A stretch of 64,000 nt of DNA from Thermoleophilum album (GTDB lineage: Bacteria; Actinomycetota; Thermoleophilia; Solirubrobacterales; Thermoleophilaceae). This document shows positions 1 through 64,000 of this stretch, in pieces (within the stretch, counting starts at the first letter, position 1; each line of letters starts with the position of its first letter). The translations under genes and the position numbers were made by a program. The notes under the pieces are model-generated. The model worked only from the letters and a program-made list of their open reading frames with translations, was not told the DNA's origin and searched no databases. The stretch is from the NCBI RefSeq assembly GCF_028867705.1, contig NZ_CP066171.1, positions 186,001 through 250,000 of the forward strand, read 5' to 3'.

Positions 1-1306
1 GAAAGAGGTCGGCGATGCCCGCAGCCTGCGCCTCGGCCGGAAGCTCGGCCCCCAGCTGCGGGGTGAGTGCCTGCCACTGCGAGGTCAGCATTCGGTGGCG
101 CTGCAGATCACGGAACGCGCCGTAGTCGGAGACGATCTCGAAGCGGTAGGAGATCGCCTCGAGTCCGCGCCCCGGGCGGTGACGGCGGTTGCGGCGCTCG
201 CCCGCAAGCTCGCGCAAGAGCGCGGCGCGTTCAGCGCTAGAGAGCGCCCGAACCGTGGCGAGAAGCTCCTCTTCGCTAGCCGCTGACGCTTCGTAGAGAA
301 GCGCGGCGAGAGCCTCCTCCTCGCTGCCACGCACACGCACTAGGCGCACGCTCGCGCCCCCGCCGACCGCCACCTCGCCGGCATCGGCGATACCGAGACG
401 GTGTGCCGCCTGTCGTGCCCGCTCGCGCAGGCCGCGGAGGTAGTCGATCCAGACGCCGCCGCGATCGGGCCGGCGCACGCGCTGAACGAAGCTCGGGATC
501 ACCTTCTCGAGCTCGGCGAGCAGCAGCTCGCCCACTTGCTGCGCCTCGGGGAGCGGGCTCGCAAACAAGCGCAACAAGAGCTGCTCGTAAGCCTGACCCG
601 AAGCGAAGATGCCGACGTGCGAGAGCGACGCCACCGGCAAGATTCCGCGGACGAGGTCGAGCGCCTTGGCGCGCAGCGCGCGGCGCCAAGCTGTGGTGGA
701 CTCGTTATCGGCGCGCGGGAAGTGCTCCTCGGCCCACGCCTCGGCGCGCCGCAGTGCCTCGCTGTAGAGCTCGAACAGGCGATCGAGCGCACGCTCGTAG
801 CCCTCACCGAGCTCGGCGCAGCGCCAGTAGCGGTAGCGCCCGTCGGGCATCGGTCGGTCGTAGGGGATGTAGCGCGTCGACTGCTCGAGATAGGCGGCGA
901 GCCGCCCGCGCTCGAGCACCTTCGTCAGCGCGTTCGACACCCACTCGCAAGCCACATGGGCACCGCCCAGCTGCGCGACCGAGTCGTCGCCGAAGCCCAG
1001 GAAGACGCGCTCGTACAGTTTGCGTGCGCGCTCGCCCTCGCCGGTCGCAAGCACGGCGCGCGCCGCAGCGGGATCGACGTCTTCAGCGAACTCTTCGAGG
1101 AACAGCCGCCGCAGCGTGCCCGGGTAGCGCGAGTAGCGCGCGAACAGCGCGCCCTTGACCGTCTCGGGCAGGTTTCTGAGCGCGAACACGGGCCGGTCGA
1201 GGTTGGTGAAGAACGGTTCGAGCAGCTCGCGCTCGCCCGGGGTGAAGCTCTCGACCGGTGGCGAGAACGCCAAGACCGCTGACGGTGCTGTTGCTCCGGT
1301 CGACAT
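1..1306 (-). CDS. ThyX-family (FAD-dependent thymidylate synthase-like) protein, long two-domain form, 3' end outside window
   Basis: The minus-strand frame is open from an ATG at 1306 to the window edge, giving 435 codons. The protein looks like two ThyX-type halves. Half one (about residues 100-150) ends in a degenerate signature, ERGRLAAYLEQSTRY at 132-146, where classical ThyX has RHRxxSxxxxSxRY. Half two carries RHRMLTSQWQ at 403-412. ThyX makes dTMP from dUMP with FAD, NADPH and methylene-tetrahydrofolate. Because both signatures deviate and the length far exceeds the usual 220-250 residues, a catalytic role is uncertain. No Shine-Dalgarno is seen; a TACGTT box ends 10 nt before the ATG. 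The downstream C-terminus is missing. Confidence 0.72.
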   Translation of the reverse strand, partial: MSTGATAPSAVLAFSPPVESFTPGERELLEPFFTNLDRPVFALRNLPETVKGALFARYSRYPGTLRRLFLEEFAEDVDPAAARAVLATGEGERARKLYERVFLGFGDDSVAQLGGAHVACEWVSNALTKVLERGRLAAYLEQSTRYIPYDRPMPDGRYRYWRCAELGEGYERALDRLFELYSEALRRAEAWAEEHFPRADNESTTAWRRALRAKALDLVRGILPVASLSHVGIFASGQAYEQLLLRLFASPLPEAQQVGELLLAELEKVIPSFVQRVRRPDRGGVWIDYLRGLRERARQAAHRLGIADAGEVAVGGGASVRLVRVRGSEEEALAALLYEASAASEEELLATVRALSSAERAALLRELAGERRNRRHRPGRGLEAISYRFEIVSDYGAFRDLQRHRMLTSQWQALTPQLGAELPAEAQAAGIADLF

Positions 1307-1629
1307 CGAGAGGTCGAACGTAACAGACGCGGCGGGTCGCCCCCGCTCAGCACCAGGAGACGAAACGCACCAGCCGGCCGCGCCAGCAGTGGGTGTGACA
1401 AACGCTACGAACGCTGCGAACCTTCTCGCAAGACGGCTGGCGCCTGGCCGGTGTCCGGCCGATATTTCGAGGAGGGAGGAGCGAACGAGGAGCAAATCTG
1501 TCGTGACCGGACGGGCGGGGTGACCGGACGGATGGGTAACTGAAACGAGGGAGGTGGCGGCCGCAGGCCGTCCGTAGGTGACCGGGGCGGTCGGGCGCTG
1601 GCGGGGACGCCGCCCGGAGGGAACAACGG
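1307..1629. other. Intergenic region between divergent ThyX-like and GGDEF/HD-GYP genes
   Basis: This 323-base gap holds no convincing gene. It contains a perfect GC hairpin at 1446-1460 (GGCCGG / CCGGCC with a 3-nt loop), three copies of GTGACCGG, and a good Shine-Dalgarno GGAGG at 1616-1620 that serves the GTG start at 1630. The length and the hairpins allow a structured leader for the signalling gene, but I recognise no known riboswitch. Confidence 0.4.
1503..1585 (+). repeat. Three direct copies of GTGACCGG
   Basis: GTGACCGGACGG occurs at 1503-1514 and again at 1520-1531, 17 bases apart. A third, shorter copy GTGACCGG lies at 1578-1585. The first two spacings are close to 1.6 helical turns. 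They lie upstream of the GGDEF/HD-GYP gene and could be protein-binding sites, though chance in GC-rich DNA is possible. Confidence 0.4.
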
Positions 1630-3771
1630 GTGCGTCGATCGAAGAGCGGCTTCGACGGTGGGCGTGAGCTGGCCCTTGGCTGGCGAGGAGGGGCCGTGCG
1701 CCTGGGGGCGCTGCGACGTCTCGACCCCACGACCCCGTCTGCAGCTCTCCTCGTGCTCGTCCTCCTCGCCACGGTGTGGTTGCTCCACCTGCTGTCCGGT
1801 ATCGGTGTGGACTGGCTCGATCCGGTGCGGCGCCCACTCCACCTGGGTGTGTACTTGGGGTCGGCGTCCCTGATCGCCTGGAAAGCGTGGCGCGACCCGC
1901 GCGAACGGTTCGCCTGGTCGGTGTTCGCGACTTCGATCGCGCTCGGTGCGACGGGTTGGTTCGTGTATTGGACGTTCGTCGTCGACGATCGACCGATTCC
2001 CTACCCGTCCGTTGCCGACGCGCTGTGGCTAGCTGTTTACGCGTTGAACATCGTCGCGGTTGCCGCGCTGCGGGTTTCGCGCGATGTCTCGCCGCTCACA
2101 CCGGCGATGGTCGTTCGCGCGATCGCTGCTCTTGCCCTGGTTTGGTCGGCAGCCATTGCTGTCTTCTACGAGCCTTTCGGCGCGGCCACCGGCGCGAGCG
2201 GCAGCGCTCTCGCCACCAACTTTGCCTACCTCGTCGGCGATGTCACTGTCGTCGTTCTGGTGCTGTCGGCGTTCGCCCTCGCGCGCTGGCGACCAGGGCC
2301 GGTGTGGCTGTTGATCGGCTGTGCCTACACGTTGCGTCTGGTAGCCGACGTTTTTTGGCTCTACAAGGCGTCGGTTGGAACCTGGGCGGGCGGTGGCGTC
2401 GTCGACTCGTTATGGGTCGCCGGGCCGATCCTGGTGGCGAGCGCTGCGTGGCTCTCGTCGTTCGTGCGCCCGCCGCTCGTCGCCTCGCCGCGCGTGCGCG
2501 CGCGCTCGGCCGCTTCGATCTTCGCCGGGGCTGTGGTCGTGAGCGTCGCGAGCGTGGCCGCCGATCTGCCGAGAGCAGCCGAAGTGCTGGCGGAGGCCGC
2601 AGTGGCAGCGAGCGGCGTAGCGCTCGCTCTCGCCGTACGCGAGGCGAGCTTTGGGATGCGTACACGGCTCGAGGTGCGCAGCTCCGAGCTCGACGCGCTA
2701 ACGGGTTTGCCGACCCACTCGAGTTTCCAACAGCGGCTGGTCGAGCTTGAGACCCAGAGCGCCCGCCGACACTTCAGCCTGCTGATGTGCGACGTGATCG
2801 GCCTTGGAGCGATCAACGCCGAGCTCGGCTACCAGGAGGGCGACCGCCACCTGCGCGCGATCGGCGCCGCCTTGCGCCGCGCCTGCGGCATCGACGCCGA
2901 GCCGTACCGCATCGGCGGTGACCAGTTCGCGGTTCTTGTGCCCGATGCCGGGGTGTGGCAGGGGCTCGTGGTGGCCGAGCGTGTGCTTGCGGCCGCCGAG
3001 GACAGCACCGGTTCCCGCAGCGGCGTGTTGTCGGTCGGGGTCGCCGAGCGGCTGACAGGCGTAGGGCGCGACGAGCTCATAAGACGGGCGCGGGCGGCGC
3101 TCGACGCGGCTCGGCGCGCGCGCCGGCGGATCGTCGCCTGGGCGCCAGGTGTCGAGCACTACGGCACCGACGAGGCGGTCGCTGCGGGTGCTGGCGGCAG
3201 CATGACAACGGCGCTCTCGACAGCGCTGGCGCGCGCCGTCGACGCCAAGGACTCCTACACGCGCTCGCACTGCGAAACCGTGGCGTCGTTGTGTGTGCTC
3301 GTCGCCACCGAGCTCGGTTTCGACGCGGAGCGGATAGCCAAGCTGCGGATCGCGGGTCTCTTGCACGACGTCGGCAAGATCGGGATTCCCGACGCGATCC
3401 TGCACAAACCGGGCCCGCTCACCGACGAGGAGTACGAGGTGATGAAGCAGCACCCGGTGATCGGGCGGATGATCGTGTCGGGCGCTGGTCTCGAAGAAGA
3501 GGCGCTGTGGATCTACCACCACCACGAGCGCATCGACGGCCGCGGTTACCCTGCCGGGCTGGCCGGCGACGAGATCCCCATCGAGTCGCGCATCATCCTT
3601 GTCGCCGACGCCTTCGAGGCGATGACCTCCGACCGTCCCTACCGGCGGGGACGCCCGGCGGTGTTGGCGCTCGAGGAACTGCGCCGCCACGCCGGTACGC
3701 AGTTCGACAGCTCCTGCGTGGAGGCGCTGGCGACGATCGTCGAACGCGGGTCGTTGCCTGCGGCCGCCTAG
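1630..3771 (+). CDS. Membrane-bound diguanylate cyclase-like / HD-GYP phosphodiesterase
   Basis: 713 residues. Residues 38-335 contain about nine hydrophobic segments and form an integral-membrane sensor region. A GGDEF domain follows (about 352-500) whose active-site signature is GGDQF at 429-433, so the fourth position is changed. A full HD-GYP domain lies at about 535-705, with HD at 579-580 (LLHDVGKIGIPD) and HHERIDGRGYP at 631-641. HD-GYP domains hydrolyse cyclic-di-GMP; the altered GGDEF may be regulatory or weakly active. Start: GTG at 1630, with GGAGG nine bases upstream. The gene stands alone between a divergent ThyX-like gene and the convergent nuo operon. Confidence 0.9.
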   Translation: MRRSKSGFDGGRELALGWRGGAVRLGALRRLDPTTPSAALLVLVLLATVWLLHLLSGIGVDWLDPVRRPLHLGVYLGSASLIAWKAWRDPRERFAWSVFATSIALGATGWFVYWTFVVDDRPIPYPSVADALWLAVYALNIVAVAALRVSRDVSPLTPAMVVRAIAALALVWSAAIAVFYEPFGAATGASGSALATNFAYLVGDVTVVVLVLSAFALARWRPGPVWLLIGCAYTLRLVADVFWLYKASVGTWAGGGVVDSLWVAGPILVASAAWLSSFVRPPLVASPRVRARSAASIFAGAVVVSVASVAADLPRAAEVLAEAAVAASGVALALAVREASFGMRTRLEVRSSELDALTGLPTHSSFQQRLVELETQSARRHFSLLMCDVIGLGAINAELGYQEGDRHLRAIGAALRRACGIDAEPYRIGGDQFAVLVPDAGVWQGLVVAERVLAAAEDSTGSRSGVLSVGVAERLTGVGRDELIRRARAALDAARRARRRIVAWAPGVEHYGTDEAVAAGAGGSMTTALSTALARAVDAKDSYTRSHCETVASLCVLVATELGFDAERIAKLRIAGLLHDVGKIGIPDAILHKPGPLTDEEYEVMKQHPVIGRMIVSGAGLEEEALWIYHHHERIDGRGYPAGLAGDEIPIESRIILVADAFEAMTSDRPYRRGRPAVLALEELRRHAGTQFDSSCVEALATIVERGSLPAAA

Positions 3772-3813
3772 GCCGGCGCTGCGCATCCACCGGGCGTGCC
3801 GCGGCTCTCCGCT

Positions 3814-3832
3814 TGCCGCGCCTAGCGCGGCA
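3814..3832. terminator. Possible bidirectional hairpin between the HD-GYP gene and nuoN
   Basis: TGCCGCGC at 3814-3821 and GCGCGGCA at 3825-3832 form a perfect 8-bp inverted repeat with a 3-nt loop. It includes the nuoN stop codon and lies in the 50-base gap between two convergent genes. There is no T-tract, so a terminator role is inferred from position only. Confidence 0.35.
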
Positions 3833-5477
3833 GGACAAGTGCGCTGCCCGCGTCGCGCGCGATCTCGAAAAGCGGATCGGGCCACGCGAATGCGGCGACC
3901 ACCGCGGCGGCAAGCGCCACCGCCAGGATCGCCGCCAGTCGCCGGCCCGCGCTGTCCGCCTCCGGCGAGCCACCCGCAGCGGGGGCGACAGCAGCCGGCG
4001 AGCCGGCAGTGCCGACGGTCGGTTTCGTCGCTTCGCGCAGCATCCAGATCGCTGCGACCACGCGCAGGTAATAGCCGAGCGAGATCATCGAGCCGACGAC
4101 GATCACGATGCCGAGCCACGTCACCCCGCCCTCGACGGCAGCGTCGATCAGCGTGAACTTGCCGAGGAACCCGACGGTTCCCGGGAACCCGGCGAGCGCC
4201 AGCATCGACAGCGTCATCGCCCAGGCGACGGCGGGGCGCTCGCGACCGAGACCGCGCAACGTTTCGATGTCGTCGCCGAGACCGCCGCGCTCCTCGCGGT
4301 AGGCGACGACCGCGAACGCTGCGAGGTTCATCAGCGCATAAGCGGCGAGATAGAAGACGAGCGCCTCGACGCCGCTGCGGCCACCGGCAGCGACCGCCAC
4401 CAGCATGTAACCGGCTTGGCCGACGCCAGACCAGGCCAACATCCGCTTGAGAGAGCGCTGGCCGAGCGCGCCGACGTTGCCGATGACCGTCGTCACCACG
4501 GCGAGCGTCGCGAGCGCCGGCACCCAGACGTCGTCGAGGCTCGGTAACGCCGTGCCCAGCAGCCGCACGAGCGCTACCAGCGCCGCCGCCTTCGTGGCCA
4601 CAGCCATGAACGCTGTGACCGCCGTCGGCGCACCCTGGTAGACGTCGGGCGTCCACTGGTGGAACGGAGCCACCGACGCCTTGAAGGCGAGGCCGACCAG
4701 CGCCAGCCCAAGACCGGTGAGCAGCAGCGCGTCGCTCGTCGTGACACGGCTGCCGATCGCACCGGCGATCGCGTCGAAGGTGGTCGCCCCCGTCGCCCCG
4801 TAGATCAGCGCGAGCCCAAAGAGCAGCGTCGCCGAACCGACCGACCCGACAATCAGGTACTTGAGCCCCGCCTCGAGCGAGGAGCGGCGCCGCAGGTCGC
4901 TCGCACAGAGCACGTAGAGCGGGATCGACAGCAGCTCGACACCCACGAACAGCGTCACCAGCGACGTGGCGCCGGCGAGCATGATCATCCCCGCCACCGA
5001 CACCAAAAGCAGCGCCGACCACTCGGCCGGGCCCGCCGAGCGCCACGCCCGCCCCGACGCCACGCGTCCGCCCGCCACCGCTAGCGCGACCGCGACGAGG
5101 GCCGCTACCGCAGCCACGAGTGCCACCGCCAGCGTCGGCGCGTCGACGACGAGCGTGCCGGCGAGCGTCGCGCTGGCACGACCGGGCTGCCAGCCGGCGA
5201 CCGTCGCGACGATCACGGCTAGCGCGCCGGCGGCGGTCGCCGTCGGCACGACGACCCGGCGCACGAACTTGCCTGCCAGAAGACCGACGACGAGAACCGC
5301 GAGCGCTCCGCCGCTAGCGGCGAAGAGCGGCGCGAGCGCTCCGTAGTCGACGTCGGGAGCCTGGAAGCGCCCGTCGACCGCTGCCGCCGAAGCCGAGGCC
5401 GGCAGCGCGAGCGACGCTACTAGCGCGAACGCACCGGCGGTCGAAGAGCGAAGTGTGCTGACTCGCAGCGTGTTCAC
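3822..5477 (-). CDS. nuoN: NADH-quinone oxidoreductase subunit N
   Basis: 551 residues. A polytopic antiporter-like subunit of the proton-pumping membrane arm of complex I and the last gene of the operon. The transmembrane-5 glutamate is present in VGVELLSIPLYVL, and the later KASVAPFHQWTPDVY segment is canonical. The first ~32 residues look like an additional cleavable-signal-like hydrophobic segment ending ALPASASA, longer than usual for NuoN. GTG start at 5477 overlaps the nuoM TGA (GTGA), implying translational coupling. Confidence 0.96.
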   Translation of the reverse strand: MNTLRVSTLRSSTAGAFALVASLALPASASAAAVDGRFQAPDVDYGALAPLFAASGGALAVLVVGLLAGKFVRRVVVPTATAAGALAVIVATVAGWQPGRASATLAGTLVVDAPTLAVALVAAVAALVAVALAVAGGRVASGRAWRSAGPAEWSALLLVSVAGMIMLAGATSLVTLFVGVELLSIPLYVLCASDLRRRSSLEAGLKYLIVGSVGSATLLFGLALIYGATGATTFDAIAGAIGSRVTTSDALLLTGLGLALVGLAFKASVAPFHQWTPDVYQGAPTAVTAFMAVATKAAALVALVRLLGTALPSLDDVWVPALATLAVVTTVIGNVGALGQRSLKRMLAWSGVGQAGYMLVAVAAGGRSGVEALVFYLAAYALMNLAAFAVVAYREERGGLGDDIETLRGLGRERPAVAWAMTLSMLALAGFPGTVGFLGKFTLIDAAVEGGVTWLGIVIVVGSMISLGYYLRVVAAIWMLREATKPTVGTAGSPAAVAPAAGGSPEADSAGRRLAAILAVALAAAVVAAFAWPDPLFEIARDAGSALVLPR

Positions 5478-6973
5478 CGTCGTGCGACCTCCGCCGATGG
5501 ATCGGTGTGGTCCGCGACGATCGCTACTGGTCGGGCGCTCGACCGCTCGGCGCGCCCGAGCAGCGCCTGCGGGTAGACGCCGAGAGCCACGATCACCGCG
5601 ACCAGCGGCGCGACCGCGGCGAGCTCGAGCCGGGCGAGCTCGCGCGGGGCGGCAGCGCTACCGGGCGGGTTGTGCATCGTGCGCTGGAAGAGCCGCAGCG
5701 TGTAGGCGGCGGCGAGCGCCACACCGAGCGACGCCACGAAGCCCGCCACGGCGACGTTGTCGAGAGCGCCGAAAAGCACGAAGAGCTCGCCGACGAAGTT
5801 CGGCGTGCCCGGCATCGCCAGGTTCGCTAGCGCGACGACCAAGAACACCGTCGCCAGCACCGGAGCGCGCAACGCCATGCCACCGAGCTCACGCAGCGAC
5901 TCCGACCCGCCGGCGCGCGCCGACAGCGCGGCGAGCAGCAGGAACAGCGGAACCGAGACGAGCCCGTGGTTGACCATCTGGAACACCGCTCCTTGGGCGC
6001 CCTTGGGGTCGAGGCTGAAGATGCCGAGGGTGATGAAGCCGAGCTGGGCGATCGACGAATACACCGCGACGAGGCGGATGTTGTCTTGCACGAGCGCAAG
6101 CAGCGATCCGTACAGGATCGACACCACGGCGATCACCACCACAACCGTTTGGAAGGCGTCGACGCCGTCGGGAAGAAGCGGCAGCGCCAAGCGCAGAAAG
6201 CCGTACACGCCGACCTTCGACAGCACCGCCGAAAGCAGCGCTGCGACCGGCCACGGCGCTGCCCGGTAGGCCGCCGGTGCCCACGCGTGCAGCGGGAAGG
6301 CGGGAGCCTTGATCAGGAAGGCGAGGGCGAAGAGGGCGAAGATCCACTTCTGGTCGCTCGCGGGCAGCGGGCGCTGGGCGAGATCGGCGAGCGAGAACGA
6401 CACGGTGGCGCCGTCGGGGGTGGCGAGCACGCCGAGCGCGATCGCCGCTGCCAGCATCAGCAGCGAGCCGACGAGCGTGTAGATGACGAAGAGCGTGGTG
6501 GCACGGACGCGGTCGCCGCTTCCCCAGGTGCCGATCAACAGGTAGAACGGCACCAGCATCAGGTCGAAGAAGACGACGAAGAGCGCCAGATCCTGGGCGG
6601 CGAAGGCACCGAGCACTGCGCTCTCGCCGAGACCGAGCAGGAACAGGAACTGGCGCTCGCGCTCGTGCGGATGGAGGGCCGCCCACGCCGTCGCGGGCAC
6701 CCAGACGACGGCGGTCATCGTGAACAGCGCCAGCGCGAGCCCGTCGAGACCGATCCGGAAGTGGATCCCGAGCTCGGGTATCCAACGAGCGTCGGTGACG
6801 TAGCGCAGCTCGCCCGAGCCGAGCGGGTAGTCGAAGAAGTAGAGAAGCGCCAGCACCGCCGTCGCGAGCGCACTGGCTAGCGCCACCAGCCGGCCGGTCT
6901 TTCCGCCGATCGACGCCGCTACCAGGCCGCCGGCGGCGGGGAGCGCGATCGCTATCCAGAGCGGGATACCCAC
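5474..6973 (-). CDS. nuoM: NADH-quinone oxidoreductase subunit M
   Basis: 499 residues, about 14 hydrophobic segments. An antiporter-like proton-channel subunit of complex I. The transmembrane-7 lysine is present in FLIKAPAFPLHAW and the transmembrane-8 lysine in LSKVGVYGFLR. The transmembrane-5 carboxylate that is normally glutamate is aspartate here (FFDLMLVP, residue 137). GTG start at 6973, 12 bases after the nuoL stop. Fourth-codon and length agreement with the family are good. Confidence 0.96.
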   Translation of the reverse strand: MGIPLWIAIALPAAGGLVAASIGGKTGRLVALASALATAVLALLYFFDYPLGSGELRYVTDARWIPELGIHFRIGLDGLALALFTMTAVVWVPATAWAALHPHERERQFLFLLGLGESAVLGAFAAQDLALFVVFFDLMLVPFYLLIGTWGSGDRVRATTLFVIYTLVGSLLMLAAAIALGVLATPDGATVSFSLADLAQRPLPASDQKWIFALFALAFLIKAPAFPLHAWAPAAYRAAPWPVAALLSAVLSKVGVYGFLRLALPLLPDGVDAFQTVVVVIAVVSILYGSLLALVQDNIRLVAVYSSIAQLGFITLGIFSLDPKGAQGAVFQMVNHGLVSVPLFLLLAALSARAGGSESLRELGGMALRAPVLATVFLVVALANLAMPGTPNFVGELFVLFGALDNVAVAGFVASLGVALAAAYTLRLFQRTMHNPPGSAAAPRELARLELAAVAPLVAVIVALGVYPQALLGRAERSSARPVAIVADHTDPSAEVARR

Positions 6974-6985
6974 CGGCCCGGAAAC

Positions 6986-8995
6986 CTACGCCGCCCTTGC
7001 CAGGAACCACACCAGCGCGATCGCCACGCCGGCGACCACCCCGAACGCGTACGCGCGCACGAACCCGGTTTGCATCGCCCGCGCCAGCGCCGAGCCGGCG
7101 CGAACCAAGCTCACCGGCCCGCCGACGAGCGTCTCCTCGGCCACCGGACGCTCGACGCCGCGGCGCAGGGCGCGCGCGAAAGCGGTCGCGCCGCGCACGA
7201 AGAGGAGGTCGTAGGCGCGGTCGAAGTACCAGCCCTCGCTGAGAGTGCGGTGCAGCCCGCCGAAGCGGCTGCGCAAGGCGGCGGGCAGCTCGGGGCGGGC
7301 AAGCCACAGCCAGCGTGCTGTCCACACGCCGACGAGCGCCACTACCGCTCCGGCGAGCAGCCCCGCCCACTCGGCACCGACGCTCGGTCGCGCCGCCGCT
7401 AGCGGCGAGTCGTGGAAGGTCGGCTCGAGGAACGTGTCGACCACGTGCGTGAGGCCAGGCACCTGCAACACACCGGCGGCCAGCGACAAAACGAGCAGCG
7501 GCGCCATCGCCGCTTTCATCGCCGGCGATCGCTCGGCGATGTGGTGTTCGGGACCGGGGAAGCCGACATCGGTGTCTTCGCGTTCGCCGGTCAGCGGGTT
7601 GGCGGGCTCGTGGTGCACGATCTCGCCGCGCTCGAGGGCGCGCGCCTCCGGCACCGGCTCGCCGTGGAAAACGCGGAAGACGGCGCGGAACGCGTAGATC
7701 GCGGTGAGGAGCGCCGCGCCGTAGCCGACGATCGCCAGCACCGCATAGCCGCCGCCCCGCTCGAGCGCGAACGAGAGGATCGCGTCTTTCGAGAAGAAGC
7801 CGCTCGTGAGCGGGATTCCGGCGAGCGCGACAGCGCCGGCGAGGAAGCAGGCGTAGGTGAACGGCAGCGCGCGGCGCAGACCGCCCATCCGATCGATGTC
7901 CTGAAGGCCGGACATCGCCGCTATCACCGAACCGGCGGCCATAAACAGCAATGCCTTGAAGAACGCGTGGGTGACGAGGTGGAAGAGGCCGGCGCCGTAA
8001 GCGGCGACGGAGACGCCGAGCGTCATGTAGCCGATCTGCGACATCGTCGAGTAGGCGACGATGCGCTTGAGGTCGGTCGCGACGAGCGCGATCGAGGCGG
8101 CCACGAGCAGCGTCAGCGTCCCCACCACGGCCGCCACGTCGGCGGCTGTCGGTGCGAGCTCGAAAAGCGGGTGAGCGCGGGCGATCAGGTAGACCCCCGC
8201 GGTGACCATCGTCGCGGCGTGGATAAGCGCCGACACCGGGGTCGGGCCCTCCATCGCTTTCGGCAACCAAGTGTGCAGAGGTAGCTGTGCCGATTTCGCG
8301 AACGCGCCCACCAGCAGCAGCAAGCACGCCGCCACGAGCGTGCCGTCGTTGCGCGCGAACTCCTGCCCGACATGTTCGAAAAGTCCCTGCCAGTCGAGCA
8401 CGCCGGTGCGGTCGAACAGCAAAAACGCGCCGAGCACGAGGCCGATATCGCCGACGACGTTGACGACGAAAGCTTCCGCACCGGCGGCGGTCGCCGTGCG
8501 CCGCCGGTACCAGAACGAGATCAGCAGGTAGGAGGCGGCACCAACGAACGCCCAACCGACGATCAGCAACACCAGGTTGCCCGCCAGCACCAGCAGCAGC
8601 ATCGAGAAGACGAAGAAGTTGAGATAGGCGAAGTAGCGAACGTAACCGCGGTCGGAGCGCATGTAGGCCACCGAGTAGAGGTGGATCAGGAACGACACGC
8701 CCGAGACCACCAGGCACATCAACACCGACAGCGGGTCGACGAGGATCTCGAGACCGGCGTCGACGCCGCCGGCGCGGGCGTAGGTGAAAAGCGTGGCGGT
8801 GAGCGTTCGCGCCTCCGGTTCGCGGTCGAGGAGCGCGAAGAGCGTGCCGACGCTGGCGAGGAAGCTCGCGAAGATCGCGGCCGTCGCCACCGCACCGGCG
8901 CTTGCACCCCGCCAGCGCGGCCAGCCGGCGGCGAGCACGAGCGTGCCGGCAAGCGGGAAGGCGAGCACCAGCCACGCCCAGCTCGTCGCGCTCAT
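6986..8995 (-). CDS. nuoL: NADH-quinone oxidoreductase subunit L
   Basis: 669 residues. The distal antiporter-like subunit with the long lateral helix. FAKSAQLPLHTW keeps the transmembrane-7 lysine, and AFVVNVVGDIG keeps the transmembrane-6 aspartate. Two family-conserved positions differ: the glutamate of GWEGVG is alanine (GWAFVG, residue 149), and LPDAMEGPTPV reads LPKAMEGPTPV. The ATG at 8995 overlaps the nuoK TGA by four bases. The complex may still pump, but the coupling residues in this subunit are not the textbook set. Confidence 0.95.
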   Translation of the reverse strand: MSATSWAWLVLAFPLAGTLVLAAGWPRWRGASAGAVATAAIFASFLASVGTLFALLDREPEARTLTATLFTYARAGGVDAGLEILVDPLSVLMCLVVSGVSFLIHLYSVAYMRSDRGYVRYFAYLNFFVFSMLLLVLAGNLVLLIVGWAFVGAASYLLISFWYRRRTATAAGAEAFVVNVVGDIGLVLGAFLLFDRTGVLDWQGLFEHVGQEFARNDGTLVAACLLLLVGAFAKSAQLPLHTWLPKAMEGPTPVSALIHAATMVTAGVYLIARAHPLFELAPTAADVAAVVGTLTLLVAASIALVATDLKRIVAYSTMSQIGYMTLGVSVAAYGAGLFHLVTHAFFKALLFMAAGSVIAAMSGLQDIDRMGGLRRALPFTYACFLAGAVALAGIPLTSGFFSKDAILSFALERGGGYAVLAIVGYGAALLTAIYAFRAVFRVFHGEPVPEARALERGEIVHHEPANPLTGEREDTDVGFPGPEHHIAERSPAMKAAMAPLLVLSLAAGVLQVPGLTHVVDTFLEPTFHDSPLAAARPSVGAEWAGLLAGAVVALVGVWTARWLWLARPELPAALRSRFGGLHRTLSEGWYFDRAYDLLFVRGATAFARALRRGVERPVAEETLVGGPVSLVRAGSALARAMQTGFVRAYAFGVVAGVAIALVWFLARAA

Positions 8996-9291
8996 CCGCG
9001 CAACCCCCGCAGCTCGTCGACGTCGATCGGCAGCCGCAGCCGGTGCATCGCGACGACGATGCCGAGACCGACCACCACCTCGCAGGCAGCGATCACCATC
9101 ACCACGAGCGCGAACACCTGGCCGGCCCCGTCACCCCACATGCGGGCGAAGCCGAGCAGCGCGAGATTGCCGGCGTTGAGCATCAGCTCGAGGCACAGCA
9201 GCACCACGAGCGGGTTGCGGCGCACCAGCACACCGCTGGCACCGACGGCGAAAAGCAGCGCCGCGAGCGTGAGGTACCAGGCGATGCTCAC
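8992..9291 (-). CDS. nuoK: NADH-quinone oxidoreductase subunit K
   Basis: 99 residues, three transmembrane helices, the normal size for NuoK. Conserved membrane glutamates are visible in LLCLELMLNAGNL and VIAACEVVVGL, the pair that links the antiporter chain to the quinone region. GTG start at 9291, preceded by a strong GGGGAGG six bases upstream. Confidence 0.96.
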   Translation of the reverse strand: MSIAWYLTLAALLFAVGASGVLVRRNPLVVLLCLELMLNAGNLALLGFARMWGDGAGQVFALVVMVIAACEVVVGLGIVVAMHRLRLPIDVDELRGLRG

Positions 9292-9306
9292 TCTGGACCT
9301 CCCCGC

Positions 9307-9918
9307 CTACCAGCCACCGCGCACCCCCGCGCGAACCGGCAACGCCGCCGCCGAGAGCGGCTCGACCAGCGCCGGTTCCGAAGCGAGCTCGGCCTCGAGA
9401 TCCTCGAGGCCACGGCGCCGCCGGGCGAGCACCACCGCCCCGACAGCAGCGGCGAGGAGCAGCAAGCTGACAGCCTCGAACGGCAACAGGAAGCGCTCAA
9501 GCAGAAGCTCGCCGACCGCGCCCGGGCTGCCGAACCCCGGTCCGCCGCTGCCATCGCTGTCGAGCGCCGCGAGGCCCGACCCGGCGACAGCGATCGCGAG
9601 CTCCACGAACAGGGCGAGCGCGAAGAGCGGGCCGAACGTCGCCACGAGGGGCGACCGCTGGTCGCCGAGCTTCTCCTCGTCGCCGCCTACGTAGGCGACG
9701 ACGAACAGGTACATCACCATCACCGCGCCGGCGTAGACCACCACCTGCGCGGCGGCGATGAACTCGGCGCGCAACAGCAGGAACAACACCGCAAGCGCGA
9801 TCAGGTGCACGACGAGGTTGAGGACGCTGTAGAAGGGGTTGCGCGCGGCGACGACACCGAAAGCACCGGCGAGCGCGACGCAGGCAGCCAGGAAGAACAA
9901 CATCTGCTCGGCAAACAT
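9307..9918 (-). CDS. nuoJ: NADH-quinone oxidoreductase subunit J
   Basis: 203 residues with five hydrophobic helices. The conserved segment AAQVVVYAGAVMVMYLFVV contains the pi-bulge helix region of NuoJ. The ATG at 9918 was chosen because it follows GGGGAG, which overlaps the nuoI stop, and begins the homologous part. The open frame continues upstream, but that part is out-of-frame nuoI sequence. A charged C-terminal tail of ~45 residues is extra. Confidence 0.94.
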   Translation of the reverse strand: MFAEQMLFFLAACVALAGAFGVVAARNPFYSVLNLVVHLIALAVLFLLLRAEFIAAAQVVVYAGAVMVMYLFVVAYVGGDEEKLGDQRSPLVATFGPLFALALFVELAIAVAGSGLAALDSDGSGGPGFGSPGAVGELLLERFLLPFEAVSLLLLAAAVGAVVLARRRRGLEDLEAELASEPALVEPLSAAALPVRAGVRGGW

Positions 9919-9923
9919 CGCTC

Positions 9924-10457
9924 TTACTCCCCCTCGCGGCGCAGCGGTGTGTGCTCGGGCGGATCGGCGAGCAGCATCTCCTTCGTGAAGATCAGGTCCG
10001 AGCGGCTGTAGTCGGCCAGCTCGTAGTCGTTGCCCATCGTGATCGCGTCGAACGGGCAAGCGAGCTCGCAGTAGCCGCAGAAGATGCAGCGCGTCATGTT
10101 GATCTCGTAGACCGCGGCGTAGCGCTCGCCGGCCGACACCGGATTGTCCGGGTCGTTCTCGGCGGCGACGACGCGGATGCACTCCGCCGGGCAGGCAGCC
10201 GCGCAGAGCGAGCAGCCAACGCACTTCTCGAGCCCCGTGTCCTCGAAGCGGTGCAGTTTGTGGCGGCCGCGGAAACGCGGGTAGACGGGCGTCTTCTGCT
10301 CGGGGTACTGAAGCGTCACCGGGCCCTCGGCTACGCGCGCCAGAGTGGTGCGCAGACCCCGTAGCGTTGCTGCGAACACGCGCCAGGCGCCGCCGAGACC
10401 CCCCGGCTCGGGCCCGCGCTGGACTTCGATCACATCGTCTGTCGGCGGATAGGGCAT
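9924..10457 (-). CDS. nuoI: NADH-quinone oxidoreductase subunit I
   Basis: 177 residues. Peripheral-arm ferredoxin-like subunit holding two 4Fe-4S clusters (N6a and N6b). Two CxxCxxCxxxCP motifs are present, [12 protein letters not shown] and [12 protein letters not shown], separated by about 38 residues. The preceding [19 protein letters not shown] is typical. ATG at 10457 follows AGGACGCC. It begins 20 bases after the nuoH stop. Confidence 0.97.
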
Positions 10458-10477
10458 GGCGTCCTGTGTTCGCTGCG

Positions 10478-11458
10478 TCAGGTGAGTGCGAGAACGAGCG
10501 CTGTGACGACCACGTTGGCGGTGGCGAGCGGCAGCAGCACCTTCCAGCCGAACGACATCAGCTGGTCGTAGCGGAGCCTCGGCAGCGTAGCCCGAACCCA
10601 GATGAAGAGGATCACAAACGCCGCCATCTTCACCACCACCCAGAGCGGTGCGAGCGCCGTCGGTCCCGGTCCGTGCCAGCCACCGAGGAAACAGGCGACG
10701 GCGACGCCGGACACCGCGATCACCTCGATGTACTCGGCCATGAAGAACGAGCCGAAGCGCATGCCGGCGTACTCGGTGTTGTAACCAGCGACGATCTCGG
10801 CATCGGCCTCGGGGAGGTCGAACGGTGCCCGCGCCGTCTCGGCAAAAGCGGCGACGAGGAAGATCAGAAAGCCGACGATCTGGGGCACGACGAACCACAT
10901 GTCGCGCTGCGCCTCGACGATGTCGACGAGCGAGAGCGACCCGGCCGTCATCGCCACCCCCACGAGCGAGAGCCCCAGCGCCACTTCGTAGGAGATCAGC
11001 TGGGCGGCGGAGCGCATCGCGCCGAGGAAGGAGTACTTCGATCCCGACGCCCAGCCACCGAGCAGGAAGGCGTAAAAGGCGAGCGAGCCGAAGGCGAAGA
11101 ACCAGAGCAGGCCAATCGGCACGTCGATGCCGTAGAGGCCGAACTCGCCGCCCCAGGCATCGAACGGACCGAACGGGATGATCGCGAGCGTCGCGACCGC
11201 ACAGGTGATCGAGATCACGGGCGCGATCGCCATCAGCCAGGGCACCGCGGTGGTCGGGGCCGACTGCTCCTTGGAGATCAGCTTGAGAACGTCGGCGAGC
11301 GGCTGCAAAAGCCCGAACGGGCCGACGCGGTTGGGGCCGAAGCGTGACTGGAACCGCCCAAGCAGCTTGCGCTCGACGAGCAGGATCAAGGGAACGACCT
11401 GGAGCACGAAGAGGAAGATCAACAGCGCCTTCGCGATTTGGACGGCGACCGTCTCCAC
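10478..11458 (-). CDS. nuoH: NADH-quinone oxidoreductase subunit H
   Basis: 326 residues, eight hydrophobic helices. Forms the quinone chamber and links it to the membrane arm. Family landmarks include [21 protein letters not shown] near the N-terminus, the [14 protein letters not shown] loop lined with acidic residues, and [15 protein letters not shown]. The GTG start at 11458 follows directly on the nuoG TAG with no spacer, so translation is probably coupled. Confidence 0.97.
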
Positions 11459-14107
11459 CTAGGCGACCCCCTCGACCCGCTCCACCACGCACGGCTGCGC
11501 CGCCTCGTGACCGAGCAGCGCCTCGGCTCCGTCCGCGCCGAGCCCTTCGATCAAGAACGCCCGCCCGGCCGGCACCGCGCTGCGTACGCTCGCCTCGCAG
11601 ACGAGCTCGCCGCCGGCGCTCGCGACGCGGACACGCTCGCCACTGCGCACACCGAGGCGCTGCGCGTCCGCCGGCGCGAGCGCGAGCCGTTGGCGGGGGC
11701 GCAGGAAGCGCAGCACCGGCGCGCGCACCGTCTCTTCGCACGCCCACAGCGCCGGCTGGCGTGCGACGAGCAAGCGACCACTCGCGTCGCCGTTGGGAGC
11801 GGCGGCGACTGCGGCGTCGTCGCCCGGGGCGGTGGATCCTGCTGCTGCTGCTGCTGCTGCACGCGGCGCGCTCGCTGCTGCCTCGGTCTCTTGCCAGCGC
11901 ACTCCCTTGCCGCCGATTCGCCCGGCGTCGAGACCGGCGTAGAAAGGCACCGCGCCGGCGACCAGCTCGGTCACCTGGCTCGACGCGAAGACCTCGTCGA
12001 ACCGACCGCCGAGGCGCGCACCGAGCTGGACGAGGGCGAGGAACCCTGGCCGCACGTCGTCGGCGCGGGCGATCACCTGGCGGAGCCGCTGCAGGCGCCC
12101 GTCGGGGTGCGTGACGGTGCCGTCCTTTTCGGCGTAGACCTCGGCGGGAAAGACGACCTGGGCGAAGCGCTCGACGGTCTCGGTGCGGAAGCGCGCGAAC
12201 GCGATCGTCGCGGCGGAGCGGGCCGCGAGCGCGCGCTCCCACGCCGCGCGGTCGCTTGCGCCGGTCAGCGGATCGCAGTCGTAGAGCAGCAGGCCGCCGA
12301 CTTCGCCGCTTGCGAGCGCGGCGGGTAGCTCGCTCCACGCCTTTCCTGCCGGAGCGTCGGCGAGGCCCGGGCCGATCCCGGGCAGACAACCGACCTCGCG
12401 CAGACCGCGACCGTTCGCGCCAAACGGAACTTCGATCAGACCGGCGCTCTCGCGCTCGCGCACACCGAGCCGCTCGAGGAGGGCGAGCAGCGCGCTGCGT
12501 GCCGCACGCTCGCGCCCGCCGGCGACGAGGCCACGCTCGCCGACGATTACAACGACGTCACGCGCTTCAGCGAGCAGCGCCGCCGCCGAAGCGAGCGCGG
12601 CGGCCGCGTCCTCGCCGCCGTCGGGGTGCGCACCTGCGGGTGGATCGAGCGGACGCGCGGCGGCGCCGTCGAAGCGCACGTCGAGCGGGGGGCCGGGATG
12701 CACGCCGCGCACCAGTCCGGCACGGTTCGCCACTTCCCGCAGCGCGCTCGCGTCGCCGGCGCCGGCGGTGTCGAGCGCGGCGTTCAAGGCAGCGAGCGCT
12801 TCGGCGCCGTAGCCCGGTAGATAGCGCAACGCGACCCGCGCGAGGCTGTCGAGCCGCGACGGCGTCGGGGTGAGGGTCACGAGTAGGGCGCCGTTGCGCC
12901 GCACCGCCTTGCGGATCCGCAGATCGAGGCTCGCCATCTCGTCGACCGGCTCGCAGCCGACGACGACGATTGCGTCGGCGTGGTCGATGTCGCTGACCGC
13001 CGCAGCGAGCGCCGGGTCGGCACAGGCGCGCAGCAGCTCGGCGTCGGGAGCTTCAGCCGGGCGCGAGTCGACACTGCCCGATCCGAGCACCTCGCGGATC
13101 AGGCGCTGAACCAAGAAGCCTTCCTCGTTGCTGGCCGACCCACCCACCAGCGCCGCCGCGCTCGCACCAGCGCGAGCGAGGATCTGTGTCGCCGCGGCGA
13201 GCGCCCGCTCCCACGAGGTTTCGACGAGGCTCGTCCCCTCGCGCACCAGCGGCCGAGTGATCCGCTCGCGGCTGTGGAACGCCTGGTAGCCGAAGCGGCC
13301 GCGATCGCACAGCCAGCCGTCGTCGACGCCGGCGTTGTCGCGCGCGAGCACGCGCAGCACACGACGGTCGTCGCGGATCGTGAGGCTTACGTTGCACTGG
13401 CTCGGGCAGAGCGTGCACACCGTGCCGCCCTGCTCGACGTCCCACGGGCGTGCGCGGAACCTGTAAGGGATCGAGGTCAGCGCTCCCACCGGGCAGAGCT
13501 CGATGATGTTGCCGCTGAACGGCGCCACGTAGGGGGCGCCGTCGGCGGTGCCGACGAAGGTGCGGTCGCCGCGCTCGAGGAAGACGAGCTGGTGGTCTTC
13601 CGATATCTCCTGCGAGAAGCGCACGCAGCGGTAACAGAGGATGCAGCGCTCGCGGTCGATCGCGATCAGCGGCGAGAGCTCAATCGGTTTTTTGAAGTGG
13701 CGCTTCGGTTCGGTGAAGCGCGATGCCCCCGGCCCCCAGCCGTAGGAGATGTCCTGGAGCGGGCACTCGCCGCCTTTGTCGCAAACCGGGCAGTCGAGCG
13801 GGTGGTTGGCGAGCAGGAACTCGACGACCGCGTTCTGCGCCTGCTTGACCTCGGGCGAGACGGTCGTCACGACCATCCCCTCTTTGACCGGGGTCGAACA
13901 GGCGGTCTGCAGTTTCGGCATGCCCTCGATCTGGACGAGGCACATGCGGCAGGCGCCCACCGGCTGGCCGAGCTTCGGCTCGTAACAGAAGTAGGGGATC
14001 TCGACGTCGCCCATGCGGGCGGCGTCGACGAGCATCGTGCCCTCAGGGGCGCGCACCTCGCGCCCGTCGATCTCGAAGGTGATCAGCCGTTTCTCGGGCC
14101 GTGCCAT
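11459..14107 (-). CDS. nuoG: NADH-quinone oxidoreductase subunit G
   Basis: 882 residues. Largest peripheral-arm subunit and Fe-S electron wire. In order: 2Fe-2S ligands ([21 protein letters not shown]), the [18 protein letters not shown] loop, 4Fe-4S ligands ([15 protein letters not shown]), and an extra CTLCPSQC...WLCDRG site matching the off-path N7 cluster of E. coli/Thermus. A molybdopterin-oxidoreductase-like domain fills the rest. Residues around 755-775 form an Ala/Pro-rich linker encoded partly by a (CTG)n tract near 11839-11860. The ATG at 14107 starts just before [14 protein letters not shown], four bases after the nuoF stop. Confidence 0.96.
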
Positions 14108-14111
14108 CGCG

Positions 14112-15460
<1,349 letters not shown>

Positions 15461-15464
<4 letters not shown>

Positions 15465-16177
15465 TCCGGCACCTCCCCTGCGACTCCGCCGGCGGGGTGC
15501 ACGTGGGGACGCACGCGCTCCGCCGGCAGCGGGTGCTCTTCGCCCCGCTGCCACGGCAGCTGGTAGTCGGGGTCGCCGAGCGCACGGCCGGGGAGCGGTG
15601 TATCGCCGTTGCGTAGCGCGGTGACGATCGCCTCGGCGTCGCTCGTCGACAGCGGCCCGACATAGCGGCCGTCGATCGAGGCCATCGGTGCCATGTCGCA
15701 AGCGCCGAGGCACTCGAACTCGCGGATCTCGCAGTCCTCGAGCCCTTGCTCGCGAGCCGCCCGAACTAGCGCCTCGTAGACCGCCCGGGCGTTGCGCAGG
15801 TGGCAGGAGACGCTCGTGCAGACGTAGACGTAGCGGCGCCCGCTTGGCTGCGTTCGCAGCATGTCGTAGAAGGTGGCCACGGCCGCCAGGTAGGCAGGCG
15901 TCACCTGCATCACGCACGCGACCTCGACGAGCGCCTGCGGCGAGCACCAGCCGTAGCGCCTTTGCGCGGCCCCGAGCGCTGGTAGCGCCGCCGAGTGACG
16001 GTCGGGGTAGCGGCTGATGATCTCCTCGATCTCGGCGCGCAGATCGTCGGGCACCGCCACCTCGGCGGGATCGGGAACGACGTAGGGGTCGCGGTCAGCG
16101 GTCGCTGCAGCCCAGCCGGGAGGCAGCGCGGCGCTCCCGATACGCGGTTCGCGCTCCGGTCCGGCGAGGAAGGTCAC
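15461..16177 (-). CDS. nuoE: NADH-quinone oxidoreductase subunit E
   Basis: 238 residues. Thioredoxin-fold subunit carrying the 2Fe-2S cluster N1a. The four ligands are visible as CTSVSC and, about 35 residues later, CLGACD. Starts at GTG 16177, overlapping the nuoD TGA (GTGA). The first ~40 residues are not conserved. The C-terminal ~45 residues, rich in His, Pro and Arg, form an unusual tail beyond the ferredoxin fold. Confidence 0.95.
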
Positions 16178-17439
16178 CGGTCGATACCTCCGAGGATCGG
16201 GTCGAGCATCGCCACGCACGCGATCAGGTCGGCGATCAGCCCGCCGCGCGCCATGTCGGGCAGCGCCTGGAGGTTGACGAAGCTCGGGTCGCGCATGTGC
16301 ACGCGAGCAGGTTTCGCCGACCCGTCGGCGACGACGAAGCAACCGAGCTCGCCGCGCGGCGACTCGATCGCCGCGTAAACCTCGCCGGGCGGCACCCGGA
16401 ACCCCTCGGTCACGAGCTTGAAGTGGTGGATCAGCGCCTCCATCGAGGTCGCCAGCTCGTGGCGGGGCGGGAGCGCGACCTTGCGGTTCTCGGTGATGTG
16501 CGGACCCTCGGGCAGGCCGTCGAGCGCCTGCTCGATGATCTTCAGCGACTCGCGCATCTCGGCGACGCGCACGCGGTAGCGGTCGTAGTTGTCGCCGACA
16601 GTGCCAACCGGGATCTTGAAGTCGAAGTGGTCGTACGACGAGTACGGCATCGCCTTGCGCAGATCCCAGGGAACCCCGGCGGCGCGCAACAGCGGACCGG
16701 TTACCCCCAGTGCAAGCAGCCGCTCGGCCGGTACCTCGCCCGTGTGTTTGAGCCGCTGCAGCCAGATCTCGTTGCGGTCGAGCAGCGCCTCGTACTGGTC
16801 GAGACGGGCGGGGAGCAGCGCGCAGAAGTCGCGGCACTTGCGTTCGAAACCTGGCGGGATGTCTTCGACGACACCGCCGATCTGGAAGTAACGGGTGTGC
16901 ATGCGCTGCCCCGAGGACATCTCGAAGAGATCCATCACGTGCTCGCGGTCGCGCAATCCCCACCACAGCATCGTGATCGCGCCGATGTCGAGCGCTGCCG
17001 TGGCGAGCCAGAAGAGGTGGCTGGCGATGCGGTTGAGCTCGAGGTGGATGACGCGCAAGTACTGGGCGCGCGGCGGTACCTCAATCTCGAGCAGCCGCTC
17101 GACGGCCGTGCAGTAGGCCATCGCGTTGAAGTAGTAGGAGAGGTAATCCATCCGTTCCACGAACGGGATCACCTTCCAGTACTGCTGCTGCTCACAGCTC
17201 TTCTCGATGCCGGTGTGGACGTAGCCGACGATCGGCACCACGTCGCGCACGACCTCGCCTTCGAGCGTGCAGAGCAGGCGCAGAACACCGTGCGTGGCCG
17301 GGTGGTGGGGCCCGATGTTGATCGTCAAAAGTTCCGAGTGCAGGTCCCCTTGCGGCTCGATCCGCTCGAGCGTGACCGAGCGTTCGCGCTCGCGGTAGGG
17401 GATCGCCGTGGGACTGCCGTTGCGGGCGCCGTCACTCAT
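16174..17439 (-). CDS. nuoD: NADH-quinone oxidoreductase subunit D
   Basis: 421 residues. The 49-kDa-type subunit that forms the quinone-binding site together with NuoB. Diagnostic segments are NIGPHHPATHGVLRL (quinone-ligand histidine region), GYVHTGIEKSCE, RMDYLSYYFN and a C-terminal DPILGGIDR. NuoD is separate from NuoC, unlike the fused form in enterobacteria. ATG at 17439; overlaps nuoC by 8 bases. Confidence 0.97.
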   Translation of the reverse strand: MSDGARNGSPTAIPYRERERSVTLERIEPQGDLHSELLTINIGPHHPATHGVLRLLCTLEGEVVRDVVPIVGYVHTGIEKSCEQQQYWKVIPFVERMDYLSYYFNAMAYCTAVERLLEIEVPPRAQYLRVIHLELNRIASHLFWLATAALDIGAITMLWWGLRDREHVMDLFEMSSGQRMHTRYFQIGGVVEDIPPGFERKCRDFCALLPARLDQYEALLDRNEIWLQRLKHTGEVPAERLLALGVTGPLLRAAGVPWDLRKAMPYSSYDHFDFKIPVGTVGDNYDRYRVRVAEMRESLKIIEQALDGLPEGPHITENRKVALPPRHELATSMEALIHHFKLVTEGFRVPPGEVYAAIESPRGELGCFVVADGSAKPARVHMRDPSFVNLQALPDMARGGLIADLIACVAMLDPILGGIDR

Positions 17440-17953
17440 ACCAGCGCGCCACCTCGCGCTCGTTGAAGGTGAACAGAACGGGTTCGCCGCCGACCGGGAA
17501 GTCGCGGCGCTGGGGGTGCCCCTCGTAGTCCTCGGGCATGAGGATGCGCCGCAGGTCCGGGTGGCCGTCGAAGACCACGCCGAACATGTCGTAGACCTCG
17601 CGCTCCTGGAAGTTCGCGCCTGGGAAGAGGTCGACGACCGACGGCAGGTGCGGATCGTCGGTCGACACGCGCGTTTTCACGCACAGCCGGTCGCAGCGCT
17701 CGAACGACAGCAACATGTAGTGCACGCCGAGCCGCGGCTCGTGCGGGTAGTAGTCACAGCCGTGGAGGCTCGTGAGCAGCGGCCACGGCTCCGGGTCGGC
17801 GTCGCGTAGGTAGGCGAGCACGTCGCGCACGCTGGCCGGTGCGATCTCGAGTGTCGCTTGGCCGTGGGCGTGAAGCGTCGCGCGCACCGCGTCGTCACTC
17901 ACGTTTTCGCGCACGCGCTGGGCGAGCAGCTCGAGGCCGGTGGCGTCAGGCAC
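17432..17953 (-). CDS. nuoC: NADH-quinone oxidoreductase subunit C
   Basis: 173 residues from the GTG at 17953. The 30-kDa-type subunit contains the signature [37 protein letters not shown] prefer this GTG because GGGGAGG (17962-17968) lies eight bases upstream. Another in-frame GTG at 17962 sits inside that Shine-Dalgarno and is unlikely. Overlaps the nuoB end by 8 bases. Confidence 0.95.
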
Positions 17954-18638
17954 CTTGCGCACCTCCCCGCGGCTCGCTGCTCACCGCACGCTCGCCGTCG
18001 CCGCGCGCCGCACGCTCGACGTCGAACAGGTCGCGCGGCTCCTCACTCCCGCGGGCGCGGTAGCGCTCGCGCCACCCAAGCGACGGGTCGCCAGCGATCT
18101 TCTCTTGCAGCTTCAAGATCGCGTAGTTGAGCGCCTCGGGACGCGGCGGGCAGCCGGGGACGTAGACGTCGATCGGCAGGAAGCGGTCGGCGCCAGCGAC
18201 GAGCGCGTAGTTGTTGAACATCCCGGCGCTCGAGGCGCACGCGCCCATCGAGATCACCCACTTTGGCTCGAGCATCTGGTCGTAGATGCGCCGAACGATC
18301 GGCGCCATCTTGATCGACACGCGGCCCGAGAGGATCAGCAGGTCGGCTTGCCGCGGCGAGAAACGGATCACCTCGGCGCCGAAGCGGGCGAGGTCGTTGC
18401 GCGGCGAGCCGATGATCGAGATCATCTCCATCGCGCAGCAGGCGAGGCCGAAACCGAGCGGCCAGATGGCGTTGCGACGCGCCCAGCGCAGCGCCTCATC
18501 GAAGCGCGTAGTGAGCACCCGCTCTTCGACGAACTGTTCGAGATCGCGGCCCTCCAGCTGGCCGCGCAGCAACTGCTTGGCGCGGAGCTGGCGCTCGCGC
18601 ACGTCGCCCGCGCCGAGGAACTCGCGCCTCACTTCCAT
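17946..18638 (-). CDS. nuoB: NADH-quinone oxidoreductase subunit B
   Basis: 230 residues. Holds cluster N2, the last electron donor to quinone. The tandem cysteines appear in [10 protein letters not shown], with the remaining ligands in [11 protein letters not shown] and [11 protein letters not shown]. The protein is longer than usual at both ends: about 50 residues before the core and a ~40-residue charged tail. ATG at 18638; overlaps nuoA by 10 bases. Confidence 0.96.
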
Positions 18639-18985
18639 TCCAGCGCCCCCCGCCGCCACACGTGCACCAACGCCACGAGCAGCAGCGCCACGAAGATGAG
18701 GGTCTCGACGAGCGCGAAGGTGCCGAAAGCGTCGAGCTTGACGGCGATCGGGTAGAGGAAGATCACCTCGACGTCGAAGAGGATGAACAGCATCGCAACG
18801 AGGTAGAAGCTGATCCCGAAGCGGAAGCTGCGGCGCACGTCGGACGGCAGGCCGCACTCGTAGGGGTCGCGCTTGCGGGGGTTGGGGCGGCGCGGGCCGA
18901 GCAAGCCGTTGAGGAGCGTGAACAGGGTGCCTACCCCTGCCCCCAGCAGAATGAAGACGAGACCCGGTAGATAGCTTCTCAGCAT
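18629..18985 (-). CDS. nuoA: NADH-quinone oxidoreductase subunit A
   Basis: 118 residues, three transmembrane helices; first gene of the nuo operon. [42 protein letters not shown] contains the conserved Cys loop and the FDVE acidic motif (quoted in parts: [24 protein letters not shown]). ATG at 18985 is directly preceded by GGAGG with no spacer, which is unusual. A TATGTA box about 45 bases upstream could be the operon promoter. Confidence 0.94.
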
Positions 18986-19048
18986 CCTCCGGACTGCAGG
19001 TATATCGCCGCTTGTGCGTACCTGCTACATAGTGCGAAAGGGCGCATT

Positions 19049-19489
19049 CTGAACGAGGTCCACGCCTATCTCGGTATCGCCGTTCTGGTCGCCAACGCCG
19101 TCGCCGCAGCGACGGGGGCGCTCACCTGGTTCGCGCGCCGGCCGGGCGTGGTGTTCTGGCCGCTTTTGCGCGTCGCCCAAGCGGCCGTGGCGCTACAGGC
19201 ACTGCTGGGCATGGTGCTGCTTGCCCAAGGCCACCGTCCCGCCGACGATCTCCACGTCCTCTACGGCATCGCGGCGCTGGTGGTGAACCTGGTCGCCGAG
19301 GGGATGCGCGCCGGCGTCGCGCAGCGCGAGCTGGCCGAGCTCGGTGACGAGTTCGTGCTCGACGATCTCCCCGAAGACGAGCAGCTGGCGCTCGCCCGCC
19401 GCATCGCTCGCGGCGAGCTGGGGGTGATGACGATCGCGACGCTGCTTGTTTTGACGCTTGTGCTGCGCGCCTGGCAGACCGGCGGTTGA
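19049..19489 (+). CDS. Small four-helix membrane protein of unknown function
   Basis: The homologous-looking frame starts well before the first ATG/GTG/TTG codon. From CTG 19049 it reads [20 protein letters not shown] and then continues into the GTG 19148 region, giving 146 residues with four hydrophobic segments. AAAGGG at 19037-19042 lies six bases before the CTG, which supports this rare start; ATT at 19046 is the other option. It is divergent from nuoA, with 63 bases between. I do not recognise the family. Location next to complex I suggests a respiratory or membrane role, but this is only context. Confidence 0.6.
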
Positions 19490-19501
19490 GGGCCGCCGGC
19501 C

Positions 19502-19528
19502 GCGCGGCGGCGTGAACCGCCGCTGCGC
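19502..19528. terminator. Possible terminator hairpin after the four-helix membrane protein
   Basis: CGGCGG (19505-19510) pairs with CCGCCG (19517-19522) around CGTGAA, and flanking GCG/CGC bases extend it. It lies between two convergent genes. No T-run follows. Confidence 0.35.
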
Positions 19529-19576
19529 GAGCGCGGGAGGAGGTGCTCGGTGCTGCGCGCCGCGTCCGCGAAGCCG

Positions 19577-20038
19577 CTAGCGCCGGGCGACGACGAGGGT
19601 GCCGCGCATCCCCAACTTTTCGTGGTCGCCGATGCTGCAGTAGTAGACGTAGCGCCCCGGCGACAGCGTGAAGGTCGCGCTGCGCGTACCGCTGGTGAAC
19701 GCGGGGGTGCCGCCTAGGTCGCGCCCCCTGCCGTCGCGCAGCCGCAGGTCGTGCGGCAACGACCCGGCATCGCGCACCACGAAACGTACGCGCCCCGGTC
19801 CCGTGACCGTGATCCGCGCCGGCGAAAAGCCGTACTCGCGCGCGGTGACGCGCACCGAGCCGCCGGGGGCGATCCGCGCCTCGCCCTTGCCGCCGCGTTC
19901 GACGTTGCCGCAACCGGCAGCAGTTGCGAGTAGCGCTATGGCTGCGGCTCGCGACGCCACCTGCAGGGCCCGCCGCTGGGCGCGCCCGCGCTCGCCCGAG
20001 CGGCGGAACGGAAGGGCGCTTGTCGGATCGAAGGCCAC
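19577..20038 (-). CDS. Cupredoxin (plastocyanin-like) lipoprotein
   Basis: 153 residues from GTG 20038. The N-terminus has basic residues, a hydrophobic stretch AAAIALLATAAGC and a probable lipobox cysteine. The mature domain has a complete type 1 copper site: His in SLPHDL, then Cys, His and Met in CSIGDHEKLGM (Cx4Hx4M). Such proteins carry electrons or bind copper outside the membrane. It is divergent from a cytochrome c gene 66 bases away, so the two may be co-regulated electron carriers. The start is uncertain; a later GTG just before the hydrophobic segment is possible. Confidence 0.8.
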   Translation of the reverse strand: MAFDPTSALPFRRSGERGRAQRRALQVASRAAAIALLATAAGCGNVERGGKGEARIAPGGSVRVTAREYGFSPARITVTGPGRVRFVVRDAGSLPHDLRLRDGRGRDLGGTPAFTSGTRSATFTLSPGRYVYYCSIGDHEKLGMRGTLVVARR

Positions 20039-20090
20039 GACGAAAATACGGGCGGGTGAAGGGACGACGGTGCTGTGGCGGCGGCCGGGA

Positions 20091-20096
20091 TAATAT
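20091..20096 (+). promoter_or_regulatory. Predicted -10 box (TAATAT) of the cytochrome c gene
   Basis: TAATAT ends 8 bases before the GTG start at 20105. The overlapping GATAAT at 20089-20094 is an alternative -10. No Shine-Dalgarno lies between, so transcription would begin at or very near the start codon. Confidence 0.45.
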
Positions 20097-20104
20097 GCCG
20101 CCGC

Positions 20105-20539
20105 GTGATCAGCCTCTCTTCCAGACGGCGTTTCCCAGCTAGCCGCTGCAAGGTCGCTGCGCTGGTTGCGATCGGTGCGGCGGTCGTCGCCTCCGGCTGC
20201 GGCGGCAAGATCACCGTCACCAAGACCGACACCAGCGTCCGCCGGGGGGCCGAGATCTTCTACGAGCGCTGCAGCGGTTGCCACTCGATCTCGGCGGCCA
20301 ACGCTTACGGCTCCAAGCCGGCCGGTCAGCTCGAACCGGGGGAGCGCACCAACGGGCCCGATTTCAACGTGCGTCGCGTGCGCCGCGACGACGTTCTTTT
20401 CGCCATCCGCAACGGCGGTTTCTCGGGGCAGATCATGCCCGCCAACATCGTCGTCGGCCGCGACGCCGAGCTCGTCGCCGACTTCCTCGCGACCTGCTCC
20501 GGCCGGCGCAACCGGTCGATCTGCGAAGCCGAGAAGTAG
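20105..20539 (+). CDS. Monoheme cytochrome c lipoprotein
   Basis: 144 residues from GTG 20105. Basic N-terminus, hydrophobic segment VAALVAIGAAVVASGC with a lipobox-like end, then one CSGCH heme-binding motif and a distal methionine in GQIMP. Membrane-anchored cytochromes of this type pass electrons to terminal oxidases on the outer face. The gene ends 4 bases before the serS start. No Shine-Dalgarno is present and the -10 box sits close by, so the transcript may be leaderless. Confidence 0.88.
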   Translation: MISLSSRRRFPASRCKVAALVAIGAAVVASGCGGKITVTKTDTSVRRGAEIFYERCSGCHSISAANAYGSKPAGQLEPGERTNGPDFNVRRVRRDDVLFAIRNGGFSGQIMPANIVVGRDAELVADFLATCSGRRNRSICEAEK

Positions 20540-20543
20540 AGCC

Positions 20544-21785
20544 TTGCTCGACCCCAAGCTCCTGCGCGAGGATCCAGACCGGGTCCGCGCAGCGCTGGCG
20601 CGACGGGGAGCGGCGGACCTTATCGATCGCTTCCTCGAGCTCGACCGCCGGCGCCGCGAGCTGCTTCCCGAGCTCGAGGGGTTACGGGCGACGAAGAAGG
20701 AGGCAAGTCGCGAGATCGGGGAACGCCAGCGCCGCGGCGAGGATGCCGCTCAGGCGATCGCGGCGATGCGCGAGCTGGCCGAGCGCGAGCGCACGCTCGA
20801 GGCGGAGCTGCGCACGGTCGAAAGCGAACGCGAGCGCGTGCTCGTGGCGATGCCCAACCTGCCGGCGCCCGACGCGCCCGACGAGCTCGAAGTCCTGCGC
20901 AGCTGGGGCGAGGCGGCGAAACGCGGCCGCGACCACGTCGAGCTCGCCGGTCGCTGGCTCGACCTGGCGGCGGCGGCGCGCACGTCGGGGTCGCGCTTCG
21001 CCTATCTCAAGGGGCCGCTCGTGCTCGTCGAGCTGGCGCTCGTGCGCTGGGCGATCGAGCTGCTCGCCGCCGAGGGGCACGAGCCGGTGATCCCGCCGGT
21101 CCTGGTTCGCGAGCGGGCGCTGTTCGGCACGGGTTTTTGGCCCGATACCGAGCAGCAGATCTACCGCCTGGCGGACGACGAGCTGTTTCTCGTCGGCACC
21201 GCCGAGGTGCCGCTCGCGTCGCTGCACGCCGACGAGATCCTCGACGCCGACGCCGTTCCGCGCCGCTACGTCGGCTTCTCGCCGTGCTTTCGGCGTGAAG
21301 CTGGGGCGGCCGGTCGCGACACGCGGGGGATCTTCCGCGTGCACCAGTTCGACAAGGTCGAGATGTTCTGTTTCGTGCGCCCGGAGGACTCGCCGGCCGA
21401 GCACGAGCGCTTGGTCGCTCTACAGGAGCGGATTTTTCAGGCGCTCGAGATCCCTTACCGCGTCGTGAACATCCCGGTCGACGACCTGGGGGCGTCGGCG
21501 GCGAAAAAGATCGATATCGAGGCGTGGCTTCCGGGCGAGGGGCGCTACCGCGAGCTGACTTCGTGCTCGAACACCACCGACTTCCAGGCGCGGCGGCTGA
21601 ACGTTCGCTACCGACCGGCGCCCGACGCCCCGCCGGTCCACCTGCACACTCTGAACGGCACAGCGGTAGCGGTTGGGAGAACGCTGATCGCGCTGCTCGA
21701 AAACCACCAGCGCGAGGACGGCAGCGTGCGCGTGCCCGAGGTGCTCGTCGAGTACGGCGCGCCGACCGAGATCCCCGCCGACTGA
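20544..21785 (+). CDS. serS: Seryl-tRNA synthetase
   Basis: 413 residues, normal for the family. N-terminal tRNA-binding coiled coil at about 30-105, then the class II core. Motif 2 is FRREAGAAGRDTRGIFRVHQF, motif 3 is NGTAVAVGRTLIALLENHQ, and the serine-binding TXE appears in VGTAEVPL. Start: TTG at 20544, four bases after the cytochrome c stop, so it is co-transcribed with that gene. Four tRNA-Ser genes, its substrates, lie within 33 kb downstream. Confidence 0.95.
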   Translation: MLDPKLLREDPDRVRAALARRGAADLIDRFLELDRRRRELLPELEGLRATKKEASREIGERQRRGEDAAQAIAAMRELAERERTLEAELRTVESERERVLVAMPNLPAPDAPDELEVLRSWGEAAKRGRDHVELAGRWLDLAAAARTSGSRFAYLKGPLVLVELALVRWAIELLAAEGHEPVIPPVLVRERALFGTGFWPDTEQQIYRLADDELFLVGTAEVPLASLHADEILDADAVPRRYVGFSPCFRREAGAAGRDTRGIFRVHQFDKVEMFCFVRPEDSPAEHERLVALQERIFQALEIPYRVVNIPVDDLGASAAKKIDIEAWLPGEGRYRELTSCSNTTDFQARRLNVRYRPAPDAPPVHLHTLNGTAVAVGRTLIALLENHQREDGSVRVPEVLVEYGAPTEIPAD

Positions 21786-21843
21786 CGCGCCGTTCCCGGG
21801 CGGTTGCGGTGAGCCGCCGCGACCGGGCGCGGCGCGAGCCCGC

Positions 21844-22221
21844 CTAGTGGGCGATCGTGATCCCGAGCCAGACGATCGCCAGCGAAAGCAGGAAGATGGC
21901 GCCGTCGATCGCACGCAGATCGGGCCGGCGCATATGCCAGAACACCAACCCGGCAACGACAGCCACGAGCGTGAGCTTCACGTGCAGAGCCGGATCGGAC
22001 CAGCGGTGGTATTCGCCCGCCATCGCTGCACCGGTCACAAAGAGGACGGCGATCGCGACGAGTGTGCCCCACCCGAAGCGCCGGGCGATCTGGCGCATGC
22101 GTGCTCCAGGGTCGTTTCCGCGCATCACCGGCACCACCGCGGCTGCCAGCAACAGCTGGCCGCCGATAAAAAACGCCATTGCAAGAACGTGCAGGAAGCG
22201 GATCGCGTACCAGAGCTCCAC
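21844..22221 (-). CDS. Four-helix membrane protein, CopD-like
   Basis: 125 residues with four hydrophobic helices. The opening WYAIRFLHVLAMAFFIGGQLLLAAAVVPVMR, with an early histidine, resembles the CopD/heme-type membrane family (quoted motif core: RFLHVLAMAFFIGG). The role is unknown; copper handling or heme binding are possibilities by resemblance only. ATG at 22221. Convergent with serS. Confidence 0.65.
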   Translation of the reverse strand: MELWYAIRFLHVLAMAFFIGGQLLLAAAVVPVMRGNDPGARMRQIARRFGWGTLVAIAVLFVTGAAMAGEYHRWSDPALHVKLTLVAVVAGLVFWHMRRPDLRAIDGAIFLLSLAIVWLGITIAH

Positions 22222-22299
22222 GCGCGATACCGTAGCGCGCGACCAAGTTAAGCGCCGTCACCATCTCGTTGTCGGCCCCATTCGGTGTCGACGCGGCCC

Positions 22300-22386
22300 G
22301 GAGGGGTGGCAGAGTGGTCGAATGCGGCGGTCTTGAAAACCGCTGACCGGGCAACCGGTCCGAGGGTTCGAATCCCTCCCCCTCCG
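22300..22386 (+). tRNA. tRNA-Ser (anticodon TGA)
   Basis: Acceptor GGAGGGG (22300-22306) pairs with CCCCTCC (22379-22385), discriminator G. Anticodon loop CTTGAAA gives TGA. A long variable arm and T-arm GAGGG-TTCGAAT-CCCTC are clear. CCA is not encoded. Confidence 0.97.
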
Positions 22387-22525
22387 CTCCGAGAACAAGT
22401 CAGGGGATGGAAGACGCGACGTCGGTGCGCGGTCGCGCAACAGGCAGCGGGCCCCGCCGAGCGACCCGGCTCCCTTGGCAATCGTGCGGGGCGCCGCGTC
22501 AGCGGGGCCCCCGGTCGAGGTTGCC

Positions 22526-23626
22526 CTACCTGCGCGCTGCTGCAAGCCGTGCTTGCAGCTTGATGACGCGCTCGATCTGCCCTGCGAGCATGGCGCTTGC
22601 CGCTCGAGCGCGGCGTCGCCCGCGCGACAGCCTAACGGTCACGACTCGGGCCGTACGCGTGCCCGCTCGCGGCGAGGTCGAAACCACGCTTCCCCGTCGC
22701 CGTGACGAGCGGACCCACACGAAGCGATAGCGACACCTCGCACGCTTGAGCTTGCGAGCGGCCCGTGACCTCGTGAGGCCCCGTAAGCGTGGAACTACGC
22801 ACGGCCGCTTGCCGCGGGATCCCGTGGGTGTGCTGGTGCTTGGTGGCGCAGGAGCGGAAGGCCTGGACGCTGATGGAGGAGCAGGGGCAGGCGCCGGTGT
22901 GGAGGGCGGTGGAGGGGCCGGTGCAGGCGGCGGGGGCGGGCTGGGCTCGGCGTAGCTAACCGGCATCGCGAACGACGCCGCCCATGGCTCGGGCGCGAAG
23001 TCCGAGTATGCGTCGTACACACCGCTCCACATGGCGATTGTCCGTACCCCGACCACAGCGCCTGGAGTAATGCCCAGAACGTCAGCACGAGCGATGAAGC
23101 CAACAGCCGTTGCTGGGGTGAGCTCGCTCGCGGCCGAGGTGTCGAAGTCGCCGTTGCGATATGGGATCAGGTATGGGGGGTAGTCCTCCCCGATCGCGCC
23201 CATGAAGAGGACCAGAGCGTCCGCACCGTTCCATGTGGACGAACCAGTCGCGGAGTTGCCGTCGGTGTCGAGGTAGATGCCGACGCTTTCGTCGGCCAAG
23301 AGATCGCCGGGATTTGTGCGGTTTGCCAGGACCACCGCGATCCCTACGTCGCAGTCGTCCCAGACCCGGGCGGTTACACCAACGATTTCGGGAGCCAGTC
23401 CCGACGCGCCGTCGGCCGGGTCATCGCTCCAGCTCCACGACCCTGGAACTGCGCGACCGCAAGTGGCAGCGGTGGCTGGTGTGGCAGTGAGCGCTAGTGT
23501 GAGGGCGATCACCACCAGCGAGAAGGCGATCGCTCCACGAGTACGGGGCGTGCGATGACTTCGATGCTGTGCTCTGCGAACAGCGCCAGGACCTCGCGGT
23601 GTGCGTAGGAGCGCGGTTGCCTGCAT
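22526..23626 (-). CDS. Secreted protein with proline-rich linker and C-terminal PASTA-like domain
   Basis: 366 residues from ATG 23626, which follows AGGAGG by six bases. A long basic N-region leads into a signal peptide ending about ALTATPATA. Residues ~55-230 form a beta-rich domain with acidic Asp-rich loops (YLDTDGNSATG looks calcium-binding). A Pro/Ala/Ser-rich linker follows. The C-terminal part CVVPRLRGLTRSRAARKL...VVSTSPRAGT matches a PASTA repeat, which often binds peptidoglycan. The extreme C-terminus is very basic. A cell-wall-associated role is likely; the central domain is not recognised. Confidence 0.75.
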   Translation of the reverse strand: MQATALLRTPRGPGAVRRAQHRSHRTPRTRGAIAFSLVVIALTLALTATPATAATCGRAVPGSWSWSDDPADGASGLAPEIVGVTARVWDDCDVGIAVVLANRTNPGDLLADESVGIYLDTDGNSATGSSTWNGADALVLFMGAIGEDYPPYLIPYRNGDFDTSAASELTPATAVGFIARADVLGITPGAVVGVRTIAMWSGVYDAYSDFAPEPWAASFAMPVSYAEPSPPPPPAPAPPPPSTPAPAPAPPSASRPSAPAPPSTSTPTGSRGKRPCVVPRLRGLTRSRAARKLKRARCRYRFVWVRSSRRRGSVVSTSPRAGTRTARVVTVRLSRGRRRARAASAMLAGQIERVIKLQARLAAARR

Positions 23627-23656
23627 TGCTTTCCTCCTCAAGAAGCAGCTAGGGGC

Positions 23657-23691
23657 GAGGCGCACCGATCCTCGGTGGGGCTTTGTGCCTC
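23657..23691 (-). other. Bulged hairpin in the 5' leader of the PASTA protein gene
   Basis: On the minus strand GAGGC/GCCTC form an outer stem, ACAAAGCCC is a one-sided bulge, and CACCGA/TCGGTG form a perfect inner stem with a GGA loop. It ends about 30 bases before the ATG. The AAAGCC bulge faintly recalls cyclic-di-GMP riboswitches, but the rest of that consensus is missing. Confidence 0.35.
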
Positions 23692-23914
23692 TAGCTAGTC
23701 GCTGTTGCGGCCTTCGCTCTGACAGCGACGGGGCTAGATGTCGGAGAGAAGGACCGGCGAAGCGTTGACGCTGTCGGTACTACCCTCGACAGTGACTCGG
23801 AGCTGTGGCGGGTAGATTGGGGCGAGGACAGTTCGCCGCTACTCGTTCGCCGCACGCGGGCGAGTCGCCGTGTCTCTGCTCGCTGCGATAGCGACAGCCA
23901 ACGAGGGGAGACGA

Positions 23915-25135
23915 ATGACGCGCTGCGTCCTTGTCAAGTACGGAGAACTGGCACTGAAAGGGCGAAACCGCTCGCGCTTCGTTGCCCAGCTTCGTCGCAA
24001 CCTGCGGCGGCGGGTCGGCAGCGGAGTGGCGATCGAGCAGCGCGCCGGTGCGCTGGCGCTGGTGCCAGACGACGGCGATACCGGCGCGCTGCTCGATCGC
24101 GCCCGCGACGTTCTCGGCATCGCCGTTCTGCATCCGGCGGTAGCGGTCGCCAAGGATCCCGACGCTGCGTGCGCCGTAGCGGTGGCGTTGCTGCGCGACC
24201 ATCGCGGCAGCTTCGCAATCCGCACGCGCCGGCGTGACAAGCGGTTTGCGCTCACCTCGCGGGAACTCGCGGTCGCGGTGGGTGCGGCGGTGCAACGCGA
24301 GCTGGGGCTCCCCGTCGACCTCGACAATCCCGGGCGCACCGTCTACCTCGAGGTCGATGAGCGCGAGATCTTCGCCTATACCGAGCGGGTTGCCGGGCGG
24401 GGAGGCCTGCCGGTCGGAGCGAGCGGGCGCGCCGTCGTGTTGATCTCGGGCGGTATCGACTCTCCCGTCGCCGCCTACCGCGCAATGCGCCGCGGCCTGC
24501 GCTGCGACTTCGTGCACTTCTCGGGCGAACCGTTCACTGGTCCCGAGTCGATCTATAAGGCGTACGCCAACGTCCGCAACCTCGACCGCTTTCAGGGCGG
24601 TTCGCGGCTGTGGATCGTTCCCTTCGGCCGCGCACAACGCGCGATCGCCGCCGCCGGCGCGGGGAGGCTCCAGGTGATGGCGCAACGGCGGCTGATGGTG
24701 CGCGTCGCGGCGCGCCTCGCCGAGCGCACAGGCGCGCAGGCGCTCGTCACCGGTGACGCGCTCGGGCAAGTGGCGAGCCAAACGCTGCCGAACCTCGCCG
24801 CGGTCGAGGATGCCGCGCCGCTCCCGCTGCTCAGACCGCTGCTCGGGTTTGACAAGGCGGAGATAGTCGCGCAGGCGCAGGAGCTCGGCACCTTCGACGT
24901 GTCGCGCCTGCCCGACGAGGATTGCTGTCAGCTCTTCTCGCACCGGCAGGCAGAGACGCGGGCACGCATCGACGAGCTGCGGCGCATCGAGCGCGCGATC
25001 GACGTCGAGGAGCTCGTCGAGCGGGTTGCCGCCGGCGCGCGCGAAGTGCGTCCCGGCGGGATCGACGAGGAAGCTGCGGCGCACGCCGTGGGGGCGGGCG
25101 GCGCAGCGGAACGCCCTGGCGCACCGGTACGCTAA
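23915..25135 (+). CDS. thiI: tRNA 4-thiouridine synthetase / sulfurtransferase
   Basis: 406 residues. N-terminal ferredoxin-like and THUMP domains (VLVKYGELALKGRNR opens the family pattern), then a PP-loop ATP pyrophosphatase domain with SGGIDSP. The enzyme adenylates uridine 8 of tRNA before thiolation. There is no C-terminal rhodanese domain, so this is the short form. The DEDCCQLF segment may supply a catalytic cysteine. ATG 23915 follows GAGGGGAG by four bases. An upstream in-frame ATG at 23870 lacks such a site. Confidence 0.93.
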   Translation: MTRCVLVKYGELALKGRNRSRFVAQLRRNLRRRVGSGVAIEQRAGALALVPDDGDTGALLDRARDVLGIAVLHPAVAVAKDPDAACAVAVALLRDHRGSFAIRTRRRDKRFALTSRELAVAVGAAVQRELGLPVDLDNPGRTVYLEVDEREIFAYTERVAGRGGLPVGASGRAVVLISGGIDSPVAAYRAMRRGLRCDFVHFSGEPFTGPESIYKAYANVRNLDRFQGGSRLWIVPFGRAQRAIAAAGAGRLQVMAQRRLMVRVAARLAERTGAQALVTGDALGQVASQTLPNLAAVEDAAPLPLLRPLLGFDKAEIVAQAQELGTFDVSRLPDEDCCQLFSHRQAETRARIDELRRIERAIDVEELVERVAAGAREVRPGGIDEEAAAHAVGAGGAAERPGAPVR

Positions 25136-25195
25136 CCGCGGGCGCGCAGCGTCGGCGAGCGCGGACGCTGTCGCGCGAGCGCCGCACCTCCGCCG

Positions 25196-26746
25196 ATGGT
25201 GGTTCGTCCCGAACAGCTCGCCGCTGCGCTCGATCGTCTCGATCCGCGGCACGTAGAAGTTCTCGAACTGTCGCTGCGGCGGCGCGTTCCCGACGAAGCG
25301 CTGGCGCGCGTGCTTGGCTGCGCGATCAGCGAGGTGGCGCGGCGGCGGGCACTCGCGATCGACGCTCTCGCCGACTCGCTCGCGTTGGCGCGCGGCGAGG
25401 AGCTCGGCGGGGTGCTCGCATCGCTGCTCGAGCGTGACGTCTGGGGCGAGCTCGACAACCTGCGCCGGGCGCGAGACAGCGACGCGAGCAGCGAAAGCAG
25501 CAGCGCTGGTCGCGGTGGCGAAAACGCCGGCGCTGCGTCGGGAACGAGCGACCTCGTCGCCGGAGCTGGCGCGCGCGAGGAGCGCCCGGGCGGGGCAGCG
25601 ACCGGTCGTGACGGTACTGCAGGCAGCCAAGGCGCCGCCAGCGGTGAGTCGGCGGAAGCAGCGCGCGTGGTCCCCTTGCGCCCGCGCGGCGCGACCGGCG
25701 CCGCAGCTGGAGCAGCGGAGGCCGGAGCCGCGCCGACAGCAGGGGCGGGCACGGAGCGGTCAGGCACCGCAGCAGCGGAGCGCTCGGGCACCGCACCGGC
25801 ACCAGGTCCAGGGGCTGCGCCCGGGCTCGCAGCCCGTGTGGGCGCCAGCGGGCGCGCACCCCTCGCATCGCCTACGCCAAGCAACGCGATGAGCACCGGT
25901 TCGAGCGCAAGCGCGCCGGCGGCGGGCACGGGAGAAGTCGCGGCGGGGGGGCTGTGGCGGTTTCTCCCGCAACCCTTGACACTCGCGATCGTCGGCGCGG
26001 TCGCGGTCGTCGCGGCAGCGATCACCGCGCTCGTGGTGGCTGGTGTCCGCTCCGGCGGCTCCGCCGAGCCCGGCAGCGGCCAGGCGCGCCACTTCGTTCC
26101 CGAAGGCGGCGGTGCCCTCGCCCTGCCTTTCCCGTCGGCTCCGGCCGACAGCGCCTGCTACACGACGGTCTCGCTGCGGCGCGCGACGGTGCTTCGCGCG
26201 CGCCCGGGCGGCGCGCCCCTCGCCCGCCTCGCGACCCGCACCGAGTGGGGGTCACCACGCGTGCTCTCGGTGGTCGCCGAGCGCGACGGCTGGCTCGGCG
26301 TCCTGGCGCCCGAGCTTCGCAACGGGCAGGTCGGCTGGGTCGCGCGTTCGGCCGGAACGATCGGCTGCGTCCGCTGGTCGTTGCACGTCGACCTGTCGCG
26401 CCGCCTGCTCTCCGTGCGCCGCTCCGGACGCACGATCCGCCGCGTCCGAGTCGCGATCGGGCGGCCGCAGAACCCCACGCCCACCGGGCGTTTCGCCGTG
26501 ACCGACCGGCTGCGCGTCACCGACCCCGGCTCGCCCTACGGCTGTTGCGTGCTCGCCCTGACCGGCCGGCAACCGCGCTTGCCGCCGGGGTGGCCGGGAG
26601 GGGACCGGCTCGCCATCCACGCGACGACGAACCCGGCGTCGATCGGCCGGGCGGTGAGCCTGGGCTGCTTGCGCGCCGACACCGGCACGATGCGCTGGCT
26701 GTTGCGCGTCGTGCCACTCGGCACGCCTGTATTCATCGCCGCGTGA
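25196..26746 (+). CDS. L,D-transpeptidase (YkuD) with N-terminal sigma-region-4-like helix-turn-helix
   Basis: 516 residues. Residues 9-62 resemble a sigma-70 region 4 / LuxR-type helix-turn-helix (LDPRHVEVLELSLRRRVPDEALARVLG...). Residues 95-250 are a low-complexity Ala/Gly/Ser linker. One transmembrane helix spans about 260-284. An SH3-like domain lies at 325-385. A YkuD domain at 395-515 has catalytic histidine 475 (IHATTNP) and nucleophile cysteine 491 (SLGCLR). YkuD enzymes make 3-3 peptidoglycan cross-links outside the cell, so the protein would span the membrane with a cytoplasmic DNA-binding-like head. It overlaps the ogt start by four bases. Confidence 0.88.
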   Translation: MVVRPEQLAAALDRLDPRHVEVLELSLRRRVPDEALARVLGCAISEVARRRALAIDALADSLALARGEELGGVLASLLERDVWGELDNLRRARDSDASSESSSAGRGGENAGAASGTSDLVAGAGAREERPGGAATGRDGTAGSQGAASGESAEAARVVPLRPRGATGAAAGAAEAGAAPTAGAGTERSGTAAAERSGTAPAPGPGAAPGLAARVGASGRAPLASPTPSNAMSTGSSASAPAAGTGEVAAGGLWRFLPQPLTLAIVGAVAVVAAAITALVVAGVRSGGSAEPGSGQARHFVPEGGGALALPFPSAPADSACYTTVSLRRATVLRARPGGAPLARLATRTEWGSPRVLSVVAERDGWLGVLAPELRNGQVGWVARSAGTIGCVRWSLHVDLSRRLLSVRRSGRTIRRVRVAIGRPQNPTPTGRFAVTDRLRVTDPGSPYGCCVLALTGRQPRLPPGWPGGDRLAIHATTNPASIGRAVSLGCLRADTGTMRWLLRVVPLGTPVFIAA

Positions 26747-27354
26747 CCGGGGTGGCTCGGGGAGTCGCAGCGGGGCGGGCACGGTGGCGAGCGAAGGGCG
26801 CTCGGCGCTGTGCGCACGTCGACACAGCGATCGGGTGTGTCGTCGTCGTGGTGCGCGGCGCCGAGGTCGAGCGCGTCTGGCTGCCGGCGGCGGCGCGCAC
26901 GGCGGCAGTGCAGCGGGCGCTCGCCGGTGTCGACGAGGACAGCGCTCTCGGCGAGCGCGTCGCTCCGGTGTTGCGTGCGCTTGCGGAGGGCGAGACGGTG
27001 CCTCCCACCGCCCTGCCCGCGCTGGCGTGGGAGCGCCTTTCGGCGTTCCAGCGCCTGGTCCTCGCTCGTGTCGCGGCGATCCCGCGCGGTGCCGTCACGA
27101 GCTACGGCGAGCTCGCCCGCGCTGTCGGGCGTCCGCGGGCAGCGCGCGCTGTCGGTCGTGCCGTGGCGGCCAACCCCTTCCCTCTGCTTGTCCCTTGCCA
27201 CCGTGTGGTGCGTGCCGACGGCACGCTCGGCGGTTTCACCGGCGCCGCGGGGCAGATAAAGCGCTGGCTCTTAGAGCGCGAGGGCGCTCTCCCGTCGGCC
27301 GCATCCAGAGCTGCGGACGGGTCGCTTCTCGAGCTCCCGGTCGGTCGCGTCTAG
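26743..27354 (+). CDS. ogt: Methylated-DNA--protein-cysteine methyltransferase
   Basis: 203 residues. Suicide repair of O6-alkylguanine. The active-site PCHRV is in LLVPCHRVVRADGTLGGFTG; the preceding helix-turn-helix SYGELARAVGRPRAARAVGRA is typical. GTG 26743 overlaps the transpeptidase stop (GTGA); GTG 26752 is another possible start. The N-terminal domain is weakly conserved, as in the family. It is part of the thiI-transpeptidase-ogt run. Confidence 0.93.
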   Translation: MTGVARGVAAGRARWRAKGARRCAHVDTAIGCVVVVVRGAEVERVWLPAAARTAAVQRALAGVDEDSALGERVAPVLRALAEGETVPPTALPALAWERLSAFQRLVLARVAAIPRGAVTSYGELARAVGRPRAARAVGRAVAANPFPLLVPCHRVVRADGTLGGFTGAAGQIKRWLLEREGALPSAASRAADGSLLELPVGRV

Positions 27355-27373
27355 AGCTCCTGGCAGGCCGCGT

Positions 27374-27991
27374 CTAGAGCTGCGCGGCGATCGCGCCGGC
27401 CAGCAGCTCGACGAGCCCGTCAGCGCGGAGACCGGCGACGCTGCCGCTGGCGGCGAGCGCCCGTGCGCGCCCGTCCTCGCTCGCCAGCCGTGCGCGAGCC
27501 GAGAACGGCACCTCGACGCCGCCTGCGAGACCGCCGGCGAAAGCGCCGAGCGTGCCGCCGAGCGGCCCGGCGAGCGACTCGCCGACGAGCCTCCCGACGG
27601 CATCGGCGCGCGCCCGGCCGCTGACCGTCAGCCCGTAGCGGCGGGGCTTGTCGGCCGCGCTGCGCAGGGCCAGGCGTGTGACAGTGAACGGTCCGATCGT
27701 GCTGTCGCGGACGACGATGCGCACGCGATCGAAGCGGTCGAGGCGACGCAGAAGCTGCTCGCGTTCCAAAGACAGGCGGAGTCCGCGCCCGCGCACCGAC
27801 AGCTCGTCGCCGCCCCCTGCCAAAAGGCGCAGCGCGGGGAAGGCGGAAACGTCGACCTGCGCCTCGCCACCTCCTTTCTCGAGGCGCTGGGCGATCTTCC
27901 GTTCGCTTAGCGGCGGCAGCACGAACTGCGCGGCCACGAAGACGATCGCCAACAGGGCGGCGATCGCTCCGATCATCTGCCAGCGGCGCAT
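27374..27991 (-). CDS. LmeA-like (DUF2993) phospholipid-binding protein
   Basis: 205 residues. One N-terminal membrane helix (WQMIGAIAALLAIVFVAAQFVLPPLSE), then a beta-rich domain with the DUF2993 pattern of alternating charged strands. Actinobacterial LmeA binds lipids and acts in envelope glycolipid maturation; here that role is inferred. ATG 27991 abuts the tRNA-Ser(GCT) promoter on the other strand. Its 3' end meets ogt in an imperfect duplication (CGCGTCTAGAGCT at both stops). Confidence 0.75.
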   Translation of the reverse strand: MRRWQMIGAIAALLAIVFVAAQFVLPPLSERKIAQRLEKGGGEAQVDVSAFPALRLLAGGGDELSVRGRGLRLSLEREQLLRRLDRFDRVRIVVRDSTIGPFTVTRLALRSAADKPRRYGLTVSGRARADAVGRLVGESLAGPLGGTLGAFAGGLAGGVEVPFSARARLASEDGRARALAASGSVAGLRADGLVELLAGAIAAQL

Positions 27992-27996
27992 ACAAT
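27991..27996 (+). promoter_or_regulatory. Predicted -10 box (TACAAT) of tRNA-Ser(GCT)
   Basis: TACAAT ends 12 bases before the tRNA 5' end at 28009. It shares its first base with the ATG of the divergent LmeA-like gene. Confidence 0.5.
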
Positions 27997-28008
27997 CGGG
28001 ATTCTCGC

Positions 28009-28098
28009 GGAGAGGTGGCCGAGTGGCTGAAGGCACTCGCCTGCTAAGCGAGTAAGGGGCGGCAAGCTCCTTCGAGGGTTCGAATCCCTCCCTCTCCG
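28009..28098 (+). tRNA. tRNA-Ser (anticodon GCT)
   Basis: Acceptor GGAGAGG pairs with CCTCTCC (28091-28097), discriminator G. Anticodon stem CTCGC/GCGAG with loop CTGCTAA gives GCT. Class II variable arm present. CCA not encoded. Confidence 0.97.
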
Positions 28099-28298
28099 CT
28101 TGGCGGCGTGCGAGCCGTGCGGCGTTGGCGTGCGCGGGTCGCTACACGGGTCGTTCCAAGCGACGCTCGCTGGCGGCAACACCGCGGAGGGGATCGCCTG
28201 GCGGCAGCGGCGCTCCGCGCCCCGCGAGCGTCGCGGGTTTGCGCCACGCCGACGTGCCACAGCCTGCCGGCCCACGTGGGAGACTCTCACAGATTCCG

Positions 28299-29306
28299 AT
28301 GTCAGGTGGTCGGGAGAGCGGCAGGGGCGAGGTCGATCCCGGCGCAATCGGGGGCGGAGTAGAAGAGAGGGAGACCCGCTTCCCCTCCGGGGCAGAGGAG
28401 TGCGCCGCCTCGCTCGTCTGGCCGCCCGCTGCCGACGGTGGTGCAGGGGCTCAGGAAGTGCGCGACGCCCGGCCTGTCGCTTGCGTGGTGATGGCGCACG
28501 GCTTCGGTGCTACGCGCCGTGGCGGGCTCGTCCCCTTCGCACGTGCGTTCGCTGCTGCAGGGTTCGCGGTGCTGATGTTCGACTACCGCCACTTCGGCGA
28601 CAGCGACGGTTCGCCACGCCAGCTCGTCGACGTCAGCCGTCAGCTCGAGGACTGGCACGCAGCCGTCGCCTACGCGCGTTCGTTGGCGAAAGTCGATCCC
28701 GAACGCGTCGTTCTCTGGGGAACATCTTTCAGCGGCGGGCACGTGATCGCTGTCGCGTCAGACGATCACCGCATAGCGGCGGTAGTCAGCCAGGTTCCCC
28801 ATGCCAGCGGGCTCGCGACCGCGCTACGTGTACCACCGCGGACCGCGCTGCGGCAGTTCGCCAGCGTCGCCGTCGATCTCTTGCGCGCTGCGCGCGGTCG
28901 CGAGCCGTTCTACATCCCGATCGTTGCGCCGCCGGGGCGTCTGGCGGCGATGACGTCGTCCGATGCTCTGCACGGGTACGCGGCGATGTTCGCCGGCGAA
29001 CCGTGGGAGAACCGGATCGCGGCGCGCTCGCTCTTGGAAGTCGTGCGCCACTCGCCTACACGCCAAGCGCGCCGGGTCGCGGCCCCGGTTCTCGTGCAGG
29101 TAGCCCGGCACGATCGTGTGACACCGCCGTCGGCGGCACGACGGATGGCGCAGAGGTTGCCGAACGCTCTTCTGCGCGAGTACGACTGCGGCCACTTCGA
29201 CGCCTACAACGGCAAGTGGCACGAGCGCTTTCTCGCCGATCAGCTCGAGTTCTTGGCGCCCCTCGCCAGGCGCCGCTCGACTGTCTCAGCGAACCGACGA
29301 CCGTGA
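28299..29306 (+). CDS. Alpha/beta hydrolase (dienelactone hydrolase / S15-like)
   Basis: 335 residues from ATG 28299. Core: oxyanion turn VVMAHGFGATRRGG, strand VLMFDYRHFGDSDG, nucleophile serine in LWGTSFSGGH, a cap insertion, then VLVQVARHDRVTPP (acid) and EYDCGHFDAYN (histidine). The substrate cannot be predicted. No Shine-Dalgarno precedes the chosen start, and the first ~45 residues are not conserved-looking, so the true start is uncertain. Confidence 0.82.
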   Translation: MSGGRESGRGEVDPGAIGGGVEERETRFPSGAEECAASLVWPPAADGGAGAQEVRDARPVACVVMAHGFGATRRGGLVPFARAFAAAGFAVLMFDYRHFGDSDGSPRQLVDVSRQLEDWHAAVAYARSLAKVDPERVVLWGTSFSGGHVIAVASDDHRIAAVVSQVPHASGLATALRVPPRTALRQFASVAVDLLRAARGREPFYIPIVAPPGRLAAMTSSDALHGYAAMFAGEPWENRIAARSLLEVVRHSPTRQARRVAAPVLVQVARHDRVTPPSAARRMAQRLPNALLREYDCGHFDAYNGKWHERFLADQLEFLAPLARRRSTVSANRRP

Positions 29307-29359
29307 CCAGCTCGCCCGCTGCGCGCGGCCGCGCGCAGGGGTGCGAGCGGGGAGCACCG

Positions 29360-30433
29360 TCACGCAGCCTCGGCGAGCGCCGCGAGCTCCCGCTTCTCGG
29401 CCAGCTTGCGCAACGCCTCGCGTTCGATCCTCCGCACGCCCTCCGGCGACAGGCCGAGGCGCCTCCCCGTCTCGCGCAGCGGCGTCGGCTCGGCCCCGCC
29501 GATACCGAAGCGCATCTTGATCACCTGCCGCTCGCGTTCGGGCAGCTGTTCGATGGCGCGGCGGACACTCTCGTCGCGGAGGCTGAGTTCGACCTCCTCG
29601 TGGGGCTCGCGCTGGTCGGCGGGGAGGAGGTCACCGAGCTCGGTTTCTCCGTCCTCGCCCACCGGCCGCTCGAGGCTCGTGACGGAGCGGTGAACCTCGC
29701 GCGTCTCGATGATCTGATCGATCGTCAGCCCCGTCTCGCGCGCCAGCTCGAGATCGGTCGGTTCGCGGCCGAGGCGGGCTTGGAGCTCACGCTCGGCACG
29801 GGCGATCTTGCGCTGCCGCTGCCCGATGTGCACGGGCACGCGAATCGTGCGTGCGGCGTTCGCCAAGCCGCGCTGGATCGCCTGGCGGATCCAGAAGGTG
29901 GCGTAGGTAGAGAACTTGTAGCCCCGCCGCCAGTCGAACTTCTCGACCGCTCGGATGAGACCGAGGATGCCTTCCTGGATCAGGTCGAGCAGCGAGAGCT
30001 CCTGGCCCTGGTACTTCTTGGCGATCGAGACGACGAGGCGCAGGTTGGAGTTGATCATCCGCTCTTTCGCCTCGAGGTCGCCCTGCTCGATGCGCTTCGC
30101 GAGCTCGATCTCTTCCTCGGCGGTCAGCAGCGGGTAGCGGCGGATGTCGCGCAAAAACAGCGCCAAGGCGTCGCTCGTGGAGTCGGCGAGCTGGCCGTTC
30201 TCGAACTCCGGGCCGGGCGCGATCTCGCTGCGCCCGCAGTCGTCGGTGGTCTCGAGGCCGAGGGCCGAGAGACGCTCGTGGATGAGCTCGGCCTGTTCCT
30301 CTTCGAGCTCGAGCTCTTCGATTAGCCTGTTGATTTCAGACAGCGGCACGCAGCCCTCTTCCTCACCCTTTTCGACCAGTTCCTGTAGGCGCTGCTCGAC
30401 GACTTCGTCGAGCGTTCCCGACCCGGCTTCCAT
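29360..30433 (-). CDS. Principal-type RNA polymerase sigma factor (RpoD/SigA)
   Basis: 357 residues from ATG 30433. A region-1.1-like N-terminus ([23 protein letters not shown]) is followed by regions 1.2-2.4 ([68 protein letters not shown]), region 3, and region 4.2 ([14 protein letters not shown]). A TACTCT box ends eight bases before this ATG, favouring it over ATG 30469. The full promoter-recognition set indicates the housekeeping factor or a close paralogue. Confidence 0.92.
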
Positions 30434-30441
30434 CACCCGCG

Positions 30442-30447
30442 AGAGTA
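30442..30447 (-). promoter_or_regulatory. Predicted -10 box (TACTCT) of the sigma factor gene
   Basis: Read on the minus strand, TACTCT ends eight bases before ATG 30433. The same spacing is seen at 20091 and 62058. Confidence 0.4.
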
Positions 30448-30669
30448 CCCGCTCCGCGACCACCCACATCGCTTTTGCCGTGACCGGCTGTCCCTGCCGC
30501 GCTGCGCGATGGCGCTAGCGCAACCGCGGTCGCGTGCAGCCGCACGCGGTTCGGCGAAGCGAACGCGACCGCACCGGGAACAACGCGTAGACGCTGCGGG
30601 CATGGCCTCACACTTGTTTCTTGCCCCGCTGGGCGCGGATCTAACGCGCCGCCCAGCGCGGACATGCGG

Positions 30670-33600
30670 TCAGGCGCGCCGTGCCCGCGTCGAGACGGTG
30701 ATTCGCCACCTGCGGCCCTTGCGATCGACCACGGTCACCGCGATCCGCACGACCGGACGCTTGCGCCGGGCGAGCGCTCGTTGAACCGAGCGCGAGACAC
30801 GCACCTGGGCGATACGCACCAGCACGCTGCGCGCGCTACGCACGAGCCGCACCTGGACCGTACGTCCGCGCAGGCGGACGTACTTGCGGGCGATGCGCTT
30901 GCTCGTACGAGCGATCGGTCGCACCCCGCGACGCGGGGTGAGCGACCGCGGCAGTACCGCCCGCACACGCGCCAGGGCGGCGAGAGCACGTGGCTGACGG
31001 ATGCGCAGCACTACCGTGGCGCGCCCGCGGCGGACGACCACGCTCGCCCGCCCGGACGGCCGGGTCGAGCTCGGGCTCGTGCGGTCGTCCCCGTCGCTGT
31101 CGCCGGAACCAGAAGAACCGCCTGACCCGCCAGCGTTGCGGGGCGCCGTACAGGTCGGTCGATCGAGCGCCTTAGTCACCGACAGCGAGCGGCCGCTGTG
31201 TGCGTCGAGTGTCGCGACTGTCGTGACGTCGTTCGGTACGCAGATCGTGTTCGGCGCCCGCAACAGGCCGTTGGGGCCACCGTCGATCGCCAGCTCGAAG
31301 CTCGCGAGCGGGATGTCGGGCAGGTTGTCGAAGGTGGTCGTCACCCGTCCGCCGGCGAGGCTGACGTCCCCGTACAGGACCGTTCCGAGCAACGGGATCG
31401 CCAGCCGCGGCAGCCCACCTGCGTTCTCGGCCAGCAGCACTGGCGCCTCGAGCGTGATCGGCAGAAGCGGCGTCACGACACGCGCCGTGCCTACACGAGC
31501 GTTCGGCGGACAGGTGCCGCTAGCGATCTGGGACACCGGGCAAGCACGCGACAGCGCGTCCAGGCTCGGCAGGATCGAGCTCGGCAACTGCACCCGCGCG
31601 CGCTTGAGCGCCGCGTTGCCGCTCGGCAGCGTGATTCGAGTGGTCAAGGGAACGCCGACTGTCGAGCTGCCGAAGTTGTCGCGCGCCCCCACCGAACCGG
31701 CGAGCGCCGGAGCGAACGGCAAACGGTCGCAGCCGCTGATAGCTAGCGGCACGCTGCGATTGGCAGTGCGACCGTCACTGGCGGCGATCGTCGCGGCCGC
31801 TTGCAGAGTGCCGCAGCGCGTCGGGTTGCGCAGGAAGCCGCTGCGGTCGAGCCTGATCGCGAGCGAGCGCACCGCGAGCGGAATCCCCTTGAGCGCCGAC
31901 GGCAGCCGGTCGCTCTCGACGACCAGCCCGAAGTCGCTCGTGCGCAGGACGAGCGCGTTCGTGACTACCACGCGCCCGAGGTCGACGGGCCCGACACGGG
32001 CGGGTATCACCACCGCCAACCCGGCGATAGCCCCGCTGCGGGGGGCGCTCGTGAGGTAGACGTCGCCATTGAGCGTCACCGGCGAGGCACCCGGGCCGCT
32101 CGTCGCCGTGACCGAACCGACGCGCGAGCTTGCCGGGCAGGATCCGCTAGCGGCGCTCGCCGGAGAGCAGAGCGAGAGCCCGTCCATGGCCAGGTACCCG
32201 AGGAGGCCGGGCGGCAGCGATACGCGCAGCGAGCCGAGCTCTTGGTTGCGATCGGGTCGCGTGACGGTGAGCGTCATCGCCGGGCTCGCGCCCGCGGAGC
32301 TGTCGCTCAGTGTCAGCGCTAGCGTCGGGTCGAATGGGCGCGGCGAGGGGCACGGCGCGCCGGCACCGTCCCAGCTGATCGTCACCGTGGAGTTGCGCGC
32401 CACCGGCGTCGAGGAGCTCCACGGCGTGAGCTGTGCCTGCGCCTGCGCTGCGCCGCACGCTCGTGGCGTCACCAGCAACGCTTTGCTACCGCCGTTGAAG
32501 GTGAGGCGGAAAGCGGTGAACGGCACCTGGGGGATGTCGTCGAACGTCGTCGTGATCTGCCCGTTCGACTGATCGATCGCGACGTTGCCGACGAGCTTCG
32601 CGAAGAAGCCAGGGCCGCTGATCGAGACGAAAAGCCCCCACGGTCGCGCATCAGTCGGCTGAGCGAAATACACGTCGCCGGTGAGTAGGCCGAGCAGCGG
32701 CGTGTCGAACTCGACGGTGCCGACTCGCGATGCGGACGGACACGCCGGCGCTGAGTTGGAGTCGACCGCGAACTGTGCGTCGCTACAGGCGGCGAGGCCG
32801 TCGGCGGCGGCGGGATTTATCGCGACGCCCGGCGGCAGCGTCACGACCGCTCGCTTCAGCGTCGGGCTGCCCGACGGCAGGGTGATGGCTGCGGTGGCGC
32901 CGGACGGCGTCTCAGCACGGGTCGTCTGCGTCGTGAAGGCGAAGCTCGGGTTGAACGTAAGCGACGAACAACCGGTCGGCGTTATCGGCGCCGAGCGCGT
33001 GGCGGTCGCCGTCGAGTCCCACGATCCAGCCGTCACCGTGAGGTTCGCGGTGTTGCAGCTCGAGGGCATCGTCAAGAACCGCTGGCCGCCCACCATGCCG
33101 TTCAAGGTGAGCGACATGCTGGTGATCGTCACGTCGAAGTTCGAGAAGAAGATCGGGATGTAGGTCGTGCGCGGCAGGTTGTCGATGCGGTTCTCGAGCG
33201 CGAAGTCGAGGTCGGGCCGCACCGCCACGGGCACGGTGAGGAAGATCTTGTTGGCGAGAGGGGGGCGCACGATGACGCCCAACCGCGCCGGCTCGCCGCT
33301 CTGCGGTTGCAAGTTGTAGACGTCGCCGCTCGCGTCGAGGTTCATGCCGAGCGCGTCCACCACTACGTGCACCGTGGTGTCGCCGACGTCACTGCCTGTG
33401 GGGCAGCTGTCGGCGCTGAACTGCGCCGTCGTGCACTTGGTGACGGCGTTCGGATTGCCGACGAGGCCGGGCGGCAGCGTGATCGTGAGCCGCTTGATGT
33501 CGTCCGAGGACGGCGTGTAGGCGAAGTTCATCGACACCGTCAGGTTCGGGCTCGAGTTGGCGGTCGGGTTGTTCGGCGACACTGTCAGCGACGTCACCTG

Positions 33601-33810
33601 GACGGCGCCTTGCGCCAGCGGCGCCGTAACAGCAGAAGTCGCGGCGCCTGCCAAGACCAAGACCGCCACCAGCGTCAGTGACCGGCGGATGCGCCGGAGC
33701 TGACCGAAGGCTTCCGCGCAGGCGGTTGCGCTGTCGACGACGGCACGCAACCGCGACCGCGCCCTTCCGCGACGGCTGCCGATCGCTGTGGGGGTCGCTG
33801 GATACGTCAC
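30670..33810 (-). CDS. Large secreted protein with four tandem ~200-residue repeats
   Basis: 1046 residues from GTG 33810, which has GGAGGG seven bases upstream. A signal-like segment (LTLVAVLVLAGAATSAVTAPLAQGA) ends near residue 70. Four related units follow, each with an LPPG/LPSG turn, a C...CP..S.VG pattern and a GDVY or GDVS strand: ITLPPGLVGN, VTLPPGVAIN, VSLPPGLLGY and VQLPSSILPS. Each unit ends with another cysteine, suggesting disulfides. A Gly/Ser/Asp linker and a very basic C-terminal domain of ~110 residues complete it. It may be a surface or wall-bound structural protein. I do not recognise a named family. Confidence 0.75.
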   Translation of the reverse strand: MTYPATPTAIGSRRGRARSRLRAVVDSATACAEAFGQLRRIRRSLTLVAVLVLAGAATSAVTAPLAQGAVQVTSLTVSPNNPTANSSPNLTVSMNFAYTPSSDDIKRLTITLPPGLVGNPNAVTKCTTAQFSADSCPTGSDVGDTTVHVVVDALGMNLDASGDVYNLQPQSGEPARLGVIVRPPLANKIFLTVPVAVRPDLDFALENRIDNLPRTTYIPIFFSNFDVTITSMSLTLNGMVGGQRFLTMPSSCNTANLTVTAGSWDSTATATRSAPITPTGCSSLTFNPSFAFTTQTTRAETPSGATAAITLPSGSPTLKRAVVTLPPGVAINPAAADGLAACSDAQFAVDSNSAPACPSASRVGTVEFDTPLLGLLTGDVYFAQPTDARPWGLFVSISGPGFFAKLVGNVAIDQSNGQITTTFDDIPQVPFTAFRLTFNGGSKALLVTPRACGAAQAQAQLTPWSSSTPVARNSTVTISWDGAGAPCPSPRPFDPTLALTLSDSSAGASPAMTLTVTRPDRNQELGSLRVSLPPGLLGYLAMDGLSLCSPASAASGSCPASSRVGSVTATSGPGASPVTLNGDVYLTSAPRSGAIAGLAVVIPARVGPVDLGRVVVTNALVLRTSDFGLVVESDRLPSALKGIPLAVRSLAIRLDRSGFLRNPTRCGTLQAAATIAASDGRTANRSVPLAISGCDRLPFAPALAGSVGARDNFGSSTVGVPLTTRITLPSGNAALKRARVQLPSSILPSLDALSRACPVSQIASGTCPPNARVGTARVVTPLLPITLEAPVLLAENAGGLPRLAIPLLGTVLYGDVSLAGGRVTTTFDNLPDIPLASFELAIDGGPNGLLRAPNTICVPNDVTTVATLDAHSGRSLSVTKALDRPTCTAPRNAGGSGGSSGSGDSDGDDRTSPSSTRPSGRASVVVRRGRATVVLRIRQPRALAALARVRAVLPRSLTPRRGVRPIARTSKRIARKYVRLRGRTVQVRLVRSARSVLVRIAQVRVSRSVQRALARRKRPVVRIAVTVVDRKGRRWRITVSTRARRA

Positions 33811-34005
33811 GTCCTGCCCTCCGTGGCCCGGGTTCGCTTGCGGCTCTGTGTGCGCTCGGTGTGTGTGCGCGGCTATTGCCCTCTGCTCACTCGACCGCAC
33901 CCCTGCTCTTGCTCAACTTGTTACCGCAAGCAGCTGCTTGACGCAAGCATTTCCGCTGTCAGCTTGTCATCTAGCGAGTAGGTAGCCGGCGCGCTGCGGC
34001 TCAGC

Positions 34006-34425
34006 TCAGCGGGGGGCGAGCAGCGGACCGGGTCCGGCGAAGCCGAGGAACCAGATCGTGAACCCGGTGACGGCGATAGCCGCCGATGCCACCAACATTC
34101 GCTCGAGCGCACTGCGTCCGTCGCGCAGAGCACGGTAGGCGCGGTCAAGGCGTGCCAGAAGCAACGCCAACAGCACGGCGGTAGCGATCGCCGACGCGAA
34201 CGCCGCGAGCAGCGCCGTGCCCACCGATCCGGTGCCGGCCTGCACGCGCGAGCCGACCCACAGCCCGACGAGCGGCGTCGCAACCCACAACCCCGCACTG
34301 CCGACGGCCATCGCGAGCGCGATAAGGAAAGCCGCGAGGCGAGCGGGCGCGCCCGCCAGACGGTGGCTCCCGTCACCGCCGGAGCGCGGACCGGCGCTCG
34401 AGAGGAAGGGGCGCGACGCTCCCAT
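34006..34425 (-). CDS. Small membrane protein of unknown function
   Basis: 139 residues with three or four hydrophobic segments (LAAFLIALAMAVGSAG; LLAAFASAIATAVLLALL; MLVASAAIAVTGFTIWFLGF). It follows a 45-residue membrane protein by 12 bases and is probably the last gene of a three-gene unit. No family recognised. Confidence 0.55.
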   Translation of the reverse strand: MGASRPFLSSAGPRSGGDGSHRLAGAPARLAAFLIALAMAVGSAGLWVATPLVGLWVGSRVQAGTGSVGTALLAAFASAIATAVLLALLLARLDRAYRALRDGRSALERMLVASAAIAVTGFTIWFLGFAGPGPLLAPR

Positions 34426-34437
34426 GGTGTCAACCGC

Positions 34438-34575
34438 TCACGTCTTCGATCTCCGGATCCTGTCGCGGATCACCAGCACGCCGAGAACGAGCGGAAGGAT
34501 CGCCGCGGGAAGAACGAACGCCAGGCTCTGGACGAGGCTGTGATCGGCGATCGGCGGCATCGTGCCTTGTCTCAT
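34438..34575 (-). CDS. 45-residue single-pass membrane protein
   Basis: The frame starts at ATG 34575, overlapping the upstream TGA as TGATG, and encodes MRQGTMPPIADHSLVQSLAF followed by a hydrophobic helix and a basic end DRIRRSKT. An internal ATG at 34560 would give 40 residues. Its size and one helix suggest an accessory subunit for the 682-residue membrane protein before it. Function unknown. Confidence 0.5.
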   Translation of the reverse strand: MRQGTMPPIADHSLVQSLAFVLPAAILPLVLGVLVIRDRIRRSKT

Positions 34576-36623
34576 CAGCCGCCGGCAGGGGCAGCCGCCG
34601 CGGGCGCCGTTGCCGGGGCCGTGCCCGGTCGGCGCGTGCGCGTCAGCTCGCTCCGTGACAGTCGGACGAGGCCCGCCGCCAGCGCCACGAGCAGCACGCT
34701 CGAGAGTGCGAGCACCGTCAGCCCTGCGACTCCCCACAACCAGCCCGGCACGTCGCGCTTGCGCTCGCGCTGCAAAACGTGCCAATCGGGGACGAAGGGG
34801 CGCGCGAACGTGGCGGTCGCGGGAACTTCCGGCGTCGGAATTGCCCGGTCAGCCGGCATGTAGACGGGCACGGCCGACAGGATCCGTCCCTGGTGGAAGC
34901 GGATCATCGACTTCCACGAGCCGTAGAGCGGTACTGGCCGCTCGCTTCGCCACACGCCCGGCGCCACCTCTACCAGGCGCGTCAGCCGCAGCTTCGTCTT
35001 GCCTTGCCACGACGTGATGTTGAACCAGTTGGGGTCGCGAACCGTCGAAGCGGGCTCTACGCGCACCGTCACGATTCCCCAGCGCTCGGGTGCCGGCTGC
35101 GTCGTAGTGACGCGCGCCAGGACACGCGCACCGTCGGGGGCGGTCGTCGAGCCGAGATAGGCGAACAGAGCGACGACCGCGGCCGCGGCTGCACCGAGGC
35201 GCGCGAGCGCCCGTCCGGAACCGGCGTTGACCGGGTCGAGTCGGATACCGGAAGCGAGGAAGGCGCCGACGATCGCGCCCGCTACGCCACAGATCAGACC
35301 GACGGCGACGATCTCGGGCAGCATCGCGCTAGGCCAGGGCAGCGGCATCCAGACGTGCGACCACGCAAACTCGGCGAGCGTGCCGAGCGTTCCGATCGCG
35401 ACGCCGGCCACTGCCGCAAGCCGGTAGGGGCGCGTCGTGCCTACCACCAGCGCAGCGACCTCCACCAACGCTGCTTCGGCGAGGTAGAGCGGGAAGTGCG
35501 GCAGGGTCTGGCCGAAGACGCCGCCAACAAGTGCGGTCAGCAACGAGCGTGTCAGGAGGTACAAGCCGACCGCCGCCAGCGCTGCTCCGCGGCCGCCGAC
35601 GATGCGTGCGCAGACGAGCGCCCAGCCGGCAGCGATAGCGATCAACGCCGGCTGGAAGAGCTGGCTGAACTGGGGAACGCCGAAGTCGAACTCGCCCTGG
35701 AAGATCGACAGCCCGACGAGCAGCCCGCCCGTCGTCATCACCAGCCGCAGGCGGCGCAACTGCTCGGCGCTCAGACGCACGCCGCCGAATCGCGCCGGTG
35801 GCGGTTCCTCGACCGTGTGTGCGCGCAGCGCGAGCCGGCCCTCGGTGAACAGTACGAGCATCGCGACGAGGCTCATCGCCGCGCCGGCGAGCATCATCAA
35901 GTGCGTCGGACCCCACAGGGTCACGTCCTGGCCGAACAGACGATGCGAGAAGTCGTCCAGCGGGAAGCCGAGCAGGGCGAACGAGCCGCACGCCGCCAGG
36001 AGCAGTCCCCCAAGTGGCGCCCACCAATCTCCGATCACGCGGACAGCGGCGGGGCTGGGGCGGTCGAGCGGCAGGATCATCGAGATCCAGCCAGCGGCGA
36101 AGACGCCCAACAGACCGGCGAGGATGAAGTAGTGCGAGGGGTTCGCGAGCGGTCCGGGGTCACGCCCGTTGTCGATGTGCAGGGAGATGTCCCAGTACAG
36201 GCCGAACGCTGCGGTGAGCAGCGAGATCGTGCTGATCGCGGCCGGCAGCGCGACAAACGGCGGCATACCCGTAACGCGCGCTGCCGATGCAGCGACCTTC
36301 GCCAGCCGTTGCGTCTTGCCGGTGCGGTGGCGCACGCCGAGCACGATCAGCAGGCCTGTAACCAAGAGCCCTGCGGCGGTGGCGATCGCGACCTGGTCGA
36401 GGGCGGCACCGCCAGCCGAGGGCGCCGCTTCCTGCTCGCCGCGCGCCAACGCGGTCGCCGGTAGGAGCGCCGCTGCCCCGATCAGCGCGGCGAAGCTGCG
36501 GGCGAGCAGCGTGCGGCGATAGCGGCGAGCTGTCGCTGCACTGCGATCGCTCGGACGCGTTCCGAAGGTGCGCCGACCGTCGGCTGCGCCGCGCGTTCCG
36601 GCGGTCCTCCTGCTCACGACCAT
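34575..36623 (-). CDS. Large polytopic membrane protein with C-terminal extracytoplasmic domain
   Basis: 682 residues. A signal-like N-terminus, then about 12 hydrophobic helices (residues ~70-500) containing conserved-looking polar signatures WDISLHIDNGRDPGPLANPSHYF, GPTHLMMLAGA and GEFDFGVPQFSQLFQP (parts quoted). Residues ~505-630 form a soluble beta-rich domain whose pattern (LYGSWKSMIRFHQGR...VPVYMPAD) recalls FixH/YtkA-type copper-related domains. One last helix follows. ATG 36623 with AGGGGG upstream. The family is not recognised; several histidines in helices could bind metal. Confidence 0.6.
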   Translation of the reverse strand: MVVSRRTAGTRGAADGRRTFGTRPSDRSAATARRYRRTLLARSFAALIGAAALLPATALARGEQEAAPSAGGAALDQVAIATAAGLLVTGLLIVLGVRHRTGKTQRLAKVAASAARVTGMPPFVALPAAISTISLLTAAFGLYWDISLHIDNGRDPGPLANPSHYFILAGLLGVFAAGWISMILPLDRPSPAAVRVIGDWWAPLGGLLLAACGSFALLGFPLDDFSHRLFGQDVTLWGPTHLMMLAGAAMSLVAMLVLFTEGRLALRAHTVEEPPPARFGGVRLSAEQLRRLRLVMTTGGLLVGLSIFQGEFDFGVPQFSQLFQPALIAIAAGWALVCARIVGGRGAALAAVGLYLLTRSLLTALVGGVFGQTLPHFPLYLAEAALVEVAALVVGTTRPYRLAAVAGVAIGTLGTLAEFAWSHVWMPLPWPSAMLPEIVAVGLICGVAGAIVGAFLASGIRLDPVNAGSGRALARLGAAAAAVVALFAYLGSTTAPDGARVLARVTTTQPAPERWGIVTVRVEPASTVRDPNWFNITSWQGKTKLRLTRLVEVAPGVWRSERPVPLYGSWKSMIRFHQGRILSAVPVYMPADRAIPTPEVPATATFARPFVPDWHVLQRERKRDVPGWLWGVAGLTVLALSSVLLVALAAGLVRLSRSELTRTRRPGTAPATAPAAAAPAGG

Positions 36624-36763
36624 TCTCTACCCCCTGCTCGCTCTTCGTTCGCCCCCGTCAGCGACCGACCAGGCAACCCTGCGGCTCGAGGTCGCACCGG
36701 CTGGACAGGTCGGTCGATCTCTACACATAGCTGTACACCGTCAGCTGGTGCACGTTGCATCGC

Positions 36764-36793
36764 TTGATGTTACATCAGAGCGTGTAGTACGAT
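36764..36793 (+). promoter_or_regulatory. Predicted promoter of the acyl-CoA dehydrogenase gene
   Basis: TTGATG (36764-36769) and TACGAT (36788-36793) are separated by 18 bases. The -10 ends seven bases before ATG 36801. The palindrome at 36766-36776 overlaps the -35 and the spacer, where MerR-type regulators bind. Confidence 0.5.
36766..36776 (+). promoter_or_regulatory. Palindromic operator GATGTTACATC, site 1
   Basis: GATGT and ACATC are exact inverted repeats around a central T. Related copies lie before the SCP2 gene (38265) and before the MerR regulator gene (39709). Confidence 0.55.
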
Positions 36794-36800
36794 CCAGCGC

Positions 36801-38063
36801 ATGGACGCTTCCGCCGCTATCGAACAAGCACTTCCCAAGCAGGCTCCCGACGCTCCCTTCTCGATGGAGCTGTCGGAGGAGCAGAAGGAGATCCGCGACT
36901 GGGTCCACGGTTTCGCCGAGAACGTCATTCGTCCGGCGGCGCACGAGTGGGACGAGCGCGAAGAGACGCCGTGGCCGATCATCCAGGAGGCCGCCAAGAT
37001 CGGCCTCTACGGCTTCGAAGCACTGGCCCAGTTCTACGCCGATCCGACGGGCCTGATGCTGCCGATCGTCAACGAGGAGCTGTTCTGGGGCGACGCCGGC
37101 ATCGCGATGGCGATCATGGGCACGACCCTCGCTGTCGCCGGCATCTACGCCTCGGGCACGCCCGAGCAGATGGCCGAATGGATCCCGCAGTGCTACGGCA
37201 CGCCTGACGATCCGAAGGTCGCTGCCTTCTGCGTGTCCGAGCCCGATGCCGGTTCCGACGTCTCGTCGATGCGCACGCGAGCCCGCTACGACGAGGCCAA
37301 GGACGAGTGGGTGCTCAACGGCCAGAAGGCCTGGGCTACGAACGGCGGCATCGCCAACGTTCACGTCGTCGTCGCCTCGGTCGACCCCGAGCTCGGCGCT
37401 CGCGGGCAAGCCGCCTTCATCATCCCGCCCGGCACCAAGGGGCTCACGCCTGGTCAGAAGCTGAAGAAGCACGGGCTTCGTGCGTCCCACACGGCCGAGG
37501 TGTTCCTCGATGACTGTCGCATCCCCGGGCGTTGCTTGCTCGGCGGCAAGGAGAAGCTCGACGAACGGCTCGCCCGTGCGCGCGAGGGCAAGCGTGCCAA
37601 GCAGCAGGCAGCGATGCGCACCTTCGAGTTGTCTCGTCCCACGGTCGGCGCGCAAGCCGTCGGTATCGCCCGCGCGGCTTACGAGTACGCGCTCGAGTAC
37701 GCCAAGCAGCGCGTGCAGTTCGGCCGCCCGATCATCGAGAACCAGGCGATCGCCTTCATGCTCGCCGACATGAAGATGGAGATCGACTGTGCGCGGCTCC
37801 TCGTCTGGCGAGCCTCGTGGATGGGGCGCACGGGCAAGGAGTTCGAGAACGCCGAGGGCTCGATGTCGAAGCTCAAGGCTGGCGAGGTAGCCGTCTGGGT
37901 CACCGAGCGGGCGATGCAGATCCTCGGCGGCAACGGGTACACGCGCGAGTACCCCGTCGAGCGGATGCACCGCGACGCCAAGGTCTACACGATCTTCGAA
38001 GGGACCTCCGAGATCCAGCGGCTCGTGATCGCGCGCGCGATCTCGGGCAAGTACATCCGCTGA
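36801..38063 (+). CDS. Acyl-CoA dehydrogenase
   Basis: 420 residues. FAD-dependent alpha,beta-dehydrogenation of an acyl-CoA. N-terminal helical domain with [20 protein letters not shown], middle domain [13 protein letters not shown] and the flavin-binding WATNGG, and a C-terminal helical domain with the catalytic glutamate in IFEGTSEIQ (about residue 400) and RQAKVYT-like surroundings. An Arg/Lys-rich insertion ([15 protein letters not shown]) near 255 is unusual. ATG 36801; no Shine-Dalgarno. Chain-length specificity cannot be told. Confidence 0.93.
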
Positions 38064-38107
38064 CGGTCTCGGTCTAGACCGTTCGCGAAGTGCGAGCGGC
38101 GGAAGCG

Positions 38108-38138
38108 GGTGGGGCGCGTCGCGGCGGCGCGCCCCACC
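38108..38138 (+). terminator. GC hairpin after the acyl-CoA dehydrogenase gene
   Basis: GGTGGGGCGCG (38108-38118) and CGCGCCCCACC (38128-38138) form a perfect 11-bp stem with a 9-base loop, 45 bases after the stop codon. No T-tract. Confidence 0.5.
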
Positions 38139-38264
38139 ACGTCGCGCATCGTGCCGCGCCGCCGGTGCGCATCCGGCGGCGACCGCTCGCTCGAATGTAG
38201 CTCTGCTGCGAACAGCGGCTCTCTAGCGCTGCACCACAGCCTGCTCTTGACGTCGTCACGATTC

Positions 38265-38275
38265 GATGTCACATT
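38265..38275 (+). promoter_or_regulatory. Operator-like GATGTCACATT, site 2
   Basis: Differs from the perfect palindrome at the last base. It lies 55 bases before ATG 38331, just after a TTGACG (38247-38252) that could be a -35. Confidence 0.45.
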
Positions 38276-38330
38276 TGCGCATGTAGCGTCACACGATGTA
38301 TCGGTAGGCCCCGTCCCTGGAGGAAGTGCG

Positions 38331-38810
38331 ATGGAAAACAACAGCGAAGCGACGATGCTCGGCGGGCAGGCGATCGATGCGGCGTCCGTAGATCCGGCCG
38401 AGTTTGCAGCCAACGTTGCGCGCGCCAGCGACGAGGAGCTGGCGCAAGCGATGTCGAGCGAGCTGCGTGGCTTGATCCTCGACGAGATCTTCAAGCGTAT
38501 GCAGCAGCACGTGCGGGCCGACCGCGTGCGCGGCGTGCAAGCGGTGATTCACTGGCGCATCAAGGGTCGCCCGGATGGCGGTGTCGACGAGTACCAAGTC
38601 GTCCTGGAGAACGGCCAGTGCACCGTCGGCCGTGAGCTCGATCGCGACCCGCGGGTGGCGATCGAGCTCGATGGGGTCGATTTCCTGCGCCTAGTCACCG
38701 GCGGTCGCAGCGGCCCCGATCTCTTCATGTCCGGCAAGCTCCAGGTGCGCGGCGACCTTGTGTTCGCCGCCCAGGTCCAGGGGCTTTTCGACATCCCGAA
38801 AGCCGCCTGA
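38331..38810 (+). CDS. SCP2 sterol-carrier-domain protein
   Basis: 159 residues. An N-terminal segment of ~45 residues precedes an SCP2-like fold: IFKRMQQHV, AVIHWRIKG, DEYQVVLENGQCTVG, VAIELDGVDFLRLVTG, GPDLFMSGKLQVRGDLVFAAQ and a final FDIPKA. SCP2 domains bind fatty acyl groups or lipids. ATG 38331 follows GGAGGAAG. It shares an upstream motif with the neighbouring acyl-CoA dehydrogenase, consistent with a lipid-metabolism role. Confidence 0.85.
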   Translation: MENNSEATMLGGQAIDAASVDPAEFAANVARASDEELAQAMSSELRGLILDEIFKRMQQHVRADRVRGVQAVIHWRIKGRPDGGVDEYQVVLENGQCTVGRELDRDPRVAIELDGVDFLRLVTGGRSGPDLFMSGKLQVRGDLVFAAQVQGLFDIPKAA

Positions 38811-38880
38811 GGACTGGCGCCCGCTGTCGGGTTTGTCGTAAGCGCTTTCCGTAGGGGGCAGGAGCGGCGGGCGGCAGCGC

Positions 38881-39690
38881 TCAGGCGCGCGCCCGTCGCT
38901 CCTCTTGTCGAAGCTGCCGCTGGAAGCGCTGGATTTCGCGGCCAAACGCGCGCTCCGTTGCCTCGGTCATGGCCAGACGGAAGACCGCCGTCACCGACTC
39001 CAAGGCGAGCGGTCGCAGACGCTCGAGCACGTCGGCGATCTCCGGCCAGCGCTCGTCCGGTGTGCCTTCGCGTTCGAACGGCAGCCAAATGTGTTCCAGG
39101 AACAGCTTCACGAAGCTGCGTGCGATCGCGTCGGCGTGGCGCTTGACTGACTCGAGGAGCGTGAGCGCCTCGCTGATCGGGATGCCGAGCTGAACCAGCT
39201 CGCGGCCAGCGCGGCTGAGCGTCGGGCTCGCGTCCTCGTAGCGGTCGTCGCCGAGCGGGCGCAGCAGTCCGAGCTTGACTGCGCGTTCGAGCAAGGCGGC
39301 GTCGCGGGTACCCCAACGCTCGGCAAGGTCCTCGACTGTGACGATCTCGGTGCGCTCCTCGCCGAACGGCATCCGCAACATCCGCGTGAAGCGCAACACC
39401 TCGTGGCTCGAACCGCGGGCTCCGTCCAACAGGCGGCGGATGTGGTCGAGCTTGAAGCCGTCGGCCTGAAGCTCCTTGATCAGTTCGATACGCGCGACGT
39501 GGTCGGGGCCGTAGTAGCCGGTTCGGCCGCGCACTTCAGGGGGCGGTAGGAGTCCGCGCGACTGGTACGCGCGGATGTTGCGCACGGTCATACCGGTGCG
39601 CCGAGCAAGCTCGTCGATCGTCAGCTCGCTGCGCTCATCGGCGATCTCTACATCGCCGGAACGTTTCCGTGCGCCGTTAGCCGCTTCCAC
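38881..39690 (-). CDS. MerR-family transcriptional regulator
   Basis: 269 residues from GTG 39690. Winged helix LTIDELARRTGMTVRNIRAYQSRGLLPPPEVRGRTGYYGPDHVARIELI is a classical MerR head (quoted in part for identification: ELARRTGMTVRNIRAYQ). A ~150-residue helical effector region follows with no cysteine cluster, so metal sensing is unlikely. The palindrome at 39709-39719 lies just upstream, and matching sites precede two lipid genes, so it probably controls fatty-acid metabolism and itself. The frame could extend to ATG 39732, but that would put the operator inside the gene. Confidence 0.88.
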   Translation of the reverse strand: MEAANGARKRSGDVEIADERSELTIDELARRTGMTVRNIRAYQSRGLLPPPEVRGRTGYYGPDHVARIELIKELQADGFKLDHIRRLLDGARGSSHEVLRFTRMLRMPFGEERTEIVTVEDLAERWGTRDAALLERAVKLGLLRPLGDDRYEDASPTLSRAGRELVQLGIPISEALTLLESVKRHADAIARSFVKLFLEHIWLPFEREGTPDERWPEIADVLERLRPLALESVTAVFRLAMTEATERAFGREIQRFQRQLRQEERRARA

Positions 39691-39696
39691 GCTGCA

Positions 39697-39702
39697 AGGG
39701 TA
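39697..39702 (-). promoter_or_regulatory. Predicted -10 box (TACCCT) of the MerR gene
   Basis: Minus-strand TACCCT ends six bases before GTG 39690; the operator 39709-39719 would lie in the spacer to the -35. Confidence 0.35.
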
Positions 39703-39708
39703 TCCGAC

Positions 39709-39719
39709 GGTGTTACATC
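39709..39719 (-). promoter_or_regulatory. Operator-like GATGTAACACC, site 3 (minus-strand reading)
   Basis: Plus-strand GGTGTTACATC differs from site 1 at one base. It lies 19 bases before the MerR gene start, suggesting autoregulation. Confidence 0.5.
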
Positions 39720-39791
39720 GAAATGTGCACACGACGGAGCGCCCGGCGGGGCACGCACCTGGCGATCGCTAGCCTCGTACCACTGGCACGA

Positions 39792-39864
39792 GCGCCCGTA
39801 GCTCAGCGGATAGAGCGCCACCCTGCGGAGGTGGAGGCCGCAGGTTCGACTCCTGCCGGGCGCA
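39792..39864 (+). tRNA. tRNA-Arg (anticodon GCG)
   Basis: Acceptor GCGCCCG/CGGGCGC, discriminator A. D-arm GCTC...GAGC, anticodon stem CCACC/GGTGG with loop CTGCGGA giving GCG, T-arm GCAGG-TTCGACT-CCTGC. GCG is uncommon for bacteria, which normally read CGU/CGC/CGA with a modified ACG anticodon. Confidence 0.93.
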
Positions 39865-39943
39865 CTCGCGCGCGGCGGCGACGCCTGCGCTGGGGCGTGC
39901 GGGTCAGGCCCTCCGGTAGGGCGCGACCAGGAAAGGAAGAGCG

Positions 39944-40879
39944 GTGAAGCTCGAAGGGATCCATCACGTGACAGCAATCTGCGCGGACGCACCGCGCAAC
40001 GTCCGCTTCTACGCCGGCACGCTCGGGCTGCGGCTGGTGAAACGGACGGTCAACCAGGACGACCCGACCGTTTACCACCTCTTCTACGCCGACGAGGAGG
40101 GCAGTGCTGGCGCCGACATCACTTTCTTCGAGTATCCGGGCACGCCCCGCGGTAGCGCCGGCGAAGGGATGGTCCACACCGTCATCTGGCGTGTCGGCTC
40201 GCCGGGTTCGCTCGATTTCTGGGGCGAGCGGCTGGAGCGCGAGGGGTTCACGGCGGAGCGCTCCGGCGATGTTCTCTCGTTCCACGATCCCGAGGGGCTC
40301 CGCCACGAGCTTGTCGTCTACGACGGCGGCGAGCGACCGCTAGTGGCGCGCGCCCCCGACGTTCCCATAGAGCACGCTCTCCAGGGCTTCCACGGTGTTC
40401 GCGCCTACGCCTCCGATCCCGAACGCAGTCGCCCGCTGCTCGAGGAGCACCTAGGTTTCGAACCGAGCGGACCGCAGCAGTGGCTCGTCGCGGGCGAAGA
40501 TCGTTCCGGCTTCTACGCCTACGACGAGCCGCCCGACACACCGCCCGTGCCCGGTGCGGGCACCGTTCACCACGTCGCGTTCGCGTCGCGGCCCGAGGAT
40601 CACGGCCGCTGGCGCGAGCGCGCGCTGGCGGGAGGTGCAGCCGTCACGCCGATCATCGACCGCCACTATTTCCGCTCGATCTACTTCCGCGAGCCGAGCG
40701 GCGTGCTGTTCGAGATCGCGACGCTCGGACCGGGCTTCGCGGTCGACGAGCCGCCCGAGCGGTTGGGCGAGCGTCTGAGCTTGCCGCCGCGGTTCGAGCC
40801 GCTGCGCGGACGGCTCGAGCAAACGCTCAAACCGCTGCCCGACCCGCGCGCCGAGCGGACGGGAAAAGTGCGCAGCTAG
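39944..40879 (+). CDS. VOC-family ring-cleaving dioxygenase / glyoxalase-like protein
   Basis: 311 residues built of two vicinal-oxygen-chelate halves. Half one starts IHHVTAICADAPRNVRFYAGTLGLRLVKRTVNQDDP, half two includes GTVHHVAFASRPEDH and ends with FREPSGVLFEIATLGPGFAVDE, the pattern of MhqA/MhqO-type hydroquinone dioxygenases (parts quoted). Histidines and a glutamate for one Fe(II) site are present. GTG 39944 follows AAGGAAGAG by three bases. Confidence 0.88.
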   Translation: MKLEGIHHVTAICADAPRNVRFYAGTLGLRLVKRTVNQDDPTVYHLFYADEEGSAGADITFFEYPGTPRGSAGEGMVHTVIWRVGSPGSLDFWGERLEREGFTAERSGDVLSFHDPEGLRHELVVYDGGERPLVARAPDVPIEHALQGFHGVRAYASDPERSRPLLEEHLGFEPSGPQQWLVAGEDRSGFYAYDEPPDTPPVPGAGTVHHVAFASRPEDHGRWRERALAGGAAVTPIIDRHYFRSIYFREPSGVLFEIATLGPGFAVDEPPERLGERLSLPPRFEPLRGRLEQTLKPLPDPRAERTGKVRS

Positions 40880-40898
40880 TACCTTGAAGACCTTGTGG

Positions 40899-40917
40899 CC
40901 GGCGCGCCCGCCGCCGG
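40899..40917 (+). terminator. Possible hairpin terminator after the dioxygenase gene
   Basis: CCGGCG (40899-40904) pairs with CGCCGG (40912-40917), 7-base loop, 20 bases after the dioxygenase stop. No T-tract. Confidence 0.35.
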
Positions 40918-40994
40918 TCTCGGTTTCCCGGTCGCAAGTGCCGCCAGTCTGCGGTGCAGGCTGCTGCGCTTCCGAGTCCACAAAGGAGGTGACG

Positions 40995-41972
40995 CTGCAT
41001 CCCGAAGAACGTCTTCTCGCGCTGTTGCGCGACACCGCCGACCCCTGGGAAGTGGCGGGTCGGGCACGGGTGCCTTTTCCCGTGCTCGTCGGGATGCTGC
41101 GCGACCTCGAGGAGCGCGGCCTTGTCCGTTCTCGTCCCGGCCGGCTGACGCTTACGCCCGCGGGCCGCAAGCGCGCCCCGCGCACCGTCGCCCTCGATAG
41201 CCGCGCGCTTGCCGCTCTCAAGCGCCGCTACCTGCGGCTCGTCGCGCAGCGGCCGGACGCCACCGACGCCTACGACCAGGGCCACCTGACCGTCGAAAGC
41301 CTGATGGGCCGGCTGCGCGAGATGGCGCGTTTCGGCGACCTCGTCGAGGGGGCGCGGTTCGCGATCATGGGGGACGACGACCTGCTGTCGATCGCCCTGG
41401 CGCTCACCGGCGCACCGGCGCAGATCGCCGTCTTCGAGATCGACGAGCGCTTGACCGCCTTCATCGCGGATCTCGCCGAGCGCCACAGCCTGCCGATTGA
41501 GGTGCACACCCACGACTTGCGCAAGGCGCTGCCCGCTCGCCATCGCGGTGCCTACGACGTCTTCGTCTGCGACCCCTCAGAGACGCGCTCCGGGTTGCGG
41601 ATGTTCGTCGGGCGTGGGCTCTCGGCGCTCGCACCCGGCCCCGGCAGGGTCGGATACTTCGGCGTCACGCTCGTCGAGTCGGACTACGAGAAGTGGCGCG
41701 AACTGCAGGCGTGGTTGACGGCGCAGCCGGTCGTGTTGAGCGCTGTCATCCCCGAGCAGGGCTTCTACGACAACTGGCCGACGCAGTTGGAGGAGGCGCG
41801 CGCGTACGGTCACCCGGCGTTCACGCGCGCCGCGCGGGCGCCGTGGTACCGGTCGGCGCTGTGGCGGCTCGAGACGCTCGCTGGCTTCGAGCCGCGCAAC
41901 CCGCGCCCGCTCCCCGGCGATCCGATCGCCGACGAGCACTACTTCGCAATTGCGAGCAAGGAAAGGAGGTGA
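40995..41972 (+). CDS. bpsA: N4-bis(aminopropyl)spermidine synthase (branched-chain polyamine synthase)
   Basis: About 325 residues. N-terminal winged helix (HPEERLLALLRDTADPW...LVRSRPGRLTLT) and a methyltransferase-fold catalytic domain with MGDDDLLSIALALTG, FEIDERL, HDLRKALP, CDPSETRSG and GYFGVTLVESDYEKW, the pattern of the DUF43/BpsA family. It adds aminopropyl groups from decarboxylated AdoMet to spermidine at N4. The perfect Shine-Dalgarno AAAGGAGGT (40982-40990) overlaps the only nearby GTG (40989), so CTG 40995 is the better start. It ends four bases before the speD-speE fusion, its source of substrate. Confidence 0.88.
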   Translation: MHPEERLLALLRDTADPWEVAGRARVPFPVLVGMLRDLEERGLVRSRPGRLTLTPAGRKRAPRTVALDSRALAALKRRYLRLVAQRPDATDAYDQGHLTVESLMGRLREMARFGDLVEGARFAIMGDDDLLSIALALTGAPAQIAVFEIDERLTAFIADLAERHSLPIEVHTHDLRKALPARHRGAYDVFVCDPSETRSGLRMFVGRGLSALAPGPGRVGYFGVTLVESDYEKWRELQAWLTAQPVVLSAVIPEQGFYDNWPTQLEEARAYGHPAFTRAARAPWYRSALWRLETLAGFEPRNPRPLPGDPIADEHYFAIASKERR

Positions 41973-41975
41973 GAG

Positions 41976-43328
41976 ATGGCTCTCGGACGGCAGGTTCTTT
42001 GCGAGTTCTGGGGTGCACAAGGTCTCGACGATGAGGAGCTCGCGCGAACTGCGCTCGAGCGCGCCGTCGAGGCGGGCGGGGCGACGCTCGTACGGCTCGA
42101 GGTCCACCGCTTTTCGCCGTGGGGCATCTCGGGCATCGCGGTTATCGCCGAGAGCCACCTCGCCTTGCACACCTGGCCGGAACACGGTTACGCCGCTATC
42201 GACGTCTTCACCTGCGGCGATACCGATCTAGACGCGATGGTCGAGGTGATGGTCGACGCTTACCGCCCCACCTGGGTCGCCCGGCGCACGGTCGAGCGCG
42301 GGTCGCCCGGCGTTGCCGTAGAGGCGAACGGCGCCGTCACCAACGGTGCGGTTGCGAACAGCGCCGTTGCGAACGGCGCGGTCGCGAACGGCGACGGTAC
42401 CGCCACGGACGTGATCGGCGGCGAGCGCAACGGCCATGGAGCCGCCCGGGACGGGACGCACGGGGATCGCGTCTGGACGTTCGAAGAGCACGAGCCTGCC
42501 TCCCCGGTCCGCGCGCTCTATCCGGTCCGGCGGCTGCTCGAGGCGAGGCGCACACCTTTCCAGACGGCGGCGGTGTTCGAAACCCCCGGTCTTGGCCGAG
42601 TGCTTGCGCTCGACCAGATCGTGCAGCTCACCGAGCGCGATTCCTTCGCCTACCACGAAGCCCTTGTTCACCCCGTGCTGAACGCCCATCCCGAACCGCG
42701 CAACGTCGTCATCGTCGGCGGGGGCGATGGTCACACGCTCGCCGAGGTGCTCAAGCACGACGTGGTCGAGCGGGTAGCCGTGCTCGAGCTCGACGAACAT
42801 GTGGTGGAGCTAGCCAAGCGACACTTCGAAACGGCGCGTGCGGCGTTCGCCGACCCGCGCGTCGAGTTCCTGCCCGGCGATGCCTTCACGTCGATCGGCA
42901 GCCTCGACTTCGCGCCCGCGGTAATCCTCTGCGATTTGCCCGATCCGCTCGGGCAGGCAGCGCGCCTGTTCGGTACGGACTTCTACCGCCGCTGCGCGGA
43001 AGTACTGACCGACGACGGTCTTCTCGCCGCGCAGACCGAGTCGCCCTTCTGGCATCCCGACACGGTTCGTTCTTGTCGCGAGGCGATGGCCGAGGTCTTT
43101 CCGCGCACGGCGGTGGCGTGGAGCGTCGTGCCCACGTATCCGGGCGCCTGGTGGACCTTCACGATCGGCTCGAAGCGCTATGCGCCCGAAGTGCCCGCCC
43201 GCACACCGGAGCTCGATACGCGCCTCTACCGGCCCGAGTGCCACGCTTGGATGTTCGTCCCGCAACCGGTGTGGGACGGGCTTCTGGCGCCCACTGCGCC
43301 ACCGGCGCTCGCCGGCCAACGCGCCTGA
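41976..43328 (+). CDS. Fused S-adenosylmethionine decarboxylase (SpeD) - spermidine synthase (SpeE)
   Basis: 450 residues. Residues 1-110 are a prokaryotic AdoMet decarboxylase; the pyruvoyl precursor serine is Ser60 in AESHLALHTWPEHGYAAIDV (cleavage before Ser60). Residues 113-165 are a linker with five NGAVA-like pentapeptides. Residues ~165-440 are an aminopropyltransferase with IVQLTERDSFAYHEALVHP, the GGGDG AdoMet site at 248-252 and ILCDLPDPLG. One protein would thus make decarboxylated AdoMet and use it to form spermidine. ATG 41976 follows AAAGGAGGTGAGAG. With bpsA it makes a two-gene branched-polyamine operon. Confidence 0.92.
   Translation: MALGRQVLCEFWGAQGLDDEELARTALERAVEAGGATLVRLEVHRFSPWGISGIAVIAESHLALHTWPEHGYAAIDVFTCGDTDLDAMVEVMVDAYRPTWVARRTVERGSPGVAVEANGAVTNGAVANSAVANGAVANGDGTATDVIGGERNGHGAARDGTHGDRVWTFEEHEPASPVRALYPVRRLLEARRTPFQTAAVFETPGLGRVLALDQIVQLTERDSFAYHEALVHPVLNAHPEPRNVVIVGGGDGHTLAEVLKHDVVERVAVLELDEHVVELAKRHFETARAAFADPRVEFLPGDAFTSIGSLDFAPAVILCDLPDPLGQAARLFGTDFYRRCAEVLTDDGLLAAQTESPFWHPDTVRSCREAMAEVFPRTAVAWSVVPTYPGAWWTFTIGSKRYAPEVPARTPELDTRLYRPECHAWMFVPQPVWDGLLAPTAPPALAGQRA
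42327..42401 (+). repeat. Five tandem 15-bp units encoding NGAVA-type pentapeptides
   Basis: Units start at 42327, 42342, 42357, 42372 and 42387, each beginning AAC. They fall in the linker between the SpeD and SpeE parts, so copy-number changes would alter linker length in five-residue steps. Confidence 0.75.
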
Positions 43329-43361
43329 GCGCCCGCGGCGTCAGAGTCGCAGCGGGCGCGG

Positions 43362-43367
43362 TACCCT
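43362..43367 (+). promoter_or_regulatory. Predicted -10 box (TACCCT) of tRNA-Arg(ACG)
   Basis: TACCCT ends 12 bases before the tRNA 5' end at 43380, the normal distance for a promoter with a short leader. Confidence 0.45.
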
Positions 43368-43379
43368 AATGAGCCGTCT

Positions 43380-43452
43380 GCGCCCGTAGCTCAGTGGATA
43401 GAGCGTGCGGCTACGGACCGCAAGGTCGGGGGTTCGAATCCTCCCGGGCGCG
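43380..43452 (+). tRNA. tRNA-Arg (anticodon ACG)
   Basis: Acceptor GCGCCCG/CGGGCGC, discriminator G. Anticodon stem TGCGG/CCGCA, loop CTACGGA giving ACG. T-arm GGGGG-TTCGAAT-CCTCC with one G-T pair. A34 would be deaminated to inosine by TadA, whose gene lies 4 kb downstream. Confidence 0.97.
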
Positions 43453-44187
43453 CTAGCGGCGGCGCCGCCTCACGGTCGCTGCGGCGGCCGCGCTCGCAAG
43501 CAGCGCGACTAGCGCCGCGAGCAGGCCTTTGCGGGCGCGCAGGCGCCTGTACTCCGCTGCTACTTCAGGCCACACCGCTCGCTCGACGAGTTCACGAGCG
43601 GCGTCGGGCGTGGGCGGTACCGGCGGCGGGAGAATCGGTTTGCCGAACGCCACACGCACCTTGCGCGGCTTCGGTAGGGGGCCCCAGAACAGGCGATGGG
43701 TGCCGGTGATCGCTGCCGGCACGATCGGCGCCCCTGTCTCGAGCGCTAGACGCCCGGCACCTCGGTGCGGTTCGCCCAGACGCTCAGGGTCGCGTACGCG
43801 CGTGCCCTCCGGGAAAACCACGACCAGCTCTCCCTGCTCGAGTAGCGCGCGTGCGGTGGCCAGCGCCTCCCGGTCGGCTTGTCCTCTACGCACGGGAAAC
43901 GCTCCGAGACTCACCAGCAAGCGACCGAACGGACCCTCGATCAGCTCGGTTTTTGCCATGTAGCGGAGCGGGCGGGTGGTGGCCGCGCCGACGAAAAACG
44001 CGTCCCAGAAGCTTTTGTGGTTTGGGCAGACGATCGCCGCCCCTTGCCGTGGGATGTTGTCGGCGCCTTGCAGTTCCAGTCGGAACCAGACCCGCATCAC
44101 AACGAGCGCGAGAGAGCGCACGATCCGGTAGAGAAGCGGTGACACACCGCGTCGGCGTGCGAGCTCGTGCGCCTCTCGGTTCGTCAC
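43453..44187 (-). CDS. plsC: 1-acyl-sn-glycerol-3-phosphate acyltransferase
   Basis: 244 residues. HX4D catalytic motif in NHKSFWDAFF and the glycerol-phosphate motif VVFPEGTR; a membrane segment at about 20-35. It acylates lysophosphatidate to phosphatidate. The stop codon (43453-43455) directly abuts the 3' end of the convergent tRNA-Arg, so their transcripts overlap. GTG 44187; only 22 bases separate it from the divergent transporter gene, sharing a GTACTAGTA palindrome. Confidence 0.93.
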   Translation of the reverse strand: MTNREAHELARRRGVSPLLYRIVRSLALVVMRVWFRLELQGADNIPRQGAAIVCPNHKSFWDAFFVGAATTRPLRYMAKTELIEGPFGRLLVSLGAFPVRRGQADREALATARALLEQGELVVVFPEGTRVRDPERLGEPHRGAGRLALETGAPIVPAAITGTHRLFWGPLPKPRKVRVAFGKPILPPPVPPTPDAARELVERAVWPEVAAEYRRLRARKGLLAALVALLASAAAAATVRRRRR

Positions 44188-44192
44188 GCAAC

Positions 44193-44201
44193 TACTAGTA
44201 C
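44193..44201. promoter_or_regulatory. Palindromic -10-like element between plsC and the AI-2E transporter gene
   Basis: TACTAGTAC contains TAGTAC (44196-44201), which ends eight bases before GTG 44210. Read on the other strand, TACTAG/TAGTAG lies 4-7 bases before the plsC GTG. Confidence 0.4.
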
Positions 44202-44209
44202 CGTCGCGG

Positions 44210-45475
44210 GTGGCAGCGATGGATCAGAAACCACAGCGCCCGCTGATCGTCGTACCCCGCTGGGTCCAGCTGGTCGGACTGCCGGTTCTGTTGCTCGGTG
44301 TGGGGTCGATCGCCGCTGCCGCCGGTCCGGTGCTGCTCCTGTTCGCGGTCGCATCGGTTGTCGCTCTGATTCTCAATCCGCTGGTGCGCGCTGTCGGACG
44401 CCTGGGCGTGCCGCGCGGCGTGGCGATCGCCGTCGTCTACCTGGCATTTGTTGCAATGCTCGCAGGGGCGGTGGTGCTGCTCGTGAACCCGATAGCCGGG
44501 CAGGTCGACGCTCTTCGCCGCAACCTCCCCGCGTACGTCGACAGCGCCGAGCAGGGGCTCCAGGATGCCCAGCGCTGGCTCGATCGGCACGAGGTGCGCA
44601 TCAATCTCGTGCGCGGTGGCGAGAGCGTCCTCTCGCGCCTGGAGCGGGACGTCACGTCGCGTTCCGGAGAGCTCGTCTCGTTCACTCGTGACCTCGTCCA
44701 GCGCGTCGCCGAGGGGCTGTTCTCGCTGGTGCTGGTCGTGGTCGTCTCGATCTACATGCTGATTTACGCGCCCAAGGCTGCCGAGCGCGTGCGTGCGTTG
44801 CTACCACCGGCGCCGCGGCGAGACCCCGAGCGCGATCTGCCGTGGCGTATTGAAAACGCCGTTGCCCGCTACGTCGGTGGGCAGCTCGCCTTCTCGTCGA
44901 TCATGGGAGCGAGCGCGGCACTGATGCTGTGGGTGCTGGGGCTCGTCGGCCTGTTTCAAGCCGGCCGCGACTACGCGGTGTTCTTCGGTGCGTTTTTCGG
45001 AGCGATGGAGCTCTTGCCCTTCATCGGGCCGGTGCTCGGCGCGATCCCGCCGATCGTCGTTGCGCTGCTCGAGAGCCCGCTCTCGGCCCTGTGGGTGGCC
45101 TTGGCGTTCGTGGCGCTCCAGCAGCTGGAGGGGCACGTGGTGGCGCCCAACGTCTTCGGACGCGCGCTGCGCATCAACCCGCTGCTCGTGATCTTCGCGC
45201 TGCTGTTCGGTGGCCACGTGGCGGGCATCGTGGGTGCGCTGGTGGCCCTGCCGCTGGCGGCGATGCTGCGCGAGCTGTGGATGTACGCACGCGAAAACGT
45301 GGTCCTCGAGCCGTGGCCGGCGGCGGACATCGCGACCACGGAACCGCTGGTCGAAGCAGGCTTAGTAGAGCTTCACGATCGCGATCACGATCCCGATCGT
45401 GACGAAGATCACGATCAGCGCCTGCATGACGAGCCAGAACCGCGGGAGACGCACACGCGCAGCGTAAGCGACTGA
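44210..45475 (+). CDS. AI-2E family transporter (permease)
   Basis: 421 residues with about eight hydrophobic helices. The C-terminal core GAFFGAMELLPFIGPVLGAIPPIVVALLESP and ALVALPLAAMLRELW matches the AI-2E/UPF0118 permease family (parts quoted). Substrates in this family range from quorum signals to sodium-coupled transport. The last 40 residues are an Asp/His-rich tail whose antisense strand encodes a hydrophobic small ORF. ATG 44219 is a second possible start. Confidence 0.87.
   Translation: MAAMDQKPQRPLIVVPRWVQLVGLPVLLLGVGSIAAAAGPVLLLFAVASVVALILNPLVRAVGRLGVPRGVAIAVVYLAFVAMLAGAVVLLVNPIAGQVDALRRNLPAYVDSAEQGLQDAQRWLDRHEVRINLVRGGESVLSRLERDVTSRSGELVSFTRDLVQRVAEGLFSLVLVVVVSIYMLIYAPKAAERVRALLPPAPRRDPERDLPWRIENAVARYVGGQLAFSSIMGASAALMLWVLGLVGLFQAGRDYAVFFGAFFGAMELLPFIGPVLGAIPPIVVALLESPLSALWVALAFVALQQLEGHVVAPNVFGRALRINPLLVIFALLFGGHVAGIVGALVALPLAAMLRELWMYARENVVLEPWPAADIATTEPLVEAGLVELHDRDHDPDRDEDHDQRLHDEPEPRETHTRSVSD
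45362..45454 (-). CDS. Possible 30-residue membrane protein antisense to the AI-2E transporter tail
   Basis: From GTG 45454 the minus strand encodes RLPRFWLVMQALIVIFVTIG followed by IVIAIVKLY and TAA. It is a perfect single-helix protein with a basic N-terminus. An internal ATG at 45427 would give 21 residues. No Shine-Dalgarno is seen. The Asp/His-rich plus-strand tail could be a by-product of selection on this strand, or the reverse. Speculative. Confidence 0.35.
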   Translation of the reverse strand: MRLPRFWLVMQALIVIFVTIGIVIAIVKLY

Positions 45476-45522
45476 GCGCTTAAGATGGCTGCGCTCGCTC
45501 GACGCGCCGGGAGAGGAGGGTG

Positions 45523-45966
45523 ATGTTCAAAACGATGGTCGTCGGTACCGATGGGTCGGCAACCGCCCGCGAGGCAGTCCGTCAGGCTGCGGAGTTGGCG
45601 GCCCAGCTCACTGCCACCGTGCATGTGGTGAGCGCGTACGAGCCGGTGCCCGAGCCGCGTTTGCGGCTCGAGCGGCGTGAAGCGCCAGACAACATCGAGT
45701 GGGCGATCAACCCTCGCGAGGAGGTCAACGCCGTGCTCGACGAGGCCGCCTCGATGTTGAAGGAGCGCGGCGTCGAGGTTTACCTCCACCCGCGCGAGGG
45801 GGACGCGGCCGACGCTCTGCTCGACGTCGCCGAGGAGGTCGGCGCCGATCTGATCGTCGTCGGCAACAAGGGCATGACCGGCGCCAAGCGCTTTCTGCTC
45901 GGCAGCGTGCCGAACAAGGTGTCGCACCACGCGCCCTGCAGCGTGCTGATCATCCGTACGACCTGA
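45523..45966 (+). CDS. Universal stress protein (UspA family)
   Basis: 147 residues, single domain. FKTMVVGTDGSATAREAV at the start, and the ATP-binding pattern GADLIVVGNKGMTGAKRFLLGSVPNKVSHHAPCSVLI at the end (G-2x-G-9x-G-S/T present). ATG 45523 lies only three bases after GAGGAGGG; a GTG at 45520 is even closer. Monocistronic, convergent with the protease gene. Confidence 0.92.
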   Translation: MFKTMVVGTDGSATAREAVRQAAELAAQLTATVHVVSAYEPVPEPRLRLERREAPDNIEWAINPREEVNAVLDEAASMLKERGVEVYLHPREGDAADALLDVAEEVGADLIVVGNKGMTGAKRFLLGSVPNKVSHHAPCSVLIIRTT

Positions 45967-45978
45967 TCGCGCGCGAGC

Positions 45979-47358
45979 TCACGAACGCCGCGGCGCAAGC
46001 GCCGCGGCGGCGTCGAGCAGACCGGCTCCATAACGGTCGTCGCGCCCCGGCGCGCCGATGTCGCGTGCCGTCGCTTGCAGCCACTGTCGCAAGGCGGCCG
46101 GCGTCGGGTTGTCGCCGAGCACACGGGACGCGACCACGAGCGCGGCGACGCCGCTCACCTGCGCTGCCGCCATCGAGGTGCCGTTGTAGCCGCGCGGTAG
46201 ACCGAAGCGGTCGAAGCGCCCTGGCACGAGGAATGTCTCTTGGTAGATGTCGGCGCCGGCGCGCCCCGTGCGGCAATGGCTCTGATCCCAGGGGGTCGCG
46301 AGCGGAGCTGCGTCGGCTCCCCCGCCGGGCGCGACGAGATCGAGCCGGCCGCCGTAGTTCGAGTAGCTGGCAAGACAACCGTGCGAGGTCGTAGCGCCGA
46401 CCGCCAAAACCGTCGGATAGCTGGCTGGCAGCGGGACCGTTTCGCTGCTTGCGTTGCCGGCAGCGGCCACGACCAGGACCCCATTGCGCTCCGCGTAGCT
46501 GAGGGCGGCCTGGAGCTCGGGGATACCACCGGAGCCAGTGTCCCGGGAGTCGAGCGTGACGCTCAGGTTCACCACCTTCGCCTTGCGCCTCACCGCGTAG
46601 CGAATCCCTTCGGCGACCTCCCAGGCTGTGCCCTCGCCGAGCTCGTCGAGAACCCGTACCGGCAACACCCGCGCCCGGTAGGCGATGCCCGCACCGGCAC
46701 GAGCGTTGTTCGTACGTTCGACGATCGTCTGGGCTACGTGCGTGCCATGCCCGTTGAAGTCGTAGGCGTAGCGGTCGCGATCGACGAAGTCGTAGCCGCG
46801 TTCGACAGTTCCGAGATCCGGTGCGCGCCGGCAGCGGCAGCGGCGGTAGTTGCCGTACGCGACGCCGGTGTCGACGACCGCGACGCGAACACCGCGCCCG
46901 CCCGGAGCGCGTGCCCGCCGCGCCAGATCCCACGCTGTGGGAACGCCGATCCCCAGTTGCGAGGAGAGGTGCCACTGGCGGGCGAAGGCGGGGTCGTTCG
47001 GGACGAAGCTCGCGCGGGCGCGGTAGTTGGGGGAGGCGGCACTCGCCACGCGCAGAGCGCGCAGCTTGAAAGCGGCGTCGCGCGGCGCGAGCGCGCTCCG
47101 ATAGCGAACGAGCGCACTGCCGTCGCTGCTACGAGCGACGATCTTGCCGCGGATCGAGCGGATCGCTGCGCGGATCCGTGCGCTGTCGGTGTCCGGGCGC
47201 CAGCGCACGATCACCTCGCGTTGCGCGTAGACGCCGCTTCGGTCGCTCGCCCACTCGCTGCGTGCACTGGCGCCGGCGGCTAGCGCTAGCGAGGCGACCA
47301 GCGACAACGAGAGCACAGCGAGATGTGTTCCGAAGCGGATGCGCGCTGCATTGCGCAT
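45979..47358 (-). CDS. Secreted subtilisin-like serine protease (S8)
   Basis: 459 residues from ATG 47358. Signal peptide ends at about ALAAGASA. A pro-region with QREVIVRWRPDTD (residues 46-58) precedes the catalytic domain: Asp163 in VVDTGVAYGN, His204 in FNGHGTHVA, oxyanion Asn302 in AAAGNAS, and Ser395 in YNGTSMAAAQ. Four cysteines (RCRC, GC, HC) may make disulfides. It is probably an exported protease with self-cleaving propeptide. No C-terminal anchor. Confidence 0.93.
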   Translation of the reverse strand: MRNAARIRFGTHLAVLSLSLVASLALAAGASARSEWASDRSGVYAQREVIVRWRPDTDSARIRAAIRSIRGKIVARSSDGSALVRYRSALAPRDAAFKLRALRVASAASPNYRARASFVPNDPAFARQWHLSSQLGIGVPTAWDLARRARAPGGRGVRVAVVDTGVAYGNYRRCRCRRAPDLGTVERGYDFVDRDRYAYDFNGHGTHVAQTIVERTNNARAGAGIAYRARVLPVRVLDELGEGTAWEVAEGIRYAVRRKAKVVNLSVTLDSRDTGSGGIPELQAALSYAERNGVLVVAAAGNASSETVPLPASYPTVLAVGATTSHGCLASYSNYGGRLDLVAPGGGADAAPLATPWDQSHCRTGRAGADIYQETFLVPGRFDRFGLPRGYNGTSMAAAQVSGVAALVVASRVLGDNPTPAALRQWLQATARDIGAPGRDDRYGAGLLDAAAALAPRRS

Positions 47359-47584
47359 GAAGGCGGCAACGAATATGTACCGTGAACCGGAAACTGCGGC
47401 TTTCCTTCGCGGGTAGGTCGGCAAAGTCCTCGCCCCATCGTGCCGGGTGGTGCGGCCCCGCCGCTCCAAAACACCGGTGCGTCGAGTGGTGCAGCGACCG
47501 CCGTCCCCTGCGGAGAGGCAGTAAAAACAACACGGTTCGCCGCTCGCGGTTGTGGTGGCGACGGCGACGGCGGGAGCGAGACCG

Positions 47585-48064
47585 GTGAGCGAGCGTTTCT
47601 TCCCACGCGACGAGTACTACATGCGCTTGGCGCTGCGCGAGGCGCAGCGGGCGCTCGCGCACGACGACGTTCCCATCGGCTGTGTGGTCGTCCAGCGCGG
47701 CGAGGTGATCGCCGCCGCTCACAACGAACGCGAATTGCGGCAAGACCCGACTGCTCACGCCGAGGTGCTGGCGCTGCGCGAGGCGGCACGGCGTTGCGGT
47801 TCCTGGCGCCTGCTGGACACCGTTCTGTACGTGACTCTCGAACCGTGTGCGATGTGCGCGGGGGCGATCGTGCTCGCACGCGTGCCGCGCGTGGTGTATG
47901 GCGCACCCGACCCCAAGGCTGGTGCCTGCGGCAGCGTGCTCGACGTGACCGGGGAGAGGCGGCTCAACCATCGCCCCGATGTCGCTGGCGGCCTTCTTGC
48001 CGACGAGTGCGGCGAGGTTTTGCGCGCCTTCTTCCGCGCCCGCCGTCGGCCGCCGGGGCGCTAG
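47585..48064 (+). CDS. tadA: tRNA-specific adenosine deaminase
   Basis: 159 residues. Zinc and catalytic residues in TAHAEVLAL (His, Glu) and EPCAMCAGAI (two Cys). It converts A34 of tRNA-Arg(ACG) to inosine; that tRNA is present at 43380. GTG 47585 follows GGGAG by nine bases. A related cytosine deaminase role is less likely given the N-terminal FFPRDEYYMRLALREAQRA. Confidence 0.92.
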   Translation: MSERFFPRDEYYMRLALREAQRALAHDDVPIGCVVVQRGEVIAAAHNERELRQDPTAHAEVLALREAARRCGSWRLLDTVLYVTLEPCAMCAGAIVLARVPRVVYGAPDPKAGACGSVLDVTGERRLNHRPDVAGGLLADECGEVLRAFFRARRRPPGR

Positions 48065-48181
48065 CTACACGCACGAGTGCCGCGGGTCGCGGCAAGTTCG
48101 ATCGTGCCCACGGCGAGCCTCCCCCGCCGGCACGCTAGCCTACCCCGACGCCGCAAGCGTTTTCGCTGCGGCATCGAGCCC

Positions 48182-48270
48182 GGAGGGGTGCCGGAGTGGC
48201 TGAACGGGGCGGTCTCGAAAACCGTTAGGGGCCGATAGGTCCCTCGAGGGTTCGAATCCCTCCCCCTCCG
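48182..48270 (+). tRNA. tRNA-Ser (anticodon CGA)
   Basis: Acceptor GGAGGGG/CCCCTCC, discriminator G. Anticodon loop CTCGAAA gives CGA. Long variable arm and T-arm GAGGG-TTCGAAT-CCCTC clear. CCA not encoded. Confidence 0.97.
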
Positions 48271-48345
48271 CTCGCAGTCGGCGCCGACAGCGACCTTTGT
48301 CGCGTGCGTCTGGCTTGCCCTGCCACGACCGGCGATGATCATGGT

Positions 48346-49038
48346 GTGCGCTCAGGAGCCGGGCAGCGGGTTTCCCTTCGGCTCAGCGAGGTGACGCTTG
48401 TCGCCTGCACAGCCGCCGTCTTGACGCTCGCGCCGCCGTTGATGCTTGTGAACCCCGTGGCGAGCGAGCTCCTGCGCGACCTCTTTGCACCCGAGCTCGT
48501 AGGCGTGACGGAGGCGGAAGCGGATCGTACGAGCCGTGCGATCGTCGCCTCGATCTACGGTGGCGAGCTCGCGGTCGACGACCCGCGTCCAGGCTACGGT
48601 GCGATCACCGCTGAAGAGGTCGCGCACATGCGCGACGTGCGCCGCGCGGTGCTCGCCCTGTGGGCGCTCGTCGGCGGTTCCCTGGTCCTGGCGTGCTTTG
48701 CATGGGTGCGCTTGCGCCTCTCGCCGCGGCGGCGGCTGCGAGCGCTGCGCACAGCGGCCTTCGCGTCGCTGGTGTTCGTTGCGCTTGCTGTGGCGTTCGC
48801 TCTGCTCGACTTCGCAGCTGCCTTCGCTGGCTTTCACGCCCTGCTCTTTCCCCAGGGCGGTTGGCAGTTCCCCGCTGGAAAGCTGCTCGTCGAGCTCTAC
48901 CCCGAGCGCTTCTGGCGCGGCGCCGGGGCGATCGCCGCCGCGCTGACGGTGCTGTCGAGCGCCACGGCGGTGGCGATCACGCGTCCTAGCCGCTGGCTGC
49001 AAGTGCCGGGAGGAGCACAGCGATCGGCAGACGGGTAG
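48346..49038 (+). CDS. TIGR01906/DUF1461-type integral membrane protein
   Basis: 230 residues from GTG 48346. Four or five hydrophobic helices and a conserved extracytoplasmic loop FHALLFPQGGWQFPAG...LYPERFW that is diagnostic of the family. Function unknown; a homologue in lactobacilli affects lipid membranes. Start is uncertain because no Shine-Dalgarno is seen; GTG 48304 is 14 codons further upstream. Confidence 0.75.
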   Translation: MRSGAGQRVSLRLSEVTLVACTAAVLTLAPPLMLVNPVASELLRDLFAPELVGVTEAEADRTSRAIVASIYGGELAVDDPRPGYGAITAEEVAHMRDVRRAVLALWALVGGSLVLACFAWVRLRLSPRRRLRALRTAAFASLVFVALAVAFALLDFAAAFAGFHALLFPQGGWQFPAGKLLVELYPERFWRGAGAIAAALTVLSSATAVAITRPSRWLQVPGGAQRSADG

Positions 49039-49082
49039 GCGACGAGGCGTGAGCCCCGTCGCCTACCGTGCCGCTCTTGCCG

Positions 49083-50336
49083 TCAGCAGTTCCCTTGCGG
49101 GACCGCGCCGCGCGCGAGCGTCGCTTCCAGGAAGTCGAGCGCGGGTTTCGCTCCGACCGCGAGTCCGAGAGCGTGCTCGGCGAGCGGGTACACCCGCCAG
49201 GTCACACGTCCGCCGAGACGACACCACTCGCTGCGCAGCGTCCGTGCCTGGTCGATCGGGATGATCTCGTCGATCCCACCGTGGTACAGGAGCACCGGCG
49301 CTGCCGGCTTCGTCGCACCGAGGCGGTTCTCGCGCAGGCGCGCCTGCCACGCCGGTGTGCCAAGCGGGTTCGTCGTCACATAGTCGTCGATGCGCGTGAA
49401 GGCGACACCCAGGAAGGTGCCGATGCCGTCGAGGCTGACGAGGCAGAGGTCGCTTGAGCGGGCGAGCAGGTCGCGTCCACGTGCGTTCAGGTAGGTGTCG
49501 AGGCGGAGCTCCGGATACGCCGCGTCGTATCCGAGAGCGGCGAGCAGAGCGAACGCGACGAACGGTCCGCCGTCGAGGTAGCTAGCCACCCGCTCGAGAT
49601 CGGCGGGCACACCGCCGGCAGCCACACCCTTGACGTTGAGCTCGGGCGCGTAGCTGCGGGCGAGTTGTGCCGCCCAGCCGGCGGAGGTACCGCCCTGCGA
49701 GTAGCCCATGATGCCGATCGGTGCGCTCGCAGCCAGCCCCGTTCCTGGCAGCCGCAACGCAGCGCGGGCGGCATCGAGGAGCGCGGTGCCCTGTTCGCGC
49801 CCGACCTCGTAGGTGTGGAGGCCCGGAGTGCCGAGCCCGCGCATGTCGCTGACGGCGACCGCAAAGCCGCGCGCCAGAGCCGCCTTGATGAACAAGCCCT
49901 CGTAGTCAGTGCCACGGCTGAGCGTGTAGGACGGCGCACACGAGTCGCCGACGCCGCGCGTGCCGACGCCGTAAGTGACGAGCGGCCGCGGACCGCTGCC
50001 GCGCCACGGCGACGAAGGCACCAGCACCGTGCCCGACACAGCCATCGGTTTGCCGAGTGCCGTTCGGGAGGTGTAGAGCACCTGCCAGGCACGAACACCG
50101 GGTACGGGTGTGCGCGCGATCGGGTCGAGGGTGAACGTCGACTGTCGGTAGCGGATGAGCGCCCCCGGCTCAGTGCTGGGAAGCGGGTTCGGGGGCGTGT
50201 AGAAGGGATCGTTTGCTGGCGTCGCCGCGAGCGCAGCTGGGGCGACGCCAGCCGAGAGTGACAGTGCAAGCGTGGCTACGGCGGCAACTGTCGCAAGCAG
50301 TCGCCGCAGCATCCTTGCGTAGGACCACAACCTCAT
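49083..50336 (-). CDS. Secreted lipase (LIP family)
   Basis: 417 residues. Signal peptide ends about VAPAALAA. Alpha/beta hydrolase core: LVTYGVGTRGVGDSCAPS, nucleophile Ser in IGIMGYSQGGTSAGW, acid in YHGGIDEIIP, and His in PLAEHALG. Matches secretory lipases (PF03583-like). Four cysteines may form disulfides. ATG 50336 has GGGGGAGG 14 bases upstream, a long spacing; a second ATG eight codons downstream is possible. It acts on extracellular esters or triglycerides. Confidence 0.87.
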   Translation of the reverse strand: MRLWSYARMLRRLLATVAAVATLALSLSAGVAPAALAATPANDPFYTPPNPLPSTEPGALIRYRQSTFTLDPIARTPVPGVRAWQVLYTSRTALGKPMAVSGTVLVPSSPWRGSGPRPLVTYGVGTRGVGDSCAPSYTLSRGTDYEGLFIKAALARGFAVAVSDMRGLGTPGLHTYEVGREQGTALLDAARAALRLPGTGLAASAPIGIMGYSQGGTSAGWAAQLARSYAPELNVKGVAAGGVPADLERVASYLDGGPFVAFALLAALGYDAAYPELRLDTYLNARGRDLLARSSDLCLVSLDGIGTFLGVAFTRIDDYVTTNPLGTPAWQARLRENRLGATKPAAPVLLYHGGIDEIIPIDQARTLRSEWCRLGGRVTWRVYPLAEHALGLAVGAKPALDFLEATLARGAVPQGNC

Positions 50337-50365
50337 CGGTCGCTGTTTCCTCCCCCTTGTGTGTC

Positions 50366-50414
50366 GGAGTCCGCGACTCGAGGCCGAGGCGAGTCGCGCT
50401 TTCTACAGGCCTCC
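50366..50414 (-). other. Bulged hairpin in the 5' leader of the lipase gene
   Basis: GCGACTCG/CGAGTCGC (50373-50380, 50390-50397) is a perfect 8-bp stem. GGAGTCC (50366-50372) and GGCCTCC (50408-50414) form an outer stem with one mismatch, leaving a ten-base one-sided bulge (TGTAGAAAGC on the minus strand). The design is like the element at 23657-23691. Confidence 0.35.
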
Positions 50415-50499
50415 CGCCGACGCTACGAAACCAGAGGGCGGTTAGCGCTGTCAAGTCGTCGCGCGCGATCGGGGCCGCGGGCTTCAGGCGTCGTGGGCA

Positions 50500-50967
50500 T
50501 CAGGCGTCGGTGCTAGCGACAACGCGCAACACGGTCGTAGCGGCCAGCAAAGTGATCGTGACAGCGCTGGCGACACACCACTGGCAGATCGCTTCGATCA
50601 CGAACAACTCGAGCCAGGTCAGGTAGAGGCTGAACAGCCAGCCGGCGAGTGCGACGGCCGCGGCGACCGTCGCGCCGAGCGGGTGGGGCACGATGGTCGC
50701 TAGGAAGATCGTGACGTAGGCCAACAGGCCGAGCAGAGCGACCGGGACGCCGAGGAAGACGGCGTACTCCGACGTCTGCACGCGCTCGCAGCTGCCGCTG
50801 CCGGCTACGCACACCGGGCTGATCCCGGCGTAGTGCACGTAGGTGAGGTAACCGGCGATCGCGATCCCTAGGAGCGCCAACAGCGCGGCCAGCACACGTA
50901 GCCGGCGCTCGTCCAGAAAGCGCGTTCGCGCGCTGTTAGAACCGTCGCCGCGACTGCCCGCTCTCAC
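50500..50967 (-). CDS. Vitamin K epoxide reductase (VKOR) family protein
   Basis: 155 residues, four transmembrane helices. The loop cysteines are CVAGSGSC and the redox CxxC is in ICQWCVAS. In actinobacteria VKOR re-oxidises DsbA using menaquinone. Its GTG start (50967) overlaps the stop of the DsbA-like gene (GTGA), so the two form an operon for disulfide bond formation. Confidence 0.92.
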   Translation of the reverse strand: MRAGSRGDGSNSARTRFLDERRLRVLAALLALLGIAIAGYLTYVHYAGISPVCVAGSGSCERVQTSEYAVFLGVPVALLGLLAYVTIFLATIVPHPLGATVAAAVALAGWLFSLYLTWLELFVIEAICQWCVASAVTITLLAATTVLRVVASTDA

Positions 50968-51680
50968 CGCTGTCGAGCGGCGCTGATCGCGCTACGCACA
51001 GCGTCGGCTGTCAGGTCGGAGAGGGCGAGCTGCCGCGGCCGCCCACCGGCTTGCATGAGAAACAAAGTCGGTGTGGCGGTGACCCCGAGCTTGCGCGCCT
51101 CGCTGTTTGCCCGCTCGAGATCGTCCTCGGCCTCGGGCGTACGCGAGAACGCCAGAGCGCGGTCGACGTCAAGGCCGTCGATCGCACCGGCCACCTTGCG
51201 CAAGAAGTCCTCGGTTACGTACCCGGAGTTCTCGCGCCCTTGGTTGCGGAAAAAGAGCTCGGTGAACTGCCACACGCGGTTCTGGCGCGCGGCTCCGGCG
51301 GCGAAGCGCGCCGCGGTTTGCGAGTCGGGTCCGAGGAAGCTCAAGATTCGAAGTTCCAGTCGCAACCGGCCCGAGCGCACCTCGTTCGCGATGATCGCGG
51401 GCAATCCGTCGCGAGCGAGTTGGGCGCAGTAGGGGCACTGGAGATCGACGAACTCGATCAGCGTCGCCGGCGCGTCCGAACGCCCGAGCGTGTAGCCGCG
51501 CTGGGGGATGCCGCGGATAAGGCTGCGAACTTCGCTCGCGCCGCGCAGCTTCCCCGACTTGTCCGAGCTGCCGCTGGTCACGATGCTCGCGACGATCGCC
51601 ACTGCCGCCACCGCGACCGCGGCGGCGACCACCGCTAGCAGGCGTGTTCGCTTTCCAGTCACGTCGCGTCCGTGGGTCAT
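50964..51680 (-). CDS. Membrane-anchored DsbA-like thiol:disulfide oxidoreductase
   Basis: 238 residues from ATG 51680. N-terminal anchor helix (LLAVVAAAVAVAAVAIVASIV), then a thioredoxin fold with CPYC in FVDLQCPYCAQLARD and a cis-proline in GVTATPTLF. It would oxidise exported proteins and be recycled by the following VKOR. The protease, lipase and repeat proteins nearby have several cysteines that could be its clients. Confidence 0.93.
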   Translation of the reverse strand: MTHGRDVTGKRTRLLAVVAAAVAVAAVAIVASIVTSGSSDKSGKLRGASEVRSLIRGIPQRGYTLGRSDAPATLIEFVDLQCPYCAQLARDGLPAIIANEVRSGRLRLELRILSFLGPDSQTAARFAAGAARQNRVWQFTELFFRNQGRENSGYVTEDFLRKVAGAIDGLDVDRALAFSRTPEAEDDLERANSEARKLGVTATPTLFLMQAGGRPRQLALSDLTADAVRSAISAARQR

Positions 51681-51756
51681 GAACGGTATCGGCGGCAGGC
51701 AGCCGCCGCACAAAGCAGCACAGCGCTGATGCTCCTGGCTGCCAGTAAGGCGCAGC

Positions 51757-52566
51757 CTAGACGGTTCGCCGCGAGCGCGGACCGGTCGCGTCACCCGGCC
51801 TGTCGCCCGCGCGTGCGGCGAGGAAGAAGAGGGCCGTCATTCCCACTGCCAACACCACAACGTCGGTGGTGAACATCAGCGCGGCCCCGAGGCGCTGGTC
51901 GGCGAGAGCGTCGAGTCCGAACGCGCGGTCGCCCGCACCGTAGGCGTCCGCGTAGAGCGGCGTGCGCGCAGCGGCGATCGCCATCGCTAACGCCATTCCG
52001 AAGAAGCGGGCGGCGAAGAGGTAGGCAAGCTTCCACAGCTCCCCGCGTGCCTGGCGGCGGTGCGGCTCGATCAGCGGCCACCAGACGAGCGCGCTCGCCA
52101 CTACGAACGCCTGATGCTGGAGAGCGTGCACCAGCGGGTGGCGGAGCGCCGCCTCGAACGCCGGACCGACGTGCCAGCCGAGCAGCACGACCGCGTAAAG
52201 CGGCACCGCGACGGTCGGGCGCGCCAAGATCGCGAGCGCGCGGCGCAAGCGCCGCGCACGCCCGAACGCCGCGACCAGACGTTTGGGTACCGCGAGCGCG
52301 CCGACCGGGGCCCGGAAACCGAGCAGCAGCAACGGCACGGCGATGTCGGCGAGTAGCAGGTGCTGAGCCATGTGCGCAGCGACCGACTCGCTGGCGCGAT
52401 GGTCGAGCGGCGATAACAAGGCGCCGGCGAGCGCCGCGACGCCAGCCACGCAGAAAGTGCGCTGCGCCGGCGCCAGCCGCAGATCGCGACGCCGCGCTAA
52501 GCGCGCGCCGCGTGCAGCGAGCCCGCCCGTCACGGTGACGGCCGCGAGCGCTCCGGCGTCGACCAC
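51757..52566 (-). CDS. Cytochrome c oxidase assembly protein CtaG-like (caa3 type)
   Basis: 269 residues with seven hydrophobic helices and conserved membrane histidines in AAHMAQHLLLADIAVPLL and VHALQHQAFVVASALVWWPL, the pattern of PF09678 (Caa3_CtaG). It is thought to help copper insertion into the oxidase. GTG 52566, nine bases after the stop of a 72-residue membrane protein, so the two are one operon. Confidence 0.87.
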   Translation of the reverse strand: MVDAGALAAVTVTGGLAARGARLARRRDLRLAPAQRTFCVAGVAALAGALLSPLDHRASESVAAHMAQHLLLADIAVPLLLLGFRAPVGALAVPKRLVAAFGRARRLRRALAILARPTVAVPLYAVVLLGWHVGPAFEAALRHPLVHALQHQAFVVASALVWWPLIEPHRRQARGELWKLAYLFAARFFGMALAMAIAAARTPLYADAYGAGDRAFGLDALADQRLGAALMFTTDVVVLAVGMTALFFLAARAGDRPGDATGPRSRRTV

Positions 52567-52575
52567 GATGCGCTT

Positions 52576-52794
52576 TCAGCGGTCGCTCGCGGCCGTGCGA
52601 GCGGCGCGACCGACCCCGGTAGAGGCGCCGTCGGTGTCGCTGCTGCCGCCGGTCGCTGCGCGGGCGCGGGCGCGGCGGTCGCCAAGCCACAGCCATAGCA
52701 CGATCGCGAGCGCCGGACCCAGGTACACCGGTAGGGAGATGTACCAGTGGCCGAAATGGCCGATTACGATCAGCGACCCGCTAACCACCGTCAC
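52576..52794 (-). CDS. 72-residue membrane protein upstream of ctaG
   Basis: GTG 52794. One or two hydrophobic helices (SLIVIGHFGHWYISLPVYLGPALAIVLWLWLG region) containing three histidines-plus-tryptophan near the outside face, then a polar tail. Homologous-looking small genes often precede ctaG in actinobacteria, and the histidines suggest a copper or heme link, but no function is established here. A TAGATT box lies five bases before the start. Confidence 0.65.
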   Translation of the reverse strand: MTVVSGSLIVIGHFGHWYISLPVYLGPALAIVLWLWLGDRRARARAATGGSSDTDGASTGVGRAARTAASDR

Positions 52795-52811
52795 GTGTCA
52801 ATCTAGCGAGC

Positions 52812-53642
52812 ATGACCCGCCACGTAGCCGGCCGCCGCCCGATCATCGGTATCACCGGTGCCTTCGAGCGCGCGCGCTGGAGCGTGTGGGAAGCCGAGGC
52901 GGCGGTGGTCGGGCGCACGTACATCGATCAGGTGCGCGACGCAGGCGGGGCGGCGCTCGTCCTGCCGCCCGACGACGAGGCGGCACTGTCGCCCCACTAT
53001 CTGCTCGAGCACCTCGATGGCCTTGTGCTGACCGGGGGGCTCGACCTCGACCCCGCGAGCTACGGCGCGCGGCCCCATCCGCAGACCGTGTGCGGCGACG
53101 GCGAGCGCGACCGCTTCGAGCTCGCGCTCTGCCACGCCGCGGTCGAGGCCGACATTCCCGTGCTCGGCATCTGCCGCGGTGCGCAGGTGTTGAACGTGGC
53201 CTTGGGGGGCACGCTGATCCAGCACTTGCCGGATGTCGTTGGGGACGACCACCACCTTCCGAGTCTCGGCACCTACGGCCGACACGATGTCGAGCTAACA
53301 CCAGGCTCGCTTGTGGCGAGAACGATCGGGTCCGAGCGCGTGGTCGTGCACTCGCACCACCACCAGGCAGTGGACGAGCTCGGGGAGGGCGTGGTCGCGG
53401 TCGGCCGTTCCCTGCCCGACGGCATCGTCGAGGCGATCGAAGTGCCGGGCCGTTCGTTCGTCTGCGGGGTTCAGTGGCACACCGAAGAGGAGCGCCCCTT
53501 CTCCCCCCTTTTGCGCGAGCTCGTCGAGCGTGCTCGTGCCCGCATGCTCGCGACCCAAGGCGGTGCCGAGCCGCCGGTAGCCCTGCCGCTCAGCGGCGGC
53601 GATGCGCTCGCGAAACCGGTGGCCGATAACAGCGGCAGCTAG
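52812..53642 (+). CDS. Gamma-glutamyl-gamma-aminobutyrate hydrolase-like (class I glutamine amidotransferase fold, peptidase C26)
   Basis: 276 residues. LTGGLDLDPASYG, nucleophile Cys in VLGICRGAQVLNVALGGTLIQHL (part quoted), SHHHQAVD, and the His-Glu dyad in GVQWHTEEE. PuuD-type enzymes hydrolyse gamma-Glu-GABA in putrescine breakdown; other members cleave different gamma-glutamyl amides. The fold is sure, the substrate is inferred. ATG 52812. Confidence 0.88.
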   Translation: MTRHVAGRRPIIGITGAFERARWSVWEAEAAVVGRTYIDQVRDAGGAALVLPPDDEAALSPHYLLEHLDGLVLTGGLDLDPASYGARPHPQTVCGDGERDRFELALCHAAVEADIPVLGICRGAQVLNVALGGTLIQHLPDVVGDDHHLPSLGTYGRHDVELTPGSLVARTIGSERVVVHSHHHQAVDELGEGVVAVGRSLPDGIVEAIEVPGRSFVCGVQWHTEEERPFSPLLRELVERARARMLATQGGAEPPVALPLSGGDALAKPVADNSGS

Positions 53643-53664
53643 CCGGCTACGCTTGAGGCCGCTC

Positions 53665-53754
53665 GGAGAGGTGACCGAGTGGCTTAAGGTGCGCGACTGG
53701 AAATCGCGTGGGCGGCCACAAGCCGCCTCGTGGGTTCGAATCCCACCCTCTCCG
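53665..53754 (+). tRNA. tRNA-Ser (anticodon GGA)
   Basis: Acceptor GGAGAGG/CCTCTCC, discriminator G. Anticodon stem CGCGA/TCGCG, loop CTGGAAA giving GGA. Long variable arm GGCGGCCACAAGCCGCC. TACGCT at 53648-53653 could be its -10. Confidence 0.97.
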
Positions 53755-53782
53755 CTGCGCCGCCAGCGCGGCGCGATAGAGG

Positions 53783-54016
53783 TCAAGCGGCATCCGGCAG
53801 TTGCCGGATGCCATCGAGCGACGACCGCTCGCCGCGCGCGAATGTCGTAGCTACAAGGTCGCTGCCGCAGCGCTCGCAGCGCAGCGTTCGTGCTCGACCC
53901 GGCTCGAAGACGCCTTCGTAGCGCGCACCGCACGCCCCCTGCGGGCACTCGAATAGCGCAAAAACCAATGGCGGCCGGGCGGCGCGAGCAGACCGTTTTT
54001 GCTGCGGTGAAGCCAC
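53783..54016 (-). CDS. Small zinc-ribbon protein
   Basis: 77 residues from GTG 54016, or ~60 residues from an internal TTG. Cysteine pairs CPQGAC and CERCGS, spaced ~23 residues apart, form a zinc ribbon. No other domain. The last eight codons form a hairpin (53789-53812). The start is uncertain. Function unknown. Confidence 0.5.
   Translation of the reverse strand: MASPQQKRSARAARPPLVFALFECPQGACGARYEGVFEPGRARTLRCERCGSDLVATTFARGERSSLDGIRQLPDAA
53789..53812. terminator. Perfect 11-bp hairpin between tRNA-Ser(GGA) and the zinc-ribbon gene
   Basis: GGCATCCGGCA (53789-53799) and TGCCGGATGCC (53802-53812) are exact complements with two bases between. It lies 35 bases after the tRNA and inside the 3' end of the opposite gene, so it could end both transcripts. 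No T-tract. Confidence 0.45.
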
Positions 54017-54077
54017 CTGCCGATCATTGCCGTCCCGGCGGACGGATCCATGCCGACAGCCAATACCGGGTGCCGCC

Positions 54078-54344
54078 CTAGCCGTCGCTGCCGCTTGCTG
54101 GATCGTCCCCGGCGGGCACGATCAGTCGCACGTGGCGGAGATTGACCAGCACCACCGGGTAGCTGCGCGCGGAGCCGTCGTCGAGCGCAGTGACGGTGGC
54201 GTCGCGCAGCACGAGAAAGTCGACGTCGCGGCGGTTGACGTGGTCGGAGAGGCGGCTGCCGTACCCCTCTGCAGGCAGCGTCAGCTCCCCGCTCACGAGC
54301 GTACGGTCCGTCTCGAGGGTTACGCGTTCGGTTCTGCGCTCCAT
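54078..54344 (-). CDS. Conserved small beta-rich protein of unknown function
   Basis: 88 residues from ATG 54344 (AGGACAGGGC upstream). It alternates hydrophobic and charged residues: ERVTLETDRTLVSGELTLP, then SDHVNRRDVDFLVLRDATVT and VVLVNLRHVRLIVP. This looks like a small beta-barrel. Divergent from the yqgE operon with 36 bases between. No family named. Confidence 0.65.
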   Translation of the reverse strand: MERRTERVTLETDRTLVSGELTLPAEGYGSRLSDHVNRRDVDFLVLRDATVTALDDGSARSYPVVLVNLRHVRLIVPAGDDPASGSDG

Positions 54345-54380
54345 GCCCTGTCCTGCAAGCCTTGTTATCACTTAGCGCTC

Positions 54381-54911
54381 GTGCGGGGGCAGTCGCTCAG
54401 GGGCAAGCTGTTGATCGCTGCGCCGGCCCTTCAGGACTACTTTCGTCGCTCGGTAGTGCTGATCCTGGAGCACACGGACGAAGGCGCGCTCGGGGTCGTC
54501 CTCAACCGGCGCGCCGACGTGCGCGTGGCCGATTCCGTTCCCGCCCTGGCGGAGCTCGGTTTCGGCGAGGAGCCGGTGCTGATCGGCGGGCCGGTGCAGC
54601 CCACAGCGGTTATCGCCCTCGGGGAGTTCGGCGACCCCGAGGAGGCGAGCTCGATCGTGGTGGGGACCCTGGGCGTGCTCGACCCCGAGCGTCCGCCGCA
54701 GACCGTATCGCGCATCCGCGTCTACGCCGGGTACGCAGGGTGGGCTCCCGGTCAGCTCGAACGCGAGCTCGAACAAGAAGCGTGGATCGTCGACAGCGCG
54801 AGCCCCGAGGACCCGTTCGTCGACGGCGACCTCTGGCGCATCGTCCTGCGCCGCAAGGGTGGCCCCTACGCCCTGCTCGCCACGATGCCGTCGGATCCCG
54901 CGCTCAACTGA
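54381..54911 (+). CDS. YqgE/AlgH family protein (UPF0301)
   Basis: 176 residues from GTG 54381. LRGKLLIAAPALQDYFRRSVVLILEHTDEGALGVVLNR opens the family pattern, and GPVQPTAVIALG, GYAGWAPGQLERELEQEAW confirm it (parts quoted). The family may regulate exopolysaccharide or act in RNA/stress roles; the mechanism is not known. First gene of the yqgE-crcB-DUF190 run. Confidence 0.9.
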   Translation: MRGQSLRGKLLIAAPALQDYFRRSVVLILEHTDEGALGVVLNRRADVRVADSVPALAELGFGEEPVLIGGPVQPTAVIALGEFGDPEEASSIVVGTLGVLDPERPPQTVSRIRVYAGYAGWAPGQLERELEQEAWIVDSASPEDPFVDGDLWRIVLRRKGGPYALLATMPSDPALN

Positions 54912-54943
54912 CAGCGGTTCGAGCCTGCGATCATCGACGGGTC

Positions 54944-55315
54944 GTGCGCTATGTCGTCGTCGCCGTTTTCGGAGCGCTCGGGGCACTCAGCCGCTACGCC
55001 GTGGATGGCGCGATATCGCGCGCCGCGCAGGGTCAGTTCCCGATCGGCACGCTCGTGATCAACGTGGTCGGATCGTTCGCGCTCGGCGCGCTTGTCGAGC
55101 TAACGACCAACCGCATGGTGCTACCTGCCGAGTGGCGCATAGCTCTCGGCGTCGGATTTCTCGGCGCGTTCACGACCTTCTCGACGTTCAGCTACGAGAC
55201 CGTGCGGATGCTCGAGTCCGGTGCCCTTGCGCAGGCGGTGCTAAACGTTTTGGCGTCGGTGGTTCTTGGTGTGGCGGGGGCGCTGTTCGGCGTCGCGGTG
55301 GCGCGGGCGGTGTGA
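54944..55315 (+). CDS. crcB: Fluoride ion channel CrcB/Fluc
   Basis: 123 residues, four helices. GTLVINVVGSFALGAL with the pore asparagine, and GFLGAFTTFSTFSYE with the Phe box and central Na+-site break. Dual-topology dimers of this protein export fluoride. GTG 54944, 32 bases after yqgE. No fluoride riboswitch is seen upstream. It overlaps the DUF190 gene by four bases. Confidence 0.94.
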   Translation: MRYVVVAVFGALGALSRYAVDGAISRAAQGQFPIGTLVINVVGSFALGALVELTTNRMVLPAEWRIALGVGFLGAFTTFSTFSYETVRMLESGALAQAVLNVLASVVLGVAGALFGVAVARAV

Positions 55316-55737
55316 AAGCGGTGCGGATCGAGGGACCGGGCAAGCTTCTGCGGATCTTCGTCGGCGAGTCCGATCGCTACCGCGGCAAGCCGCTCTACCA
55401 GGCGATCGTCGAGACGCTCCGCGAGCGCGGCCTCGCCGGTGCCACGGTGCTGCGCGGGATCGAGGGCTTCGGGGCGCACAGCCGTATCCACACTTTCCGC
55501 TTGCTGCGGCTGTCAGAGGACCTGCCGGTGGTGATCGAGGTCGTCGACAGCGCCGAGCGCATCGACGCGATCATCCCGGTGCTCGACGAGATGGTCGAGG
55601 AGGGGCTAGTCACGGTCGAGCCGGTCGAGGTGATCGCTTACCGCAGCGGTGGTCGTGGCGCTCGCGGTGGTGCGGAGGGCGAAGGTGCGAAGAGGGCGGG
55701 GGAGAAAGCGCCCGAGGGCGAGCGTGAGGACGCTTGA
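55312..55737 (+). CDS. DUF190 family protein
   Basis: 141 residues. LLRIFVGESDRYRGKPLYQAIVETLRERGLAGATVLRGIEGFG matches DUF190 (PII-like fold); FRLLRLSEDLPVVIEVVDS follows. DUF190 genes often accompany crcB, suggesting a regulator of the fluoride channel. GTG 55312 overlaps the crcB stop (GTGA). The last 30 residues are charged low-complexity sequence. Confidence 0.88.
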   Translation: MKAVRIEGPGKLLRIFVGESDRYRGKPLYQAIVETLRERGLAGATVLRGIEGFGAHSRIHTFRLLRLSEDLPVVIEVVDSAERIDAIIPVLDEMVEEGLVTVEPVEVIAYRSGGRGARGGAEGEGAKRAGEKAPEGEREDA

Positions 55738-55791
55738 ATCTTGGCTCGCGGCGGCGAAGCGACCGCAGCCACTCGCGAGGTTGCGCGACAG

Positions 55792-55863
55792 TGGGCGCGG
55801 CTGGACTCGAACCAGCGACCTCTCCCGTGTGAGGGGAGCGCTCTCCCACTGAGCTACGCGCCC
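55792..55863 (-). tRNA. tRNA-Val (anticodon CAC)
   Basis: Minus-strand acceptor GGGCGCG/CGCGCCC, discriminator A; anticodon stem CTCCC/GGGAG with loop CTCACAC giving CAC; T-arm GCTGG-TTCGAGT-CCAGC. CCA not encoded. It is 54 bases past the DUF190 stop. Confidence 0.97.
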
Positions 55864-55947
55864 GCGCCAGCGCAGTCTAGCTGCGCAGGGTGGTTGTCAC
55901 CGTGATGCAGCATCTGTGCGGCAACGGTGCGGACGGCGGTCGCGGTG

Positions 55948-55953
55948 TATCCT
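55948..55953 (+). promoter_or_regulatory. Predicted -10 box (TATCCT) of the SRP RNA gene
   Basis: TATCCT ends four to five bases before the predicted RNA 5' end. No clear TTGACA lies 17 bases upstream. Confidence 0.4.
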
Positions 55954-55957
55954 CGCC

Positions 55958-56235
55958 GTGGACCGTGCTAGGCGGGGAGGTAGCGGTGCCCTGTCACCCG
56001 CAATCCGCTCTAGCGGGGCCGAATTCCCGTCCGAGGGGTGCGGCTCCCGGGTTCGGTCGCGCCGCCGGAAGGCGTCGATGGCCGGGTCCCGCGCGGTCGG
56101 CGCCCGCGAACCAGGTCAGGTCCGGGAGGAAGCAGCCTTAAGCGGTAGCGCCTTCGCGCCGCGGACAAGCCTGGCCGGAGTCGGACGACGGTGTCGGCCT
56201 CCGGGGGCGGCTTCGAAGGCGGGTGCACGGTCCAC
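55958..56235 (+). ncRNA. ffs: Signal recognition particle RNA, large bacterial form
   Basis: The S-domain core CAGGTCAGGTCCGGGAGGAAGCAGCC (hairpin with GGAG tetraloop and asymmetric loop) is at about 56103-56130. The Alu domain start GTGCTAGGCGGGGAGGTAGCGGTGCCCTGT lies near 55966-55992 (quoted as consensus landmarks). Ends pair: GTGGACCGTGC (55958-55968) with GCACGGTCCAC (56225-56235), followed by TCTTTT. Length about 278 nt, so it carries the Alu domain that the short 4.5S form lacks. Confidence 0.93.
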
Positions 56236-56288
56236 TCTTTTCCCCGCCGCCGCGCGCTCACCACCTTCGGGATTCGCCGCCGAGTGGG

Positions 56289-56684
56289 CTAAATGAGCGC
56301 GACGATCGCGTCGATTTCGATCGCCGCTCCACGCGGAAGCGCTGCGACCCCGACCGCTGCCCGTGCCGGCGCGTGACCCCCGAGCTCGGCAAAGAAGCCC
56401 TCGTACGCCTCGTTGATCTCGCCGAAACGAGCGAGCTCGGTGGTGTAGACGGTGAGTCTGAGCGCTCGGCGTAGCGAGGTGCCGGCGGCTTGGCAGACCG
56501 CCTCGAGGTTCTCGAGGCAGCGCCGCGTCTGGTCGCCCAGATCGAGCTTGACGAGCTCGCCGGTGCTCGGATCGAGCGGCAGCTGTCCCGAGCAGTACAG
56601 CACTGTGCCGTGAGCGATCGCTTGGCTGTAGGGGCCGATCGCTTGTGGTGCGTTCGCGCTCTCGACGGTTCGGATCTCGGTCAT
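56289..56684 (-). CDS. RidA family reactive-intermediate deaminase
   Basis: 131 residues. Contains the active-site arginine in GVAALPRGAAIEIDAIVAL and the signature IGPYSQAIAHGTVLYCSGQLPLDPSTGELV (part). RidA hydrolyses enamine/imine products of PLP enzymes. ATG 56684; its start codon is within 21 bases of the divergent dnaX start. Confidence 0.93.
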   Translation of the reverse strand: MTEIRTVESANAPQAIGPYSQAIAHGTVLYCSGQLPLDPSTGELVKLDLGDQTRRCLENLEAVCQAAGTSLRRALRLTVYTTELARFGEINEAYEGFFAELGGHAPARAAVGVAALPRGAAIEIDAIVALI

Positions 56685-56689
56685 CGCCT

Positions 56690-56695
56690 TAGCAT
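56690..56695 (+). promoter_or_regulatory. Predicted -10 box (TAGCAT) of dnaX
   Basis: TAGCAT ends ten bases before ATG 56706 and overlaps the alternative ATG at 56694, favouring the later start. Confidence 0.35.
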
Positions 56696-56705
56696 GCACA
56701 CGCGG

Positions 56706-58508
56706 ATGCGTTCCCTCTACCGTCGCCACCGGCCGCGCACGTTCGACGAGGTAGTCGGACAGGAGCACGTGGTACGCACGCTGCGCAACGCGATCGCGCG
56801 CGACCGCGTGCACCACGCCTACCTGTTCGTCGGTTCCCGCGGAACCGGCAAAACGAGCATGGCGAAACTGCTCGCCTGCGCGCTCAACTGCCAAGGGGCG
56901 CCGCGCGCCGACTTCGATCCCGAGGATCCGCGCTGCCGTGCGATCATGGCCGGCGGTTCGATGGACGTCGTCGAGATCGACGCCGCCTCGCACAACTCGG
57001 TCGACGACATCCGCGAGCTGCGCGAGAGCATCCACTTGGCGCCGATGGAGGGCGGCCGCCGCGTCTACATCCTCGACGAGGCGCACATGCTCTCGACCGC
57101 CGCCTGGAACGCGTTTCTCAAAACGCTCGAAGAGCCGCCGCCGCACATCGTTTTCGTGCTCTGCACGACCGAAGCGCACAAGGTGCCGGCGACGATTGTC
57201 GATCGCTGTCACCGCTTCGACTTCACGCGACCGAGCGCCGATCAGTTGCGCGCGGTGCTGCGCAGGGTGGCCCAAAAGGAGGGGATTTCTGCTCCCGACA
57301 CGGCGCTGGCGCTGGTGGCACGGGCGGCGAACGGCAGCTTTCGCGACGCCCTCGGCACGCTCGAGCAGCTCGTCGCCTACTGCGGCGATCAGCTCGACAC
57401 TGAAGCGGTGCGCGACCTCTTGGGTCTCGGGAACAGCGAGGAGGTGGCCGAGGTCGCCGAGGCCGCGATCGCCGGCGATGCCGCCAGGGCGCTGCGCGCG
57501 CTAGCCGCAGTTTGCGAGCGCGGGCGCGATCCCGAGCGCTTCGCGCGCGAGCTCGGCGACCACTTTCGCTTGCTGCTCGTCGCGGGCGCGAGCGGCGAGC
57601 TGCCCGCCGCTGTCGGCCTAACCGAAGAGGAGAGCGCGCGCATCGTCGACCAGGCGGCGCGCTGCCCCACGTGGGTGAGCGCGCGCATGCTCGATCTCCT
57701 CGCGGAAGCGCTCGCACGGGTGCGCGAGGGCGGCGAGCCCCGCTTGCAGCTCGAGCTGGCGCTCGTCAAAGCGTGCGACCGCACGAGCGAGCCGACGCTC
57801 CACGCGTTGATGCGGCGTATCGAGGATCTGGAGCGCCGCGTCGCCGGCGTCCCGGGGACGGCGAGCGGCGCGGCGGTCGGCGCCGCAAGCCGCGAGAGCG
57901 CGGCGAGCGCGGTCGAAGGCACCGTCGGTGCGGGAGCGCGCTCCGACACAGCACACGATGCGCAGCCCCCCGCTGCCGGTGACGAGCCGAGCGGAGGCGT
58001 GAGCCCTGTCGGCGACGACCGTAGCGAGGACGCTAGCGGCGCCCACCCCGAGGCGAGCGCTGCCGGTGGCGAAGGCCGGGTCGCGAGCGCACCGCCGGCG
58101 CCTGCCTCGCCGCGCAGCGACGCCACCGCGATCAGCGGCGGCGTGACCCTGGCGACGATCGTGGAGCTCTGGCCAGCGCTTTGCGAGGCCGCTCGCGAGC
58201 ACAACCACATGCTCTCGCACTGGCTTGCCCAAGCACGACCATCGTCGCTGGAGGACGGCCAGCTGACCGTCACGTTCCCCGAGACGATCAGCTTCGGGTT
58301 CCGCAAGGTGAAAGAGCAGCGCGAGCGCGTCGTCGAGCTCTTGCGCGGTCTCGTCGGTGCGCCCGTGGCCGTTCGTTTCGAGGTGGCGGCCGCGGAATCG
58401 TGCGCGTCCGGCAGCGATCGACTCACCGACGACGAGGTCGTGGAGGCGTTGAAACGCGAGCTCGACGCACGCGAGCTCGGCGAAAGCGAAGAAGAGGAGG
58501 GGACGTGA
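56706..58508 (+). CDS. dnaX: DNA polymerase III subunit gamma/tau
   Basis: 600 residues from ATG 56706. Clamp-loader AAA+ ATPase: Walker A GSRGTGKTS, DEAH in YILDEAHMLS, sensor and arginine-finger region CTTEAHKVPATIVDRC. The usual four-cysteine zinc module keeps only two or three cysteines (CALNC and PRC). An Ala/Gly/Ser-rich linker (about 370-470) and a tau-like C-terminal domain follow. First gene of the dnaX-ybaB-recR operon. Confidence 0.95.
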   Translation: MRSLYRRHRPRTFDEVVGQEHVVRTLRNAIARDRVHHAYLFVGSRGTGKTSMAKLLACALNCQGAPRADFDPEDPRCRAIMAGGSMDVVEIDAASHNSVDDIRELRESIHLAPMEGGRRVYILDEAHMLSTAAWNAFLKTLEEPPPHIVFVLCTTEAHKVPATIVDRCHRFDFTRPSADQLRAVLRRVAQKEGISAPDTALALVARAANGSFRDALGTLEQLVAYCGDQLDTEAVRDLLGLGNSEEVAEVAEAAIAGDAARALRALAAVCERGRDPERFARELGDHFRLLLVAGASGELPAAVGLTEEESARIVDQAARCPTWVSARMLDLLAEALARVREGGEPRLQLELALVKACDRTSEPTLHALMRRIEDLERRVAGVPGTASGAAVGAASRESAASAVEGTVGAGARSDTAHDAQPPAAGDEPSGGVSPVGDDRSEDASGAHPEASAAGGEGRVASAPPAPASPRSDATAISGGVTLATIVELWPALCEAAREHNHMLSHWLAQARPSSLEDGQLTVTFPETISFGFRKVKEQRERVVELLRGLVGAPVAVRFEVAAAESCASGSDRLTDDEVVEALKRELDARELGESEEEEGT

Positions 58509-58852
58509 AGAAGGGCAAGCAGCCGAACCTCGGTGATCTCGTCAAGCAGGCGCAGCGTCTGCAAGCCGAGGTGGCGAAGGCGCAAGAGGAGCTCAAGGCG
58601 GCGACCGTCGAGGCCAGCGCCGGCGGCGGCATGGTGCGGGCGGTGGTGAGCGGCGATCTCGAGTTGCGCGAGCTGCACATCGACCCGCGTGCGATCGATC
58701 CCGACGATGCCGAGATCGTCGCCGAGATGGTGATGGCCGCGGTCAACGAGGCGCTGCGCAGCGCCCAGGAGCTCGCCAACCGCAAACTTGGCGCGGCGAC
58801 CGGCGGTCTCGCCGGCATGCTCCCTGGCGAGCTCGGCCTGCCGCCCTTCTAA
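58505..58852 (+). CDS. Nucleoid-associated protein YbaB/EbfC
   Basis: 115 residues. NLGDLVKQAQRLQAEVAKAQEEL and a later GMVRAVVSGDLELRELHIDP, typical of the DNA-binding family (parts). GTG 58505 overlaps the dnaX stop (GTGA). Encoded between dnaX and recR as in many bacteria, supporting the call. Confidence 0.95.
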   Translation: MKKGKQPNLGDLVKQAQRLQAEVAKAQEELKAATVEASAGGGMVRAVVSGDLELRELHIDPRAIDPDDAEIVAEMVMAAVNEALRSAQELANRKLGAATGGLAGMLPGELGLPPF

Positions 58853-58867
58853 GCTCGCCGCGAGCGG

Positions 58868-59494
58868 ATGGCCGAGGCACCGCTGGGCACGCCAACCCAG
58901 GCTGACGCGCTCGAGCGCGCGATCACCGAGCTCTCGCGTCTCCCCGGCATCGGCCGCCGCACCGCTCAGCGGCTCGCCTTCTTCTTGCTCGGGCGCAGCG
59001 GGCCCGAGGTGGCAGCGCTCGCCGAAGCGCTGCTCGACCTCAAACGGCGGATCGGCGAATGCCGCGTTTGTTTCAACTTCGCCGAGGGCGAGCTCTGCGC
59101 CGTGTGCTCCGACGAGCGCCGCGAGCACGGCCTGATCTGCGTCGTCGAACAGCCCAGCGACATCTTCACGATCGAGCGCAGCGGCGAGTTCCGCGGCCGT
59201 TACCACGTGCTCGGCGGTGCGCTGTCACCGATCGATGGTGTCGACGTCGAAGATCTCCGTTTCGCGCAGCTTTTCGAACGCATCGCTCGCGAGCGACCGC
59301 AAGAGGTGGTGATCGCCACCAACGCCACGACTACCGGCGAGGCGACCGCCCTCTACCTTGCCGACGAACTACACCGGCGCTTCCCTGAGCTGCGCGTGAC
59401 CCGGCTCGCGAGCGGCTTGCCGGCCGGTGCCGACCTCGAGTACGCCGACGAGCTGACCGTGAGCCGCGCCCTGCGTGGCCGGTACGCGCTGTAG
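58868..59494 (+). CDS. recR: Recombination protein RecR
   Basis: 208 residues, usual length. N-terminal helix-hairpin-helix LSRLPGIGRRTAQRLAFFLL, a four-cysteine zinc finger CRVCFNFAEGELCAVC, and a Toprim domain with ICVVEQPSD and a final GADLEYADELTVSRALRGR. Acts with RecF/RecO to load RecA. ATG 58868, 15 bases after ybaB. Confidence 0.96.
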   Translation: MAEAPLGTPTQADALERAITELSRLPGIGRRTAQRLAFFLLGRSGPEVAALAEALLDLKRRIGECRVCFNFAEGELCAVCSDERREHGLICVVEQPSDIFTIERSGEFRGRYHVLGGALSPIDGVDVEDLRFAQLFERIARERPQEVVIATNATTTGEATALYLADELHRRFPELRVTRLASGLPAGADLEYADELTVSRALRGRYAL

Positions 59495-59589
59495 CGAGCG
59501 GCTCGCGCGGAGCCCTAGTCTCGGGTAAGCTGGCGCGGGAGCGGCGCCTCCCCACCTAGTGCGCCGCAGCTACTAGCTGTACGTCCGAG

Positions 59590-60810
59590 ATGCCGGCCTT
59601 TGTCGAGGCTTTAGCCGTCGTTCCTGCCCCCGCTGCACGCAAAAGTGCCTCCGCGCAGGGGTTGCGTTTAACGCGCGTGCGGCTGCGCGATCTGTCTGCG
59701 AGCGACATCGCGCAGTGGGCGGAACTGGCCGAGTCGAGCAGTCACCCCAACCCTTTCTGGCATCCCGATTTCGTCCTTCCGGCAGCGATGGTTCTCGCGC
59801 CGCGCAATACGGTCGAGCTGGTGGTGGCGCACAGCGGCGACGGGTGGCTCGGCTGCTTGCCGGTTTGCCACGCGAGCCGCGGGCCGCTGCAGTTACTGGC
59901 AAGTTTCACTAACGCCTACTGCTTCGACGGGACGCCGCTTATCGCGGCCGGCTGCGAGGAGCAGGTCGCCGAGGCGCTTGTCGCGCACTTCGAGCGCGAG
60001 GTGCGCGGCGCGCTGTGGCTGCCGACGTTGGTCGATGGTCCAGCGACCACCGCGCTGATCGCTGCCCTTGGTGAGAGCCGCAACCTCGAGATCGCCGAGG
60101 AGCGCTCGTGGGAGCGGTCGGTCCTGACGGAGAAAGGTGCCGGGGAGCTCGCCTCCCGTCTCGGCAAGAAGGGCCGCAGCGAACTGCGGCGCCGTCGCCG
60201 GCGGCTTGCCGACGATCTCGGCGCTGCGCCGCGCTGCAAGCCGCTCGACAGCGGCGACGCCGTACTTAACGAGTGTCTGCGTGTCGAGGCGAGCGGCTGG
60301 AAGGGGAAGGCCGGCACCGCGCTTGCCTGCGACCCCCACCACGCCGGTTTTTTCCGCCAAGTAGCGCGGGCCTTCGACACCCGCGGGGCCTTCGTTGTTT
60401 ACGGCTTGCTTGTCGGCGATCGCTTGGCCGCCTTCGTGACGGCCTTGTCGGCGGGCGGCCAGCTGTTCGCGTTCAAGCGCGGTTACGACGAGGGGCTGCG
60501 CCGCTACGCCCCCGGTCGCTTGCTCGACCTCGATTTCGCCGACTACTTCGTGCGCGAGCGCCCTGAGCGACTCGTCGACTCGTGCTGCGACAGGGGCGAC
60601 GACGTGATGGCTGGCCTCTGGCCGGAGCGGCGCGGCGTGCGGTCGCTGCTCGTCACGCGCGGGTGGGCGCTGCGCGCCGCTACGCGCGTTGCGCTCCCCG
60701 CTTACCGCGGCGCTCGGCGCGCGCTGGCGGCGACATGTACGCGAGCGACTGGCAGTGCGCGACGGCTCCGATCGCGACTAGCCTCCGGCGGCGCTCGGCC
60801 CGGCGAGTAG
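59590..60810 (+). CDS. GNAT-type acyltransferase (CelD/BcsL-like)
   Basis: 406 residues. The middle and C-terminal region (about 170-345) is a GNAT fold resembling BcsL/CelD proteins of polysaccharide pathways: [50 protein letters not shown] and FAFKRGYDEGLRRYAPGRLL. The C-terminal 60 residues are basic. Its 3' end overlaps the convergent GH3 gene by 33 bases. Substrate unknown; perhaps a cell-wall or capsule sugar. Confidence 0.8.
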   Translation: MPAFVEALAVVPAPAARKSASAQGLRLTRVRLRDLSASDIAQWAELAESSSHPNPFWHPDFVLPAAMVLAPRNTVELVVAHSGDGWLGCLPVCHASRGPLQLLASFTNAYCFDGTPLIAAGCEEQVAEALVAHFEREVRGALWLPTLVDGPATTALIAALGESRNLEIAEERSWERSVLTEKGAGELASRLGKKGRSELRRRRRRLADDLGAAPRCKPLDSGDAVLNECLRVEASGWKGKAGTALACDPHHAGFFRQVARAFDTRGAFVVYGLLVGDRLAAFVTALSAGGQLFAFKRGYDEGLRRYAPGRLLDLDFADYFVRERPERLVDSCCDRGDDVMAGLWPERRGVRSLLVTRGWALRAATRVALPAYRGARRALAATCTRATGSARRLRSRLASGGARPGE

Positions 60811-62046
60811 CCCGTAGCTGCGCTTCAAAAGCAGCACGCGCTGCACCGCTTCGTCGAGGCGCGCCCGTGGCAGAAGGCGTGTGCGCACCGCATGGACGAT
60901 CGCGGCGTACGCGGCCAGCTGGTCGCCGGGTGTGCCCGAGATCCAGACTAGATCGGCACCGGCGCGGAGTGCGGCGACGGCGCCGTCGCTGGCGCGGACG
61001 AAGTCGCGAACCGCAGGCGACGCGAGATCGTCGCTGATCGCCACGCCGGAAAAGCGCAGCTCGCCGCGTAAAAGATCGACGAGCACGCGGCGCGACATCG
61101 AGGCCGGGGTCGAGAAGTTCTCGAAGGGGTAGAGAGCGTGAGCGACGACGACTGCTTGCGCGCCGGCGCGAAACGCGGCGGAGAAGGCGGCGAGATCGCG
61201 TTCGCGCAGGCTGTCGAGGTCGCGCGTCACGGTCACGGGGCCGCTTTCCGGCGGGCGGTCGGCCGCGCCGATGCCTGGGAAGCTCGCCGGCGCGCAAACC
61301 ACGCGACGCTCCAGGCATGAACGTACGGCCAGCGCGGCGAAGGTCGCGACCTCCGCGGGATCGGTCGAGAAGACGCGCGTGCCGAGGGCAGGCTCGTCGT
61401 CGCCGGCGACGTCGGCGGGCACCCCGACGAGTCCCTGAAGGCCGTTGCGCCTCGCCGCGTCGGCCGCGACAGCGTATGCGTCGGCTGCCTGCCGCACCGT
61501 CGCGTACTCGCCGATCGACAGTGCGGGAGGGGCGGGCAGGGCGTTACCTGTGCCGCCCGGTTGCAGTGCGAGCAGCAGCGGCTGAAGCGTTCCGACCTTG
61601 CGCACCTCGTCGCGTAGCTGTCGTACGAGTCGAGCGAGGTCGGCGCGGCGACCCCAGTCGCTGCGCCGCACTATCACCGCCCCGAAGCCGCCGCGTGCCA
61701 GCCGTGCCAGCTCGGTGCGCTCGGCGGTGCGGGCCGGAGACACGGCGATCACCTGGGCGGCAGCGGCCTCGAGCGGCAGGCGGCGCACGTACTCCCCGAG
61801 TGTCCGGGGCGGGCGTGATGCCTTCCCCGTTCCGGTCGGTATGGGCGGGACGATCCGTGCCAGGAAAGAGACGAGCGGGCGCTCGGCCCGCAGCGGCTGG
61901 CGGCGCTGCTCGTCGTGCCACGCCGTCCCCACCACGACGCCCGCTGCAAGCGAGAGCGCGGCGAGGGCAGCGAGCGCTGCCAGCGCGCGGCGCCCCCGGC
62001 GGGTGGCGAGCAAACGGCGGCGGGCGGGCGGCTGATCCGCGGACAT
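60778..62046 (-). CDS. Membrane-anchored glycoside hydrolase family 3 (NagZ-like) protein with altered active site
   Basis: 422 residues from ATG 62046. One N-terminal helix ([20 protein letters not shown]) precedes a GH3 N-terminal TIM-barrel. The nucleophile aspartate is kept in [12 protein letters not shown]. But the KHFPGHG...DSH loop, which holds the substrate-binding Lys-His and the acid/base histidine, reads [19 protein letters not shown], so the K, H and DSH are missing. Either substrate or activity has changed. It is divergent from lysC with 25 bases between. Confidence 0.82.
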
Positions 62047-62057
62047 CGCGCGCAGGG

Positions 62058-62063
62058 TATCTT
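62058..62063 (+). promoter_or_regulatory. Predicted -10 box (TATCTT) of lysC
   Basis: TATCTT ends eight bases before GTG 62072. It is overlapped on the other strand by AAGATA and TACCCT, the likely -10 of the GH3 gene. Confidence 0.45.
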
Positions 62064-62071
62064 TCGCCCAC

Positions 62072-63457
62072 GTGGCGACCGGCCGATCCGACGAGCGCAC
62101 GACAGCTTCGGAGCGCCGGTCGACCCGTGGCGCCGCCGAGACGCAAGTGCAGCGACCGATAGTCGTGATGAAGTTCGGCGGCACCTCGGTCGCCGACGCC
62201 GAGCGCATTAAGCGGGCCGCCCGCCGCATCGCCGAGCGACACGCCGAGGGGAACGCCGTCGTCGCTGTTCTTTCGGCGCGCGGCAAGCACACCGACGAGC
62301 TGATCGCGCTCGCTCACGAGGTCTCGTCGCGACCGCACCCGCGAGAGATGGACATGTTGCTTTCGACCGGCGAGCGGATCTCCTGCGCGCTCGCGGCGAT
62401 GGCGATCAACGATCTCGGCTACGAGGCGATCTCGCTGTCGGGTTCGCAGGCCGGGATCGTCACCGACTCGACGCACACCAAGGCGCGGATCATCGACGTG
62501 CGAGCGGACCGTATCCGGCGCGCGCTTGCGGAGGGCAAGATCGTGCTTGTCGCCGGTTTCCAAGGGGTCTCGCAGGATTCACTTGACGTGACGACGCTTG
62601 GCCGTGGCGGATCCGACACCACGGCTGTCGCCCTCGCCGCGGCGTTGGGCGCCGAGGTGTGCGAGATCTTCACCGACGTCTCGGGTGTCTTCAGCGCCGA
62701 CCCGCGTATCGTTCCTGATGCGCGCAAGCTGCCGCTGCTCACCTTCGAGGAGATGCTCGAGATGGCGGCGTCAGGTGCGCGTGTGCTGCAGCTGCGTTCG
62801 GTCGAGTACGCCCGCAACCACGGCGTCACGATTCACTGTCGTTCGAGTTTCGAGGAAGGGCCAGGCACCTTCGTCGTCGACGAGGCAACAACCATGGAGA
62901 GACCACTAGTCACCGCCGTCACGCACTCGACCGATGAGGCGCGGATCACGCTCACCGGCCTTCCCGATCGGCCCGGTATCGCTGGCCGGGTGATGACGGC
63001 GCTGGCCGAGCGCGCGATCAACGTCGACATGATCATCCAGAACGAGCCGGTGTCGGAAGGGCATCGCGCCGACATGTCGTTCACCGTTCCCCGTGCCGAC
63101 CTCGAGCTGGCCCGCGAGACGCTCGAACCGCTTCGCGACGAGCTCGGTTTCGGCGACATCGCGACCGACGAGCGGATGGGCACCGTGTCGCTGATCGGTG
63201 CCGGCATGCGCAGCCATCCGGGCGTCGCCGCGAAAGCGTTCAGCGTTCTCGGCGACGCCGGGATCAACATCGAGATGATCTCCACCTCGCCGATCAAGAT
63301 CTCCTGCGTGATACGCGAAGAGGACGTGCCGCGAGCGGTGCGCGCCCTACACGACGCCTTCGGTCTGGCCGAGGGAGCCGACGGCGCCGACCTCGTCGGT
63401 CCGGCAGCGGCCGCGCGTTCGCGTCCGGCTAGCGGCGAAGAGGACGGGCGACGGTGA
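62072..63457 (+). CDS. lysC: Aspartate kinase
   Basis: 461 residues from GTG 62072. Phosphorylates aspartate for lysine, threonine and methionine. Kinase part: [46 protein letters not shown]. Two ACT domains follow ([38 protein letters not shown]) for feedback control. The first ~30 residues are an extra basic tail; the core could begin at GTG 62147. The -10 box next to GTG 62072 supports the longer form. It overlaps asd by four bases. Confidence 0.94.
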
Positions 63458-64000
63458 GAGTTGCTGTTGTCGGCGCTACCGGCGCCGTCGGCCGAACGAT
63501 CCTGAGCGTGCTGGAGGAGCGGGAGTTTCCCGCCAGCGAGGTCGTTCCCTTCGCGTCGGAGCGATCTGCTGGCCGCGAGATCGCGTGGCGAGGCGGCACT
63601 CTGCGCGTCGAGCCGCTGGTCGACGGCGCCGAGGAAGGTTTCGACATCGCGCTGTTTTCGGCCGGCTCGGCCGTGTCTGGCGAGTGGGCGCCGCGCTTCG
63701 CACGGGCCGGCGCGGTGGTCGTCGACAACTCCTCGCGCTGGCGGATGGAGCCTGAGGTGCCCCTCGTCGTCGCCGAGGTCAATCCCGAGGCGCTCGACGA
63801 CCACCGCGGCATCGTCGCCAATCCGAACTGCTCGACGATGCAGATGGTGGTGGTGCTGAAGCCGATTCTCGACGCGGTCGGGATCGAGCGCGTGGTCGTC
63901 TCCACCTATCAGGCGGTGTCAGGCACCGGGCAGCGCGCGATCGAGGAGCTCCACCGCCAGACGGAGGCGCTGATCGCAGCCCAGGAGCTACCGCCGCCGA
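63454..64000 (+). CDS. asd: Aspartate-semialdehyde dehydrogenase, 3' end outside window
   Basis: The frame is open from GTG 63454 to the window end, 182 codons seen of about 340. Rossmann start [21 protein letters not shown], the [11 protein letters not shown] segment, and the catalytic cysteine in [14 protein letters not shown] are present. It reduces aspartyl phosphate in the step after LysC. The GTG overlaps the lysC stop (GTGA), forming the usual lysC-asd operon. Confidence 0.95.

Follow-up and report, generated by a model that had tools for sequence, protein, structure and literature searches.

The open reading frame (ORF) 25196-26746 of the window, a 64,000-nucleotide stretch of the Thermoleophilum album genome (2.11 Mb, single contig), encodes a predicted YkuD L,D-transpeptidase with putative 3,3-crosslinking activity that begins with a helix-turn-helix (HTH) head. 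We interpret the product as a membrane-anchored L,D-transpeptidase in which the head would be a cytoplasmic protein-docking module derived from sigma factor region 4, and place the probability of this reading at roughly 0.5. The head's homology, its mobility and the loss of its -35-reading face are computed; its partner, the direction of any signal and an effect on wall crosslinking are putative. Membrane-tethered fusions of the sigma/anti-sigma type are a known kind of protein, and the ORF product is a variant of them. The titles, abstracts and selected passages of the literature consulted contained no description of a YkuD/HTH or sigma-4/membrane fusion.

Architecture and conservation of the transpeptidase

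Profiles, hydropathy and Pfam confirmed the layout proposed in the preliminary description, namely a sigma-4-like HTH followed by a linker, one transmembrane helix and YkuD (Table 1). The full YkuD domain claimed there was also recovered, with His475 and Cys491 located as described: PF03734 covers residues 396-514 (E 3e-15, Pfam), and B. subtilis YkuD is among the solved relatives (E 3e-11, PDB), which align over the catalytic region only. The ORF protein thus resembles known YkuD L,D-transpeptidases in its catalytic domain but differs at the other end, where most YkuD homologues examined have a short N-terminus and a hydrophobic segment rather than a head. Backing for the proposed SH3-like domain was weaker, with a match to SH3_3 at E 0.11 in the window protein and to SH3_YKFC_2nd at E 0.0014 in homologue L011. 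A single-sequence structure model of the C-terminal part reached a pLDDT of 30. Pfam searches of the ORF protein found no sigma region 2, no RskA_C or N-terminal anti-sigma domain, and no RodZ-type HTH_25 or DUF4115.

Between head and enzyme, residues 91-255 are 74% A+G+S+T+P, and the linker is hypervariable, with 32% identity and 56 gap columns against its counterpart in genome G001. The best 19-residue window (residues 263-281) has a Kyte-Doolittle value of 2.81 and windows starting outside 240-300 do not exceed 1.15, indicating one hydrophobic segment only. Orthologues also have a hydrophobic segment C-terminal to the head.

Table 1. Features of the ORF and its downstream neighbor, with proteins of related genomes that carry the head module
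Feature	Position	Strand	Evidence or remarks
Whole ORF	25196-26746	+	516 aa; HTH head, linker, one membrane helix, weak SH3-like segment, YkuD
Sigma-region-4-like HTH core, residues 1-62	25196..25381	+	TIGR02937; profile A3; dN/dS ~0.19
Conserved tail helix of module, residues 63-90	25382..25465	+	Alignment A2; model helix 68-93; dN/dS ~0.19
Low-complexity Ala/Gly/Ser/Thr/Pro linker, about residues 91-250	25466..25945	+	Composition; poor conservation versus G001
Single membrane helix, about residues 261-283	25976..26044	+	Hydropathy
SH3-like segment, residues 318-392	26147..26371	+	Weak SH3_3 match; 65% identical in G001
Predicted YkuD L,D-transpeptidase catalytic domain, His475 and Cys491	26372..26743	+	PF03734; PDB match
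O6-alkylguanine-DNA alkyltransferase (ogt-type) gene	26785..27351	+	PF01035, E 5e-32; frame coordinates, start approximate
L106, L107, L112: RskA_C outer end			Pfam; L106 above cut-off, L107 and L112 below
L120: GT39/PMT glycosyltransferase end			Pfam
L122: GT2 glycosyltransferase end			Pfam
L124: Wzy_C, Wzy-like polymerase; two tandem head copies at N-terminus	629-3187	-	Pfam
L042: YNCE beta-propeller end			Pfam
L121: pyridine nucleotide oxidoreductase; module in mid-protein			Pfam
L037, L039: tail-anchored stubs			End in membrane helix and short basic tail

A wrong start codon was considered as an explanation for the head and rejected, because orthologues from four other genomes (L003, L005, L006, L009) share the initial Met and keep the first ~88 residues, being 52-76% identical to the head over ~87 residues. 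Orthologues with the same architecture were thus found, and the preliminary description's concern that they might lack the N-terminal part through a misplaced start did not materialize. Trp83 of the tail helix is invariant among YkuD orthologues (alignment A2). Relative to G001, the HTH and tail have a dN/dS of ~0.19, YkuD 0.12, the SH3-like part 0.31 and the linker ~0.5, close to saturation; purifying selection thus acts on the head as the linker drifts. Some close YkuD homologues lack the head. That of G017 has none of it, and that of G002 starts with ~16 residues (MTDREQPAKALGRPDP) that by eye resemble the first 16 of the head and are followed by the membrane helix, so the head can be lost. 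A bacterium HRbin41 contig (L032) bears the same gene, 97% identical in the best segment, with one in-frame TAG inside it (near 2233) that may reflect an assembly error or a pseudogene.

An ogt-type gene directly follows the YkuD gene in the window and in G001. In sister genera, a small extracytoplasmic function (ECF) sigma gene follows it, in three genomes whose YkuD protein has the head (G020, G023, G006) and in two whose protein does not (G017, G002), with an ogt-type gene after the ECF gene in G020, G023, G006 and G017; NCBIfam confirmed the ECF assignment in G020, and the other four were read from sequence. No ECF sigma gene lies beside the window YkuD gene, and a search of its own genome with the sister ECF protein gave a best match of 36% identity at another place. 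Because ECF genes also follow headless YkuD genes and none is present at the window gene, the neighborhood is no proof of partnership. About 2.6 kb from the ORF, a 369-aa gene at 29360-30469 (- strand) reads by sequence as an RpoD-like sigma factor.

A sigma region 4 relative carried by many membrane proteins

The preliminary description had called residues 9-62 a sigma-region-4-like HTH, and profile searches bear this out. Residues 1-100 alone match Pfam Sigma70_r4 weakly (E 0.037) and TIGR02937 of NCBIfam at E 9e-4, and the window protein's head stays below the cut-off of every Pfam and NCBIfam model. A profile built from a 14-row head alignment (A3) matched solved structures of FliA (E 1.5e-7) and of ECF sigma-4 domains, together with SigL and SigE, and the related RskA_C fusion L112 passed the curated cut-off of Sigma70_r4_2 (E 3e-7). 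These profile matches and the conservation of the head rule out a chance HTH. By computation the head is a homologue of sigma region 4, an assignment that is firm only at the level of the family. An AlphaFold model of residues 1-94, computed from the single sequence, was helical (pLDDT 79) with the HTH turn merged, and a Foldseek search with this model returned nothing significant. The head shares helices 1-2 and the HTH pattern with sigma-70 region 4 (PF04545, PF08281; TIGR02937) but is N-terminal, lacks an accompanying region 2, has an extra conserved tail helix and leads into a linker and membrane helix.

Searches with head profiles covered the family, order and class as partial samples, with open frames then inspected. 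In related genomes the module occurs on many membrane proteins, usually at the N-terminus or close to it (Table 1), and several of the matches, such as L106 and L107, lay outside the training alignment. In a partial phylum sample (E 1e-7), the matches examined outside the order, a part of the total, were only ordinary sigma factors. Within the order, the head is a mobile module that has been exchanged between many membrane proteins. One 93-residue open frame (L116) consists almost of the module alone, so a free form may exist. Three head plus RskA_C-type genes (L106, L107, L114) are divergent from a gene for a putative DUF4397 surface protein, as judged by sequence, and at L106 and L114 a sortase-like gene comes after the latter.

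Many members of the order have proteins, here termed group B, that consist of the sigma-4-like head, a stretch resembling an anti-sigma domain by eye, a membrane helix and an RskA_C-like end; Pfam detected no anti-sigma domain in the stretch. L165 (G000:C1:1061143-1061613, - strand), a second module protein of the host genome, is group B-like with RskA_C (Pfam) and adjoins a frame that reads as an NAD synthetase. The group B layout suggests an origin in a sigma/anti-sigma fusion from which sigma region 2 was lost. RskA-type anti-sigma factors (PF10099) have in common with these proteins the RskA_C end. Canonical RskA begins with an anti-sigma domain, as is apparently the case for L164 of the host genome (RskA_C by Pfam, the rest and an ECF-like frame upstream from sequence), whereas module proteins have a sigma-4-like head instead. 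The ECF48/52/53 and IutY proteins are ECF sigma factors fused to membrane anti-sigma parts (PMC8999054); like the ORF protein, they combine in a single chain a sigma part and, after it, a regulatory part anchored in the membrane, but their sigma part is a full ECF sigma factor, and that of the ORF protein is a region-4-like domain alone, attached to an enzyme.

The DNA-reading face

Mean core net charge was -2.1 in 47 membrane-linked copies of the module versus +2.8 in 37 C-terminal sigma-4 domains, and mean charge of the recognition helix was -0.1 versus +2.7. Sequences were assigned to one set or the other by position, membrane helix and E-value, and they are related to one another, so that the p value of the charge difference (about 1e-11) overstates independence. 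A few copies of the module are net basic, such as L085 (+3). Contacts of sigma-E with the -35 element are made by T169, R171, S172, R173, F175 and R176 (PMC6713349). With the alignment anchored on a conserved Val, the corresponding residues of the window protein are E46, A48, R49, R50, A52 and L53; R173 alone is kept and the other five of the six contacts (T169, R171, S172, F175, R176) are replaced. Given the acidic family core and these replacements, the module appears to have lost the basic -35-reading face, and with it, probably, DNA reading. In the window protein itself the head is neutral, with a core charge of 0, a recognition helix of +1 and R49-R51 kept. Some nucleic-acid binding is therefore possible, and this head is, as judged from its charge and residues, less clearly non-DNA-binding than the module family.

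Proposed role and alternatives

Because YkuD must act outside the cytoplasm, the head would lie inside it. There it would bind a protein, most plausibly a usual partner of sigma region 4: an anti-sigma-type domain, a sigma factor or RNA polymerase. Such binding could position or regulate the envelope enzyme, or report envelope state. Since so many further membrane proteins in the order carry the module, it is probably a common unit for protein docking and not a gene switch. Of the roles suggested in the preliminary description, a DNA-binding head is disfavored by the replaced -35 contacts and the net acidic family, and an anti-sigma-like decoy or a module that binds proteins is the better fit; a docking or sigma-mimic role is favored only, with the partner putative. 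More tentatively, and somewhat against the odds, the proteins may constitute a previously undescribed, order-wide family of DNA-binding-deficient, sigma-4-derived membrane adaptors that connect many envelope enzymes and sensors with a common intracellular partner in transcription or wall synthesis.

Docking could take more specific forms, each unlikely as a full account. In the least doubtful one, the head would have an anti-sigma domain or RNA polymerase as its target and would thereby tune sigma activity in the manner of PhyR, a soluble response regulator whose sigma-like domain binds NepR and so works through protein binding; the likeness to the membrane-anchored ORF protein would be one of analogy only, between sigma-derived protein-binding domains. 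Sigma-4 ancestry, a lost DNA face, RskA_C ends on family members and, in five sister genomes, an ECF gene adjacent to that of the enzyme are consistent with this form, as is the binding of class I anti-sigma domains to the DNA-binding region of sigma-4 (PMC7406223), but no such ECF gene adjoins the gene in the window genus, and RskA_C fusions whose surroundings were inspected had no sigma gene beside them. Less probable is a scaffold that ties the enzyme to a cytoskeletal or wall-synthesis partner for localization only. The MreB-binding protein RodZ has the same order of HTH, transmembrane helix and outer domain (PMC6052060), and the module does occur on several wall and polysaccharide enzymes; however, by Pfam the HTH class and outer domain of RodZ differ from those of the ORF protein, kinship between its HTH and the sigma-4-class head is unsupported, and the module is also found on an oxidoreductase and beta-propellers.

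Departing from docking altogether, the protein could be a membrane-tethered one-component regulator similar to CadC or ToxR, in which the HTH would bind DNA directly and the outer enzyme domain would sense the state of the wall. The fold class binds DNA in sigma factors and FixJ/NarL, and the arginines remaining in the recognition helix and the few basic family members are compatible with this function, which we nevertheless rank below both forms of docking as improbable, given the replaced -35 contacts, the net acidic family and the presence of the module on glycosyltransferases and a polymerase, where a role in transcription is less natural. That the head is a dispensable relic lacking present function is very improbable: the remnant start in G002 and the headless protein of G017 would agree with it, but the low dN/dS over the head and its conservation across genera argue otherwise.

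The docking module is a defined unit of 90 residues that can be tested in isolation. If the reading proposed here is true, sigma factor pieces serving wall and polysaccharide enzymes as membrane-tethered docking heads would represent an unexpected route between the envelope and the transcription machinery.
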